In this document: one piece after another, positions 1 through 38,465 of the stretch
Layout of the letters: each line of letters starts with the position of its first letter
Position numbering within the stretch: position 1 is the first letter of the stretch
Source: a virus
Virus record (IMG/VR): IMGVR_UViG_3300020478_000022
Location: 1 to 38,465 of that record
Strand: one strand, 5' to 3'
Length of the DNA: 38,465 nt
Position numbers and translations under genes: made by a program
Notes under the pieces: model-generated
Seen by the model: only the letters and a program-made list of their open reading frames with translations
Told to the model about the DNA's origin: nothing
Database searches by the model: none

Positions 1-172
1 GCACACCCGTAGGGCTGGCAGAATCGTAGTCGATCTCCAAAGGCGGCTCCCCTTGTTGTGGGGTTTCTCCCAAAGCCTTAAACTCATCGTAAAGACTTGA
101 TGGGGGAGGGGCCACGGCATTAGGTGAAGCCTCGTCACTTCCTAGTGCTTGAAATTCGTCGTATAAAGTCAT
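1..172 (-). CDS. Partial virion protein, 5' end only (probable large internal/ejection protein)
   Basis: Reading leftward from an ATG at 172, 57 codons are open to the window edge, so only the N-terminus is visible. The ATG overlaps the stop of the upstream 655-aa gene (ATGA), which indicates translational coupling in the late operon. The visible protein starts MTLYDEFQALG and repeats the motif as SLYDEFKALG about 24 residues later, separated by an Ala/Pro-rich linker. In T7-type podoviruses the gene after the gp15-like protein encodes the very large gp16-type ejection protein, often with a lytic transglycosylase domain. That identity is inferred from position only, because no catalytic region is in view. 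Confidence 0.6.
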   Translation of the reverse strand, partial: MTLYDEFQALGSDEASPNAVAPPPSSLYDEFKALGETPQQGEPPLEIDYDSASPTGV

Positions 173-2136
173 GGTGTTGGAGAAATTTTATTTGCTTCCA
201 TTATCTGAGTAATTGCATTAACCAATTCTGTGTCCCCTTTTTCTTCCGCCTGCTTTTTAAGCGTCCTTAATTTCTGGTGCCCTTCTTGGCCGCCTGTTGC
301 CCAACTTTGAAGTGTGTTCATTTGATTTTGGTTGGCAATATTTGAAGGCGCTATATCTGGTTGCTGGACTTGCGCTTTATTAAGTTCATCAGCTACAGGG
401 TTGCCTCCTGTTTCCGCACCCGTTCCTCCTTCCGGGGGCACGTTTGCTGGCGGTTGCCCACCTAACGGTTGCCCAGGCACCCCACCAGCTAAAGTATCTC
501 CAACAGGGTTTTGTGGAACCCCAGCTTCAGCCCCCGTTGCCTGCTCAATTTTATTCATAGCCTCCGCAAGAGCCGGATTACTTTGTTTCCATAGCGCCAT
601 AAACTTTTCAGAAACATAGTCAGTTCGCGCTTGGGGAGAAAGCTCATTAAAATAAATAGAGTTCTCGTAATCAATTTTTTGCGTTGGTTCCCCATCTTCT
701 CCTGTTATGTAAACTGGGGTAACAATTTCATTTTCCTTCATAAATTCTGAATATAATTTTGTGAAATTATTTAAAAGCGAATCCCCCGAGGCTGGCTTGC
801 CTCCCATCATTTCCCAATCAATTTTTTTACCCTGTTTTTTGAGTTTCTCTATTTCTGCGGAAACCTTTTTTAATTTAGCCTTGGTTAAAACAACAGCGCC
901 GTAATGTTTTTCTTGTAATACTAATTCTGTGTTTAGCTTTTCCAATGTGAGTTGTCTGTTCGCAATTTCCTTTGAGTCTTTGATTTTTCCGCTTGTGATT
1001 TGCTGTTCAATTTTACGAATTTCAGCCTCTATTTTTTTTGTGCTATTTGTGAGGTCGCTTTCAACCTTTTCTAGTTTGCCTGCATCCAAATCCCTGGCCA
1101 TATCTACCCGCAACTTTCTGGCCTGTTCAACTATCGCTTTCTGGTCATTTAACGCCGTCTTAGAATCGTAAGTCCTAGCTAATGATGCTTGCGTTTTAGC
1201 ATAAGCCCCAGCTTTAGTTTTTCTGAATTGGTCTTTACTTTTCTGTTCTAAACTCTTGATATTTACTACCGAGTGCATATACTCCTTTTTATCAAGAGCG
1301 GCACCCTGGGCAATTTGATTTCTACCTTTCCAATATTCGTCTTTGCTTGTTGCGGTATCTTGCAGAACTTTTAACTTGCCAGCCTTCCACTCCCTTTCTA
1401 TTTTTGTCCTTTCACCCATATCTGTTATTTTTGCTTCATTTAGTTTTGCTTTAAGGTCAGATAGAGTTTTGAAATTTGCCGCCTGTTTCGTAAATTTTTG
1501 TATTTTGGCTTCATTTACACCAATTGCGGATTCGGTGGTTTGCAAGTTTTTAAAATCTGCGCCGCTAAAAGGTTTTGCCCATGTTGAAAGCTCCATCAAC
1601 AATGCCTGTCCTTCTGATGATTTTGGGTCAAACCCAGGTTTCCGTATTTCCCCCAACACCGAAATCAATTTGTTTCGTTCTTGCTGGTCAAGTTCAACGC
1701 CTGCCCTATGTTTTGCACCCTGCTCAACTTGTGAAACATTACTTCCCAGCCTAGTACCAGTAGCTAAAAACCGATCTCTTGGGTCTGTCGATGCGTCTAG
1801 GCGTTTTAGTTCGCCAACCAACCTGTTTTCAGCCCCTAGACCCCTACTTGCCTTAACCGCATCGCCCATGTGACCTCGGCCTGCAAGCGCGGCATCCAGC
1901 ATATTAAATTTATGACCAGGTTCTTTTATGTTTGCTAATAGTTGTGCATAATTAGCATTATCACTTTCCACCTCTGCGGCTCTTGCTCTATTGTATCTGC
2001 CAGAAGTTAGCATCTGATCGTAACGAGCGCTTGCCAAAGCACCTCTTAGCCTATTTTCCAGATTGCTGGCTCCGTAGGCGCTATCTAAAACATCTGCTAC
2101 GCCTCTGCGTAATGTGCGACCAAATAATCTACTCAT
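169..2136 (-). CDS. Internal virion (ejection) protein, 655 aa
   Basis: A long, charged, helix-rich protein. The middle (about residues 140-450) is rich in Lys, Glu, Ala and Gln with predicted coiled-coil character. The C-terminal third has a Pro/Gly-rich, probably disordered linker (about residues 545-600) and ends in a short helical tail. There are no enzymatic motifs. The start has a good ribosome site (GAGGAAAGC before ATG). It is the third of a run of internal virion candidates downstream of the tail nozzle, the place of gp15 in T7. I infer a part in the ejected core that spans the periplasm; sequence alone does not prove it. Confidence 0.6.
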   Translation of the reverse strand: MSRLFGRTLRRGVADVLDSAYGASNLENRLRGALASARYDQMLTSGRYNRARAAEVESDNANYAQLLANIKEPGHKFNMLDAALAGRGHMGDAVKASRGLGAENRLVGELKRLDASTDPRDRFLATGTRLGSNVSQVEQGAKHRAGVELDQQERNKLISVLGEIRKPGFDPKSSEGQALLMELSTWAKPFSGADFKNLQTTESAIGVNEAKIQKFTKQAANFKTLSDLKAKLNEAKITDMGERTKIEREWKAGKLKVLQDTATSKDEYWKGRNQIAQGAALDKKEYMHSVVNIKSLEQKSKDQFRKTKAGAYAKTQASLARTYDSKTALNDQKAIVEQARKLRVDMARDLDAGKLEKVESDLTNSTKKIEAEIRKIEQQITSGKIKDSKEIANRQLTLEKLNTELVLQEKHYGAVVLTKAKLKKVSAEIEKLKKQGKKIDWEMMGGKPASGDSLLNNFTKLYSEFMKENEIVTPVYITGEDGEPTQKIDYENSIYFNELSPQARTDYVSEKFMALWKQSNPALAEAMNKIEQATGAEAGVPQNPVGDTLAGGVPGQPLGGQPPANVPPEGGTGAETGGNPVADELNKAQVQQPDIAPSNIANQNQMNTLQSWATGGQEGHQKLRTLKKQAEEKGDTELVNAITQIMEANKISPTP

Positions 2137-2144
2137 GCTTTCCT

Positions 2145-3182
2145 CTATCTAAACAGTATGGGCTTAAAAACATTTCTGAAATATTCTGGATGCAAGCCTT
2201 GTGTCATTTTTGGGGGCGCCATATATGGCGACCATTGAAATCTGTTACCGACGTTTGACATCGGATAACCAGGCTGACTTGTGTTGTAAAGTGGCGGTGA
2301 GGCATACGATCCAGACGGTACACTTGCCCCAACAAAAGGTGTTAATGCACTAGCCGCAGTCTGCCCCATCCCCCCAAAAAAACTAGAACTCGGAGCAACT
2401 ACATTTCCGCCAGCTAAAGTCAGATTGCCTGGATTACTTGCTAGTGACCCACTAACCAATGTATTCGCAGACGCCCCCGTTTGTGGAACCATTGTTAAAC
2501 TTCCACCACTTGTGAGAGCAATATCTTTGCCTGCATTTGCTGTTGCCGTTCCACCAGCCGCCGCCGCTTTACCACCCGTAAAACCAGCGCCTATCCCAGC
2601 TATTGTTGAAACGATACTTAATGCTGTAGACAACCCCTTCAATCCTTTGGCGCTGTTCTGGGCTTGCCATTCAGCCTCGACTTGCCCGATCCGCCCCTCT
2701 GCACCTTTTTGAACCCCGTACTCCCTGATTTTTGAAGCAGAATCATTAAGTTTAGGGTCAAGATAATTTCCAACTGCATTTGGGGCCAAAAATCTAGCAA
2801 GATGATACCGTTGCTGATTGTACCTTTGCTCACTTGCCTTCTTATCCGCCCGACGTTGTTTGCCAAGTCCTGTGATCTTCCCAGAAATCGCTATATCTGC
2901 TTGTCGTACAGATTGATTTTGTCTGCTTGTTTTAGAGATTGAATCTTCAATCTCCTTATCTTTCCCAGCAAGAAATTCAGTTTGGGCACTCTGGTCAACT
3001 TCCGGCAAAAGTTGCATTACCACATCTCTTTGTTTTGCGTCAATCGCGTCCTGTGCGTCCAAAGAATCAACGATGGCACGTTTCACATTTCTGTTGGTAA
3101 TTCTAGCCGCTTCAGCACTAGCTACAGCACTACCAATAGCCGCTACTGCCGCAACACCCAATAAAATTGCTTGTAATGCCAT
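2145..3182 (-). CDS. Internal virion protein with hydrophobic segments, 345 aa
   Basis: The N-terminus (about residues 3-25) is Ala/Val/Ile-rich and hydrophobic. A second Ala/Gly-rich hydrophobic stretch lies near residues 180-215. Between them is a charged helical part with many Gln, Lys and Asp. The C-terminus is Pro/Tyr/Ser-rich. This pattern is typical of podovirus internal proteins that insert into membranes during DNA ejection, such as T7 gp14. Its ATG shares a base with the stop of the upstream 296-aa gene (TAATG). Family identity is not recognised; function is inferred from position and composition. Confidence 0.55.
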   Translation of the reverse strand: MALQAILLGVAAVAAIGSAVASAEAARITNRNVKRAIVDSLDAQDAIDAKQRDVVMQLLPEVDQSAQTEFLAGKDKEIEDSISKTSRQNQSVRQADIAISGKITGLGKQRRADKKASEQRYNQQRYHLARFLAPNAVGNYLDPKLNDSASKIREYGVQKGAEGRIGQVEAEWQAQNSAKGLKGLSTALSIVSTIAGIGAGFTGGKAAAAGGTATANAGKDIALTSGGSLTMVPQTGASANTLVSGSLASNPGNLTLAGGNVVAPSSSFFGGMGQTAASALTPFVGASVPSGSYASPPLYNTSQPGYPMSNVGNRFQWSPYMAPPKMTQGLHPEYFRNVFKPILFR

Positions 3183-4072
3183 TAAGTAATACTCCCGTAG
3201 TTTCCACCACCCGAATAATTGGTAGAAAGAATATTAGACCCCATCCTGTTTCCAAGTAGTTGTGCCAATGCCGTATTATTGCCTATCCCAGCCCTTAAAG
3301 CATTTTGGTCATTAATACGTTTAAACAATGTTCCAACATCAGCAAAGTTTGTAGCCAAAGCCCTATCGGTAGCGGAAGACATAGCCCGGTTTGCGTTAGA
3401 AAGCTGTGTCGCACCAATGCCAGATAACAACGCCGATCTTTCCGTGTCAGCTTGCGCTTGGTTAATTAGGTTGTTCATTAAATTGTTATCCAACCGTTCT
3501 TTTTCATTCCTAGCCGCAACTGCTCTTGAAGCGATTTCATTTTCACCTTGAACCACGCGATCCCTAAATCTTCTCTCCGCATCCGCCTGGGCCGAACCTC
3601 CAAATATCCCCCGTCTAGCTAAAGCAAATTTTAATTCTCTCCTGGCATCAGTTGTTGTGTCTTGGAACTCTGGCAAAAAGCGATTGCGAACACGTTGTTC
3701 TATATCTTCAAAAGCCGCCAACCGTTCAGCAGTAGGGTTGTCAGAAAGAGGTAAATTCTGGTTATAGGCAACCGCATCATCAATAGCTTTTTGTGCCGCA
3801 TCAATTTCAGCTTGGTTTGTTGCGTACTGCTCCGGCACCATCCTATATACTGGGTCATTGTATGGGTCGTCGTGAAACTGCCTTCGTACCATACGCGTAG
3901 CATATATAGGCGCTGGGACACTACTAGCATCTGGCACAACTCTTGGGTTGGCCTTTGCAAAAAACCTTTCCTTTACAGCCTGGACATTACCCGCAATTCT
4001 AGATCGTCTTGCGGCTTCCCTAGCGGCCATTTCTGCCGCCGCACTTGATCCGCCACCACCACCTTTACCCAT
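3182..4072 (-). CDS. Internal virion protein, helical, 296 aa
   Basis: The protein begins with a Gly-rich MGKGGGGGSS tail followed by Ala/Arg/Glu-rich helix. The central part is helical with many Arg, Ala, Glu and Gln, and it ends in a Gly/Asn/Ser-rich tail (YSGGGNYGSIT). A ribosome site (GGGGTGA) precedes the ATG. It lies directly after the gp13-like gene, at the place of T7 gp14. Proteins of this look recur as internal virion proteins in podoviruses with T7-like tails. No catalytic motif was seen. Confidence 0.55.
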   Translation of the reverse strand: MGKGGGGGSSAAAEMAAREAARRSRIAGNVQAVKERFFAKANPRVVPDASSVPAPIYATRMVRRQFHDDPYNDPVYRMVPEQYATNQAEIDAAQKAIDDAVAYNQNLPLSDNPTAERLAAFEDIEQRVRNRFLPEFQDTTTDARRELKFALARRGIFGGSAQADAERRFRDRVVQGENEIASRAVAARNEKERLDNNLMNNLINQAQADTERSALLSGIGATQLSNANRAMSSATDRALATNFADVGTLFKRINDQNALRAGIGNNTALAQLLGNRMGSNILSTNYSGGGNYGSIT

Positions 4073-4075
4073 GAT

Positions 4076-4549
4076 TCACCCCTTTACCTTTCCGAAAATC
4101 AATACATCGTAGCCATCTTCAGAAAATCCTTTTAGATGACCTTCTTTTGTCAGCCCGATTTTTTGTAACCATTTATGAGCATGAAGGCGCCAGCCAATAG
4201 ACAAAGCCTGTATTCTATGCGCTACACCAGACTCAAACATTACTTCCATTAATTGCTCTATAAAAGTTGTCGTCACCCACCAATCGCGTAACGAAATTTT
4301 GTCAGTTGCGAACAACCAGATCGTTGCGACTTTAGGATTATCGTAATAAGCCCCACCAATTAATACAGGCTCCTTATTCCTATTCAAAATGGTGTAAGAT
4401 TCACCACCCTGGTTAAAAATAACTTTGGCCATCTCATCCTTGGTCTTTGCCGAGGTGAGGCTTGCCGTTTCTTTAAAATCCTCCTCTCTCATGTTTGCAC
4501 ATACATAAGTGCAATCAGCTAGAGACATTTCATAAACTGGTAGCTTCAA
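4076..4549 (-). CDS. T7 gp13-like internal virion protein (GNAT-like fold), 157 aa
   Basis: This small protein follows the pattern of T7 gp13 and related GNAT-fold internal virion proteins: an N-terminal strand/helix, a central stretch around LIGGAYYDNPKVATIWLFAT, and the typical ending HKWLQKIG followed by GYDVLIFGK (about residues 128-155). In T7 the equivalent protein is needed for assembly of the internal core, and the acetyltransferase-like fold is not known to act as an enzyme. The ATG overlaps the stop of the nozzle gene (ATGA). An active acetyltransferase is possible but less likely in this location. Confidence 0.7.
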   Translation of the reverse strand: MKLPVYEMSLADCTYVCANMREEDFKETASLTSAKTKDEMAKVIFNQGGESYTILNRNKEPVLIGGAYYDNPKVATIWLFATDKISLRDWWVTTTFIEQLMEVMFESGVAHRIQALSIGWRLHAHKWLQKIGLTKEGHLKGFSEDGYDVLIFGKVKG

Positions 4550-7050
4550 AGGGCCGATAAATTTTCGTAGTACAATGAAAGCGCATCTAACTGAAACGCT
4601 TCGTTACTGTTATTTTTAAAAACAGGTGAAATATTAACACTCGATATTTCCAATGGCGTTAATTCCCCTGGGCGCGTATCTCCCGCTAAGTTAATTTCAT
4701 CAGTTACAAAATCTAAATCTCTAGGATCATAACGAAACGACACTCGCCCTGTCCCAGTTGTGACGATATCTACTCCGTTCCACAATTTATTTACCCCAGG
4801 TTTTTTAGCGTCTACAAAAGCCATTGTCATATCAAATTCAAATTCCTTGCCTGCTGAATATGTACCAGTAGCATCGTTAGCTACGAAAGCAGTTGCTATG
4901 TCAAACGTGTTTGTGGTTACAGAAGAAATTTGAAACGTCCCGTTGTAATTTGTTGTCCCTGCGATATCCACATAATCATCGTTAGCCCTTCCATGAGCAT
5001 TGGAGGTAACTGTTGTTCCACCGCTTCCATTGGTTGCAAAAGCAGTTATTGTTTTTCCCGTTTCGGCGTTGTCCCTGTAAACAGATTCATCAAATTTAAA
5101 AACATCATCCCCATTACGCAAATAAACCGTGCCATCTAATACCGCCAAGTCATCAACATTCCAAGGCATCGTATATTCCGACCATGCGGTTATTTTTGCC
5201 GTGCGTGAAAAAGTAAACACATAGATCGTTGTTCCAATCGCACACATATATTGGCCTAAAGACGGGTTGAATATGGCAACTGGCTTTTCTGTTTGAGATT
5301 CCGGCATGACAGACTGTATTACGGTATCAATCGGGGAACCTACGTCTAGTTCCGCTTGCGACTCAGTAAGAACAGACTCGGAAATAGACCGAAAACCAAA
5401 ATCAGAAAGGAAATATAAATCTTGAAATAAAAGTGCGATGCCTCGATGGTATTTTGATTGGGAACCAAGCAATGCCTGGGCAAAAGTATGTTGGGCAGGG
5501 TCAGGGTCAACATTCCAAAGCTGGGCACCATCCGCAAAGAAAACCACCAAGTTCCCTTCTTTGTATTGCCCTAATGCAAGCGCATTATCACTACCTTTCT
5601 GTTTCAACCCTACAGGCAAAAACCCCGCATCACTCGCGGTTGTCCAATCTCTCGGGTTGCCTGTTGCGGTGAAGCGAACCTTATCACCATTAATGGCCCA
5701 CATTTTTTGTTCCATCTTAATAACACTTTTTGTGTTTGGGCAATTGGCGTCCGCTATTTTTGTTGGTGACGCACCATCTAAATAATGATGGAGTATCGTT
5801 GCATTACTGTATTCAACTGAAGCGTACAGGAATCCATTAAACACATCCCCAAAATGTACTTTGGCAACTGTTACGCTAGAAGATATTCCAATCGTCCAAG
5901 AATCCGTCACCGTATGCCCATGCCGTGATGCAAAAAGCACCGTCACCCCATCTTGCAAAACTTGGGCAGTACCCGTCATTGCTACGCCCGTTGTGAAAGC
6001 ACCGCTATCTTTTTTCCACTTAAAAGTGTTTGGTATTTTTTCCCAAGTGCCTGTGCCGTCATCTGCCACAAAAGTTTTTTGAATAACAAACGTGTTAGTG
6101 GACACATCAGAAATTGTATAAGAGCCATTATAATTTGTAGTACCTGATATAATGATTTCATTACCACTTACCAACCCATGAGAAGGATCGGTTACAGTCG
6201 TTGTCCCAGCCGACGGGTTTGGGCTTAGTTCCCAGTTCCCCGTAGCATCGTTTGTAGTAAATTCTTTAATGATATTAAAAGTATTGGTAGTAGCATCTTC
6301 AATGGTAAAAGTTCCGTTGTAGTTTGTAGTGCCGGAAATTGTTACTGAATTACCATTAGAAAGACCGTGGGCCGCCGATGTAATTGTTGTATTCCCAGCC
6401 CATGTTCCAGTAGCTTCATTGGTTACGAAAGTTCTTACAATTTGGTAGGCATTACTTGTTACATTAGCGATTGTAAAAATTCCATTGTAATTTGAAGTCC
6501 CACTAATCGTTACCCTGTCTGAATTAGAAAGACCATGTGATGCTGATGTAATCGTTGTGTTCCCTCCACCAGCATCAGCCATAGAGGTAATGGAGCCTGT
6601 ATGGGCGTTTGCCATCACCGTAATTGACAAGGTATTTAATGCTTCGTATTTTGTAATACTGCCCGTTGTTTTTCCATCTACTTCGATGGTAAAGGTAGGA
6701 GTACCAGTCCCCGTATAACCCCCTCCCGATGTCATATCATTTAAACCAGACCCGGAAAAACTTGCCGGGTTGACGTTTGATCCAACCACTTGATGCGGTA
6801 CGAACAAACTATTGGCGTGGGTTAATGTACCGCTATCAGTAAAGGTATGAAGCTTACCCAAACCTGGCACCAAACCCTTAGACCCCGTTTCAAGCGTTGC
6901 GACCTTAGTTGTTCCTGGGCGTTTCTTTACAACTTTACCCGTAGTCACATAGCCATTTTTTAACTCTCGCAATCTATTAGCATCTGCTACCGAGATGCCT
7001 TTGCGTAAGTCTTTCCCAAGGCTGAAATCATCGTAAGTTATTACTGGCAT
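4546..7050 (-). CDS. Tail tubular protein B-like (gp12-type nozzle) with FCCH-like repeat insertions, 834 aa
   Basis: The opening, with a DxSLGKDLRKGI-like segment and then NGYVTTGKVVKKRPGT, is typical of podovirus tail nozzle proteins, which begin by listing a 'contribution' of values to a beta-propeller. Position after the gp11-like adaptor agrees. Four repeats of about 55 residues carry the core HGLSNGNSVTISGTTNYNG and an ending like FVANDATGTW, at about 163-217, 220-273, 281-336 and 675-732. Such repeats are often annotated in phages as E1 FCCH-like domains. Three are inserted near the N-terminus and one near the C-terminus. The protein would form the DNA channel at the distal tail and hold the fibres. 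Confidence 0.72.
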   Translation of the reverse strand: MPVITYDDFSLGKDLRKGISVADANRLRELKNGYVTTGKVVKKRPGTTKVATLETGSKGLVPGLGKLHTFTDSGTLTHANSLFVPHQVVGSNVNPASFSGSGLNDMTSGGGYTGTGTPTFTIEVDGKTTGSITKYEALNTLSITVMANAHTGSITSMADAGGGNTTITSASHGLSNSDRVTISGTSNYNGIFTIANVTSNAYQIVRTFVTNEATGTWAGNTTITSAAHGLSNGNSVTISGTTNYNGTFTIEDATTNTFNIIKEFTTNDATGNWELSPNPSAGTTTVTDPSHGLVSGNEIIISGTTNYNGSYTISDVSTNTFVIQKTFVADDGTGTWEKIPNTFKWKKDSGAFTTGVAMTGTAQVLQDGVTVLFASRHGHTVTDSWTIGISSSVTVAKVHFGDVFNGFLYASVEYSNATILHHYLDGASPTKIADANCPNTKSVIKMEQKMWAINGDKVRFTATGNPRDWTTASDAGFLPVGLKQKGSDNALALGQYKEGNLVVFFADGAQLWNVDPDPAQHTFAQALLGSQSKYHRGIALLFQDLYFLSDFGFRSISESVLTESQAELDVGSPIDTVIQSVMPESQTEKPVAIFNPSLGQYMCAIGTTIYVFTFSRTAKITAWSEYTMPWNVDDLAVLDGTVYLRNGDDVFKFDESVYRDNAETGKTITAFATNGSGGTTVTSNAHGRANDDYVDIAGTTNYNGTFQISSVTTNTFDIATAFVANDATGTYSAGKEFEFDMTMAFVDAKKPGVNKLWNGVDIVTTGTGRVSFRYDPRDLDFVTDEINLAGDTRPGELTPLEISSVNISPVFKNNSNEAFQLDALSLYYENLSAL

Positions 7051-7052
7051 AT

Positions 7053-7745
7053 TTAATCGTCAGCGTGGACATGACGAGTCCCGATCCCGTAGTGATCGTA
7101 AGTAATTTTCTTTGAAGACCGTCTTATGTACCTTTTATTATTTAAATTTGCGCTTTTTAAATTACGCAACATTCTTTCAATTTGCTGGCCATAGATCGCC
7201 GCGTCTTCATGGCGATAATGGGCCTTGGCATTGGCTATTGCCAAATGCAAAACAATATCCGGGTTGAGCGTTACAAAATCCGCATCAACAGCAAAAGCAT
7301 CAAGTCTTTTTACATACTCAACATGAAATATGTAATGGTTGCCGTCTGGTTGAGGCCAAACTTCAAGATCATTCCTTATTTCATACCGAGTAGGAATTGT
7401 TTTTGGCGTAACATAATTGTCATGGTTGTAGTCAATACCTTCTATCATCATTCTGCGGTTAGCATTGGAAACAGAAGTGTCCTCATTAACTACAGAAAGA
7501 ATCCGATCATGGTGTACCGCATCCGGCCAAGTATACAAAATCTGACCATCTTGAGAAGTTATAGGCTCAGTAAAAATCAACTCTCTTGGGGTGTATTCCC
7601 AATAGAGAAACTCCTGGGCGCTTCTCAAAAAACTGTTCATAATCGCCGTGTTCGCACCAGCTTGTGATCCCTGCGACGCAAACCCAAGACGATCTCGCAA
7701 CTCTTGGCGCAACGAACCTAAATTGCGCCGAGTAGGTAAGGCCAT
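7053..7745 (-). CDS. Head-tail adaptor, T7 gp11 (tail tubular protein A)-like, 230 aa
   Basis: The N-terminal helix (LRQELRDRLGFASQ), the middle part with ILYTWPDAVHHDRILSV, IEGIDYN and a YEIRNDLEVWPQPDG segment, and the C-terminal helices (LHLAIANAKAHYRHEDAAIYGQQIERML) follow the usual layout of gp11-type adaptors. These form a 12-fold ring between portal and nozzle. A GGAGATAG ribosome site precedes the ATG, which overlaps the upstream stop (TAATG). The next gene downstream is the nozzle, as in T7. Confidence 0.75.
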   Translation of the reverse strand: MALPTRRNLGSLRQELRDRLGFASQGSQAGANTAIMNSFLRSAQEFLYWEYTPRELIFTEPITSQDGQILYTWPDAVHHDRILSVVNEDTSVSNANRRMMIEGIDYNHDNYVTPKTIPTRYEIRNDLEVWPQPDGNHYIFHVEYVKRLDAFAVDADFVTLNPDIVLHLAIANAKAHYRHEDAAIYGQQIERMLRNLKSANLNNKRYIRRSSKKITYDHYGIGTRHVHADD

Positions 7746-8302
7746 TAGCTATCTCCATCTTCCAGCAATTTAATCATCGCTACTTTTGTTGTGTTATGAG
7801 GAAATTTAATTTTTCGGAATTTCAAAAGCTTTTTCAACTGATGGTAAGTCATTTCAGAATAATCTTGCCTTTCTTCGCTTTCCTGATTCCCTTCCTCAGA
7901 AGTAGTGGGAAGCTCACTTTCGCCCACCACATTATTTTTAACCACGTTACGCTTCTCTTGAGCATATTTTTCATTATTAGCACTCTCGAGTTTTCTTCCA
8001 TCCTGATCCCCGTAGCAATGCTCAACCAATGGAAGATTGATTGTTGGGTGATTTCCGTAAGCCATAAACAACCGCGAATATTCATCATCATGGTCTATTT
8101 CTTCAACGCCATGTAGCACCACATCCCCCTCTTCAATGTAAGATTGTTTAGGCGGAGTAAAAATTTCTTTGCGGTCATATTTGACAATAGACCCCACTCC
8201 ATACAGCACTTCCAGTAGTTTTACCTCATGCTCATAAACCGTTTTTGGAATAACTGTTAAAGCCCCTTTATGTATCTTTACATCACACTTTTTTGCTAAC
8301 AT
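7745..8302 (-). CDS. Head-associated protein with C-terminal SAP/HeH-like helices, 185 aa
   Basis: The gene lies between the major capsid protein and the gp11-like adaptor and has a GGAGG ribosome site. Residues 1-110 look like a small mixed alpha/beta domain. Residues 110-150 are acidic and probably disordered. The last 35 residues (MTYHQLKKLLKFRKIKF then TKVAMIKLLE) look like a SAP or helix-extended-loop-helix nucleic-acid-binding unit, a common tail on phage head proteins. The specific role is not recognised; head completion or capsid decoration are the leading options. Confidence 0.5.
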   Translation of the reverse strand: MLAKKCDVKIHKGALTVIPKTVYEHEVKLLEVLYGVGSIVKYDRKEIFTPPKQSYIEEGDVVLHGVEEIDHDDEYSRLFMAYGNHPTINLPLVEHCYGDQDGRKLESANNEKYAQEKRNVVKNNVVGESELPTTSEEGNQESEERQDYSEMTYHQLKKLLKFRKIKFPHNTTKVAMIKLLEDGDS

Positions 8303-8316
8303 AAATCCTCCCTAGT

Positions 8317-8347
8317 TAAAAATAGGCGGGGGAGTTTCACCCCCACC
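8317..8347 (-). terminator. Rho-independent terminator after the capsid gene
   Basis: On the minus strand a GGTGGGGG / CCCCCGCC stem (one G-U pair) with a 7-nt loop is followed by TATTTTT. It lies just after the stop of the major capsid gene and before the 185-aa gene. Terminators at this place are common in phages, where partial readthrough sets capsid protein far above downstream tail proteins. Confidence 0.75.
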
Positions 8348-8354
8348 CATTAGT

Positions 8355-9389
8355 TTAAGCAAGTACTAAAACGCCATGACAATTTGAGCGACTCATGCAA
8401 AGCGCTCCGCGCCAACTGAGTCCCCAATAGTGTTCATAGCGATCATAAGGTCTGGGCGGCTTCCTACTAATTTTGCCCTGACCCTCAACTTCCTTCATAT
8501 ACATATAGTTTGTATTAATGAAGTAACAACGCTTCGCCCAGGTTCCACCCAGATCATCAAAGGTTGGATTCCATACAATAGGAACACCTTTGAATTTGAG
8601 CCCGGAAGTACCCAGTTCCGCGTTGAATTGACTACCAGCATCAATATTGACGGTGCCGTAAGTCTTGAGAATAAAATTGCGATAACCGTCAATGTAATCG
8701 CTTCCAGCCATAATAAAGTTTGGCCTTCCACCATTTTTAGTACAGTTCCGCCATTGTGTTTCCATTACGTCAATAATGGTTCCAGTTGTTGTGGCCGTCG
8801 TAATTCCAGTAGCAACTTGATTGCGCCACCATGAATTAGCCGCAACAGATCGGTCAATTCCACCCACCGTCCCCGATGTAGGGGTTGTGGAAACCAAAAA
8901 GTCCAGCCCTTCAATATCATCCGTGCTGGCGGAGCCGTCTTGCAACAGCTTTTGGTCGAATTGCTCTTCCCAACCAGCATCCAAAACCGCAATCTGCTCA
9001 TCCAATAAATTGGTAAGCTGAATAACTTCTGCCTCGGAGTGGACGGCTTTTTTATTATCAGTTACGGTGATACCGTTCTGAATTAAGCGGTCTTCGTCCA
9101 GGGCAAAACCGTCATGCGCTGAACGCCAAGGGTATGTTGCCTGTTCAATGGTTGATCGGTTGTTGTAAGTAACAACTTTCCTTCCATTGAAAAACTGGAA
9201 ATTAGATTGGTAACGATACCTTAACTGGACAACAGCATTTTGTTTTCCACCTGGCATCGTCTTTTTTGTTGCCATCATTTTTGAGTACCAAGGGCGCTCT
9301 TGAACGATCTGGTCAACGGGTTTGTTTTTCATATAGTAGTCTAGTGCTGTTTTACCAGCGATAGACAACTCTTCTGCTGTAAATGGCAT
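8355..9389 (-). CDS. Major capsid protein, 344 aa
   Basis: The size, the position directly after an acidic scaffold gene and the strong terminator behind it mark this as the coat protein. It opens MPFTAEELSIAGKTALDYY, has a conserved-looking GGKQNAVVQLRYRYQSNFQFFNG region, and ends with aromatic-rich strands (YDRYEHYWGLSWRGALCM). An HK97-type fold is expected for the family but is not shown by sequence. I chose the ATG at 9389 rather than the in-frame ATG at 9401 because GGAGG sits inside the four extra codons and is correctly spaced for 9389. Confidence 0.85.
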   Translation of the reverse strand: MPFTAEELSIAGKTALDYYMKNKPVDQIVQERPWYSKMMATKKTMPGGKQNAVVQLRYRYQSNFQFFNGRKVVTYNNRSTIEQATYPWRSAHDGFALDEDRLIQNGITVTDNKKAVHSEAEVIQLTNLLDEQIAVLDAGWEEQFDQKLLQDGSASTDDIEGLDFLVSTTPTSGTVGGIDRSVAANSWWRNQVATGITTATTTGTIIDVMETQWRNCTKNGGRPNFIMAGSDYIDGYRNFILKTYGTVNIDAGSQFNAELGTSGLKFKGVPIVWNPTFDDLGGTWAKRCYFINTNYMYMKEVEGQGKISRKPPRPYDRYEHYWGLSWRGALCMSRSNCHGVLVLA

Positions 9390-9438
9390 AGCAACCTCCA
9401 TGTCGCGGAAAGGTCATCCTAACCTTATGCCGTTTAAA

Positions 9439-10500
9439 TTATGCGTCACCCAAACCTAAGTGTATTGCTTCTTGCATTGTCTTAGGCACTTGACTCCCAA
9501 CCGTGGATGTTGTCGATTGAATTGGAGCCGGGGCGCTCGTTTTTAATTCTTGCTTTTTATCAGAAGCCCCAAAACCCATCGTTTCATATAGGTCTTGAAT
9601 TACTAAGGGCCATTGCTCGGGCGGATAATTTTCCCTTACCTTCGCGGCCTGTTCTACCAACTTGGCTTCTTTAGCGCTGTAGTCAATGTCCGTCGCTTTC
9701 ATCTTGTCCATAAAAGACTTAACTTTGGCTAGAGATTGATCTTGCGCTGTTTGCCGTTTATTGGCTTCATCCGCCTGTTGCGTCTGCTGTGTCTGGGCTT
9801 TTTTATACTGTTCCAGTTCACGCTCGGCTTTGGCTATACGCAACGCATCTTCCCGCGTTAATTCGTAATCTTCGACGCGTTTTTGTAATTCTGGATGGCC
9901 AGTTAATAAATCAACTCCATCTACTTCCTTTCCTAAAGCTTGAGAAATACGCAAAACCTCATTTTGTGCTGTTTGTAATGCGTACTCCAATTCTTTCGGG
10001 TCTTTGGAAACAGCCATACGGCCATAGTCAATTAGATAACCAAACTCTTCGGGAGTCATATTTGACTGCTGAACCGTCTTTTGAATCTCGTTAAGCGCGG
10101 TTTGTGCTTGTTCTAATTGATCGGCCTTATATTTGTTATCTTCTACAAGACTCCGAAACCTTTCCTGGGCTTTAGGTTTTAAACCTTCCGGCTCGGCGTA
10201 GATGTCGTCCGTTTCTTCTTCAACGGCATCTTTTGGAGCATCCTTGGCAACCGGGGCTTCAACTTCTTCCGGCTGATCTGGGATTTGCTCATCTTCTTCA
10301 TCCTCCGTCAGCGCCTTTTTAATTGCGTCAACGGCGGTTTCTGCTTCGGTGGATGATTCCGATTTTTCATCCTTTGGAGGTTGCGAATCCTCTTTTACGC
10401 TTGTTTCTTCTACCTTGTCTGCCGTTTGCGACTCCGGCGTTACGCTTTCTTTTGCCTCCTCTTGCGGTGACGACTCCGCTTGCTCAGTCTTTTCAGTCAT
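9439..10500 (-). CDS. Capsid scaffolding protein, 353 aa
   Basis: Very acidic N-terminal third (runs of Glu, Asp, Ser, Pro and Thr), then a coiled-coil middle rich in Gln, Glu, Lys and Ala, and a short C-terminal segment (MQEAIHLGLGDA) that could bind the coat protein. It lies between the portal and capsid genes, as in T7 (gene 9) and P22 (gene 8). GGAGG precedes the ATG. Scaffolds guide procapsid assembly and leave before or during DNA packaging. Confidence 0.8.
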   Translation of the reverse strand: MTEKTEQAESSPQEEAKESVTPESQTADKVEETSVKEDSQPPKDEKSESSTEAETAVDAIKKALTEDEEDEQIPDQPEEVEAPVAKDAPKDAVEEETDDIYAEPEGLKPKAQERFRSLVEDNKYKADQLEQAQTALNEIQKTVQQSNMTPEEFGYLIDYGRMAVSKDPKELEYALQTAQNEVLRISQALGKEVDGVDLLTGHPELQKRVEDYELTREDALRIAKAERELEQYKKAQTQQTQQADEANKRQTAQDQSLAKVKSFMDKMKATDIDYSAKEAKLVEQAAKVRENYPPEQWPLVIQDLYETMGFGASDKKQELKTSAPAPIQSTTSTVGSQVPKTMQEAIHLGLGDA

Positions 10501-10513
10501 AAATCCTCCGTAG

Positions 10514-12781
10514 TTATTTTTTAGTTGCCTGGGGCTTATTTAATTCCCTTTCTCTCAATCTCATTTCATTACCATCACGGTTATCTTGCGCCTGCATATC
10601 ACTAAGTTGCATTTCACGATCAAGCAAATCCCTTCGTTGCTCATGCTGTTGCGCTCGATCCGCCCGATCCGCGTCTTCCTGGGCTTTGAAAGAAGTGATC
10701 GCCTCTTTTACCCTGTCTCCCTCGGCATCCTCACGGTATTTTTCCGCTTGCGCCAAGTTCTTAACCGTTTTAGATTTTGTTTCTTCAACTTCAGCTTTTA
10801 ACTGCTCAAGTTGAACAGCTTGCGCCTCCATTTGCTGTTGCATGGCCGCCATTTCTTCTGGATTTTTCTGCTCATTTTCTTCCTGACGCGGTAAAAATTC
10901 GTGAATATCGAATCTTTCATCTAAACGGCGTAGTGTCTCCTGGGCAACGAGAATCAAACTGTCTGCCAAATCGCTTTGCCCTTTATCACGCAACTCAGCA
11001 ACCTGACCTATTAATTCCGTAATTCTAGGCAATAAAAATTTCGCCCAGGTTTGTGCAATTTGCTCTTTATCCGGCTTGCCAGAACTGCCAGCCTGTATAT
11101 TAATTTTTAAGTTATTAAAAATTTCGGAGCGACTCATATCATCGGGCCATACTGAACCATCCTTCATTTGGCCGTTAGGCTGTCCCGTAGATTTGTCTAT
11201 CTCGGGCTCCGCAGGGGGGCCAGCAATTTCGATGACTTGTTCCTTGGTTAAAGTCTGCAATAGTATTTCCAATGTTGCCGTAGCGACACGTTCAAACCAG
11301 TCCTCGATCTCGTCCGTATCGGCGCTTGTCTGCACCCCTGTTTCCTGAGAAAGTAATTCAGCTTCCCCAAGTGTTCGTGAACGATTACTTTTGGGCTGGG
11401 TTATTTCAGTCCCCCCAACAACACGCTCTATATCCCTTTCCGTATGATCGGTGCTATAAACAGCAGGGTCTACTGGCGGAGGTGAAAACACTTCCACCGA
11501 CGCCCTAACGGGTTGTCCTGGCTGACCTTCTATTAACGAGATTTCTCCAACATTAGCAGTTTGTAACCGCCGTGCATCTTGCTCATTAATTTCCGCCCGT
11601 TTACCCACCCAATGAGGAATTGCAATATCCCTATGTTGAGCAAATCGTGTTCGTGCGGAATTGTGTTCGTCCTGTAACTCTTTGACTAAAGCAACATCCG
11701 ACAAAGGATAAAACTGCCCATCTACAATATTTACACCCATCGGGAAGTATGGGAACCATTGCTCACAAACAATCGGCGGAGCGATAGCCTCTTGCAGAAA
11801 AGATTGGGCTCCTTCCGGGATGTAACGAACAACCTTGTTTAACTTGTCGTGGATTTCATAAACACGAATAATTTCGTTTTCTGTGTTTTCAAAATCCCCT
11901 TTTTTATTTATAGCAGGCAAGCTGTCACCCTCCCTGCCTCCGGGAGTGAAAATTTTTGTTCCCGGCGGAACTTCCCCCCACCGTCTTTTTGCGTCTGCCA
12001 TTGTCATTAACATAGCCTCGGCAATAAACGGGGCCCTAACGTAATCATCAAAATTGCGAATAGTGCTTATATCAATAATTACATTTGCGCTATCCACAAC
12101 ATCTATAACCAGACCTTCCCCAACAATCACATCCTTTTCTTTTTCAAGAGCCCCTATCAAATCCTTTTTCTCTCTCAAAAGACGATCTTTTTGATCTCTT
12201 AGTTCCGGGTCTTGAATTTGCATCCTAAGATATTCAAGTTGTGCCAAGTCATCCCTGGCATCCCGAATACGCCCTAAAATAATAGGGCTCTCCTCTGTTT
12301 CGGTCTGGTAGTAAATTTTAGCCCAACCAATGCCGGTGGTCTTGGCCGCCCGTAAGCAAGCCTTCGCCCTACGCTTTAGTTGGGCAGAGTCAAATACCCG
12401 GTTTAAGACGATTTCAGCCGTTTTGCCAAACAGCCGCATTGGTTTTAATTGCCCCAATGCAACATTCTCTGTGGGTCGAATGGAAAATTGCGGATTTCTA
12501 GCGTAAGAAGAATTTACAGCCTTCTTTATTAACGCTTGAACAAGATTGGCCCTAACTAATTGATTGCTCCCGTCGTCATGCTGTTCCCCCTGGACATAAT
12601 GACGATGCTCCTTTATTTTCTTATGAAGCGGCCCCATCGTATATGTGGCCATTTCAATTCGCTTTTGCCAATAATTCGCGGAATCCTTCTCGCCCTTTGT
12701 AGGCTCTTTATCCGCGTTACCGGGCTTCTGAAACCCAGTTTCACGGATTGCAGATGAAACCTCGTCTTGAATATCTGACAT
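10514..12781 (-). CDS. Portal protein, 755 aa
   Basis: A large protein just downstream of the terminase, with the P22/podovirus-type portal layout: an N-terminal helical clip/stem part (ANLVQALIKKAVNSSYARNP; then LRAAKTTGIGWAKIYYQTE), a central wing with IVDGQFYPLSDVALVKELQDEHN near the middle, and a long Gln/Glu-rich coiled-coil C-terminus (about residues 600-755) resembling a portal barrel. Twelve copies would form the packaging and ejection channel and contact the gp11-like adaptor and TerL. Confidence 0.85.
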   Translation of the reverse strand: MSDIQDEVSSAIRETGFQKPGNADKEPTKGEKDSANYWQKRIEMATYTMGPLHKKIKEHRHYVQGEQHDDGSNQLVRANLVQALIKKAVNSSYARNPQFSIRPTENVALGQLKPMRLFGKTAEIVLNRVFDSAQLKRRAKACLRAAKTTGIGWAKIYYQTETEESPIILGRIRDARDDLAQLEYLRMQIQDPELRDQKDRLLREKKDLIGALEKEKDVIVGEGLVIDVVDSANVIIDISTIRNFDDYVRAPFIAEAMLMTMADAKRRWGEVPPGTKIFTPGGREGDSLPAINKKGDFENTENEIIRVYEIHDKLNKVVRYIPEGAQSFLQEAIAPPIVCEQWFPYFPMGVNIVDGQFYPLSDVALVKELQDEHNSARTRFAQHRDIAIPHWVGKRAEINEQDARRLQTANVGEISLIEGQPGQPVRASVEVFSPPPVDPAVYSTDHTERDIERVVGGTEITQPKSNRSRTLGEAELLSQETGVQTSADTDEIEDWFERVATATLEILLQTLTKEQVIEIAGPPAEPEIDKSTGQPNGQMKDGSVWPDDMSRSEIFNNLKINIQAGSSGKPDKEQIAQTWAKFLLPRITELIGQVAELRDKGQSDLADSLILVAQETLRRLDERFDIHEFLPRQEENEQKNPEEMAAMQQQMEAQAVQLEQLKAEVEETKSKTVKNLAQAEKYREDAEGDRVKEAITSFKAQEDADRADRAQQHEQRRDLLDREMQLSDMQAQDNRDGNEMRLRERELNKPQATKK

Positions 12782-12782
12782 A

Positions 12783-13091
12783 TTAACCAGCGTTCAGAAT
12801 ATACATGGAAACACTACCAGCAGATCGGGTTGTGTTGTGCCTTACATATTTGGGAAGCGTTACTTCCTTAAACTGAACTTCGCTGTCTGTAGTCAAAGAC
12901 CCTGACGTATGCAAGGTTGACCAAGTTGAGTTGTCATCCGAACCCTGAATAATTGCCGTGCCAGAAAAAGCGGCAGGCTGAATCATGGTGACAACAGTTG
13001 TTCCAGGCAAGTACGGGCTTGAGGACTGCTCTACAGCAGAACCAGTAGCGGTAGCGGCTTGCGCGGAAACTACGGTGTTCATTCTAAGCAT
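12783..13091 (-). CDS. Small virion protein between TerL and portal, 102 aa
   Basis: A Ser/Thr/Ala-rich, probably beta-sandwich protein (for example AFSGTAIIQGSDDNSTWSTL and a final SVSMYILNAG strand). An AAGGAG ribosome site precedes the ATG. Segments of the form 'QGSDDNSTWSTL' are common in phage carbohydrate-binding or decoration domains. No family is assigned; a capsid decoration or minor head protein is my best guess. Confidence 0.45.
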   Translation of the reverse strand: MLRMNTVVSAQAATATGSAVEQSSSPYLPGTTVVTMIQPAAFSGTAIIQGSDDNSTWSTLHTSGSLTTDSEVQFKEVTLPKYVRHNTTRSAGSVSMYILNAG

Positions 13092-13107
13092 TGATAAATC
13101 TCCTTAG

Positions 13108-14550
13108 TTACAGCCTATAAATTGATTTGTCGATCTTCGGCTGGTCAAGATCAACGATGTAGTCAAACGACATATATTTGGGTCGCGCTTTAGGCACTAT
13201 TTCCCTAATATAATGGTGCCGACTTATGAGTGAATATCTCCACTCATCGCCGACGTGATCTTCCTGATTTTTTGTTTCAACATCCTCGGGTTTGTTTTCA
13301 TCTATTTGTAATGATGGCACAGTCCTTATGAAATGACGGCTGTTAGCAAACACTTTAAACATCCCTTCGAGTAAAAATTGATTGCAAACCGCCCAACCGT
13401 TTTCGCGGCTGTTTTTTCCACCCTTGGCTGGCCACCATTGAATCCCTTCGTCGCGGAACAATTCATAAATTGTTATTCCTTCCCCTTTTGAGTACCAGCA
13501 AGAAGGGTCTGCCGGGTTGTTTCTAAACTCAATTCCCTGGGCCCTTTCGTATTTCTCTGCCTCCCGTATTTTTCTAGCAACTTCTTTAACGGATTCTTTT
13601 GTTCCGACATTCGCCTCCCCACCCCAGCCGTATAATTCTCGGTATCTATATATATTTCCATCCGGGTCTACCGTATACCATCCTATTGAATAAGGTTTCG
13701 TGCTACCCCAGTCCATCGCTCTCCATCGAGGCCATGTTTTTGGGATTCTAAAAGGCTCTACAATATGAACCTCGGGATTCCACGATGAAAAGAACTGCCC
13801 TTCAACAACATCCCAACGTCCATCCAGCAGTTTTTTCCGATCCCTAGCAGGCAACTTCAACAGCATTTCCCTGTAACCCGAATCGCTTAAATGCGGGTTG
13901 TCATCCAACCTCGCCGGGATAAACTGCCTGTATGATTTTGCCACCGTACCGCTTACACGCTCCGCATGAACAAAGCGTGTGCCTGTTCCATCATTCGGAA
14001 TACGCCAGTATTCCTTAACCCAAGCATGACCTCGACCACCAGGGTTTGTTGATGCCCTCGTATAAACCTTAATATCTGGATTGATTGACCTCGTTCTCGA
14101 TTGCAAATACTTAAAGCAAACAGGTGAGGCCCAATGGGTCAACTCGTCCCAACCAACCCATTGGTACTCACTCCCCTGATGACGAAATCTATCTTCATCC
14201 TTATCCATATACGAAAACATGATTTTGGCCCCAGATGGGAAACGCCACTCATGTTCCGTCGTGTTGTAAATTGCCCCCGGATAAATCTGGGGGTAAATCT
14301 CTTTTGAGCGATCAACCAATTCCCCTAATTCGGGAAATGTTTTACGAAATAATATGGCCCTGTAACGTGACCAAGTTAGGGCCTTCTGCGTAAGCCCCAA
14401 CATATCAATAAGTAAGGCGTCTGATTTTCCTCCCCCAGCACTTCCGCCGTACAGCACTTCATCGAAAGAACTGCCTAAGAACTCGTTCTGCTTTTCAGTC
14501 GGCGTCCAAAGGCAATTATTCTTCTTGCTGTCCATCTCCAGAGTTAACAT
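13108..14550 (-). CDS. terL: Terminase large subunit (TerL), 480 aa
   Basis: The packaging ATPase-nuclease. Walker A is GGSAGGGKSD at about residues 35-44 and Walker B is WVGWDE at 131-136. The C-terminal RNase H-like nuclease domain opens with MDWGSTKPYSIGWYTVDPDG, and later acidic positions include GDEWRYSL. The length fits the family. The ATG at 14550 follows GAGGAGGTAA; it overlaps the end of the upstream gene by 35 bp. TerL pumps DNA through the portal and cuts genome units; whether cos or headful cannot be told. Confidence 0.93.
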   Translation of the reverse strand: MLTLEMDSKKNNCLWTPTEKQNEFLGSSFDEVLYGGSAGGGKSDALLIDMLGLTQKALTWSRYRAILFRKTFPELGELVDRSKEIYPQIYPGAIYNTTEHEWRFPSGAKIMFSYMDKDEDRFRHQGSEYQWVGWDELTHWASPVCFKYLQSRTRSINPDIKVYTRASTNPGGRGHAWVKEYWRIPNDGTGTRFVHAERVSGTVAKSYRQFIPARLDDNPHLSDSGYREMLLKLPARDRKKLLDGRWDVVEGQFFSSWNPEVHIVEPFRIPKTWPRWRAMDWGSTKPYSIGWYTVDPDGNIYRYRELYGWGGEANVGTKESVKEVARKIREAEKYERAQGIEFRNNPADPSCWYSKGEGITIYELFRDEGIQWWPAKGGKNSRENGWAVCNQFLLEGMFKVFANSRHFIRTVPSLQIDENKPEDVETKNQEDHVGDEWRYSLISRHHYIREIVPKARPKYMSFDYIVDLDQPKIDKSIYRL

Positions 14551-14836
14551 TTACCTCCTCAAACTCCGCATCAAAAGTTTCTATAATTTCTTCGGGCATC
14601 TCCGGGACTTCTGTTTTAGGAGGCACCATTACAAAATTTAATGTATGCTCCTGTTCAACCTTCACGTTTTTAGGCGTAAGAGCCACCCCCATATCCATAA
14701 ATTTTTTATGGTTTTGTGGGTCACGCCCAAAAGCTACGAGAGCTTCCACCCCACCAAGCTTCTGGTATGCCTTAATCCAATCTTCGTGAAAATTGAAAGG
14801 CTTATGTTTAGTAACCGCCTTTCCCACCTTTGCCAC
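14516..14836 (-). CDS. Small protein at the TerS position, 106 aa
   Basis: This gene immediately precedes and overlaps terL, the usual place of the small terminase subunit. It has a basic helical N-terminus, a stretch GGVEALVAFGRDPQNHKKFMD that could be a short helical DNA-binding unit, and a very acidic C-terminus. The start is a GTG at 14836 with a distant AGGAG. TerS is assigned by position only; no helix-turn-helix is clear. Confidence 0.45.
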   Translation of the reverse strand: MAKVGKAVTKHKPFNFHEDWIKAYQKLGGVEALVAFGRDPQNHKKFMDMGVALTPKNVKVEQEHTLNFVMVPPKTEVPEMPEEIIETFDAEFEEVNVNSGDGQQEE

Positions 14837-14854
14837 CTTTACGCTTTTTCTTTT

Positions 14855-14950
14855 TCAATTGTCCCAAACTCCTAATTGAAGATAATGTAGATACCATTTA
14901 AACTGCTTAGACTTGCTGTATGGGTAAGCCCTCAATAAATAATCACTCAT
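14855..14950 (-). CDS. Tiny ORF, 31 aa, unknown
   Basis: ATG at 14950 overlaps the stop of the 123-aa gene (ATGA), giving a 31-residue peptide MSDYLLRAYPYSKSKQFKWY, ending LQLGVWDN. It is rich in Tyr, Lys, Ser and Leu and has no membrane segment. It fills the only gap between the 123-aa gene and the terminase block. Translational coupling is the main support. Confidence 0.4.
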   Translation of the reverse strand: MSDYLLRAYPYSKSKQFKWYLHYLQLGVWDN

Positions 14951-15318
14951 TCTTTCTGACATTCAAGTTTCTCCGAGTCGTACCTTAAACAATCCTTGTA
15001 TGTATTTAGCGACAACCAATTCCAATCCCCATCACCTGCGAATTTGTATAAAACTGGCTCATCTTTAGTTAGGTATTGATGGGCCATGCGTCCATCCCTT
15101 GTTACCCAACGCAATTCGTTATGGCCATAAGGCATAACCATCTGACAAAGCGGAGCAGGCTTGTCATCCAAAATTACATACCTAAAAGACACCCCCTCAA
15201 AATCGACTTGCATTGTCCGATCCGGCTTGGGCTCCCATTTGGTAACAAAAGCCAAATCCGGCACCCTCGGGAGCGCTACGGAATTAACACGCTTGGCCAA
15301 AAAAATTACACAGACCAA
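14947..15318 (-). CDS. Membrane-anchored protein of the lysis/terminase region, about 123 aa
   Basis: An N-terminal hydrophobic segment is followed by a soluble part rich in Trp, Tyr, Pro and Asp (for example GHNELRWVTRDGRMAH). The only canonical start is TTG at 15318. However, the frame is open upstream, and the codons just before it continue the hydrophobic run (VVRALFLIAVLVCVIFLAKR), so the true start may be upstream and non-canonical. Function unknown. It sits between the spanin-like genes and the packaging genes. Confidence 0.5.
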   Translation of the reverse strand: MVCVIFLAKRVNSVALPRVPDLAFVTKWEPKPDRTMQVDFEGVSFRYVILDDKPAPLCQMVMPYGHNELRWVTRDGRMAHQYLTKDEPVLYKFAGDGDWNWLSLNTYKDCLRYDSEKLECQKE

Positions 15319-15344
15319 AACAGCGATTAAAAAAAGCGCCCTGA

Positions 15345-15533
15345 CTACACCCCCTCCAATAAGGTTAAAAGCCTTGTCTTTAATGCCTCTAAATTCCTTT
15401 CCAATTGTTCCTCTGCTGAAACAACGTATTTTAAATTTCCCTCCCCATCAAAAACCTTACATTCGTAAATACGATAGCTTGTCGGCTCTTTAAGAAGACA
15501 TCGCTTTATTTCCGCAAGTGTGGGCTTGTTCAT
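15345..15533 (-). CDS. Small conserved-motif protein, 62 aa
   Basis: A short helical protein containing KVFDGEGNLKYVVSAEEQ. The same motif occurs as KIYDGEGNLKEEIS in the protein at 28074-28319, so the two are probably paralogous. The ATG overlaps the stop of the o-spanin-like gene (ATGA). Function is not known. Confidence 0.5.
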   Translation of the reverse strand: MNKPTLAEIKRCLLKEPTSYRIYECKVFDGEGNLKYVVSAEEQLERNLEALKTRLLTLLEGV

Positions 15534-15811
15534 TCGCCATTGATGATTTCCACTTGCTTCTGGTACTTGTCAACCAAACCCTCCATTTCGATCGAGTAAA
15601 CCCGTAAGCCAACATAGTCTTCATTCGCTAAACATTGAAATTTCGGCTTACATTCCGTCCAACGTAATGGCGGTAATTCCGGGCGCACATAAATAGGGTA
15701 TGAGCCACTACTTGTCGCGAGGCAACCTTGGGAAACCGCGAGAAACATTAGAATCACTATTACCCGCAATGCGATCCTCTGTTTCTTTGTCCACCTTGTA
15801 AACCATTTCAT
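15530..15811 (-). CDS. Probable o-spanin-like lipoprotein (Rz1-type), 93 aa
   Basis: A basic N-terminus, a hydrophobic stretch and a lipobox-like VSQGC (Cys30) predict an outer-membrane lipoprotein, followed by a Pro-rich segment (YPIYVRPELPPL). Its first 104 bp overlap the TM/coiled-coil gene at 15708-15932 in another frame, the typical Rz/Rz1 arrangement. GGGAAAG precedes the ATG. The mature part (about 63 aa) is longer than that of most Rz1 proteins, so the call is likely but not certain. Confidence 0.6.
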   Translation of the reverse strand: MKWFTRWTKKQRIALRVIVILMFLAVSQGCLATSSGSYPIYVRPELPPLRWTECKPKFQCLANEDYVGLRVYSIEMEGLVDKYQKQVEIINGE

Positions 15812-15932
15812 TAACTTTCCCTACTTTCTTCATACCCTCCTCCAAATCTTTAGACTTTCTTAATTTGCCCCCAACCCAGATCAAATAGCCAACCGCCGAC
15901 AGGCCAGCTAAAAGAGTTCCAAGTAAGATCAT
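15708..15932 (-). CDS. Probable i-spanin-like protein (Rz-type), 74 aa
   Basis: A single N-terminal membrane segment (ILLGTLLAGLSAVGYLIWVGG) is followed by a charged helical periplasmic part (LRKSKDLEEGMKKVGKVNEM). With the overlapping lipoprotein this would form a spanin pair that disrupts the outer membrane in the last step of lysis. The ATG overlaps the holin stop (ATGA). It is short for an i-spanin. Confidence 0.6.
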   Translation of the reverse strand: MILLGTLLAGLSAVGYLIWVGGKLRKSKDLEEGMKKVGKVNEMVYKVDKETEDRIAGNSDSNVSRGFPRLPRDK

Positions 15933-16099
15933 TTTTTCATTCCATGACGGATTGTCACAAAACTACCGAACCCCAGCATTTCGTACCAACCTTCCGGCAT
16001 CTTGGCGAAATTCATCATTTCACAAACCAAAGAACCCACCGCCACGATAGCCAGCAAGTAAGTTTTTTTGCCTTTCATCGCGCTCATTATGTCGTCCAT
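15929..16099 (-). CDS. Small holin, 56 aa
   Basis: The sequence starts MDDIMSAMKGKKTYLLAIVA and has one clear membrane segment (about residues 14-29). A second weaker one follows MPEGWYEMLGFGSFVTI and the protein ends in RHGMKK. The KGKKTY start and the small size fit phage holins. I chose ATG 16099 (GGGGTAAAA before it) over the TTG at 16135. The gene lies between the endolysin and the spanin-like genes, so it would release the endolysin across the inner membrane. Confidence 0.7.
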   Translation of the reverse strand: MDDIMSAMKGKKTYLLAIVAVGSLVCEMMNFAKMPEGWYEMLGFGSFVTIRHGMKK

Positions 16100-16119
16100 T
16101 TTTACCCCTTTTTTGTTGT

Positions 16120-16494
16120 CTAAGAATATGTCCAAATAATGTTTTGTTTTTTGCTTTCATCAATATCAAGATGAATAAAATTCCCAGCTATACCCACTCG
16201 TTTCCAACCCATTTCTAAGGCCAGTTTTATAAGACGGAATCGAACAGCAGAATTAACAACACTTATGTCAGCCGCCTTTCCAGCAATATGACTGCTGGTT
16301 TTAGATGAACCTGGCAACTTTGAATTAAATTGTTCGCAACGGACACCACTCGTTATTGCCATCGGGGAACCATATATTTCCCGTAATGTTTGTAATTTTT
16401 TAACCAGTTCGTAATCAATGTCGTCCTTCCCACAGCAAGAACAAGCAAACTCCTCCCTTTTAAAATTTTCGGTGATATAGTCCGAATCAATCAA
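16120..16494 (-). CDS. Endolysin, M15-type D-Ala-D-Ala carboxypeptidase/peptidase, 124 aa
   Basis: Zinc peptidase of the M15_3 type. Zinc ligands and catalytic residues are visible: SSHIAGKAADI (His69, Asp76) and FIHLDID (His108, Asp110). FACSCCG near the N-terminus is common in this family. It cuts peptide cross-links of peptidoglycan. The start is a TTG at 16494 with AAGGAG eight bases upstream; it overlaps the stop of the preceding gene. There is no signal peptide, so holin-dependent release is expected. Confidence 0.85.
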   Translation of the reverse strand: MIDSDYITENFKREEFACSCCGKDDIDYELVKKLQTLREIYGSPMAITSGVRCEQFNSKLPGSSKTSSHIAGKAADISVVNSAVRFRLIKLALEMGWKRVGIAGNFIHLDIDESKKQNIIWTYS

Positions 16495-16691
16495 TGAAAT
16501 TGCTCCTTTTTAACTGAAATTGCCTCGTCTAAGACCTCCATTTGCTCGTCTATTGGAAGTTGTTTCACATCACCATCTAGCCTGATTTCAAAAAATGAAG
16601 CCTCCTGGCCTGCTTCAAAGCCGTCCTCAAAACCGTATTTGTATGCTTCTTCTGGGGTCATCATTTTTTTAAAAAATTTTTGTCCAAACAA
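16491..16691 (-). CDS. Small acidic protein, 66 aa or fewer, first gene of the leftward late operon
   Basis: An acidic helical protein with TPEEAYKYGFEDGFEAGQEA and VKQLPIDEQMEVLDEAI. The furthest start is a TTG at 16691 with an AAGG site before it. ATG codons at 16664 and 16661 lack such a site. The gene ends overlapping the endolysin start. It opens the leftward late operon beside the non-coding divergent region. No family recognised. Confidence 0.5.
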   Translation of the reverse strand: MFGQKFFKKMMTPEEAYKYGFEDGFEAGQEASFFEIRLDGDVKQLPIDEQMEVLDEAISVKKEQFH

Positions 16692-16828
16692 ACAAGACCT
16701 TGCAAGTAAGGCTCGCGATGGTGGTCGGCCCCGGTGGGGGAACGGGTGGTTCCTTCAAGTGGCCGCGACCTTGGGAAATAGTATCTTTCCTTATACCAAC
16801 GCGCGATCTTACTGGGCCCAACGATCTA

Positions 16829-16854
16829 GGCCACAATTGCGCGATCTTTTCATA
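16829..16854. repeat. 26-bp direct repeat, copy 1
   Basis: The sequence ggccRcaattgcgcgatc followed by ttttcata occurs here and at 28084-28109 with one difference in 26 bases (21 identical in a row). Here it is in the non-coding divergent region; the second copy is the 3' end of a small gene just upstream of the integrase. Confidence 0.8.
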
Positions 16855-17246
16855 AAGAAAACTACAAACCTAATTCTCCGGGCCCGATCCAGCCAATTGG
16901 GCCAGTAGTGGGACGGCCACCTGTAAACAGATGACCGAGCCCACCGAGGAGGAGGAGCGCACGCTCAAGGCCGAACATACATTTTTATATGCGACCGATC
17001 TACCGAGCCCACGCACGGCAGAACGCGATCAAGAACGCGATCCGGCCAGAGCCGCGCCCGATCAAATACAAAATCCCAAACAATCCACCTGGGCAACTCC
17101 CCACCAGTCAAAAATCCAACCCCCACCAGCCCCAGCAAAATGAACACCCAGGAACGATCACAGCTGGGCCCAGACCCAAGACTAAAGGCCATTTAAGGCC
17201 GCGATCCAGACCGCCCAGACCTTTGACGCATAAAAAAGCAAAAAAA

Positions 17247-17262
17247 ATGCAGAAAAACGCAA
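17247..17262. promoter_or_regulatory. Degenerate repressor operator
   Basis: ATGCAGAAAAACGCAA matches the repressor-gene operator TTGCGGTAAAACGCAA at 13 of 16 positions. Its centre is 34 bp upstream of the stronger site at 17281, close to three helical turns, so it could be a cooperative secondary site. Confidence 0.4.
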
Positions 17263-17269
17263 ATTTTAC

Positions 17270-17346
17270 TTGACAAGGTATTGCGTTTATCCGCAATTTA
17301 TGATAAAAGAATAACGCACAATATTATAAACCTTTACACAAGGAGG
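17270..17346 (+). promoter_or_regulatory. Early rightward promoter region and leader
   Basis: TTGACA at 17270-17275 and TATGAT at 17299-17304 are each good hexamers, but 23 bp apart, which is too far for an ordinary sigma-70 promoter. With a 17-bp gap the -10 would be the poor GCAATT. TATTAT at 17322 is another -10 option. The operator at 17281-17296 lies inside this region and an AGGAGG ribosome site follows before the ATG at 17351. A promoter is clearly needed here; its exact boxes are uncertain. Confidence 0.5.
17281..17296. promoter_or_regulatory. Repressor operator before the rightward early operon
   Basis: TTGCGTTTATCCGCAA, embedded in the 18-bp dyad ATTGCG-N6-CGCAAT. Read on the other strand it is TTGCGGATAAACGCAA, 14 of 16 identical to the site just upstream of the repressor gene. 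It lies 5 bp downstream of TTGACA, where a bound repressor would block transcription. Confidence 0.7.
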
Positions 17347-17350
17347 ATTT

Positions 17351-17623
17351 ATGCAGAACCTATTGAGAAAGCAATTAGGTGAGGTTTTTGCGCTTTGCCG
17401 CAATCCCAAGGTTTTAGCTTGCGCCATGAGAGCCAAATTAGAACTAGGTTTGCCGATCCGCGAGACTTACCAGCAATTGACAGACTATGAACCCATGATG
17501 GACTGGGACGGACTGTTAAATGCAAAAGCTTTTGACTTTGCGCATGATGTTTTAGGTATTGCAACAGATCGACCATTTGTACCGCGTTTCCAGCATACAG
17601 CGCGGTGGAACGTACCAGCATGA
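17351..17623 (+). CDS. Early protein of unknown function, 90 aa
   Basis: The first gene of the rightward early operon, with a strong AGGAGG site. The protein is helical with three Cys residues spread singly (no zinc pattern) and ends RFQHTARWNVPA. No family recognised. Directly after the operator-controlled promoter, it would be among the first products on infection or induction. Confidence 0.6.
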   Translation: MQNLLRKQLGEVFALCRNPKVLACAMRAKLELGLPIRETYQQLTDYEPMMDWDGLLNAKAFDFAHDVLGIATDRPFVPRFQHTARWNVPA

Positions 17624-17703
17624 AACACCTGATAGATGTTTTTTTAACCGCCTTTGTTTTGTTGGCTGGCCTTATTTGCTCACTCTACATCGGCACATTC
17701 TAA
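17620..17703 (+). CDS. Tiny membrane peptide, 27 aa
   Basis: The ATG overlaps the stop of the 90-aa gene (ATGA). The 27-residue product starts MKHLIDVFLTAFVLLAGLIC, ends SLYIGTF, and is one membrane segment with a short polar N-terminus. Coupling and the clear hydrophobic run support it; function unknown. Confidence 0.5.
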   Translation: MKHLIDVFLTAFVLLAGLICSLYIGTF

Positions 17704-17710
17704 ACCTAGA

Positions 17711-17736
17711 GCCCGGAACCTGATCCGGGCGGAAAG
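17711..17736 (+). other. Hairpin plus ribosome site before the 84-aa gene
   Basis: Stem GCCCGG / CCGGGC with an 8-nt loop is directly followed by GGAAAGG and, 10 bases on, the ATG at 17747. The same hairpin-then-GAAAGG layout occurs before the genes at 18051 and 18994. Confidence 0.6.
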
Positions 17737-17746
17737 GTAAAACGCT

Positions 17747-18001
17747 ATGAACCAAGCGATCCAACCAACACCAGCCCAGCGCAGACAAAAACGGCTGGAC
17801 AAAATCACCACACTTTGCCAGATCGAAGGCATGGACGAGCTTGACATTTTGGAGCAGTCCTTGATGGACGGAGTTTGCCCAGGCATTTGTCAAAACGACA
17901 ACTGCGACCAAGTCCATTATTACGAGCCCGACCAGCGCGAAGGATATTGCGAAGCTTGCGGCACAAATACAGTAGTAAGCGCACAGGAACTATTTATTTA
18001 A
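17747..18001 (+). CDS. Phage zinc-ribbon protein, 84 aa
   Basis: Cys residues at 44, 48, 53, 68 and 71 in the order CPGICQNDNC then EPDQREGYCEACGTNTV. This resembles a small zinc-ribbon protein common in phage early regions, where the ending 'GWCEECGTNTVKSA' is typical. It probably binds zinc; the partner (DNA, RNA or protein) is not known. A GGAAAGG ribosome site follows a GC-rich hairpin. Confidence 0.7.
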   Translation: MNQAIQPTPAQRRQKRLDKITTLCQIEGMDELDILEQSLMDGVCPGICQNDNCDQVHYYEPDQREGYCEACGTNTVVSAQELFI

Positions 18002-18020
18002 TACCCACTAACACCGAACC

Positions 18021-18044
18021 GGGCCCGATCAGGGCCCAGAAAGG
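18021..18044 (+). other. Hairpin plus ribosome site before the 117-aa gene
   Basis: GGGCCC-GATCA-GGGCCC forms a 6-bp stem with a 5-nt loop, followed by AGAAAGGAC and the GTG start at 18051. Confidence 0.6.
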
Positions 18045-18050
18045 ACAACC

Positions 18051-18404
18051 GTGAGAGTTTCAGAGGCCCAGCTTCAAGGGGTGATTAATTATTTAAACCA
18101 GCGAACAAAAAACCCCATATCACATTGGAACAAAGAAACCAAAAAGCCAAACGCTGGACACTTTTATTTTGGTAAACAGCTTGGCGGCTACCGCTTGGAA
18201 CAAGTTTGCGAAGGTGGTGGAGCCAGAGATATTTCCCCAACCAGAGGAAGCAAAAGGGAAATGTTTAATTATGTCCACGCTCTATTGAAAGGCATGGACA
18301 TTATAGAGGAAGCAAATAAAACCTTCACAATTGAGGAGGAGGAAATTGACGAAGCAAAAAGCTATGGAGATGAACGCCAAACCATTTTAAACGACCCATC
18401 ATAA
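18051..18404 (+). CDS. Conserved small phage protein, 117 aa
   Basis: The region LQGVINYLNQRTKNP, then GHFYFGKQLGGYRLEQVCEGGGARDISP and REMFNYVHALLKGMD, is a pattern I recognise from phage-encoded proteins of unknown function. The C-terminus is acidic. The GTG start has an AAAGGA site. It may be a replication or host-takeover accessory; no function is assigned. Confidence 0.6.
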   Translation: MRVSEAQLQGVINYLNQRTKNPISHWNKETKKPNAGHFYFGKQLGGYRLEQVCEGGGARDISPTRGSKREMFNYVHALLKGMDIIEEANKTFTIEEEEIDEAKSYGDERQTILNDPS

Positions 18405-18414
18405 AGGAGAAAAA

Positions 18415-18735
18415 ATGAACTTATTAACCAGAGAAATAATAGAGCGATTTGAGAAAACTGGTTTCCAAGATCTTGGGGACGATCCTTTAATAATAGTTAA
18501 GTTCTTTAACCCAGCAGGGGCCGGTACATGGTACGCCACCGAATACGATCCAGAGGAGCGCAAATTTTTTGGCTTTGTTGATGGACTGGGGTTCCCAGAG
18601 TGGGGTTATTTTTCACTTGACGAACTGGAACAAGTTGACTGCGGCTTTGGTCTTGGAATTGAGAGGGACATCCTATTTAAGCCAACTAAGGCCAGCGAAG
18701 TTGACTCAATAAAAGCCTATATGGAGGACGCATAA
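18415..18735 (+). CDS. DUF2958-like protein, 106 aa
   Basis: The features of DUF2958 are visible: an N-terminal LLTREIIERF, then VKFFNPAGAGTWYATEYD, KFFGFVDGLG, GYFSLDELEQV and GLGIERDILFKP. Members occur on phages, plasmids and conjugative elements; the role is unknown. AAAGGAG precedes the ATG. Confidence 0.75.
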   Translation: MNLLTREIIERFEKTGFQDLGDDPLIIVKFFNPAGAGTWYATEYDPEERKFFGFVDGLGFPEWGYFSLDELEQVDCGFGLGIERDILFKPTKASEVDSIKAYMEDA

Positions 18736-18736
18736 A

Positions 18737-18955
18737 ATGGGATATGCCTTTGTTACAAGCCCCTGCGCCTTATGCAGTCAAATATTTGCTTTTAACCCCA
18801 AAAAAGTTCCCTCAATCAAACGAATTGACGGGGTGCGGGTTGCAATATGTAAAGACTGCATTGAGAAATATAACCCAGAGCGCGAAAAAAACGGGCTCCC
18901 ACCTATAACACCCGATCCAGAAGCATACGAACCAATTAACGAAGCAGAACTTTAA
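18737..18955 (+). CDS. Small zinc-binding phage protein, 72 aa
   Basis: Two Cys pairs, C10-x2-C13 and C38-x2-C41, in the context GYAFVTSPCALC and ICKDCIEKYNP, and the ending DPEAYEPINEAEL, match a small protein common in phage genomes. It probably folds around one zinc ion. The gene starts one base after the stop of its neighbour. Function unknown. Confidence 0.7.
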   Translation: MGYAFVTSPCALCSQIFAFNPKKVPSIKRIDGVRVAICKDCIEKYNPEREKNGLPPITPDPEAYEPINEAEL

Positions 18956-18964
18956 ACTTGAACA

Positions 18965-18987
18965 GGCCCCGAAAGGGGCCGGAAAGG
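18965..18987 (+). other. GNRA-type hairpin plus ribosome site before the 158-aa gene
   Basis: GGCCCC-GAAA-GGGGCC is a perfect 6-bp stem closed by a GNRA tetraloop, followed at once by GGAAAGG and the ATG at 18994. It is the third member of the hairpin/ribosome-site series in this operon. Confidence 0.7.
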
Positions 18988-18993
18988 TTAATC

Positions 18994-19470
18994 ATGGGCC
19001 TAGACCAATGGCTAACAGGCAAACAATATATATCAACGTATGACCCCGAAGACGTAGAAATGCAGAAACGCCTGGGCGAAGTTTTACGAGATTTTAACCA
19101 CGGCTTCAAAGTTCAATATATTGAATACGAGATAATCACATGGAGAAAAGCCAATTTTATACATAATTGGTTTGTTCAAAACGTGCAGGATGGAGCCGAC
19201 AACTGCGGAACGTACAGGGTTGAGGCGCACCAGTTGAAAGAGTTAAAAAATATATGCGAAGAACTAGCACTTACACCCTTTGTACAAAACGCCCCAAAAC
19301 CGGAACAATTACTTCCACCTATTCCGGGGTTCTTTTTTGGCTCTCAGGAAATAGACGAATTATATTTTGAAGAAGTAAAACGCACAGCCGAAATATTAAG
19401 CAAAGCCATACCACTCGACCACATGGACTGCATAAATGGTATGGAATTTTATTACTCTTCAAGCTGGTGA
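18994..19470 (+). CDS. Conserved phage protein (MGLDQWL... family), 158 aa
   Basis: The protein starts MGLDQWLTGKQYIS, contains WRKANFIHNWFVQNVQDGADN, then LKELKNICEEL, GFFFGSQEIDELYFEE and ends EFYYSSSW. This is a well-recognised uncharacterised protein of phages and prophages. I chose ATG 18994 (GGAAAGG before it) rather than upstream TTG 18958, because the family starts at MGLD. Function unknown. Confidence 0.78.
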   Translation: MGLDQWLTGKQYISTYDPEDVEMQKRLGEVLRDFNHGFKVQYIEYEIITWRKANFIHNWFVQNVQDGADNCGTYRVEAHQLKELKNICEELALTPFVQNAPKPEQLLPPIPGFFFGSQEIDELYFEEVKRTAEILSKAIPLDHMDCINGMEFYYSSSW

Positions 19471-19478
19471 GGTGAGAA

Positions 19479-19661
19479 ATGACATTAAAACAATTTATCC
19501 GAGAATATAAAGAAATAATTGACGGACATATTGAGGCGCAAATTGGGAAAGAAGCCTTTAACCATTATGGAAGAAACAACCACCAGAGAGAACTGTTTAT
19601 TAACAATGACGAGGCACTTTATGACTTGGCATTGAGCAGGGGAGTGAAATTGAACGGATGA
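19479..19661 (+). CDS. Small conserved phage protein, 60 aa
   Basis: The protein begins MTLKQFIREYKEIIDGHIEA and ends NNDEALYDLALSRGVKLNG, a pattern shared with other small phage early proteins. GGTGAG precedes the ATG. Helical, no known function. Confidence 0.6.
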   Translation: MTLKQFIREYKEIIDGHIEAQIGKEAFNHYGRNNHQRELFINNDEALYDLALSRGVKLNG

Positions 19662-19735
19662 AATGGTTACTTATTATTATTGCAGTTGGACTTGTTTTAG
19701 ATTTTATTCACTTATTAACCTATTTTAAAAAATGA
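19658..19735 (+). CDS. Tiny membrane peptide, 25 aa
   Basis: The ATG overlaps the upstream stop and its own stop overlaps the next ATG (ATGA at both ends). The product starts MKWLLIIIAVGLVLDFIHLL and ends TYFKK: one membrane segment. Tight coupling on both sides supports translation. Confidence 0.5.
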   Translation: MKWLLIIIAVGLVLDFIHLLTYFKK

Positions 19736-19923
19736 ATATACAAGAAAGCATTTTCGGGGGTTGGGATGTTAGTTTCAACCTTCCCCCTGGGCAATTAAAA
19801 AAGTTGGAAGAATACGCTAGGAAAGAAGGAATAACCAGAGATCAGGCGATCCACAGGGCCTTTGAGATAGGTCTTGAGGAGTTATTGAACCCACAGCCTT
19901 TATTTAAAGGAATACCAAAATGA
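19732..19923 (+). CDS. Ribbon-helix-helix-like protein, 63 aa
   Basis: A beta-strand (WDVSFNLPPGQ) is followed by two helices (LKKLEEYARKEGI then TRDQAIHRAFEIGLEELL), which matches the CopG/Arc ribbon-helix-helix layout. It may be an early DNA-binding regulator. Family assignment is by pattern only. Confidence 0.5.
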   Translation: MNIQESIFGGWDVSFNLPPGQLKKLEEYARKEGITRDQAIHRAFEIGLEELLNPQPLFKGIPK

Positions 19924-20135
19924 TAAATTTAGCTTTGCCGGACTTACAAATATTAACGGATAAAATTGGGGCGGAAAGTGAAAGACTGGCCTCAAGACTC
20001 GACTGGGATTATTACAAAATAGCAAAATTCTTAATTAAGAGATATGAAAAATACGACATTGACTTGGCAGACTACGATGAACTTTTAAGAGAATACTCTT
20101 ACACACAGCGTTTTAGGCGCGGCAGAAGTAATTGA
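19920..20135 (+). CDS. Small helical protein, 71 aa
   Basis: The ATG overlaps the upstream stop and AAAGGA lies nine bases before. It is charged and helical (LQILTDKIGAESERLASRLD; LIKRYEKYDIDLADYDELL) with a basic C-terminus RFRRGRSN. No family recognised. Confidence 0.5.
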   Translation: MINLALPDLQILTDKIGAESERLASRLDWDYYKIAKFLIKRYEKYDIDLADYDELLREYSYTQRFRRGRSN

Positions 20136-20148
20136 ATAGAGGTAAATT

Positions 20149-20337
20149 GTGAAAGAAAAAGAAATATTTGAAAGGGCCAGTATATTTATTTATTTATACG
20201 ATAATATGGGCAAGATTCTCAGAAAAGAACAGGCCCTTCAATTATTGACAATTTCAAAACACAAAATCAAAATAAGTGGCGGGGGCCGTAATAACCCCCA
20301 CCTTTGTTTTTTAACCAAATTGACGGAGGAAAAATAA
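20149..20337 (+). CDS. Small protein, 62 aa, with a hairpin in its 3' end
   Basis: GTG start with GAGGTAAATT before it. The first 40 residues are helical (KEKEIFERASIFIYLYDNMG; ILRKEQALQLL). The end (SGGGRNNPHLCFLTKL) is coded across a GC-rich hairpin followed by a T-run, so the C-terminus looks constrained by RNA structure. The stop overlaps the next ATG (TAATG). Confidence 0.45.
   Translation: MKEKEIFERASIFIYLYDNMGKILRKEQALQLLTISKHKIKISGGGRNNPHLCFLTKLTEEK
20278..20312 (+). terminator. Terminator-like hairpin inside the early operon
   Basis: GGCGGGGG / CCCCCACC (one C-A mismatch) with a 9-nt loop, followed by TTTGTTTTTT. Stem arms are the same plus-strand sequences as at the capsid-gene terminator. 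It lies within the last third of the 62-aa ORF and would attenuate transcription of the genes that follow, unless translation or antitermination suppresses it. Confidence 0.5.
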
Positions 20338-20552
20338 TGAAATATGTAATAGCTAGAAAATGTAAGCATGAAGAAGGATGTGAAGATTTATCATATTTAC
20401 AAAACAATGAAGGTAATCTTGAATTTAACTCAAGAAAAGAAGCAGAGGAATTTAAGCTAGATTTGATCGCTGGAGAAATAGGAGATGGGTCAGGAACAAC
20501 TGAAGAAGAATTATCTGATGAAATAATGATAATTCCAACAGCAGAGGTGTGA
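20337..20552 (+). CDS. Small acidic protein, 71 aa
   Basis: GGAGG precedes the ATG at 20337; the longer frame from 20304 has no such site. The product starts MKYVIARKCKHEEGCEDLSY and is acidic (TTEELSDEIM-like end). It has Cys9 and Cys15 but no full zinc pattern. Unknown function. Confidence 0.55.
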   Translation: MKYVIARKCKHEEGCEDLSYLQNNEGNLEFNSRKEAEEFKLDLIAGEIGDGSGTTEEELSDEIMIIPTAEV

Positions 20553-20554
20553 TA

Positions 20555-21088
20555 ATGAAACCAATTATTTATGTTCAACGAGAAGTGCATACAGATGAAA
20601 ATGGAAAAATATTAGGCGAACATCCAGACAACAATGTGATTGGCTCACAAGAAGTGGTGGTTTTCAAATTACCAGAATATAACGATAGTGGTTGGGCCTC
20701 TGGAACAAACGCTTTACTGGTTGACAGGTATCAACAAACAGCGCAGGGCGATTGCCCCATAGACATTGACATTACGCAGACCGTAAATAGAACCCATGAC
20801 AATGAGTTTTGGGAAAACCTGGCGGCACATTATGATTGTAAAGGATTTGCCCCTGATGGTTACTTAACGGCTAAAATAACGGAGGAGGTAACAGCGCCTG
20901 CACATGGAACGGCAATCTTATATGATTCAATTGAGGAGGATACTAAAAGAATTACAGCAATAGACGCAATAAAAACATTGTTAGATAATGCCCCTAAAGA
21001 TCGAGGATTTAAGGAAGAAGTTGGAATGATCCACGCATTTACTCAAGATATTTTAGACGGTAAATTTGACGCCACGGAGGAGGTATAA
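20555..21088 (+). CDS. Early protein with a duplicated C-terminal module, 177 aa
   Basis: The ATG at 20555 (GAGGTG before it) is preferred over GTG 20549. The N-terminal part (about residues 1-125) is unrecognised. The last 45 residues (AIDAIKTLLDNAPKDRGF then MIHAFTQDILDGKFDATEE) closely match the separate 58-aa protein encoded next, which points to a local duplication. Confidence 0.55.
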   Translation: MKPIIYVQREVHTDENGKILGEHPDNNVIGSQEVVVFKLPEYNDSGWASGTNALLVDRYQQTAQGDCPIDIDITQTVNRTHDNEFWENLAAHYDCKGFAPDGYLTAKITEEVTAPAHGTAILYDSIEEDTKRITAIDAIKTLLDNAPKDRGFKEEVGMIHAFTQDILDGKFDATEEV

Positions 21089-21092
21089 AAAT

Positions 21093-21269
21093 ATGACACA
21101 AAAAAGAATAGCAAAAGTTTCAGCGTTGGAAGCAATAAAATTAGTGTTGGACAATGCACCTCATGTTCAAGACTTTGAAGACCAAATAAGAATGATTAAC
21201 GCTTTCACGCAAGATATTTTAGACGGCAAACTTGACTCTGCGGAAGATACTGCGGGGGAAAGTTTATAA
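21093..21269 (+). CDS. Small paralogue of the upstream C-terminal module, 58 aa
   Basis: GGAGGAGG precedes the ATG at 21093. The body (ALEAIKLVLDNAP then MINAFTQDILDGKLDSAED) repeats the C-terminus of the 177-aa protein. It is the last gene of the rightward early operon and is convergent with the leftward operon that ends at 21278. Confidence 0.6.
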   Translation: MTQKRIAKVSALEAIKLVLDNAPHVQDFEDQIRMINAFTQDILDGKLDSAEDTAGESL

Positions 21270-21277
21270 AACTAAAA

Positions 21278-21616
21278 TTATTTTATCCCATCAAATAATT
21301 CATTTAAAGAACTATCCCCCTTCCCTAAATGTCGCCTTATGATCCTACTGACTTGGCTGACCCCAAGCGGTACGGATCGGGCGATCACCTTTGCAGATTC
21401 CATTTTATCAAGCCTAGAAACAATGTAGCGATAGATAACGTGGCGGTCTATTGTATCAATCTTTGGAATATATTCTTCCATTCCCCCAAACTGGCTACAA
21501 ACCTCAAGTGCCAGGGAAACATCTTTTTCTGCAATAAACCTGACCAGGCTATCAGCCGGAAAATCTTTGACCAGGGTATTTGTTTTATTAGCCATAAGAT
21601 TACGGGTATTTTTCAA
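21278..21616 (-). CDS. Mor-like transcription activator, 112 aa
   Basis: The core LALEVCSQFGGMEEYIPK followed by R-x-I-x-I-x-R and the helix-turn-helix end AKVIARSVPLGVSQVSRII matches the Mor/MuB-type (phage Mu middle operon regulator) family, in which 'GG..YIPK' and a C-terminal HTH are typical. The start is a TTG at 21616 with GGAGG eight bases before. It is the last gene of the leftward replication operon, a good place for an activator of late genes. The target promoter is not known. Confidence 0.65.
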   Translation of the reverse strand: MKNTRNLMANKTNTLVKDFPADSLVRFIAEKDVSLALEVCSQFGGMEEYIPKIDTIDRHVIYRYIVSRLDKMESAKVIARSVPLGVSQVSRIIRRHLGKGDSSLNELFDGIK

Positions 21617-21924
21617 AGTAGCATCCTCCTTAATTGAATCATAGCCGTTCCATTTGCAAGCATGGAACCAGTAAAACGCAGTAGCTTATAGCCAGCTAAA
21701 GTCAACTCGTTATATTTTTCTGCGTCTTTGGCCAACTGCCTATTGTGCCGACCATTGACCCACTCACCCCCCTCAATCTCCACCGCAAGCATATTCGTTG
21801 AGTAAACAAAATCCACTCGCCACTTTCGGACAGGATGAAATTTGTACTCTCTTTTATCTGGTCGCGGCAAACCCTCTTGCTTAATCAACCATAAAAAATT
21901 TTCTTCTAACTGGCTTTTCCCCAT
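21613..21924 (-). CDS. DUF559/Vsr-like endonuclease, 103 aa
   Basis: PD-(D/E)XK-type fold: WRVDFVY (Asp), then LAVEIEGGEW (Glu-x-Glu), RHNRQLAKDAEKYNEL and the ending GYKLLRFTG, as in DUF559 and very-short-patch-repair-like nucleases. The ATG overlaps the stop of the upstream gene (TGATG). It may cut DNA in recombination, packaging or host DNA breakdown. Confidence 0.65.
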   Translation of the reverse strand: MGKSQLEENFLWLIKQEGLPRPDKREYKFHPVRKWRVDFVYSTNMLAVEIEGGEWVNGRHNRQLAKDAEKYNELTLAGYKLLRFTGSMLANGTAMIQLRRMLL

Positions 21925-22328
21925 CAATCGTTTCTACACTTTGAATAGTTGCTAACAAACTCGGACGGCATATCATTATTGTCCGTTTCCACTAATGGCT
22001 TTTTATTAGAAGAGCCGCCTTTCTTATACCATTTGCGATAAGTCACTAAAGCTATGGCCATATAATTGATGGCATCTATAAAAGTATCTTCTATGTTTTC
22101 ATTTTCAAGGTGTAGCTTCCCTGTATTTACAAATCGACTGGTGAAACCTTTAAGCCTGGAAAATTTATCCAAATAGCGAATTACTACCCCCACCCACATT
22201 GGCAATCCGATTTCTTCCACCAATCTAAAGTTGGCATAGAAATCGTCAGTAGTTGCATAGTCGGTGTTTTTTTTATCAACTATTTCTGCACACTCTACAA
22301 AAACTTCCTCAATTTCTGGATTCCTCAT
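21924..22328 (-). CDS. Nucleotide modification-associated domain 1 (DUF1599)-like protein, 134 aa
   Basis: The pattern KKNTDYATTDDFYANFRLVE, then VVIRYLDKFSRLKGF and NIEDTFIDAINYMAIALV, matches the Nmad1/DUF1599 family found in phages and linked with modified nucleotides. GGAGG correctly spaces the ATG at 22328; the frame start at 22340 is a TTG that overlaps that site. A role in nucleotide metabolism is known of the family only by association. Confidence 0.65.
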   Translation of the reverse strand: MRNPEIEEVFVECAEIVDKKNTDYATTDDFYANFRLVEEIGLPMWVGVVIRYLDKFSRLKGFTSRFVNTGKLHLENENIEDTFIDAINYMAIALVTYRKWYKKGGSSNKKPLVETDNNDMPSEFVSNYSKCRND

Positions 22329-22545
22329 GCAAACCTCCAAAAGATTTATTTTTTATTTTTTGTTCCATTTCAAACATAACTAATTTGACTGCCGTGCTTT
22401 TATCGTAGCCAGCTTGCTCCAGAATGTACCCATTGGGCTTGTAAAGACAAAAAGCGTGGTACGGATATTTTTTATTCTTTTTTATCCAAACTTTTATTGA
22501 ATTATCCTCATAATGCTGTTCAGTTGTCACTTGATGGCGTAGCAT
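22309..22545 (-). CDS. Small protein, 78 aa, unknown
   Basis: A Lys/Tyr-rich protein (IKKNKKYPYHAFCLYKPNG; KSTAVKLVMFEMEQKIKN). It overlaps both neighbours by about 20-26 bp in a tightly packed operon. No family recognised. Confidence 0.5.
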   Translation of the reverse strand: MLRHQVTTEQHYEDNSIKVWIKKNKKYPYHAFCLYKPNGYILEQAGYDKSTAVKLVMFEMEQKIKNKSFGGLHEESRN

Positions 22546-22789
22546 CTTTCCCCCTGGTAAATTGTTCTTCGGCCATATCCGTAATACATTGTGGAATTAA
22601 ATGCCAGTCACTATCTGGGGGCAATTTACTGGCTTCCAGACCCATGAACTCTCGTAAAATCCACTCCATACAATCAAAATCAGAATACTGCTTAGTAACG
22701 TCCGGCTGAAAAATCCAAACCTCCTCCATGACCATTGTTGTTTTATTTTGTTTATATATCTTTCTTACAACTTGCTCTCCATCACTCAT
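22520..22789 (-). CDS. Small protein, 89 aa, unknown
   Basis: Starts MSDGEQVVRKIYKQNKTTMV, with a Trp-rich middle (EEVWIFQPD; CMEWILREFMGL). The ATG overlaps the stop of the upstream nuclease (ATGA). Function unknown; its place between nuclease genes suggests DNA metabolism. Confidence 0.5.
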   Translation of the reverse strand: MSDGEQVVRKIYKQNKTTMVMEEVWIFQPDVTKQYSDFDCMEWILREFMGLEASKLPPDSDWHLIPQCITDMAEEQFTRGKDATPSSDN

Positions 22790-23295
22790 ATCAACTCCAT
22801 ATTTTGAAGGTCAAAGATATAACTGAATTTTGCATTAAACCTGTTGTCATTGATACGCCCCTGGTACATATGCTCCGGGGCCCCATCAGCAATCATTCGT
22901 TGCATCTCTTTTACAGTAGTCACCCAAACACCATTAACAGCCTTAACCTTTACACCGTATCTTTCTTGGGCAGGCCATTTAACCCAGAAGACAACTTCCA
23001 GGTCGGGCTTATCTTTGTAGGCATCAATATCCTTGCCGTTGATCGTAACGGCTGAATCAGGGTTGACATTGTACGAGCTTGCCTTGAAGAAGGGAGTGCG
23101 CCTTGTTTTAAGTTCAACCAGCTTCCCGTCCCAGACGAGATCAATAGCTGTTTTGTCGGTTTTTTTATCCGGGTTAATTTGAACGTCATAATTTTTTCTC
23201 CGCATCTTTTTTACAAAAGCCTTTTCGTACTTGTCCCCAAGTTCGTAATAAGCGTGGCGGTCATTTAAGTCTTTTGGGTTTGAGAATGTTGCCAA
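22786..23295 (-). CDS. PD-(D/E)XK nuclease-like protein, 169 aa
   Basis: ELGDKYEKAFVKKMRRKNYD then TAIDLVWDGKLVELKTRRT gives the acid-x-Glu-x-Lys core of PD-(D/E)XK enzymes. The gene directly follows the primase-helicase with a 31-bp overlap. It could be a Holliday-junction resolvase or a processing nuclease for replication; the exact substrate is not clear. Confidence 0.6.
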   Translation of the reverse strand: MATFSNPKDLNDRHAYYELGDKYEKAFVKKMRRKNYDVQINPDKKTDKTAIDLVWDGKLVELKTRRTPFFKASSYNVNPDSAVTINGKDIDAYKDKPDLEVVFWVKWPAQERYGVKVKAVNGVWVTTVKEMQRMIADGAPEHMYQGRINDNRFNAKFSYIFDLQNMELI

Positions 23296-25094
23296 TTTGA
23301 GCCTCCGTTCACATCTAGATAACGGCTACTCACTTTGTCGTAGTTCAATAATGCCTTGCCCTGTTTTCCGATATAACGGGGCTTAATTTTTTGCACATGA
23401 ACGGCGACTGATGTGTCCGCATCTGGTTTTAGGCTCCTCCAAACGCTTAAAATGCAATCCCCCTTTGCCCACCAATGCCTTGACGATTCAATGTCAAAAG
23501 GTCGGACGATTGGGTAATCTTTTCCTAGCTCAGCCTCCATCTTTCTAGGGTGAGCTATCACCCAAATATGAATGTCATGCTGACGAGCAAACCGCCTAAC
23601 TTTTGAAATCCAAGAGGAAATATATTCAGAATCAGACTTGCCCCATTGATTTTGGGGACGGGAGTGATCTAGCTCATTGTATGGGTCAATAATCAGCCCT
23701 TTTAAATTCGGATAACGAAAGATACAAGTTTCAGCATCTTGCAAAATTGAATCCAAACTTAAAGATTGCTGACCATCACCTTTGGGCTCGGGCAAAATCA
23801 TATGGAAGTGGTTGTGTAGAAATTCCATGCCGCGAACCGCTTCCTCGATTGTCATTCTTTTGCTTGGCCCAGGGAAAAATGGTTTCCCAATATATTTTTC
23901 TAAGAGCGATATGTAATGCAGATGAACGGGTTGATTTTCTGGGGAGCATACAGCAAACCCCCAACCTTTCTCAGCCAAGCGGATTGCTATGTGATCCACC
24001 AAACCAGATTTGCCGGAAGAAGGAACACCAGTAACTAAAGTCCAGAAACCTGTTTTCACCGTATAAAGTTCGTCCAGGGACGGCCAACCAATTTTCTCCC
24101 CACCTATAATTCCATTTTCGTAGAGGTTGAAAATATCTTCCTCCACCGATTCAACATCATAAATACCAGCGATAGGGTAAGGTTTCGGGTTTTCTAGAAG
24201 TCTGCGTAAAACCTCTTTGCCGTGCTTAACTAAGACGTCGTTGGGGTCTTTACAGCCGCTTGGAAATTTAACTTGGTAACAATTTTTTTTGCCAAGAGAA
24301 TGTGCTATTTCTTTTTCCAACTTTTTTCCAGCTTCATCATTGTCAACAGCGATAATGACACGGACGCCAGCAAAAGCTTGTTTGCCCAGCTTCCTGATGC
24401 TATCCATCGAATTGGCGCCATTGCTAACTGAAATACAAGGTATATGAGCGGAGGTAACATCTCCGTTGTTCAGCTTGTGTTGCTGAAATGTAGCTGTTAA
24501 AACAGAAAGGCGATCAATCTCACCCTCAACAATTACCAAATCACGATCTTCCAGTTCCTTTAGGGCCATTAGATCCCCGATCCCATAGACAATCCTTTCG
24601 GCCCCTTCCTCCAACCACATTTTTTTGTCCAGGGTGCGATACTTTACATTGACAATTTCCCCATCAACAATGTCCCAACTTTTCCATTGTGTAGGCCGTA
24701 TAAACGGAAAACATATAGCCTTACCCTTGGAAGAGATTTTTTCCATTTCCAAAACAAGTGGGTCTAAACTTCTTCCATGAACAAGGTAGGTATAATGTTC
24801 TTTCGACAACCCTTTCTGGTTGTAAAATGGCTTTTTGTAATTGATTTTGTTATAAAGCGATGTTCCTTTTTCACCATATTTTAGTCCCCCGGAAAAACCA
24901 CAGTCAGGTTCATGGTTACAATGCCATTTCAAACTCAGCAGATTAACCGCCAAGCATTTTTGGGACTGATTTTTTTTACTTCTCGATGAACTGCACCTGG
25001 GACAAGTTGTCATAACCTCGCCCCTATCATTTGGCTCACCCGAAAAAGTGATACCAAAGTCCTCCCATTTGTATCTCACCTCATTTTGAATCAT
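23265..25094 (-). CDS. Bifunctional primase-helicase (T7 gp4-like), 609 aa
   Basis: Three domains: an N-terminal zinc-binding part (CPRC at about 31-34 and later Cys residues to about 65), a Toprim primase core with DLVIVEGEIDRL and RVIIAVDNDEAGKKL, and a RecA/DnaB-type helicase with Walker A GVPSSGKSG and a Walker B-like LIIDPYNELD. It would make primers and unwind DNA at the fork. The ATG at 25094 (GGAG eight bases before) is preferred over TTG 25100. No polymerase gene accompanies it. Confidence 0.88.
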   Translation of the reverse strand: MIQNEVRYKWEDFGITFSGEPNDRGEVMTTCPRCSSSRSKKNQSQKCLAVNLLSLKWHCNHEPDCGFSGGLKYGEKGTSLYNKINYKKPFYNQKGLSKEHYTYLVHGRSLDPLVLEMEKISSKGKAICFPFIRPTQWKSWDIVDGEIVNVKYRTLDKKMWLEEGAERIVYGIGDLMALKELEDRDLVIVEGEIDRLSVLTATFQQHKLNNGDVTSAHIPCISVSNGANSMDSIRKLGKQAFAGVRVIIAVDNDEAGKKLEKEIAHSLGKKNCYQVKFPSGCKDPNDVLVKHGKEVLRRLLENPKPYPIAGIYDVESVEEDIFNLYENGIIGGEKIGWPSLDELYTVKTGFWTLVTGVPSSGKSGLVDHIAIRLAEKGWGFAVCSPENQPVHLHYISLLEKYIGKPFFPGPSKRMTIEEAVRGMEFLHNHFHMILPEPKGDGQQSLSLDSILQDAETCIFRYPNLKGLIIDPYNELDHSRPQNQWGKSDSEYISSWISKVRRFARQHDIHIWVIAHPRKMEAELGKDYPIVRPFDIESSRHWWAKGDCILSVWRSLKPDADTSVAVHVQKIKPRYIGKQGKALLNYDKVSSRYLDVNGGSNWQHSQTQKT

Positions 25095-25810
25095 ACGCAA
25101 TACTCCATAGTTTCGGCGGTCAATTCTTTAGGTGGGGAACAATCAAAATCAGGATTAACCCAATCCCTGATCTGGTTGAACCAAGTTAAAGAATTTTTCC
25201 AACTCAGATTTTTGTGGTCGGTTGCTCTCTTGCGGTAAACATAATTCATGTAGTTTTTTAACGCTTGAATACACTCCTCATGGGTTAAACCCTTCTTCTT
25301 GCCAGCTTTCCTGACAAGGACGTATTTTTTTTCGCATTTACTCCTTTCCGTTCTACTTTCCTTCGGGTACATCTCATAAATTTCGCTGAATTGCTTTTCA
25401 TACGGAACTGGGTTCTCATGCACAGTATGTTTATTCTTTTCTAGATTTATATTCTGGTTTATATCCTCTCTCTCCTCTGAATCAGCATGGCCTTCTTCAT
25501 CTTGTAGCAACTCGCTAGCAAGTTGCTCCGATGGTGATAGCAATATTAAAAACCCTGCTTTAAACATAGGTTTGAGGTTAATTTTCTTCTTAACGGGGAG
25601 TTTTTTCTGCAACCAGCTTTCGTCCAGGGGCAAACGATTCTCGCATTTGCTGGCCAAGACCCAGATAAGCATAAGCTGATGCTGACAATCATCAGGTAGG
25701 AGCCCAAATTCATAATCATCCAAAATGCTTGAATGAAGTTTAATCCAAGGTGGGCAACGATCTTTGTAATGCTGAAATTTCTTTAGATTCTTCACCTTAA
25801 AATATTCCAT
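25091..25810 (-). CDS. Replication initiator/helicase loader, DnaD-like, about 239 aa
   Basis: The N-terminal winged-helix-like part (FQHYKDRCPPWIKLHSSILD then HQLMLIWVLASKCENRLP) is typical of phage replication proteins. A charged linker follows, then a DnaD-like C-terminal helix set (TWFNQIRDWVNPDFD). It precedes and overlaps the primase-helicase. GGAGG precedes two adjacent ATGs (25813, 25810); either may be used. It probably opens the origin and loads the helicase. Confidence 0.65.
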   Translation of the reverse strand: MEYFKVKNLKKFQHYKDRCPPWIKLHSSILDDYEFGLLPDDCQHQLMLIWVLASKCENRLPLDESWLQKKLPVKKKINLKPMFKAGFLILLSPSEQLASELLQDEEGHADSEEREDINQNINLEKNKHTVHENPVPYEKQFSEIYEMYPKESRTERSKCEKKYVLVRKAGKKKGLTHEECIQALKNYMNYVYRKRATDHKNLSWKNSLTWFNQIRDWVNPDFDCSPPKELTAETMEYCV

Positions 25811-25989
25811 CATTCCTCCTCCCTTGGGGCAGGGTTGTTGAAACAAGATTCCCCCGAACAGCAGGGGTCTATGTTGTTTCTACAGAATTGGCAAAGAACG
25901 GAGCCCCCGTGGTTGATTGGTTCCGTCCAGTTGGAACACCAGTTACAAAAAATATGAGTCTCGTTTGATATTGAGCGCTGTTCATCCAT
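25810..25989 (-). CDS. Zinc-finger protein, 59 aa
   Basis: From ATG 25989 (overlapping the end of the upstream gene) the protein has CNWC, CQFC and a CCSGESC group, which fits one or two small zinc-binding units. The end is acidic (PREEE). Probably a DNA- or protein-binding accessory of the replication operon. Confidence 0.55.
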   Translation of the reverse strand: MDEQRSISNETHIFCNWCSNWTEPINHGGSVLCQFCRNNIDPCCSGESCFNNPAPREEE

Positions 25990-26197
25990 GAATATCTCGC
26001 CATATTTCAATCGAATACATCGTGGTAAAAACCAGATCGCCGACCAAAAACCCGTATAAACCGTTAAAATACCAGTAAGTTAAGAAGCAACTATTACAAA
26101 TTGCGCCAGAATACAATCCATATTTTTTCCGTCTGTTGATCCATCTCACAGACAGGGCCCCCCATACAGTTAGCCCAAACTCAATGAAATAGGTCAT
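25982..26197 (-). CDS. Small membrane protein, 71 aa
   Basis: From ATG 26197 (AGAGG before it, ATGA with the upstream stop). Two hydrophobic stretches, FIEFGLTVWGALSV and FLTYWYFNGLYGFLVGDLVF, flank a basic RWINRRKKYG loop, giving two membrane segments or more. It resembles small phage membrane proteins with PnuC-like aromatic composition, but transport is not shown. Confidence 0.55.
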   Translation of the reverse strand: MTYFIEFGLTVWGALSVRWINRRKKYGLYSGAICNSCFLTYWYFNGLYGFLVGDLVFTTMYSIEIWRDIHG

Positions 26198-26502
26198 TTT
26201 ACCTCTTTTAATAGGGTGATACTCTTGATACACCCAACAGGAATTTGGCCTTCTGCGGCAATATGAGGGTCTTTAGGATTGCTGTATTCTACATTTGTGA
26301 ACAAAAAAACCGTCTTTCCTCGGTATACGTTAAAAAACCCCACAGTTTTGATGTGAATTTCTCGTAATTCCTTTAAACTTTCGCCCAGGGACTTCCAAAC
26401 CAAACCAGTTGGAGATGGGTCATCGTCAGCCGCATCAACCCATTCCACAATAATCGGCTGAGAGCGCTCCAATTTTTTGATCTGAGAAATGATTTTTTTC
26501 AT
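26194..26502 (-). CDS. Conserved small phage protein, 102 aa
   Basis: The first gene of the leftward replication operon. Pattern: QPIIVEWVDAADDDP, then IHIKTVGFFNVYRGKTVFLF and QIPVGCIKSITLL. Similar small beta-rich proteins occur beside phage replication genes; function unknown. No good ribosome site is seen; the promoter and operator lie just upstream. Confidence 0.55.
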   Translation of the reverse strand: MKKIISQIKKLERSQPIIVEWVDAADDDPSPTGLVWKSLGESLKELREIHIKTVGFFNVYRGKTVFLFTNVEYSNPKDPHIAAEGQIPVGCIKSITLLKEVK

Positions 26503-26507
26503 GGTGA

Positions 26508-26524
26508 GACAAATTTGGGACTGG
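26508..26524. repeat. Direct repeat GACARATTTGGGACT, copy 1
   Basis: GACAAATTTGGGACT here and GACAGATTTGGGACT at the 3' end of the integrase gene differ at one base. The pair brackets the 240-bp gap beside the integrase and is a possible att-related or integrase-binding repeat. Confidence 0.45.
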
Positions 26525-26545
26525 TTCTTATTCGTTTCAAACTTA

Positions 26546-26561
26546 TTGTATTGTACCGCAA
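26546..26561. promoter_or_regulatory. Repressor operator over the leftward replication promoter
   Basis: TTGTATTGTACCGCAA on the plus strand (TTGCGGTACAATACAA leftward) matches the repressor-gene operator at 13 of 16 positions and covers the -10 box of the leftward promoter. Confidence 0.6.
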
Positions 26562-26578
26562 AATTAAATGTAGATCAA
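26550..26578 (-). promoter_or_regulatory. Leftward promoter of the replication operon
   Basis: On the minus strand TTGATC (26573-26578), a 17-bp spacer and TACAAT (26550-26555) make a good sigma-70 promoter. Transcription would begin near 26543, just upstream of the gene starting at 26502. The operator overlaps the -10 box. Confidence 0.65.
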
Positions 26579-26744
26579 TGCAATCAATAGGTTAAAAAAA
26601 TAGGGCAAAAATTGCAGGGTAAGTCAAGATTTGCCACTATTTTTAAAAAAAGTTATAATTGCTTACAAAAAAACGGTCTATTTCATACTTGTAGTTTTCT
26701 TCATAACAAAATTTTTAACTCCTGCAAGCCCCTATTTAAAGGCG
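26579..26744. other. AT-rich gap beside the integrase (possible attP arm region)
   Basis: No gene is seen. It contains one copy of the 16-bp repeat AGGGTAAGTCAAGATT (26616-26631) and A/T runs. Such regions next to integrase genes often hold attP arm sites; this is inferred. Confidence 0.35.
26616..26631 (+). repeat. 16-bp inverted repeat flanking the integrase, left copy
   Basis: AGGGTAAGTCAAGATT. The exact reverse complement is at 27969-27984, upstream of the integrase start, so the two copies bracket the gene about 1.35 kb apart. Confidence 0.8.
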
Positions 26745-27944
26745 CTAACCTTTTTTTGGGACAGATTTGGGACTATCTAAAACCCTCATTTTAGGCTTGT
26801 CAAAAGTCCTTTTGTGCGCCTCAACTACGTCTTTTGTTTTAAGATAGGCGTAAATCTGGGTGGATTGAATGCTTTGATGCCCCATCATTCTTTGAACATG
26901 GTGTAATTCATTTCCAGGCGCTTGAACTGCCTTACACGCAAAATCATGCCTCATTGTATGAGGGGTACAATCTTCCATGCCACCCGCCTCTTTTTTAGCC
27001 CGAGTAAACGCCCTCCAATATGTCTGCCCACTAATGGGTAGGTTCATGTTGGAACGGTTTTCCCAGTATGTGTTTTCATATGATCTGGGAAAAACGTATG
27101 GCGATTTGTCCCCAATTTCAGAAAAACGACGCTCCAAAACTTCAAGGGCCCGGTCACTAATATAGCTAACATGGGGTGCGTTATCCCCAGGCTTTCTTTT
27201 GAAACAAGTTGCTGGAATCGTAATGATTCTTTTTTCAAAATCAACCCATTTCCATTCCATGCTAATTGCATTGCCACGACGTAAACCAGTAAGTAAAGAA
27301 ATACAAACCGCATCGTAAAGCCACGGATAGCATTTGAGGTTTTTACAAGCTTCATACAAATTCAATTCCTGGTCAAAGGATAGTTCTTTGGATTTCCCTT
27401 TTGCCTGCTTTGGGATTCCCGTTTTCTTTGATCTGAAAGGATTGTGATTATAATTTGCAAACTCAAGTTCTATCCCAAAATTGTAGGCTTCTTTGGCAAC
27501 TACACACATGGCTCTAATACTACTTGGCTTATACTTGCGAGTAAAACCACCAATCGGTGAAATCGCGCCCGTAAGTAATTGAGACACCGTTTGTGAAACA
27601 TCCGAAACCGTCAACTCTATCACTTTGGTTCTAGCTGTTCCCTTGTAAAATGAAAAATCATTGCTGAAAAAAATATCTTCATTACAAAAGAGTTTAAAAA
27701 ATTGATGGGCGAATGTTCTAGCGCATTTTGCTGTTCCAGGCCTACAACGACTTGCTTTACTTACCAAATACATTCTAAAGAGTTCGGCTAACGGCATAGT
27801 GTAACCACGCAATCGGCTTCCTTCTTCCTCAAGCTGGTTCTGCAATTTCCGAAAATACTCCTGGGCCTTCTTTTTATTGGTTAGGCCCGAACTGACCTTC
27901 TTCCCACCGATCCGTTCATAATAGATAGTGCCACGCCTAAACAT
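26745..27944 (-). CDS. int: Tyrosine recombinase (phage integrase), 399 aa
   Basis: All catalytic residues are visible (numbered from ATG 27944): Arg222 in LLTGLRRGN, the Lys in the beta-hairpin ATCFKRK (about 249-251), His329-x2-Arg332 in HTMRHDF, His356 in MMGHQS and the nucleophile Tyr365 in IYAYLK. The N-terminal part is an arm-binding/core-binding region. GGAAGGAGG precedes ATG 27944; the longer frame lacks a site. It would insert and excise the phage genome. No excisionase was recognised. Confidence 0.92.
   Translation of the reverse strand: MFRRGTIYYERIGGKKVSSGLTNKKKAQEYFRKLQNQLEEEGSRLRGYTMPLAELFRMYLVSKASRCRPGTAKCARTFAHQFFKLFCNEDIFFSNDFSFYKGTARTKVIELTVSDVSQTVSQLLTGAISPIGGFTRKYKPSSIRAMCVVAKEAYNFGIELEFANYNHNPFRSKKTGIPKQAKGKSKELSFDQELNLYEACKNLKCYPWLYDAVCISLLTGLRRGNAISMEWKWVDFEKRIITIPATCFKRKPGDNAPHVSYISDRALEVLERRFSEIGDKSPYVFPRSYENTYWENRSNMNLPISGQTYWRAFTRAKKEAGGMEDCTPHTMRHDFACKAVQAPGNELHHVQRMMGHQSIQSTQIYAYLKTKDVVEAHKRTFDKPKMRVLDSPKSVPKKG
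26760..26776. repeat. Direct repeat GACARATTTGGGACT, copy 2
   Basis: Inside the last codons of the integrase. The near-identical copy is at 26508. See the copy there. Confidence 0.45.
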
Positions 27945-27968
27945 AAAGCCTCCTTCCTCTAGCATGAC

Positions 27969-27984
27969 AATCTTGACTTACCCT
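27969..27984 (-). repeat. 16-bp inverted repeat flanking the integrase, right copy
   Basis: AATCTTGACTTACCCT, exact reverse complement of 26616-26631. It lies 24 bp upstream of the integrase ATG, where it could bind integrase or regulate int. A looser relative, CTCAAGCTTGCCAC, follows at about 28006 and resembles the bases beyond the left copy (TCAAGATTTGCCAC). Confidence 0.8.
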
Positions 27985-28073
27985 ACACAGGCATCTTACT
28001 CTATCTCAAGCTTGCCACGCAACTCCTACCAGTTACAAAGATTTACTAAAAGTCCTAGTGGCTCTTTTAAAAT

Positions 28074-28319
28074 TTAAGGACTGGGCCGCAATTGCGCGAT
28101 CTTTTCATATGATTGAGGGGGCTTTCGATTAAAGGAAAATTCCCCATCATTATTCGGTAGCTCCAAGTCATCCCAATTTGTACGGTGAAACAATCGTTTG
28201 AAAGATTCACTCGTTTCATAATTTTTTGCATGAAGAATAGTAGCTTGTAGGGGTGAAATTTCCTCTTTTAAATTACCCTCCCCATCATAAATTTTTATCC
28301 CTGCGATATGACTCTTCAT
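28074..28319 (-). CDS. Small protein with DGEGNLK motif, 81 aa
   Basis: From ATG 28319 (AGGAG before it). The protein starts MKSHIAGIKIYDGEGNLKEE and shares KIYDGEGNLK with the late 62-aa protein. The C-terminus (YEKIAQLRPSP) is coded by the 26-bp repeat. It is the last gene of the recombination operon, just upstream of int. Function unknown. Confidence 0.5.
   Translation of the reverse strand: MKSHIAGIKIYDGEGNLKEEISPLQATILHAKNYETSESFKRLFHRTNWDDLELPNNDGEFSFNRKPPQSYEKIAQLRPSP
28084..28109. repeat. 26-bp direct repeat, copy 2
   Basis: Second copy of the repeat at 16829-16854 (25 of 26 identical), inside the 3' end of the 81-aa gene and about 140 bp upstream of the integrase start. Confidence 0.8.
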
Positions 28320-28511
28320 TATTTCTCCTAGAAAGTGTTTGCGCCGCCCTTGTAAGAGGTGAACCAAGCCTCTTATTGGTCAAAGGCGACACAAACCCAT
28401 TCATCCAAACAAGGTGAATTGTGACTGAAAACGTCGTTCACCGCGACGCCCTGAGATTTTCCCATTTAGCCCTGGGAACAACACAGTCACTCTGCTGACA
28501 ATTGGGCGGAT
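28320..28511. other. Gap between SSB and the 81-aa gene
   Basis: About 190 bp with dyads (GGTGAA / TTCACC at about 28411-28438) but no clear promoter. A minus-strand ORF of 30 aa (28373-28465; MGKSQGVAVNDVFSHNSPCL start) is possible but has only a weak ribosome site. Confidence 0.3.
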
Positions 28512-28835
28512 TTAGCTTTCTTTCCTGGCACAAAATTCAAAATCGTTCACATGGACAAAAGACTTGGATTTTTTTACTCCATCAGAATCCTCCCAGCGAT
28601 CCGTTCTAAACTCACCCTCAACAAGAATGGGGTCACCTTTACCCATGTGATTGCAAATTGCTTCGCCTCTAGAGCCCCAGCATTTCAATTCCATAAACTC
28701 CGGCTTATCTACCCACTTCTCTCCTTCTTTAACTCTGCGATTAACTGCCAAACCAAATTCAGTTACAGAAGTTTCACCTACCTCTTTTAAATCCGGCTCT
28801 CTGGTCAAATTACCTTTAAGAATAACTTTATTCAT
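28512..28835 (-). CDS. ssb: Single-stranded DNA-binding protein, 107 aa
   Basis: OB-fold SSB: MNKVILKGNLTREPDLKEV, then SVTEFGLAVNRRVK, FMELKCWGSRGEAICNHMGK and GDPILVEGEFRTDRWED. It lacks the long acidic tail of bacterial SSB, as many phage forms do. ATG 28835 overlaps the upstream stop and has AAAGGA at the right distance. It would coat ssDNA for ERF-driven annealing and for replication. Confidence 0.9.
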   Translation of the reverse strand: MNKVILKGNLTREPDLKEVGETSVTEFGLAVNRRVKEGEKWVDKPEFMELKCWGSRGEAICNHMGKGDPILVEGEFRTDRWEDSDGVKKSKSFVHVNDFEFCARKES

Positions 28836-29380
28836 TCTTTGCATCCTTTCACGGCTAAAGTTGTTTTTTGAAAAAATCTAACGCCCTTTATGGGCACCGA
28901 GTCCTTGTGCTTTGAAACATGATCCTTCAACGCCTTGGCGTCTACAGTTAGAAACTCACGGGGTAGTTCCAATTCGTTCTCGACCTCAAAATCCCATGAC
29001 TTTCTAATTTCTATTGAGTCGAGTTCCGGGATCGTTGCAACAAACGCCCCCTTCTTCATATCAATCTTGTCCTGTTCATCCTTGAACCTGACCATCTCAG
29101 CCTTGATATGTTTTTCAGCCTCTAGTAAAGGCTTCAAATGTTTTTTCTCCGTACCGCAAATTGTTTTATGAGTATCATGCGCTTTGGATTTTGCTGGCTT
29201 GAAATCATTAATAATTGTGTTTGCCATTACTTTGTTTTGGGCCAACAAAGCGGCACCATGCTCATACTCTTGAATGTTTTTTATCTTGTAAGTATTTTCG
29301 ACAGCCCATTGCCACTCGCTAGCCGCCTCTGCATGAGCTAAAACTGTAGCCTGGTCAACCCCAACTAACTCCTGGCTCAT
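28832..29380 (-). CDS. Conserved phage recombination-operon protein, 182 aa
   Basis: A helical protein with EYEHGAALLAQNKVMANTI, AKSKAHDTHKTICGTEKKHL and KPLLEAEKHIKAEM (coiled coil), then a small beta-rich C-terminus (KSWDFEVENELELPREFL; VPIKGVRFFQ). I know this pattern from phage operons with recombinases, where it is unnamed or called Gam-like. A Gam-type nuclease inhibitor is possible but not shown. Overlaps at both ends link it to its neighbours. Confidence 0.6.
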   Translation of the reverse strand: MSQELVGVDQATVLAHAEAASEWQWAVENTYKIKNIQEYEHGAALLAQNKVMANTIINDFKPAKSKAHDTHKTICGTEKKHLKPLLEAEKHIKAEMVRFKDEQDKIDMKKGAFVATIPELDSIEIRKSWDFEVENELELPREFLTVDAKALKDHVSKHKDSVPIKGVRFFQKTTLAVKGCKE

Positions 29381-29970
29381 TTGTACCTCCCTAGTGAATG
29401 ATAGACCTTGACCATAGAATCAAACATATGAGTATCTCTTACGTCAGGGTGAGGAATAAATTCGTACCCTCCTTCACGGAACAAGTAGAGGGCTCCGCGT
29501 TTCGGGGGGTTTTTCTGGTCTTTGTCATAAAGCAATGAATAGCCAGCCGTCTGAATTTTATGCCAGCCACTTTTTTTAGTGCTTTTGTTCCCTGCGGTTT
29601 TTAGATCAATAATATATTTCTCACCCTGTAAGTCAGCGATTATGTCCATTGTCCCAGCTACCATTAACTTTTCGTTGTAGAGTCGGGTTTCTGGCACAAT
29701 GCTTCTCAAATTTACCTTCTCAACAAATTCCCTAAACGCAAGTAGACAAATTAAGGCTTCGGGCATAACTGAACGCTCATCAAGGCCATCCATAATATCC
29801 AATTCAACAGCTTTGTGGACAGCCGTGCCAAAATCCCTGTACCAAGGGTCAAGGAAGGAATAATCAATATTTAAGACGGTGCTAATAACAGTAGTAACGC
29901 TTGGTAACTTACGCCCATTCAATTTGTATTCGTGCTTACCGTTGACGTCGTTAAAAGTAAAATTATTCAT
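29377..29970 (-). CDS. RecB/Cas4-type PD-(D/E)XK exonuclease, 197 aa
   Basis: Motifs of the RecB-like nuclease family: GTAVHKA (His52), AGTMDIIADL (Asp109), YIIDLKTA (Asp122-x-Lys124) and HKIQTAGYSLL (Gln140, Tyr144). It follows the ERF gene with an ATGA overlap. The likely role is to resect DNA ends and give ssDNA for ERF. No cas genes or arrays are present, so a CRISPR role is unlikely. Confidence 0.8.
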   Translation of the reverse strand: MNNFTFNDVNGKHEYKLNGRKLPSVTTVISTVLNIDYSFLDPWYRDFGTAVHKAVELDIMDGLDERSVMPEALICLLAFREFVEKVNLRSIVPETRLYNEKLMVAGTMDIIADLQGEKYIIDLKTAGNKSTKKSGWHKIQTAGYSLLYDKDQKNPPKRGALYLFREGGYEFIPHPDVRDTHMFDSMVKVYHSLGRYK

Positions 29971-30755
29971 GCGGCTTTAGCTTTCTTTTCCAGCCTTGAA
30001 ATGAACTTCGTTACCTTGCTGTAAAGCTTTTTTTCCAATCGCTCGATGCTTTCATGCTTAAACTCTTTTTTAAACTCTGCCCTGGCAAACTCAGTCAATT
30101 TGTTCAGACGGTCTTGAAGTCCTTTTGCCTTATCCCCATTAAGCAATTCAATTTCTTTTCCCCTAAACATCTCCGCAGTCTCTTTAACTGATTGTCCAGC
30201 GATAGAAAAGTCATCTTTAGCCTTCGGCATCTTCACCTTTGGCTTAGTTTGTGTTTTTTTGTTTTTTGCTTCTTTAATGTCATCTTCACTTATTCCACTT
30301 GCCTCATTACCGTCATCATCCGTTTGGTGAACACCCAACATAGAAGCTAACCCACCCCGTCGGGCATAAGTAATAGAAGCCATGTACCCTTGAGGGTCTT
30401 TTTTCACCGTGTTCAAGTTCCAAGTTCCACGACGCCACGCCCCAGAAGAATGGGAAAGAACAGTTACCAGGCGAGTACCTTCAGCGTCAGGCGTTTGAGT
30501 CACAGAAAAACCATTGTCCGCCAAATGCTGACGAACCGAGTTCCAAATGCTTTCCAAATCTGCATAAGAATTTTTGTGAAAGGGGTTTTCGCTGTCTTTT
30601 AGCGCCCCTTTCAGCGCCCCTTGAACTTTACTCAGCGCGGTGTTAAATTCTTTCATGCTTTCATCAACGCCCCAGCCAGCTTTAATCCCATCCATATTTT
30701 GAGAAATCTTCCATTCCACGAATTGAGTTATTTCCCTTTTGGTTTCGTCATCCAT
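29967..30755 (-). CDS. erf: ERF-family single-strand annealing recombinase, 262 aa
   Basis: Typical ERF signature: NPFHKNSYADL (57-67), then SVTQTPDAEGTRLVTVLSHS, KKDPQGYMASITYARRGGL (about 118-136) and GVHQTDDDGNE (141-151). The C-terminus is a basic Lys-rich tail. ERF proteins anneal homologous ssDNA, as in P22, for recombination or genome circularisation. The ATG shares a base with the stop of the 30-aa membrane ORF. Confidence 0.9.
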   Translation of the reverse strand: MDDETKREITQFVEWKISQNMDGIKAGWGVDESMKEFNTALSKVQGALKGALKDSENPFHKNSYADLESIWNSVRQHLADNGFSVTQTPDAEGTRLVTVLSHSSGAWRRGTWNLNTVKKDPQGYMASITYARRGGLASMLGVHQTDDDGNEASGISEDDIKEAKNKKTQTKPKVKMPKAKDDFSIAGQSVKETAEMFRGKEIELLNGDKAKGLQDRLNKLTEFARAEFKKEFKHESIERLEKKLYSKVTKFISRLEKKAKAA

Positions 30756-30847
30756 TAGTCATCCTCCGTAATTAGAAAGTAGGTAAGCACTCCTAGCCCA
30801 AATCCGAAGAAAAAAATTATTCCCGTAATCATAAAGTTATCAGTCAT
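30755..30847 (-). CDS. Tiny membrane peptide, 30 aa
   Basis: The ATG at 30847 opens a 30-residue frame starting MTDNFMITGIIFFFGFGLGV and ending YFLITEDD: one membrane segment with an acidic tail. The stop overlaps the ERF start (TAATG). It is the first gene of the leftward recombination operon. The ribosome site is weak. Confidence 0.45.
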   Translation of the reverse strand: MTDNFMITGIIFFFGFGLGVLTYFLITEDD

Positions 30848-30965
30848 CTGCAAATTGTCTCGGGATGTTCCTACATTTAGTGGTTGACAAGGAATGTAGT
30901 AAGGTGCAATAAATTGTACTTACCTAGTATTGGTTTGAATACCTACTAGGCCATAGTATCCTGAG
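30848..30965. promoter_or_regulatory. Divergent control region between recombination operon and repressor
   Basis: Rightward TTGACA at 30884-30889 with AATAAA 18 bp on, and a second option TTGGTT-N18-TAGTAT (-10 at 30954-30959) nearer the repressor gene. Leftward TACAAT at 30913-30918 is a possible -10 for the recombination operon. Two dyads are present: CTACATT / AATGTAG (30871-30899) around TTGACA, and CCTAGTA / TACTAGG (30923-30950). Which promoter is used is uncertain. Confidence 0.5.
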
Positions 30966-30966
30966 A

Positions 30967-30982
30967 TTGCGGTAAAACGCAA
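30967..30982. promoter_or_regulatory. Repressor operator before its own gene
   Basis: TTGCGGTAAAACGCAA, a near-perfect dyad (TTGCG-N6-CGCAA), 30 bp upstream of the repressor ATG and just after a likely -10 (TAGTAT). A further half-site TTGCGG follows at 30990. Suggests autoregulation. Confidence 0.7.
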
Positions 30983-31011
30983 GAAAAAATTGCGGAAGGA
31001 ACCAAAAAAAT

Positions 31012-31437
31012 ATGCCTAAAAAGCAAAAAATCAAGGGCTTGAGTGAACGGATAGCCCAGGTTATTGAACAATCACCCTATTCCCAGCTTAAAATTGCCGA
31101 AAATATGGGAATAGATCAAGCACAAATCAGTAGGTGGAAGAAAGGAGAAGCGGAGCCTACTGCAAATATGTTGATGCTGTTTGTTAAGGCTAGTAAAACC
31201 AAGAAGACTTTAGATTGGTTATTAAAAGGAGTAGGCAACGGTAATGACTCTCAGTCAACCGTAGCTATTTCTAACTTTGAAACGGAAGGAGATGAGCCAA
31301 TGTATCGAATAAAATATGAAGAGGCCCAGGAAAAAATTATTTTACTCCTTGAAGAAAATGCAAAATTAAGAAGTATTGCGTTTCCAACCCCGGAGGAAAA
31401 CGCAAAAAAATCCGGGGAGAACAGAAAGACCAGCTAG
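31012..31437 (+). CDS. Xre/Cro-CI-type phage repressor without protease domain, 141 aa
   Basis: The helix-turn-helix lies at about residues 12-66: SQLKIAENMGIDQAQISRWK and the following helices are typical. After a short linker comes a coiled coil (YEEAQEKIILLLEENAKLRS, about 102-122) that could make dimers or tetramers. There is no LexA/S24 peptidase-like domain, so SOS-type self-cleavage is not expected. It is flanked by a matching operator and reads opposite to the recombination operon. The 3' end carries a possible frameshift signal. Confidence 0.8.
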   Translation: MPKKQKIKGLSERIAQVIEQSPYSQLKIAENMGIDQAQISRWKKGEAEPTANMLMLFVKASKTKKTLDWLLKGVGNGNDSQSTVAISNFETEGDEPMYRIKYEEAQEKIILLLEENAKLRSIAFPTPEENAKKSGENRKTS

Positions 31438-31462
31438 GGCAAGGCGAGAGGTCTGTTCTCCC
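31404..31462 (+). promoter_or_regulatory. Possible -1 frameshift signal (or leftward terminator) at the repressor stop
   Basis: A AAA AAA (31404-31410, spaces mark the repressor frame) is followed by TCCG and an 11-bp perfect stem GGGAGAACAGA / TCTGTTCTCCC (31415-31425 with 31452-31462). The repressor stop TAG (31435-31437) lies in the loop. After a -1 slip the frame runs open into the PAS ORF. On the minus strand the same hairpin is followed by CGGA and seven Ts, so it might end the leftward late transcript instead. Confidence 0.45.
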
Positions 31463-31490
31463 AAAAATTAAAACTCCCGCGATTCTTGAA

Positions 31491-31823
31491 GTGCAACATC
31501 GTTACAAATGGAATGTGGTTACAGGAGAGGTTGAATTTTCAGACTCATGGTTCACCAGCCTGGGCTACGATCCGAGTGAATTTCCACATCATGTAGAAAC
31601 TTGGGAAAAGTTAGTACACCCTTCTGATCTGCCAAGCATCTACAAATATTTAGCCCCATGCCTCAATGGAGAAGAACAAAAATTCAAAATTATAACTAGA
31701 TTACGTCGAAAAGATGGGGTTTATAGGTACAACTTAGACCACGGGAAATGTGTCAAATCAGATAAAAATGGAAAACCAATTATCATTGAGGGTTATGACA
31801 TTCCATTGAAAGTGGCGGTCTAA
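31491..31823 (+). CDS. PAS-domain ORF, 110 aa
   Basis: A PAS fold of the PAS_3 type: YKWNVVTGEVEFSDSWFTSL then GYDPSEFP, WEKLVHPSDL, KFKIITRLRRKDGVYRY and IIIEGYDIPLK. PAS domains sense ligands, redox or light and mediate dimerisation. The only canonical start is a GTG at 31491, without a visible ribosome site. The frame is open upstream to 31353 and is -1 relative to the repressor. It may be made alone or as a fusion to the repressor. Nothing else (kinase, cyclase) is attached. Confidence 0.7.
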   Translation: MQHRYKWNVVTGEVEFSDSWFTSLGYDPSEFPHHVETWEKLVHPSDLPSIYKYLAPCLNGEEQKFKIITRLRRKDGVYRYNLDHGKCVKSDKNGKPIIIEGYDIPLKVAV

Positions 31824-31842
31824 AAAAATTTACCTAGAAAAG

Positions 31843-31862
31843 TAGGAATTTTCCTATTTTTT
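31843..31862 (+). terminator. Terminator after the repressor/PAS unit
   Basis: TAGGAA-TT-TTCCTA followed by TTTTTT. The loop must open to 4 nt or more, so the effective stem is 5 bp. It overlaps the end of the convergent leftward gene at 31854. Confidence 0.5.
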
Positions 31863-32048
31863 ATTAAGAATGTGTTCCAGGATAACATCGGTAGTTTTCT
31901 CCAACCTTTCAAGGGAAACAGCTACCTCTGAAGCTAGTTTCATCAAATCAGATATTTGGGTTTCCATGCGGTCTTGGCGCCCAAATATCTGCTTGGTGAC
32001 AACCCCACCTATAATTGTAAGGGCCCCAATTAACATTTCATTGACCAT
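31854..32048 (-). CDS. Membrane-anchored coiled-coil protein, 64 aa
   Basis: An N-terminal membrane segment (MLIGALTIIGGVVTKQIFG) then a charged helix (MKLASEVAVSLERLEKTTDV). The last gene of the fibre-distal leftward block; it overlaps the upstream gene by 11 bp. Looks like small phage proteins with haemolysin XhlA-like layout; function not known. Confidence 0.5.
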   Translation of the reverse strand: MVNEMLIGALTIIGGVVTKQIFGRQDRMETQISDLMKLASEVAVSLERLEKTTDVILEHILNKK

Positions 32049-32388
32049 CAACTTTTATTTCCCCCTTGTTTACCCTGATGGTCTTAACGCGATCCTCCTT
32101 ATTTTTATCTACTTCACATAATTTTTCACTAACATCATTAATCCGTGCATGAATCAACTTCAAATCCTCTTTTATCTCTAAACGCGGCACAAGCCGTAAT
32201 TGAATTGAATGATCTATATTACCAACTCGACGATCCAATTCCCCCAGGCTTTTTCTTAGATGATCCAGGTCATCAGCCGCCGCCTTTCCTTTGTCTAAGT
32301 CTTGTATTTTTTCCAAAAGTTTGTTAGCCATCCAACCACCAACAGCAATAAACAATACCCAGAGGTGTTCCAGAATTTTTATGGTCAT
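32038..32388 (-). CDS. Membrane-anchored coiled-coil protein, 116 aa
   Basis: An N-terminal membrane segment (ILEHLWVLFIAVGGWMAN) followed by a long coiled coil (LRKSLGELDRRVGNIDHS; LKLIHARINDVSEKLCEV). The layout resembles XhlA-type or i-spanin-like proteins, but the M15 lysis cluster already has its own set. It may be part of a second lysis or an exclusion system. Confidence 0.5.
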   Translation of the reverse strand: MTIKILEHLWVLFIAVGGWMANKLLEKIQDLDKGKAAADDLDHLRKSLGELDRRVGNIDHSIQLRLVPRLEIKEDLKLIHARINDVSEKLCEVDKNKEDRVKTIRVNKGEIKVDGQ

Positions 32389-32397
32389 CAGAACAAA

Positions 32398-32484
32398 CTA
32401 CGACAGGAGAGATTTAAAAAAGAACCAAACCCATAACATAAGGGAAGCGAAGAAAATAGCCAAATCCATATACCAACGAATCAT
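32398..32484 (-). CDS. Tiny membrane peptide, 28 aa
   Basis: The ATG overlaps the stop of the lipoprotein gene (ATGA). The product starts MIRWYMDLAIFFASLMLWVW and ends FFFKSLLS: one very hydrophobic membrane segment. Confidence 0.5.
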   Translation of the reverse strand: MIRWYMDLAIFFASLMLWVWFFFKSLLS

Positions 32485-32648
32485 TTTTTGCACTCCGACC
32501 TCCTCTTTTCTACCTCCCGGTTTATTGTATCGCTGGCGATGTTACCCGCAAATCCTGTAATAAAATTTGCAATACCAGAACATGAGACTTGAAAAAACAA
32601 AATAAAGGCAATTAATATCCTCATTCTAAGCCTGGAAAACCAACGCAT
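32481..32648 (-). CDS. Small lipoprotein, 55 aa
   Basis: From ATG 32648 with GAGGAGG before it. A basic start (MRWFSRLRMR), a hydrophobic run and a lipobox-like FQVSC predict a lipid-anchored protein. The mature part is short and ends in a charged tail (NREVEKRRSECKK). O-spanin-like in size but without Pro-rich part. Function unknown. Confidence 0.55.
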   Translation of the reverse strand: MRWFSRLRMRILIAFILFFQVSCSGIANFITGFAGNIASDTINREVEKRRSECKK

Positions 32649-32663
32649 CTTTTGCCTCCTCAA

Positions 32664-32822
32664 TTAGTTATTTAAACTCAAAAAATGGTCTATTGTTATC
32701 TCTTTATAGGTAGTTGGTTTTTTACTCTCAGGCATTAATAATAAATAGACTACAAAGCTAATCGTAAAAGAGATTATTACGATCACGGTAAAGTTTGCCA
32801 GGAACGCTTTTATTTGTTTCAC
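32664..32822 (-). CDS. Small membrane protein, 52 aa
   Basis: A GTG start at 32822 gives MKQIKAFLANFTVIVIISFT, a strong membrane segment (to about residue 30) and a short polar C-terminus ending HFLSLNN. Only a weak site (CGGAG) precedes it. It lies between the 26-aa and 55-aa genes with no gap large enough for another reading. Confidence 0.4.
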   Translation of the reverse strand: MKQIKAFLANFTVIVIISFTISFVVYLLLMPESKKPTTYKEITIDHFLSLNN

Positions 32823-32834
32823 TCCGATCACCCA

Positions 32835-32915
32835 TCATAAATTGGCCCCCGTCCAAAAGATTAAATAAAAAGCGCCGTATAAAACGGTGCAAAAGATTAA
32901 GAGTTTAAGGTTCAT
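32835..32915 (-). CDS. Tiny membrane peptide, 26 aa
   Basis: The ATG overlaps the stop of the last fibre gene (ATGA). The product starts MNLKLLIFCTVLYGAFYLIF and ends WTGANL: one membrane segment. Confidence 0.5.
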   Translation of the reverse strand: MNLKLLIFCTVLYGAFYLIFWTGANL

Positions 32916-34267
32916 GCCCAAGCTAAACTAGTAGCGTGGATTCTAGTTTCTTTACTACCAGCACTTTGATTATGTGTGGTAAGTTTATATTTCATACTTG
33001 TTCCACTTGCTATGCCACTAATATCTACATTCCTAGCAACCAGTATTCTTTTATTCGTTCCCCAATCACCTTCGTCAACGAAAGTAACTGCACTTGAAAA
33101 AGCTGAACCATCTCTACTGATGTATCCTTTAATATCGGTATTAGCTGTCGCTGTACCGCTGGCATCTTCGATCAACACTACCAAGTCTGCACTTGTAGGG
33201 GCTGATTCGGCTGTAGTTGCGGTTGATTGGAGAGTTAAATCTTGAGCCGTAGTTGCTGTATATATCAAGACAGCCGCACCATGTTCTCCGTTACTGGTAG
33301 GAGTACCACCATCACCTGTGCCTGCCTGATAATCTGAATCACTCCCATTAGCAACAGTATGCCCACTAGCTTGAGTATTTGTTCCAGTAGGAGCATAACC
33401 AGACCCTCCACCCCCACCACCATCACCTGCGCCACCACCACCATAGTATCCGCCACCACCACCGCCAGCAGTCCAAGTTGCATTATCACCATCACCAAGA
33501 CCACCACCGTTATATCCACCAGTAGCATCAACAGCAGAACCAGTTTTAGCACGACCACCTGTCCCTGCACTTCCAGCAGTACCGCCTGTTCCTGCGGCTC
33601 CACCAGCACTTTGTGTCCCACCTAAACCTTGACCACCACTACCACCACCATCGGCTCCTGTCGCACCACCCCCTGCCCCTCCGTGAGTAGTAGTTGAATC
33701 CCCTGCGCCACCTCCTCCGCCAGCACCAGCAAGAAAAGTTCCAGAACGATCAATAGATGTCCAACCACCCCCACCGCCTTTTCGGGATGCTCCATCTACT
33801 ACCCGTTGTCCTCCTCCACCAACTTTAACATTTAAAGTTTCACCAGAAGTTACACTAATATCTTCTTGAACAAATCCTCCCCCACCACCATTAGCGTTTC
33901 CATCTCCTCCTGAACCACCCCCTGCTCCCCATGCTTTGAAAGTAATTGTGGATACACCGCTTGGTACAGTAAATGTTTGATTGGCTCCTGTATAAGATTT
34001 TACAGTTGTTGTGGGAGAACCTACTGTTCCTCCGAAATAATATTTAGAAGTTCCAGAACCACCAGCAGATTCATTTGTAGAGTTACCAGCATCTATACCA
34101 GTAGCATCTTGATATTCATCTATAACTTGGTCAACCATATTAAACTTAGCAAGCTGATTAGAAGAAGCTATTTTAAAAGCTAATATGGCTTGGTTATATT
34201 CAAGGGTTGCAGTTGATGGAATTGTTCCATCCGCAATCACATTTGAAGTTACTTTGGTTAAACTCAT
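32912..34267 (-). CDS. Glycine-rich tail fibre-type protein, 451 aa
   Basis: The N-terminal part (about 1-85) has a helical region (YNQAILAFKIASSNQLAKFN). A long Gly-rich domain follows (GGGGGGFVQEDIS-type, about 100-335) with repeated GGGGG, GGAGG and GGGYYGGGG units. The C-terminal beta-rich domain (about 345-451; VLIEDASGTATANTDIKGYI then TSLAWA) resembles other marine phage fibre ends. GAGGCGG precedes the ATG. Probably a receptor-binding or fibre-tip protein. Confidence 0.7.
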   Translation of the reverse strand: MSLTKVTSNVIADGTIPSTATLEYNQAILAFKIASSNQLAKFNMVDQVIDEYQDATGIDAGNSTNESAGGSGTSKYYFGGTVGSPTTTVKSYTGANQTFTVPSGVSTITFKAWGAGGGSGGDGNANGGGGGFVQEDISVTSGETLNVKVGGGGQRVVDGASRKGGGGGWTSIDRSGTFLAGAGGGGGAGDSTTTHGGAGGGATGADGGGSGGQGLGGTQSAGGAAGTGGTAGSAGTGGRAKTGSAVDATGGYNGGGLGDGDNATWTAGGGGGGYYGGGGAGDGGGGGGSGYAPTGTNTQASGHTVANGSDSDYQAGTGDGGTPTSNGEHGAAVLIYTATTAQDLTLQSTATTAESAPTSADLVVLIEDASGTATANTDIKGYISRDGSAFSSAVTFVDEGDWGTNKRILVARNVDISGIASGTSMKYKLTTHNQSAGSKETRIHATSLAWA

Positions 34268-34269
34268 AA

Positions 34270-35739
34270 TTAAACCGCCTCTATTTTATATCTAACAATT
34301 ACTATTCCTGAACCACCAGCACCCCCAGCCCCTGAACTATCTGAATTTCCTCCACCCCCACCTCCAGTATTAACCGTTCCAGCTTCAGGAGTTGTTGTAC
34401 CTGACCCCCAATCTGCACCTTTACCACCGCCACCAAGACCACCATCAGACATACCAGAAGTAACGCTCGAATAAGCCCCTCCCCCTCCACCTCCAGCATA
34501 ATACGTTCCATTTACCCATTGTAATCCATCACCGCCAGCACCACCAATATTAGAACCGGCTGTACCATCACTACCTACCTCAGATGCGCCACCGCCTCCT
34601 CCTCCACTTCCAGCATTACTACCTGCACCACCATTGTAGCCTTCAACGGGAGAGTAGCTACCAGCGTTGCCTGATCCAGCTAAATGAGCGTTGTTCCAAG
34701 TTGTTCCACATCCACCACCACCTGACCCACCACTTACACCCCCATTACCAGAACTATAACCAGAACCGCCACCACCGCCACTTGATGTTGTGGTATTAAA
34801 AACAGAATTAGAACCAGAACCGCCATTTTGGTTATCTGACCCTGCTGACCCACCACCACCCACAGTCACCGTATAACTGGTTGCCGTGACGGTGACATCC
34901 GTAATATATCTATACCCACCAGCACCACCGCCACCTCCATAGTATCCAGCCGCACCAGCACCTCCCCCTGCTACAATTAGATAATCAATTTTTGAATCGC
35001 TACCTATATTGCTAACGGTAAATGTTCCAGAAGAAGTAAACGTATGATACTTGTATGCGCCACTTGTAGTAATTGTTCCACCCGTAGCGGTAATTGGAAC
35101 TAAAGAACTAATTGACCCCAAATCTTTTTCATGGTGATACCAAATGTTAGCGTTGGTCGTTGCATCTTTACAGGCGTAGATAGAGCCTGTCTCTGTATTA
35201 ACATATAGCGTACCAACACCACCAGACGGGTTTGTTGAAACAGTTGGATTACTCGATCCTGAAAGAACTGGACTAGGCAAGTTAGTCAACTGACTTCCAT
35301 CTACCGCAGGAATCTTTGCACTACCATCTAGCTTAACAATTTGATTAGCAGAGGTTCCTGTATCAACGGTTGCAGAAGTTCCAAGACCATGTGATGCAAT
35401 AGAAGTTACAGCACCACTAATTTTAGAAGTAGCTATAGCCGCACTATTATCAATCTTTGCATCTGTTACTGTACCGTCACCCGGAGTTCCAATGGATAAA
35501 GTAAGTCCAGTATAAATAACTTGTATTGCGATTGGATTGGCTACTGTAGAAGTAAATACAAGAGAAGTTCCTGTTACATTGAAATCTGTACCATTTTTTT
35601 GAACCACCCCATCAAGACTCACAACAATTCCATCAGTAGTAGTATCATACGATAAACTGTACGTTGCACCGCCATTTCCCGTGAAGTGGTCAACGGATGC
35701 GTTTCCATACGAGATTCCCCGGCCTACATATCCACTCAT
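34270..35739 (-). CDS. Glycine-rich tail fibre protein, 489 aa
   Basis: The N-terminal domain (SGYVGRGISYGNASVDHFTG then SYDTTTDGIVVSLDGVVQKN) is of a kind common in marine phage fibres. A middle unit PTVSTNPSGGVGTLYVNT with ACKDATTNANIW follows, then a Gly-rich domain (LIVAGGGAGAAGYYGGGGGA onward) ending SGIVIVRYKIEAV. ATG 35739 (GGAAGGAG before it) overlaps the stop of the 105-aa gene. Confidence 0.75.
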   Translation of the reverse strand: MSGYVGRGISYGNASVDHFTGNGGATYSLSYDTTTDGIVVSLDGVVQKNGTDFNVTGTSLVFTSTVANPIAIQVIYTGLTLSIGTPGDGTVTDAKIDNSAAIATSKISGAVTSIASHGLGTSATVDTGTSANQIVKLDGSAKIPAVDGSQLTNLPSPVLSGSSNPTVSTNPSGGVGTLYVNTETGSIYACKDATTNANIWYHHEKDLGSISSLVPITATGGTITTSGAYKYHTFTSSGTFTVSNIGSDSKIDYLIVAGGGAGAAGYYGGGGGAGGYRYITDVTVTATSYTVTVGGGGSAGSDNQNGGSGSNSVFNTTTSSGGGGGSGYSSGNGGVSGGSGGGGCGTTWNNAHLAGSGNAGSYSPVEGYNGGAGSNAGSGGGGGGASEVGSDGTAGSNIGGAGGDGLQWVNGTYYAGGGGGGAYSSVTSGMSDGGLGGGGKGADWGSGTTTPEAGTVNTGGGGGGNSDSSGAGGAGGSGIVIVRYKIEAV

Positions 35740-36053
35740 TCTCGCTCCTTCCAAGCTTTAGAATCTTCATCCCAATCATAAATTTTCCCATCGTCAGGCA
35801 TAGCACTTGGGGCTTGCCAATCATCGTTGCTGTCTAATGACCATGAGGGGAAAGGTTGAGGTGCGATGAATTTATCTTTAGCCTTATCGTAGGTAAAACC
35901 TATACCAGCAAACTGTTTCCTGAAATTATTATTATAGCTAGTCTGTACCCAGTTAAAGGAGTCACCTACCGCACCACTATTTATAAAATCTTGCTCTGCT
36001 ACGATTACTCTTTGTACTACTCCATCTTTATTTATTTCCGCGAAATGACTCAT
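35736..36053 (-). CDS. Fibre-associated protein of marine phage type, 105 aa
   Basis: The protein starts MSHFAEINKDGVVQRVIVAE, has WVQTSYNNNFRKQFAGIGFT then YDKAKDKFIAPQPFPSWSLD and a WQAPSAMPDDG segment. This is a well-known uncharacterised protein of cyanophages and other marine phages, often next to fibre genes; it may be a fibre chaperone or tip protein. It sits between two fibre paralogues. Confidence 0.75.
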   Translation of the reverse strand: MSHFAEINKDGVVQRVIVAEQDFINSGAVGDSFNWVQTSYNNNFRKQFAGIGFTYDKAKDKFIAPQPFPSWSLDSNDDWQAPSAMPDDGKIYDWDEDSKAWKERE

Positions 36054-36063
36054 ATCTCACCTG

Positions 36064-37146
36064 TTATTGAAATTTGTATCTTAAAATTACTACGCCTGAT
36101 CCACCGCTACCACCTGTTCCACTAGAACAACCTCCACCGCCACCGCCCGTATTGGCTGTGCCACTTTCTTGTGCGCCACTACTACCTTGACCTCGACCAC
36201 CACCTCCATTACCACCTACACCAGTTGTATAACTATTATAAGTACCGCCTCCACCTCCACCACCTCTTGTGACAGCAGAACCAGTTATGGAAGAAGATAA
36301 GCCATCGCCACCATCACCACCTTTACTCGCACTATTACCAGCTTCACCAACTTCGCTTGCGCCCCCTCCACCACCAGCACAATGTCCAGCCGATCTAGCA
36401 CCACCCTGACCACCAGCATAGCCTTGGCCAGTAGTTCCAGCACCACCAGCTTTATTTTCCCACATACCTCCCCCACCACTTCCCCCTGCGCCACCAGCTA
36501 CGCCCCATGAACCAGAGGAATTACCACCATAGCCACCACCAGTAGAAGTAACTGTAGAGAAAGAAGAATCTGAACCGTTACTAGGATTATTATTTTGTCC
36601 AGTTAAGCCAGCACCACCAGCACCTACAGTAATGGAGTAAGATTGAGCGGCAACACCAAAATTTGTAGCTGTGCGATACCCACCAGCACCGCCCCCACCA
36701 CCATTAGAGGCTCCAGCCCCACCGCCACCAGCTATAACTAGATATTCAAGAACTCCATCATCACCTAAAGTGGTGACTTGAAATGTTCCAGAAGAATTGA
36801 ACACATGAACCTTATAATCACCATCTGTAGTTATAGTTCCTCCTGTCGCTACCATACCTACATACGGCAAGTTTCCTGTACCCTCTCCTATATTCGTCCA
36901 CTCATTATTGTTGTTAGTCGAATCAGTACAAGAGAACATCTCTCCTGAAGTTGTGTTAAGCCATAGAGTACCTACACCACCAGAAGGATTAGTTGTTTCT
37001 GTAGGATCGGAAGCGTTTTTAGTTATTTCATCAGGACTAGCTGGCAAGTTGGTAAGACTAGCCCCTGATATAGCTGGCAAAGCACCTGTCAGTTTACTTG
37101 CGGCTACCGTATCGATTGAGTCTGATTTTATTTTACTTGTTGCCAT
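36064..37146 (-). CDS. Glycine-rich tail fibre protein, 360 aa
   Basis: A short N-terminal part (TSKIKSDSIDTVAASKLTGA then LPAISGASLTNLPASPDEI) and the TNPSGGVGTLWLNTTSGEMF unit precede a Gly-rich domain (LEYLVIAGGGGAGASNGGGG; VAGGAGGSGGGGMW) that ends GSGVVILRYKFQ. The ATG is in the last codons of the upstream fibre gene. It lacks the longer N-terminal domain of its paralogues, so it may be an added branch. Confidence 0.72.
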   Translation of the reverse strand: MATSKIKSDSIDTVAASKLTGALPAISGASLTNLPASPDEITKNASDPTETTNPSGGVGTLWLNTTSGEMFSCTDSTNNNNEWTNIGEGTGNLPYVGMVATGGTITTDGDYKVHVFNSSGTFQVTTLGDDGVLEYLVIAGGGGAGASNGGGGGAGGYRTATNFGVAAQSYSITVGAGGAGLTGQNNNPSNGSDSSFSTVTSTGGGYGGNSSGSWGVAGGAGGSGGGGMWENKAGGAGTTGQGYAGGQGGARSAGHCAGGGGGASEVGEAGNSASKGGDGGDGLSSSITGSAVTRGGGGGGGTYNSYTTGVGGNGGGGRGQGSSGAQESGTANTGGGGGGCSSGTGGSGGSGVVILRYKFQ

Positions 37147-38465
37147 TATGGTGTGTAACTCCCTGAACTATTAAATGTTAAAATGGTATCTGAACCTGAT
37201 GTCGTAACAGTTGGGGAACCAGAAGTTGTACCAGAATAATCAGCAGTAGCCATCCGTAAGATAACAACACCAGAACCGCCATTACCTCCTTGAGTATTAT
37301 TTGCATTTCCACCGCCCCCACCTCCCGTATTAACTGTTCCATCATCAGCACTCGTAACTTTACCAGCACCACCGCCTCCGTCACCACCAGCTATAGTGGA
37401 ACCAGACCCACCAGAACCACCGCCAGCCCTAACTACAGAAGAACCAGTTATAGTAGAAGCTACTCCATCTCCTCCATGACCACCGCCATCAGTATTACCA
37501 GCTTCGCCTGCGCCGCCACCTCCCCCACCGTGGCTACCAGAACTACCAGTACCACCAGCGTAACCTTGATTGGCTGTACCAGCACCGCCAGCGGAATTAC
37601 CATCTGCACCACCTCCACCGCCCGATCCACCGGGATAACCAGTAGGCCCGTTAGTGTTTCCTTTTGTACCTCCACCACCTGTTGAAGTAATAGTAGCAAA
37701 AACTGAATCACTACCATCTGCACCAGAGCGTTCTGTACCAGAAGATTGATAACCACCAGCACCGCCAGCACCTATTGTAATAGTTAATGCGGCATCACCA
37801 GCCGATGCTGAAACAGCAGTTTCAGATGAACCACCACCACCAGAAGTTTCATTATTCCAAGATGCACGATAACCCCCTGCACCACCACCTCCAAAATTCC
37901 AACCACTACCATTAGCGTTAATACCGCCACCGCCGCCACCCCCTGCAATAACTAGGTAATCTATATTATAAGCTGGTGCTACACTACCATCCTGACCAGC
38001 TTTCCAAACATTCGCACCAGCCGTAGCATCAATACACGCCCATAATTTTCCTGTGGAAGTATTAAGAATTAAACTACCGACACCGCCTGACGGATTTGTT
38101 GATACAGTTGGATCAGAACTTTGCTTAGTTATTTCAGAAGGAAGATTCGTAAGCGAGGCTCCCGATATAGCTGGTAATGCGCCCGTCAGCTTACTGGAAG
38201 ATAAACCACTAATCTTTGCATCTGTAACAGCAGAATCTTCAATCTTTGCTGTGCCAACAGAACCATCAGGAGGATTAATTGTACCTACTGATTTACCAAG
38301 ATAAACGCAATACATTGTATCTGTGCCAGCAGTTGCGGAAGAAAGAGTCAGAGTAGTACCGCTTGCTGTATACGCATAGCTTGATCCGGGTTGCTGTCTT
38401 ACGTTATTAATGAATAATGCAATTTCATTTTCATTAGTAACAGCATTGGATAACGTATAGTTGGC
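37146..38465 (-). CDS. Glycine-rich tail fibre protein, 5' truncated by the window
   Basis: The frame is open to the right edge; 50 further codons before the first Met at 38315 (ANYTLSNAVTNENEIALFIN then NVRQQPGSSYAYTASGTTLT) are clearly coding, so the true start is outside. Then come SKLTGALPAISGASLTNLPS, the TNPSGGVGSLILNTSTGKLW unit and a Gly-rich domain ending GSGVVILRMATAD, with a short beta-rich tail. The N-terminal part outside probably joins the tail. Confidence 0.75.
   Translation of the reverse strand, partial: ANYTLSNAVTNENEIALFINNVRQQPGSSYAYTASGTTLTLSSATAGTDTMYCVYLGKSVGTINPPDGSVGTAKIEDSAVTDAKISGLSSSKLTGALPAISGASLTNLPSEITKQSSDPTVSTNPSGGVGSLILNTSTGKLWACIDATAGANVWKAGQDGSVAPAYNIDYLVIAGGGGGGGINANGSGWNFGGGGAGGYRASWNNETSGGGGSSETAVSASAGDAALTITIGAGGAGGYQSSGTERSGADGSDSVFATITSTGGGGTKGNTNGPTGYPGGSGGGGGADGNSAGGAGTANQGYAGGTGSSGSHGGGGGGAGEAGNTDGGGHGGDGVASTITGSSVVRAGGGSGGSGSTIAGGDGGGGAGKVTSADDGTVNTGGGGGGNANNTQGGNGGSGVVILRMATADYSGTTSGSPTVTTSGSDTILTFNSSGSYTP

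Follow-up and report, generated by a model that had tools for sequence, protein, structure and literature searches.

A putative programmed −1 frameshift signal linking a repressor gene to a PAS domain in a temperate podovirus

The repressor gene of an uncultured temperate podovirus, present in an IMG/VR record of 38,465 bases that was analyzed over its full length (hereafter the window), appears to carry a dnaX-type programmed −1 frameshift signal composed of an internal SD, the slippery heptamer A AAA AAA and a stem-loop. Judging from the nucleotide sequence, we place the probability of this reading at roughly 0.55. Most ribosomes would stop at the TAG codon at position 31435 and yield a 141-aa repressor with an HTH domain and a coiled coil. 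The stem and the SD pairing would hold the ribosome with the lysine codons AAA AAA in its P and A sites, and a fraction of ribosomes would slip one base back on the run of seven A nucleotides (A7) and add 137 codons, for a linker and the PAS domain, to give a 270-aa HTH-coil-PAS protein. Both forms would have the same start and common DNA-binding and coil parts, mixed oligomers could assemble through the coil, and the PAS_3 domain may tune DNA binding or oligomerization to a host signal. Our wider picture is more tentative, namely that of a phage in which a −1 frameshift sets the ratio of plain to PAS-fused repressor, the PAS domain is of host origin, and sensing enters lysogeny control without self-cleavage. 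The arrangement is known from this one unverified contig, and its features are as follows.

30923 to 30950, no strand assigned: candidate operator upstream of the repressor, CCTAGTA and an inverted copy (speculative; count not above chance)
31012 to 31437, plus strand: 0-frame product, an HTH_3 repressor of 141 aa whose C-terminal helix is coiled-coil-like (Pfam, PHROG)
31353 to 31823, plus strand: −1 open frame, coding-like from 31410 (frame reading, codon-usage scores)
31388 to 31417, plus strand: alternative hairpin CCCCGGA/TCCGGGG (31388 to 31394 with 31411 to 31417) that encloses A7 (read from the sequence)
31392 to 31397, plus strand: internal SD-like GGAGGA, 7 nt (from GGAGG) before the heptamer (sequence, anti-SD pairing)
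31404 to 31410, plus strand: slippery heptamer A AAA AAA, in phase (gcA AAA AAA tcc)
31415 to 31425, plus strand: 5′ arm of a perfect 11-bp stem, 4 nt past the heptamer
31435 to 31437, plus strand: 0-frame stop codon TAG, in the loop of the stem
31452 to 31462, plus strand: 3′ arm of the 11-bp stem
31491 to 31823, plus strand: PAS_3 domain, with GTG 31491 as the first common start codon in frame and no ribosome site
31838 to 31861, plus strand: terminator-like inverted repeat followed by a T run, just past the PAS ORF (unlisted in a stricter terminator scan)

An earlier note on this DNA had described A AAA AAA followed, after 4 nt, by a stem of 11 uninterrupted pairs that has the stop codon in its loop, and all of these elements are present. 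The heptamer lies inside the overlap of the two frames (31353 to 31437), the spacer reads TCCG, and the arms GGGAGAACAGA and TCTGTTCTCCC form 11 of 11 pairs around a 26-nt loop that contains TAG. Folding of this stem-loop yields −22.3 kcal/mol (z −3.7), a value equaled by 0 of 200 shuffled sequences. For a wider segment of 101 nt, the z score is only −1.3, which is not exceptional, and the same stem is still found in the fold. An Rfam search returned no credible match. We also considered the stem arms as a repeated operator and rejected this assignment because they are found nowhere else in the window.

Two further elements are absent from the earlier note. The GGAGGA sequence pairs with the anti-SD sequence ACCUCCUUA at −9.5 kcal/mol, and its placement 7 nt from the heptamer is suggestive of a frameshift stimulator. 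The alternative hairpin, of 7 bp, has GGG in common with the main stem, such that the two structures compete, and four of its pairs are present in the minimum-energy fold of the 101-nt segment. This competition over the slip site argues against the programmed reading, as does the fact that the heptamer, the stem spacing and the SD distance are each slightly off the textbook optimum. In E. coli, A_AAA_AAA is much less slippery than A_AAA_AAG (PMC5009743), and therefore the share of the long form is likely to be low if E. coli is a guide. An SD located 8 to 11 nt from the heptamer stimulates −1 shifting and a nearer SD attenuates it (PMC6321510), which places the 7-nt distance seen here just under the stimulating range. 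Likewise, the stem begins after 4 nt, where 5 to 9 nt is usual for a 3′ frameshift structure. A 15-nt imperfect direct repeat (31351 to 31365 and 31393 to 31407) also occurs in this region, with its copies 42 nt apart and in frame so that EENAK is encoded twice, and the slip site may have originated by this short internal duplication.

Runs of seven or eight A or T nucleotides are common in this virus genome, and so A7 by itself means little. The combination of elements was compared across all 83 in-phase slippery heptamers in 60 genes of the window. The site has the top rank among them in stem length as well as in folding energy, is fourth in the strength of the upstream SD, and opens into a long −1 frame. 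The window has two places with perfect stems of at least 11 bp and loops of at most 30 nt, versus 0.42 ± 0.74 in dinucleotide shuffles, an expectation that counts overlapping hits. From this value, the probability of such a stem 2 to 10 nt behind this one heptamer is roughly 1e-4 (0.42/38465 × 9), and that of such a stem behind any of the 83 is about 1e-2, both being after-the-fact figures. These comparisons support the view that the anatomy of the slip site is much better than expected by chance. A second perfect stem, of 12 bp (CAGATATTTGGG, 31949 to 31991), resides within a small left-going gene at 31854 to 32051.

The HTH and PAS domains are both encoded but lie in two frames, and thus a shift of frame would be needed to place them in a single polypeptide. 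As the earlier note had stated, the −1 frame is open throughout 31353 to 31823, and a −1 slip reads NAKKIRGEQKD across the junction, with the shift after NAKK. Codon usage was scored with this virus's own genes as the reference. Before A7 (to 31409), the 0 frame scores +0.33 and the −1 frame −0.32 bits per codon, and in the stretch between the stop codon and the GTG the −1 frame scores +0.31, where genes average 0.32 ± 0.16. Compared with open out-of-frame windows, the 27 codons of the −1 frame from 31410 to 31490 are at the 99th percentile; compared with true coding windows, they are at the 29th. The coding frame therefore switches at the junction, and the −1 frame is coding-like from the shift site on.

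The PAS_3 match is strong (Pfam E 7.6e-18) and its core residues are conserved, indicating that the domain has not decayed. The first common start codon of its frame, GTG 31491, had been noted previously as having no ribosome site, and it indeed scores +0.3 kcal/mol compared with a gene median of −4.0, although eight other genes are equal or weaker. From the codon-usage switch at the junction, the GTG that has no ribosome site and the intact PAS_3 domain, it is most likely that the PAS ORF is translated from the start of the repressor, as the extension that the earlier note had proposed. Single-sequence AlphaFold models were too poor for use (pLDDT 46).

The virus encodes a portal, terminase, integrase, ERF annealing protein, primase-helicase and endolysin on the left-going strand. 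Relatives of the terminase reach 72% identity in IMG/VR, on short contigs, and in metagenome-assembled genomes they reach 58% (labeled Gammaproteobacteria) and 52% (Nitrospinia). Relatives of the primase at 39 to 44% are found in 4 of 77 Nitrospinota genomes. For the PAS domain, the nearest relatives are those within large sensor proteins of Nitrospinota, at up to 47%, whereas the best match among 229 Gammaproteobacteria is 40%. Based on these relatives, the host is probably a marine Nitrospinota bacterium, and we infer that the PAS domain was acquired from such a host. Nitrospinota are a major group of marine nitrite oxidizers, and we know of no cultured temperate phage that infects them. The terminase gene (13108 to 14550) resembles those of HMO-2011-type marine podoviruses and of uncultured gut phages; despite this resemblance, an integrase and a repressor are present and near relatives occur in Nitrospinota genomes. 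Four tandem glycine-rich genes resembling tail fibers, with sequences that are alike, occupy 32912 to 38465.

The repressor itself matches HTH_3 (Pfam E 2.2e-6, above the cut-off) and the PHROG family for transcriptional repressors, phrog_4, and its start has a ribosome-site score of −5.7 kcal/mol where the median of all genes is −4.0. Between the ERF gene and the repressor (30868 to 30950) are inverted repeats TTCCTACATT/AATGTAGTAA and CCTAGTA/TACTAGG, which are possible operators. Neither the 0-frame product nor the PAS-frame product has a Pfam match to the S24 peptidase domain. This repressor, an HTH protein without S24, thus lies outside the CI/LexA-like self-cleaving class. The earlier note had presented the PAS domain as standing in place of a self-cleaving domain, and to the extent that no S24/LexA-type domain is encoded this holds. 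The phrase is overstated, however, because short HTH-coil repressors without a third domain exist in other Nitrospinota genomes, with proteins of 126, 135 and 151 aa in three of them (L184, L214 and L318). These parallels make the 141-aa form plausible as a finished protein. HTH-S24 repressors of the usual kind are also present in those genomes, as judged by eye from their sequences.

The earlier note had suggested a search for homologs that carry HTH and PAS in one frame, and this search did not produce any. Proteins joining the two domains, either in one frame or by a shift, were absent from IMG/VR within the reach of our searches and from 50,697 phage records, 77 Nitrospinota genomes and plasmids. 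Profiles of the terminase and primase pointed to the host clade but yielded no relative with this arrangement. No PAS match was found in 41 related whole virus records, and a search of 84,980 genomes by exact 8-mers did not find the fused protein. Single IMG/VR queries with the repressor, PAS ORF, ERF gene, primase and integrase gave nothing useful. A PAS_3 profile search of IMG/VR, which used a single pattern that this PAS domain itself does not match, gave no confirmed hit and is a weak negative. Programmed frameshifts are usually established by their conservation, but because searches of the larger collections reach close relatives only, absence from them is weak evidence. A similar PAS domain was found in just one phage record, that of Pseudomonas phage Y10, which was rejected because the match is a PAS-GGDEF protein beside a PtsP-like gene and looks like bacterial DNA. 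This record (OQ572411.1) is unverified and has bacterial-looking genes, and part of it is probably host DNA.

At one Nitrospinota locus, the two parts do occur together, as separate genes. At L226 (3487 to 5188, G057:C346), a 118-aa HTH-coil gene, a broken coil ORF and a 198-aa coil-PAS_3 gene lie on one strand at a chromosomal position, with an ammonium-transporter-like gene on one side and a transporter on the other. The PAS domain there is 40% identical to that of the virus over 115 aa, and the locus hints that the two parts work together. The frame of its middle ORF breaks at an A7 run in the −1 direction (MDVYIELLEKVIKLLRKK, then SLSVELDK) and again farther on.

The main rival to a programmed shift is a change in the length of the A run, an alternative that the earlier note had itself raised. 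Under this explanation, a single HTH-coil-PAS gene has been altered by a sequencing or assembly error or by a recent mutation, and only the long protein is, or was, made. The codon-usage switch distinguishes a fusion from a separate gene but does not distinguish a programmed shift from a changed A run, since the same signal is equally expected from a gene that was recently in a single frame. A PAS domain without its own start and a break located exactly within a homopolymer also fit, and the similar A7 break in the neighboring ORF at L226 demonstrates that such breaks can arise without programming. Nevertheless, a changed A run leaves to chance both the strong SD and the perfect stem at the right distance, for which the figure of roughly 1e-4 applies. 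In addition, many other runs of seven or eight A or T nucleotides on the contig sit within intact genes, which indicates that such errors are uncommon in this sequence, and an in-frame fusion was not found elsewhere. We regard the altered single gene as less likely than the frameshift signal, though as its main competitor.

A rather improbable alternative is that RNA polymerase adds a base on the A run in part of the transcripts, which would generate the fused protein by transcriptional slippage. In transposase genes, both mechanisms operate at poly-A sites (PMC3711429). The protein outcome would be identical to that of ribosomal frameshifting. However, A7 is generally considered short for transcriptional slippage, the many other runs of seven or eight A or T on the contig would slip too, and neither a 3′ stem nor an internal SD has a known role in this process.

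About equally improbable is a free PAS protein, made either from a separate gene starting at GTG 31491 or by re-initiation after TAG. In the PAS frame, the 80 nt ahead of the GTG resemble coding sequence, and the GTG is located 53 nt past TAG, behind a stable stem and without an SD. The eight other virus genes with equally weak ribosome sites lend this possibility some weight, as does the stand-alone 198-aa coil-PAS_3 gene downstream of the HTH-coil gene at L226, although in this relative a long coil precedes the PAS domain, whereas the GTG start would leave none. Finally, we give very little credence to the hairpin being a minus-strand terminator of the leftward late operon that is unrelated to frameshifting: CGGA and T7 come after the stem on that strand and the late genes run toward it, but a T run 4 nt past the stem and a 26-nt loop are poor for an intrinsic terminator, which has a GC-rich stem with a short loop and an immediate U run, the terminator scan lists none, and the end of the operon lies about 400 nt before the hairpin, at 31854, where there is another terminator-like repeat.

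The signal that we favor, a programmed −1 frameshift, resembles that of E. coli dnaX, which also combines an internal SD, a heptamer of A nucleotides at lysine codons and a 3′ stem-loop to make two products from one start (PMC3711429, PMC5600365). The heptamer of dnaX is A_AAA_AAG rather than A_AAA_AAA, and the spacings of the virus site are 7 and 4 nt. Furthermore, the shifted product of dnaX is the shorter one, whereas here the longer product would bear an extra domain. Insertion sequences of the IS3/IS1 type likewise have an N-terminal HTH protein (OrfA) with a −1 shift at a poly-A site into a second ORF (OrfB). In these transposases, the short HTH form alone serves as a regulator. Their second ORF is the transposase rather than a PAS domain. 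Clusters of poly-A frameshift sites in IS transposase genes have been listed (PMC3711429).

Among phages, the cro gene of Lactobacillus phage A2 is a lysogeny-switch gene of a temperate phage with a −1 shift (PMC5009743), but the product of that shift loses only 12 aa and seems to have no relevance in the native host, whereas here a domain would be added. Lambda G-GT and the Ig-like extensions are cases in which some copies of a phage protein gain a C-terminal domain (PMC5009743), and the proteins concerned have structural or assembly roles and are not repressors. The phage frameshifts known to have a clear role produce structural proteins or transposases. An XRE-type HTH joined to a PAS-like ligand-binding domain in one protein is found in MltR and MmyB-like regulators (PMC3406030). 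These regulators are chromosomal, have an uninterrupted frame and a fatty-acid ligand, and carry an MmyB-type domain rather than PAS_3. The short Nitrospinota HTH-coil repressors have the same N-terminal architecture, but HTH and PAS are not united there, or at the L226 locus, either within one protein or through a shift.

With partial coverage of the literature, we found no paper on a frameshift that joins a phage repressor to a PAS domain. If the programmed reading is true, both a host signal and ribosome behavior would bear on whether lysis or lysogeny is chosen, through the share of sensor-linked repressor that the frameshift sets, and this would also be a form of lysogeny control in viruses of Nitrospinota. 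Frameshifting in lysogeny genes and proteins that unite HTH and PAS domains are each known, and it is their combination that appears to be new.
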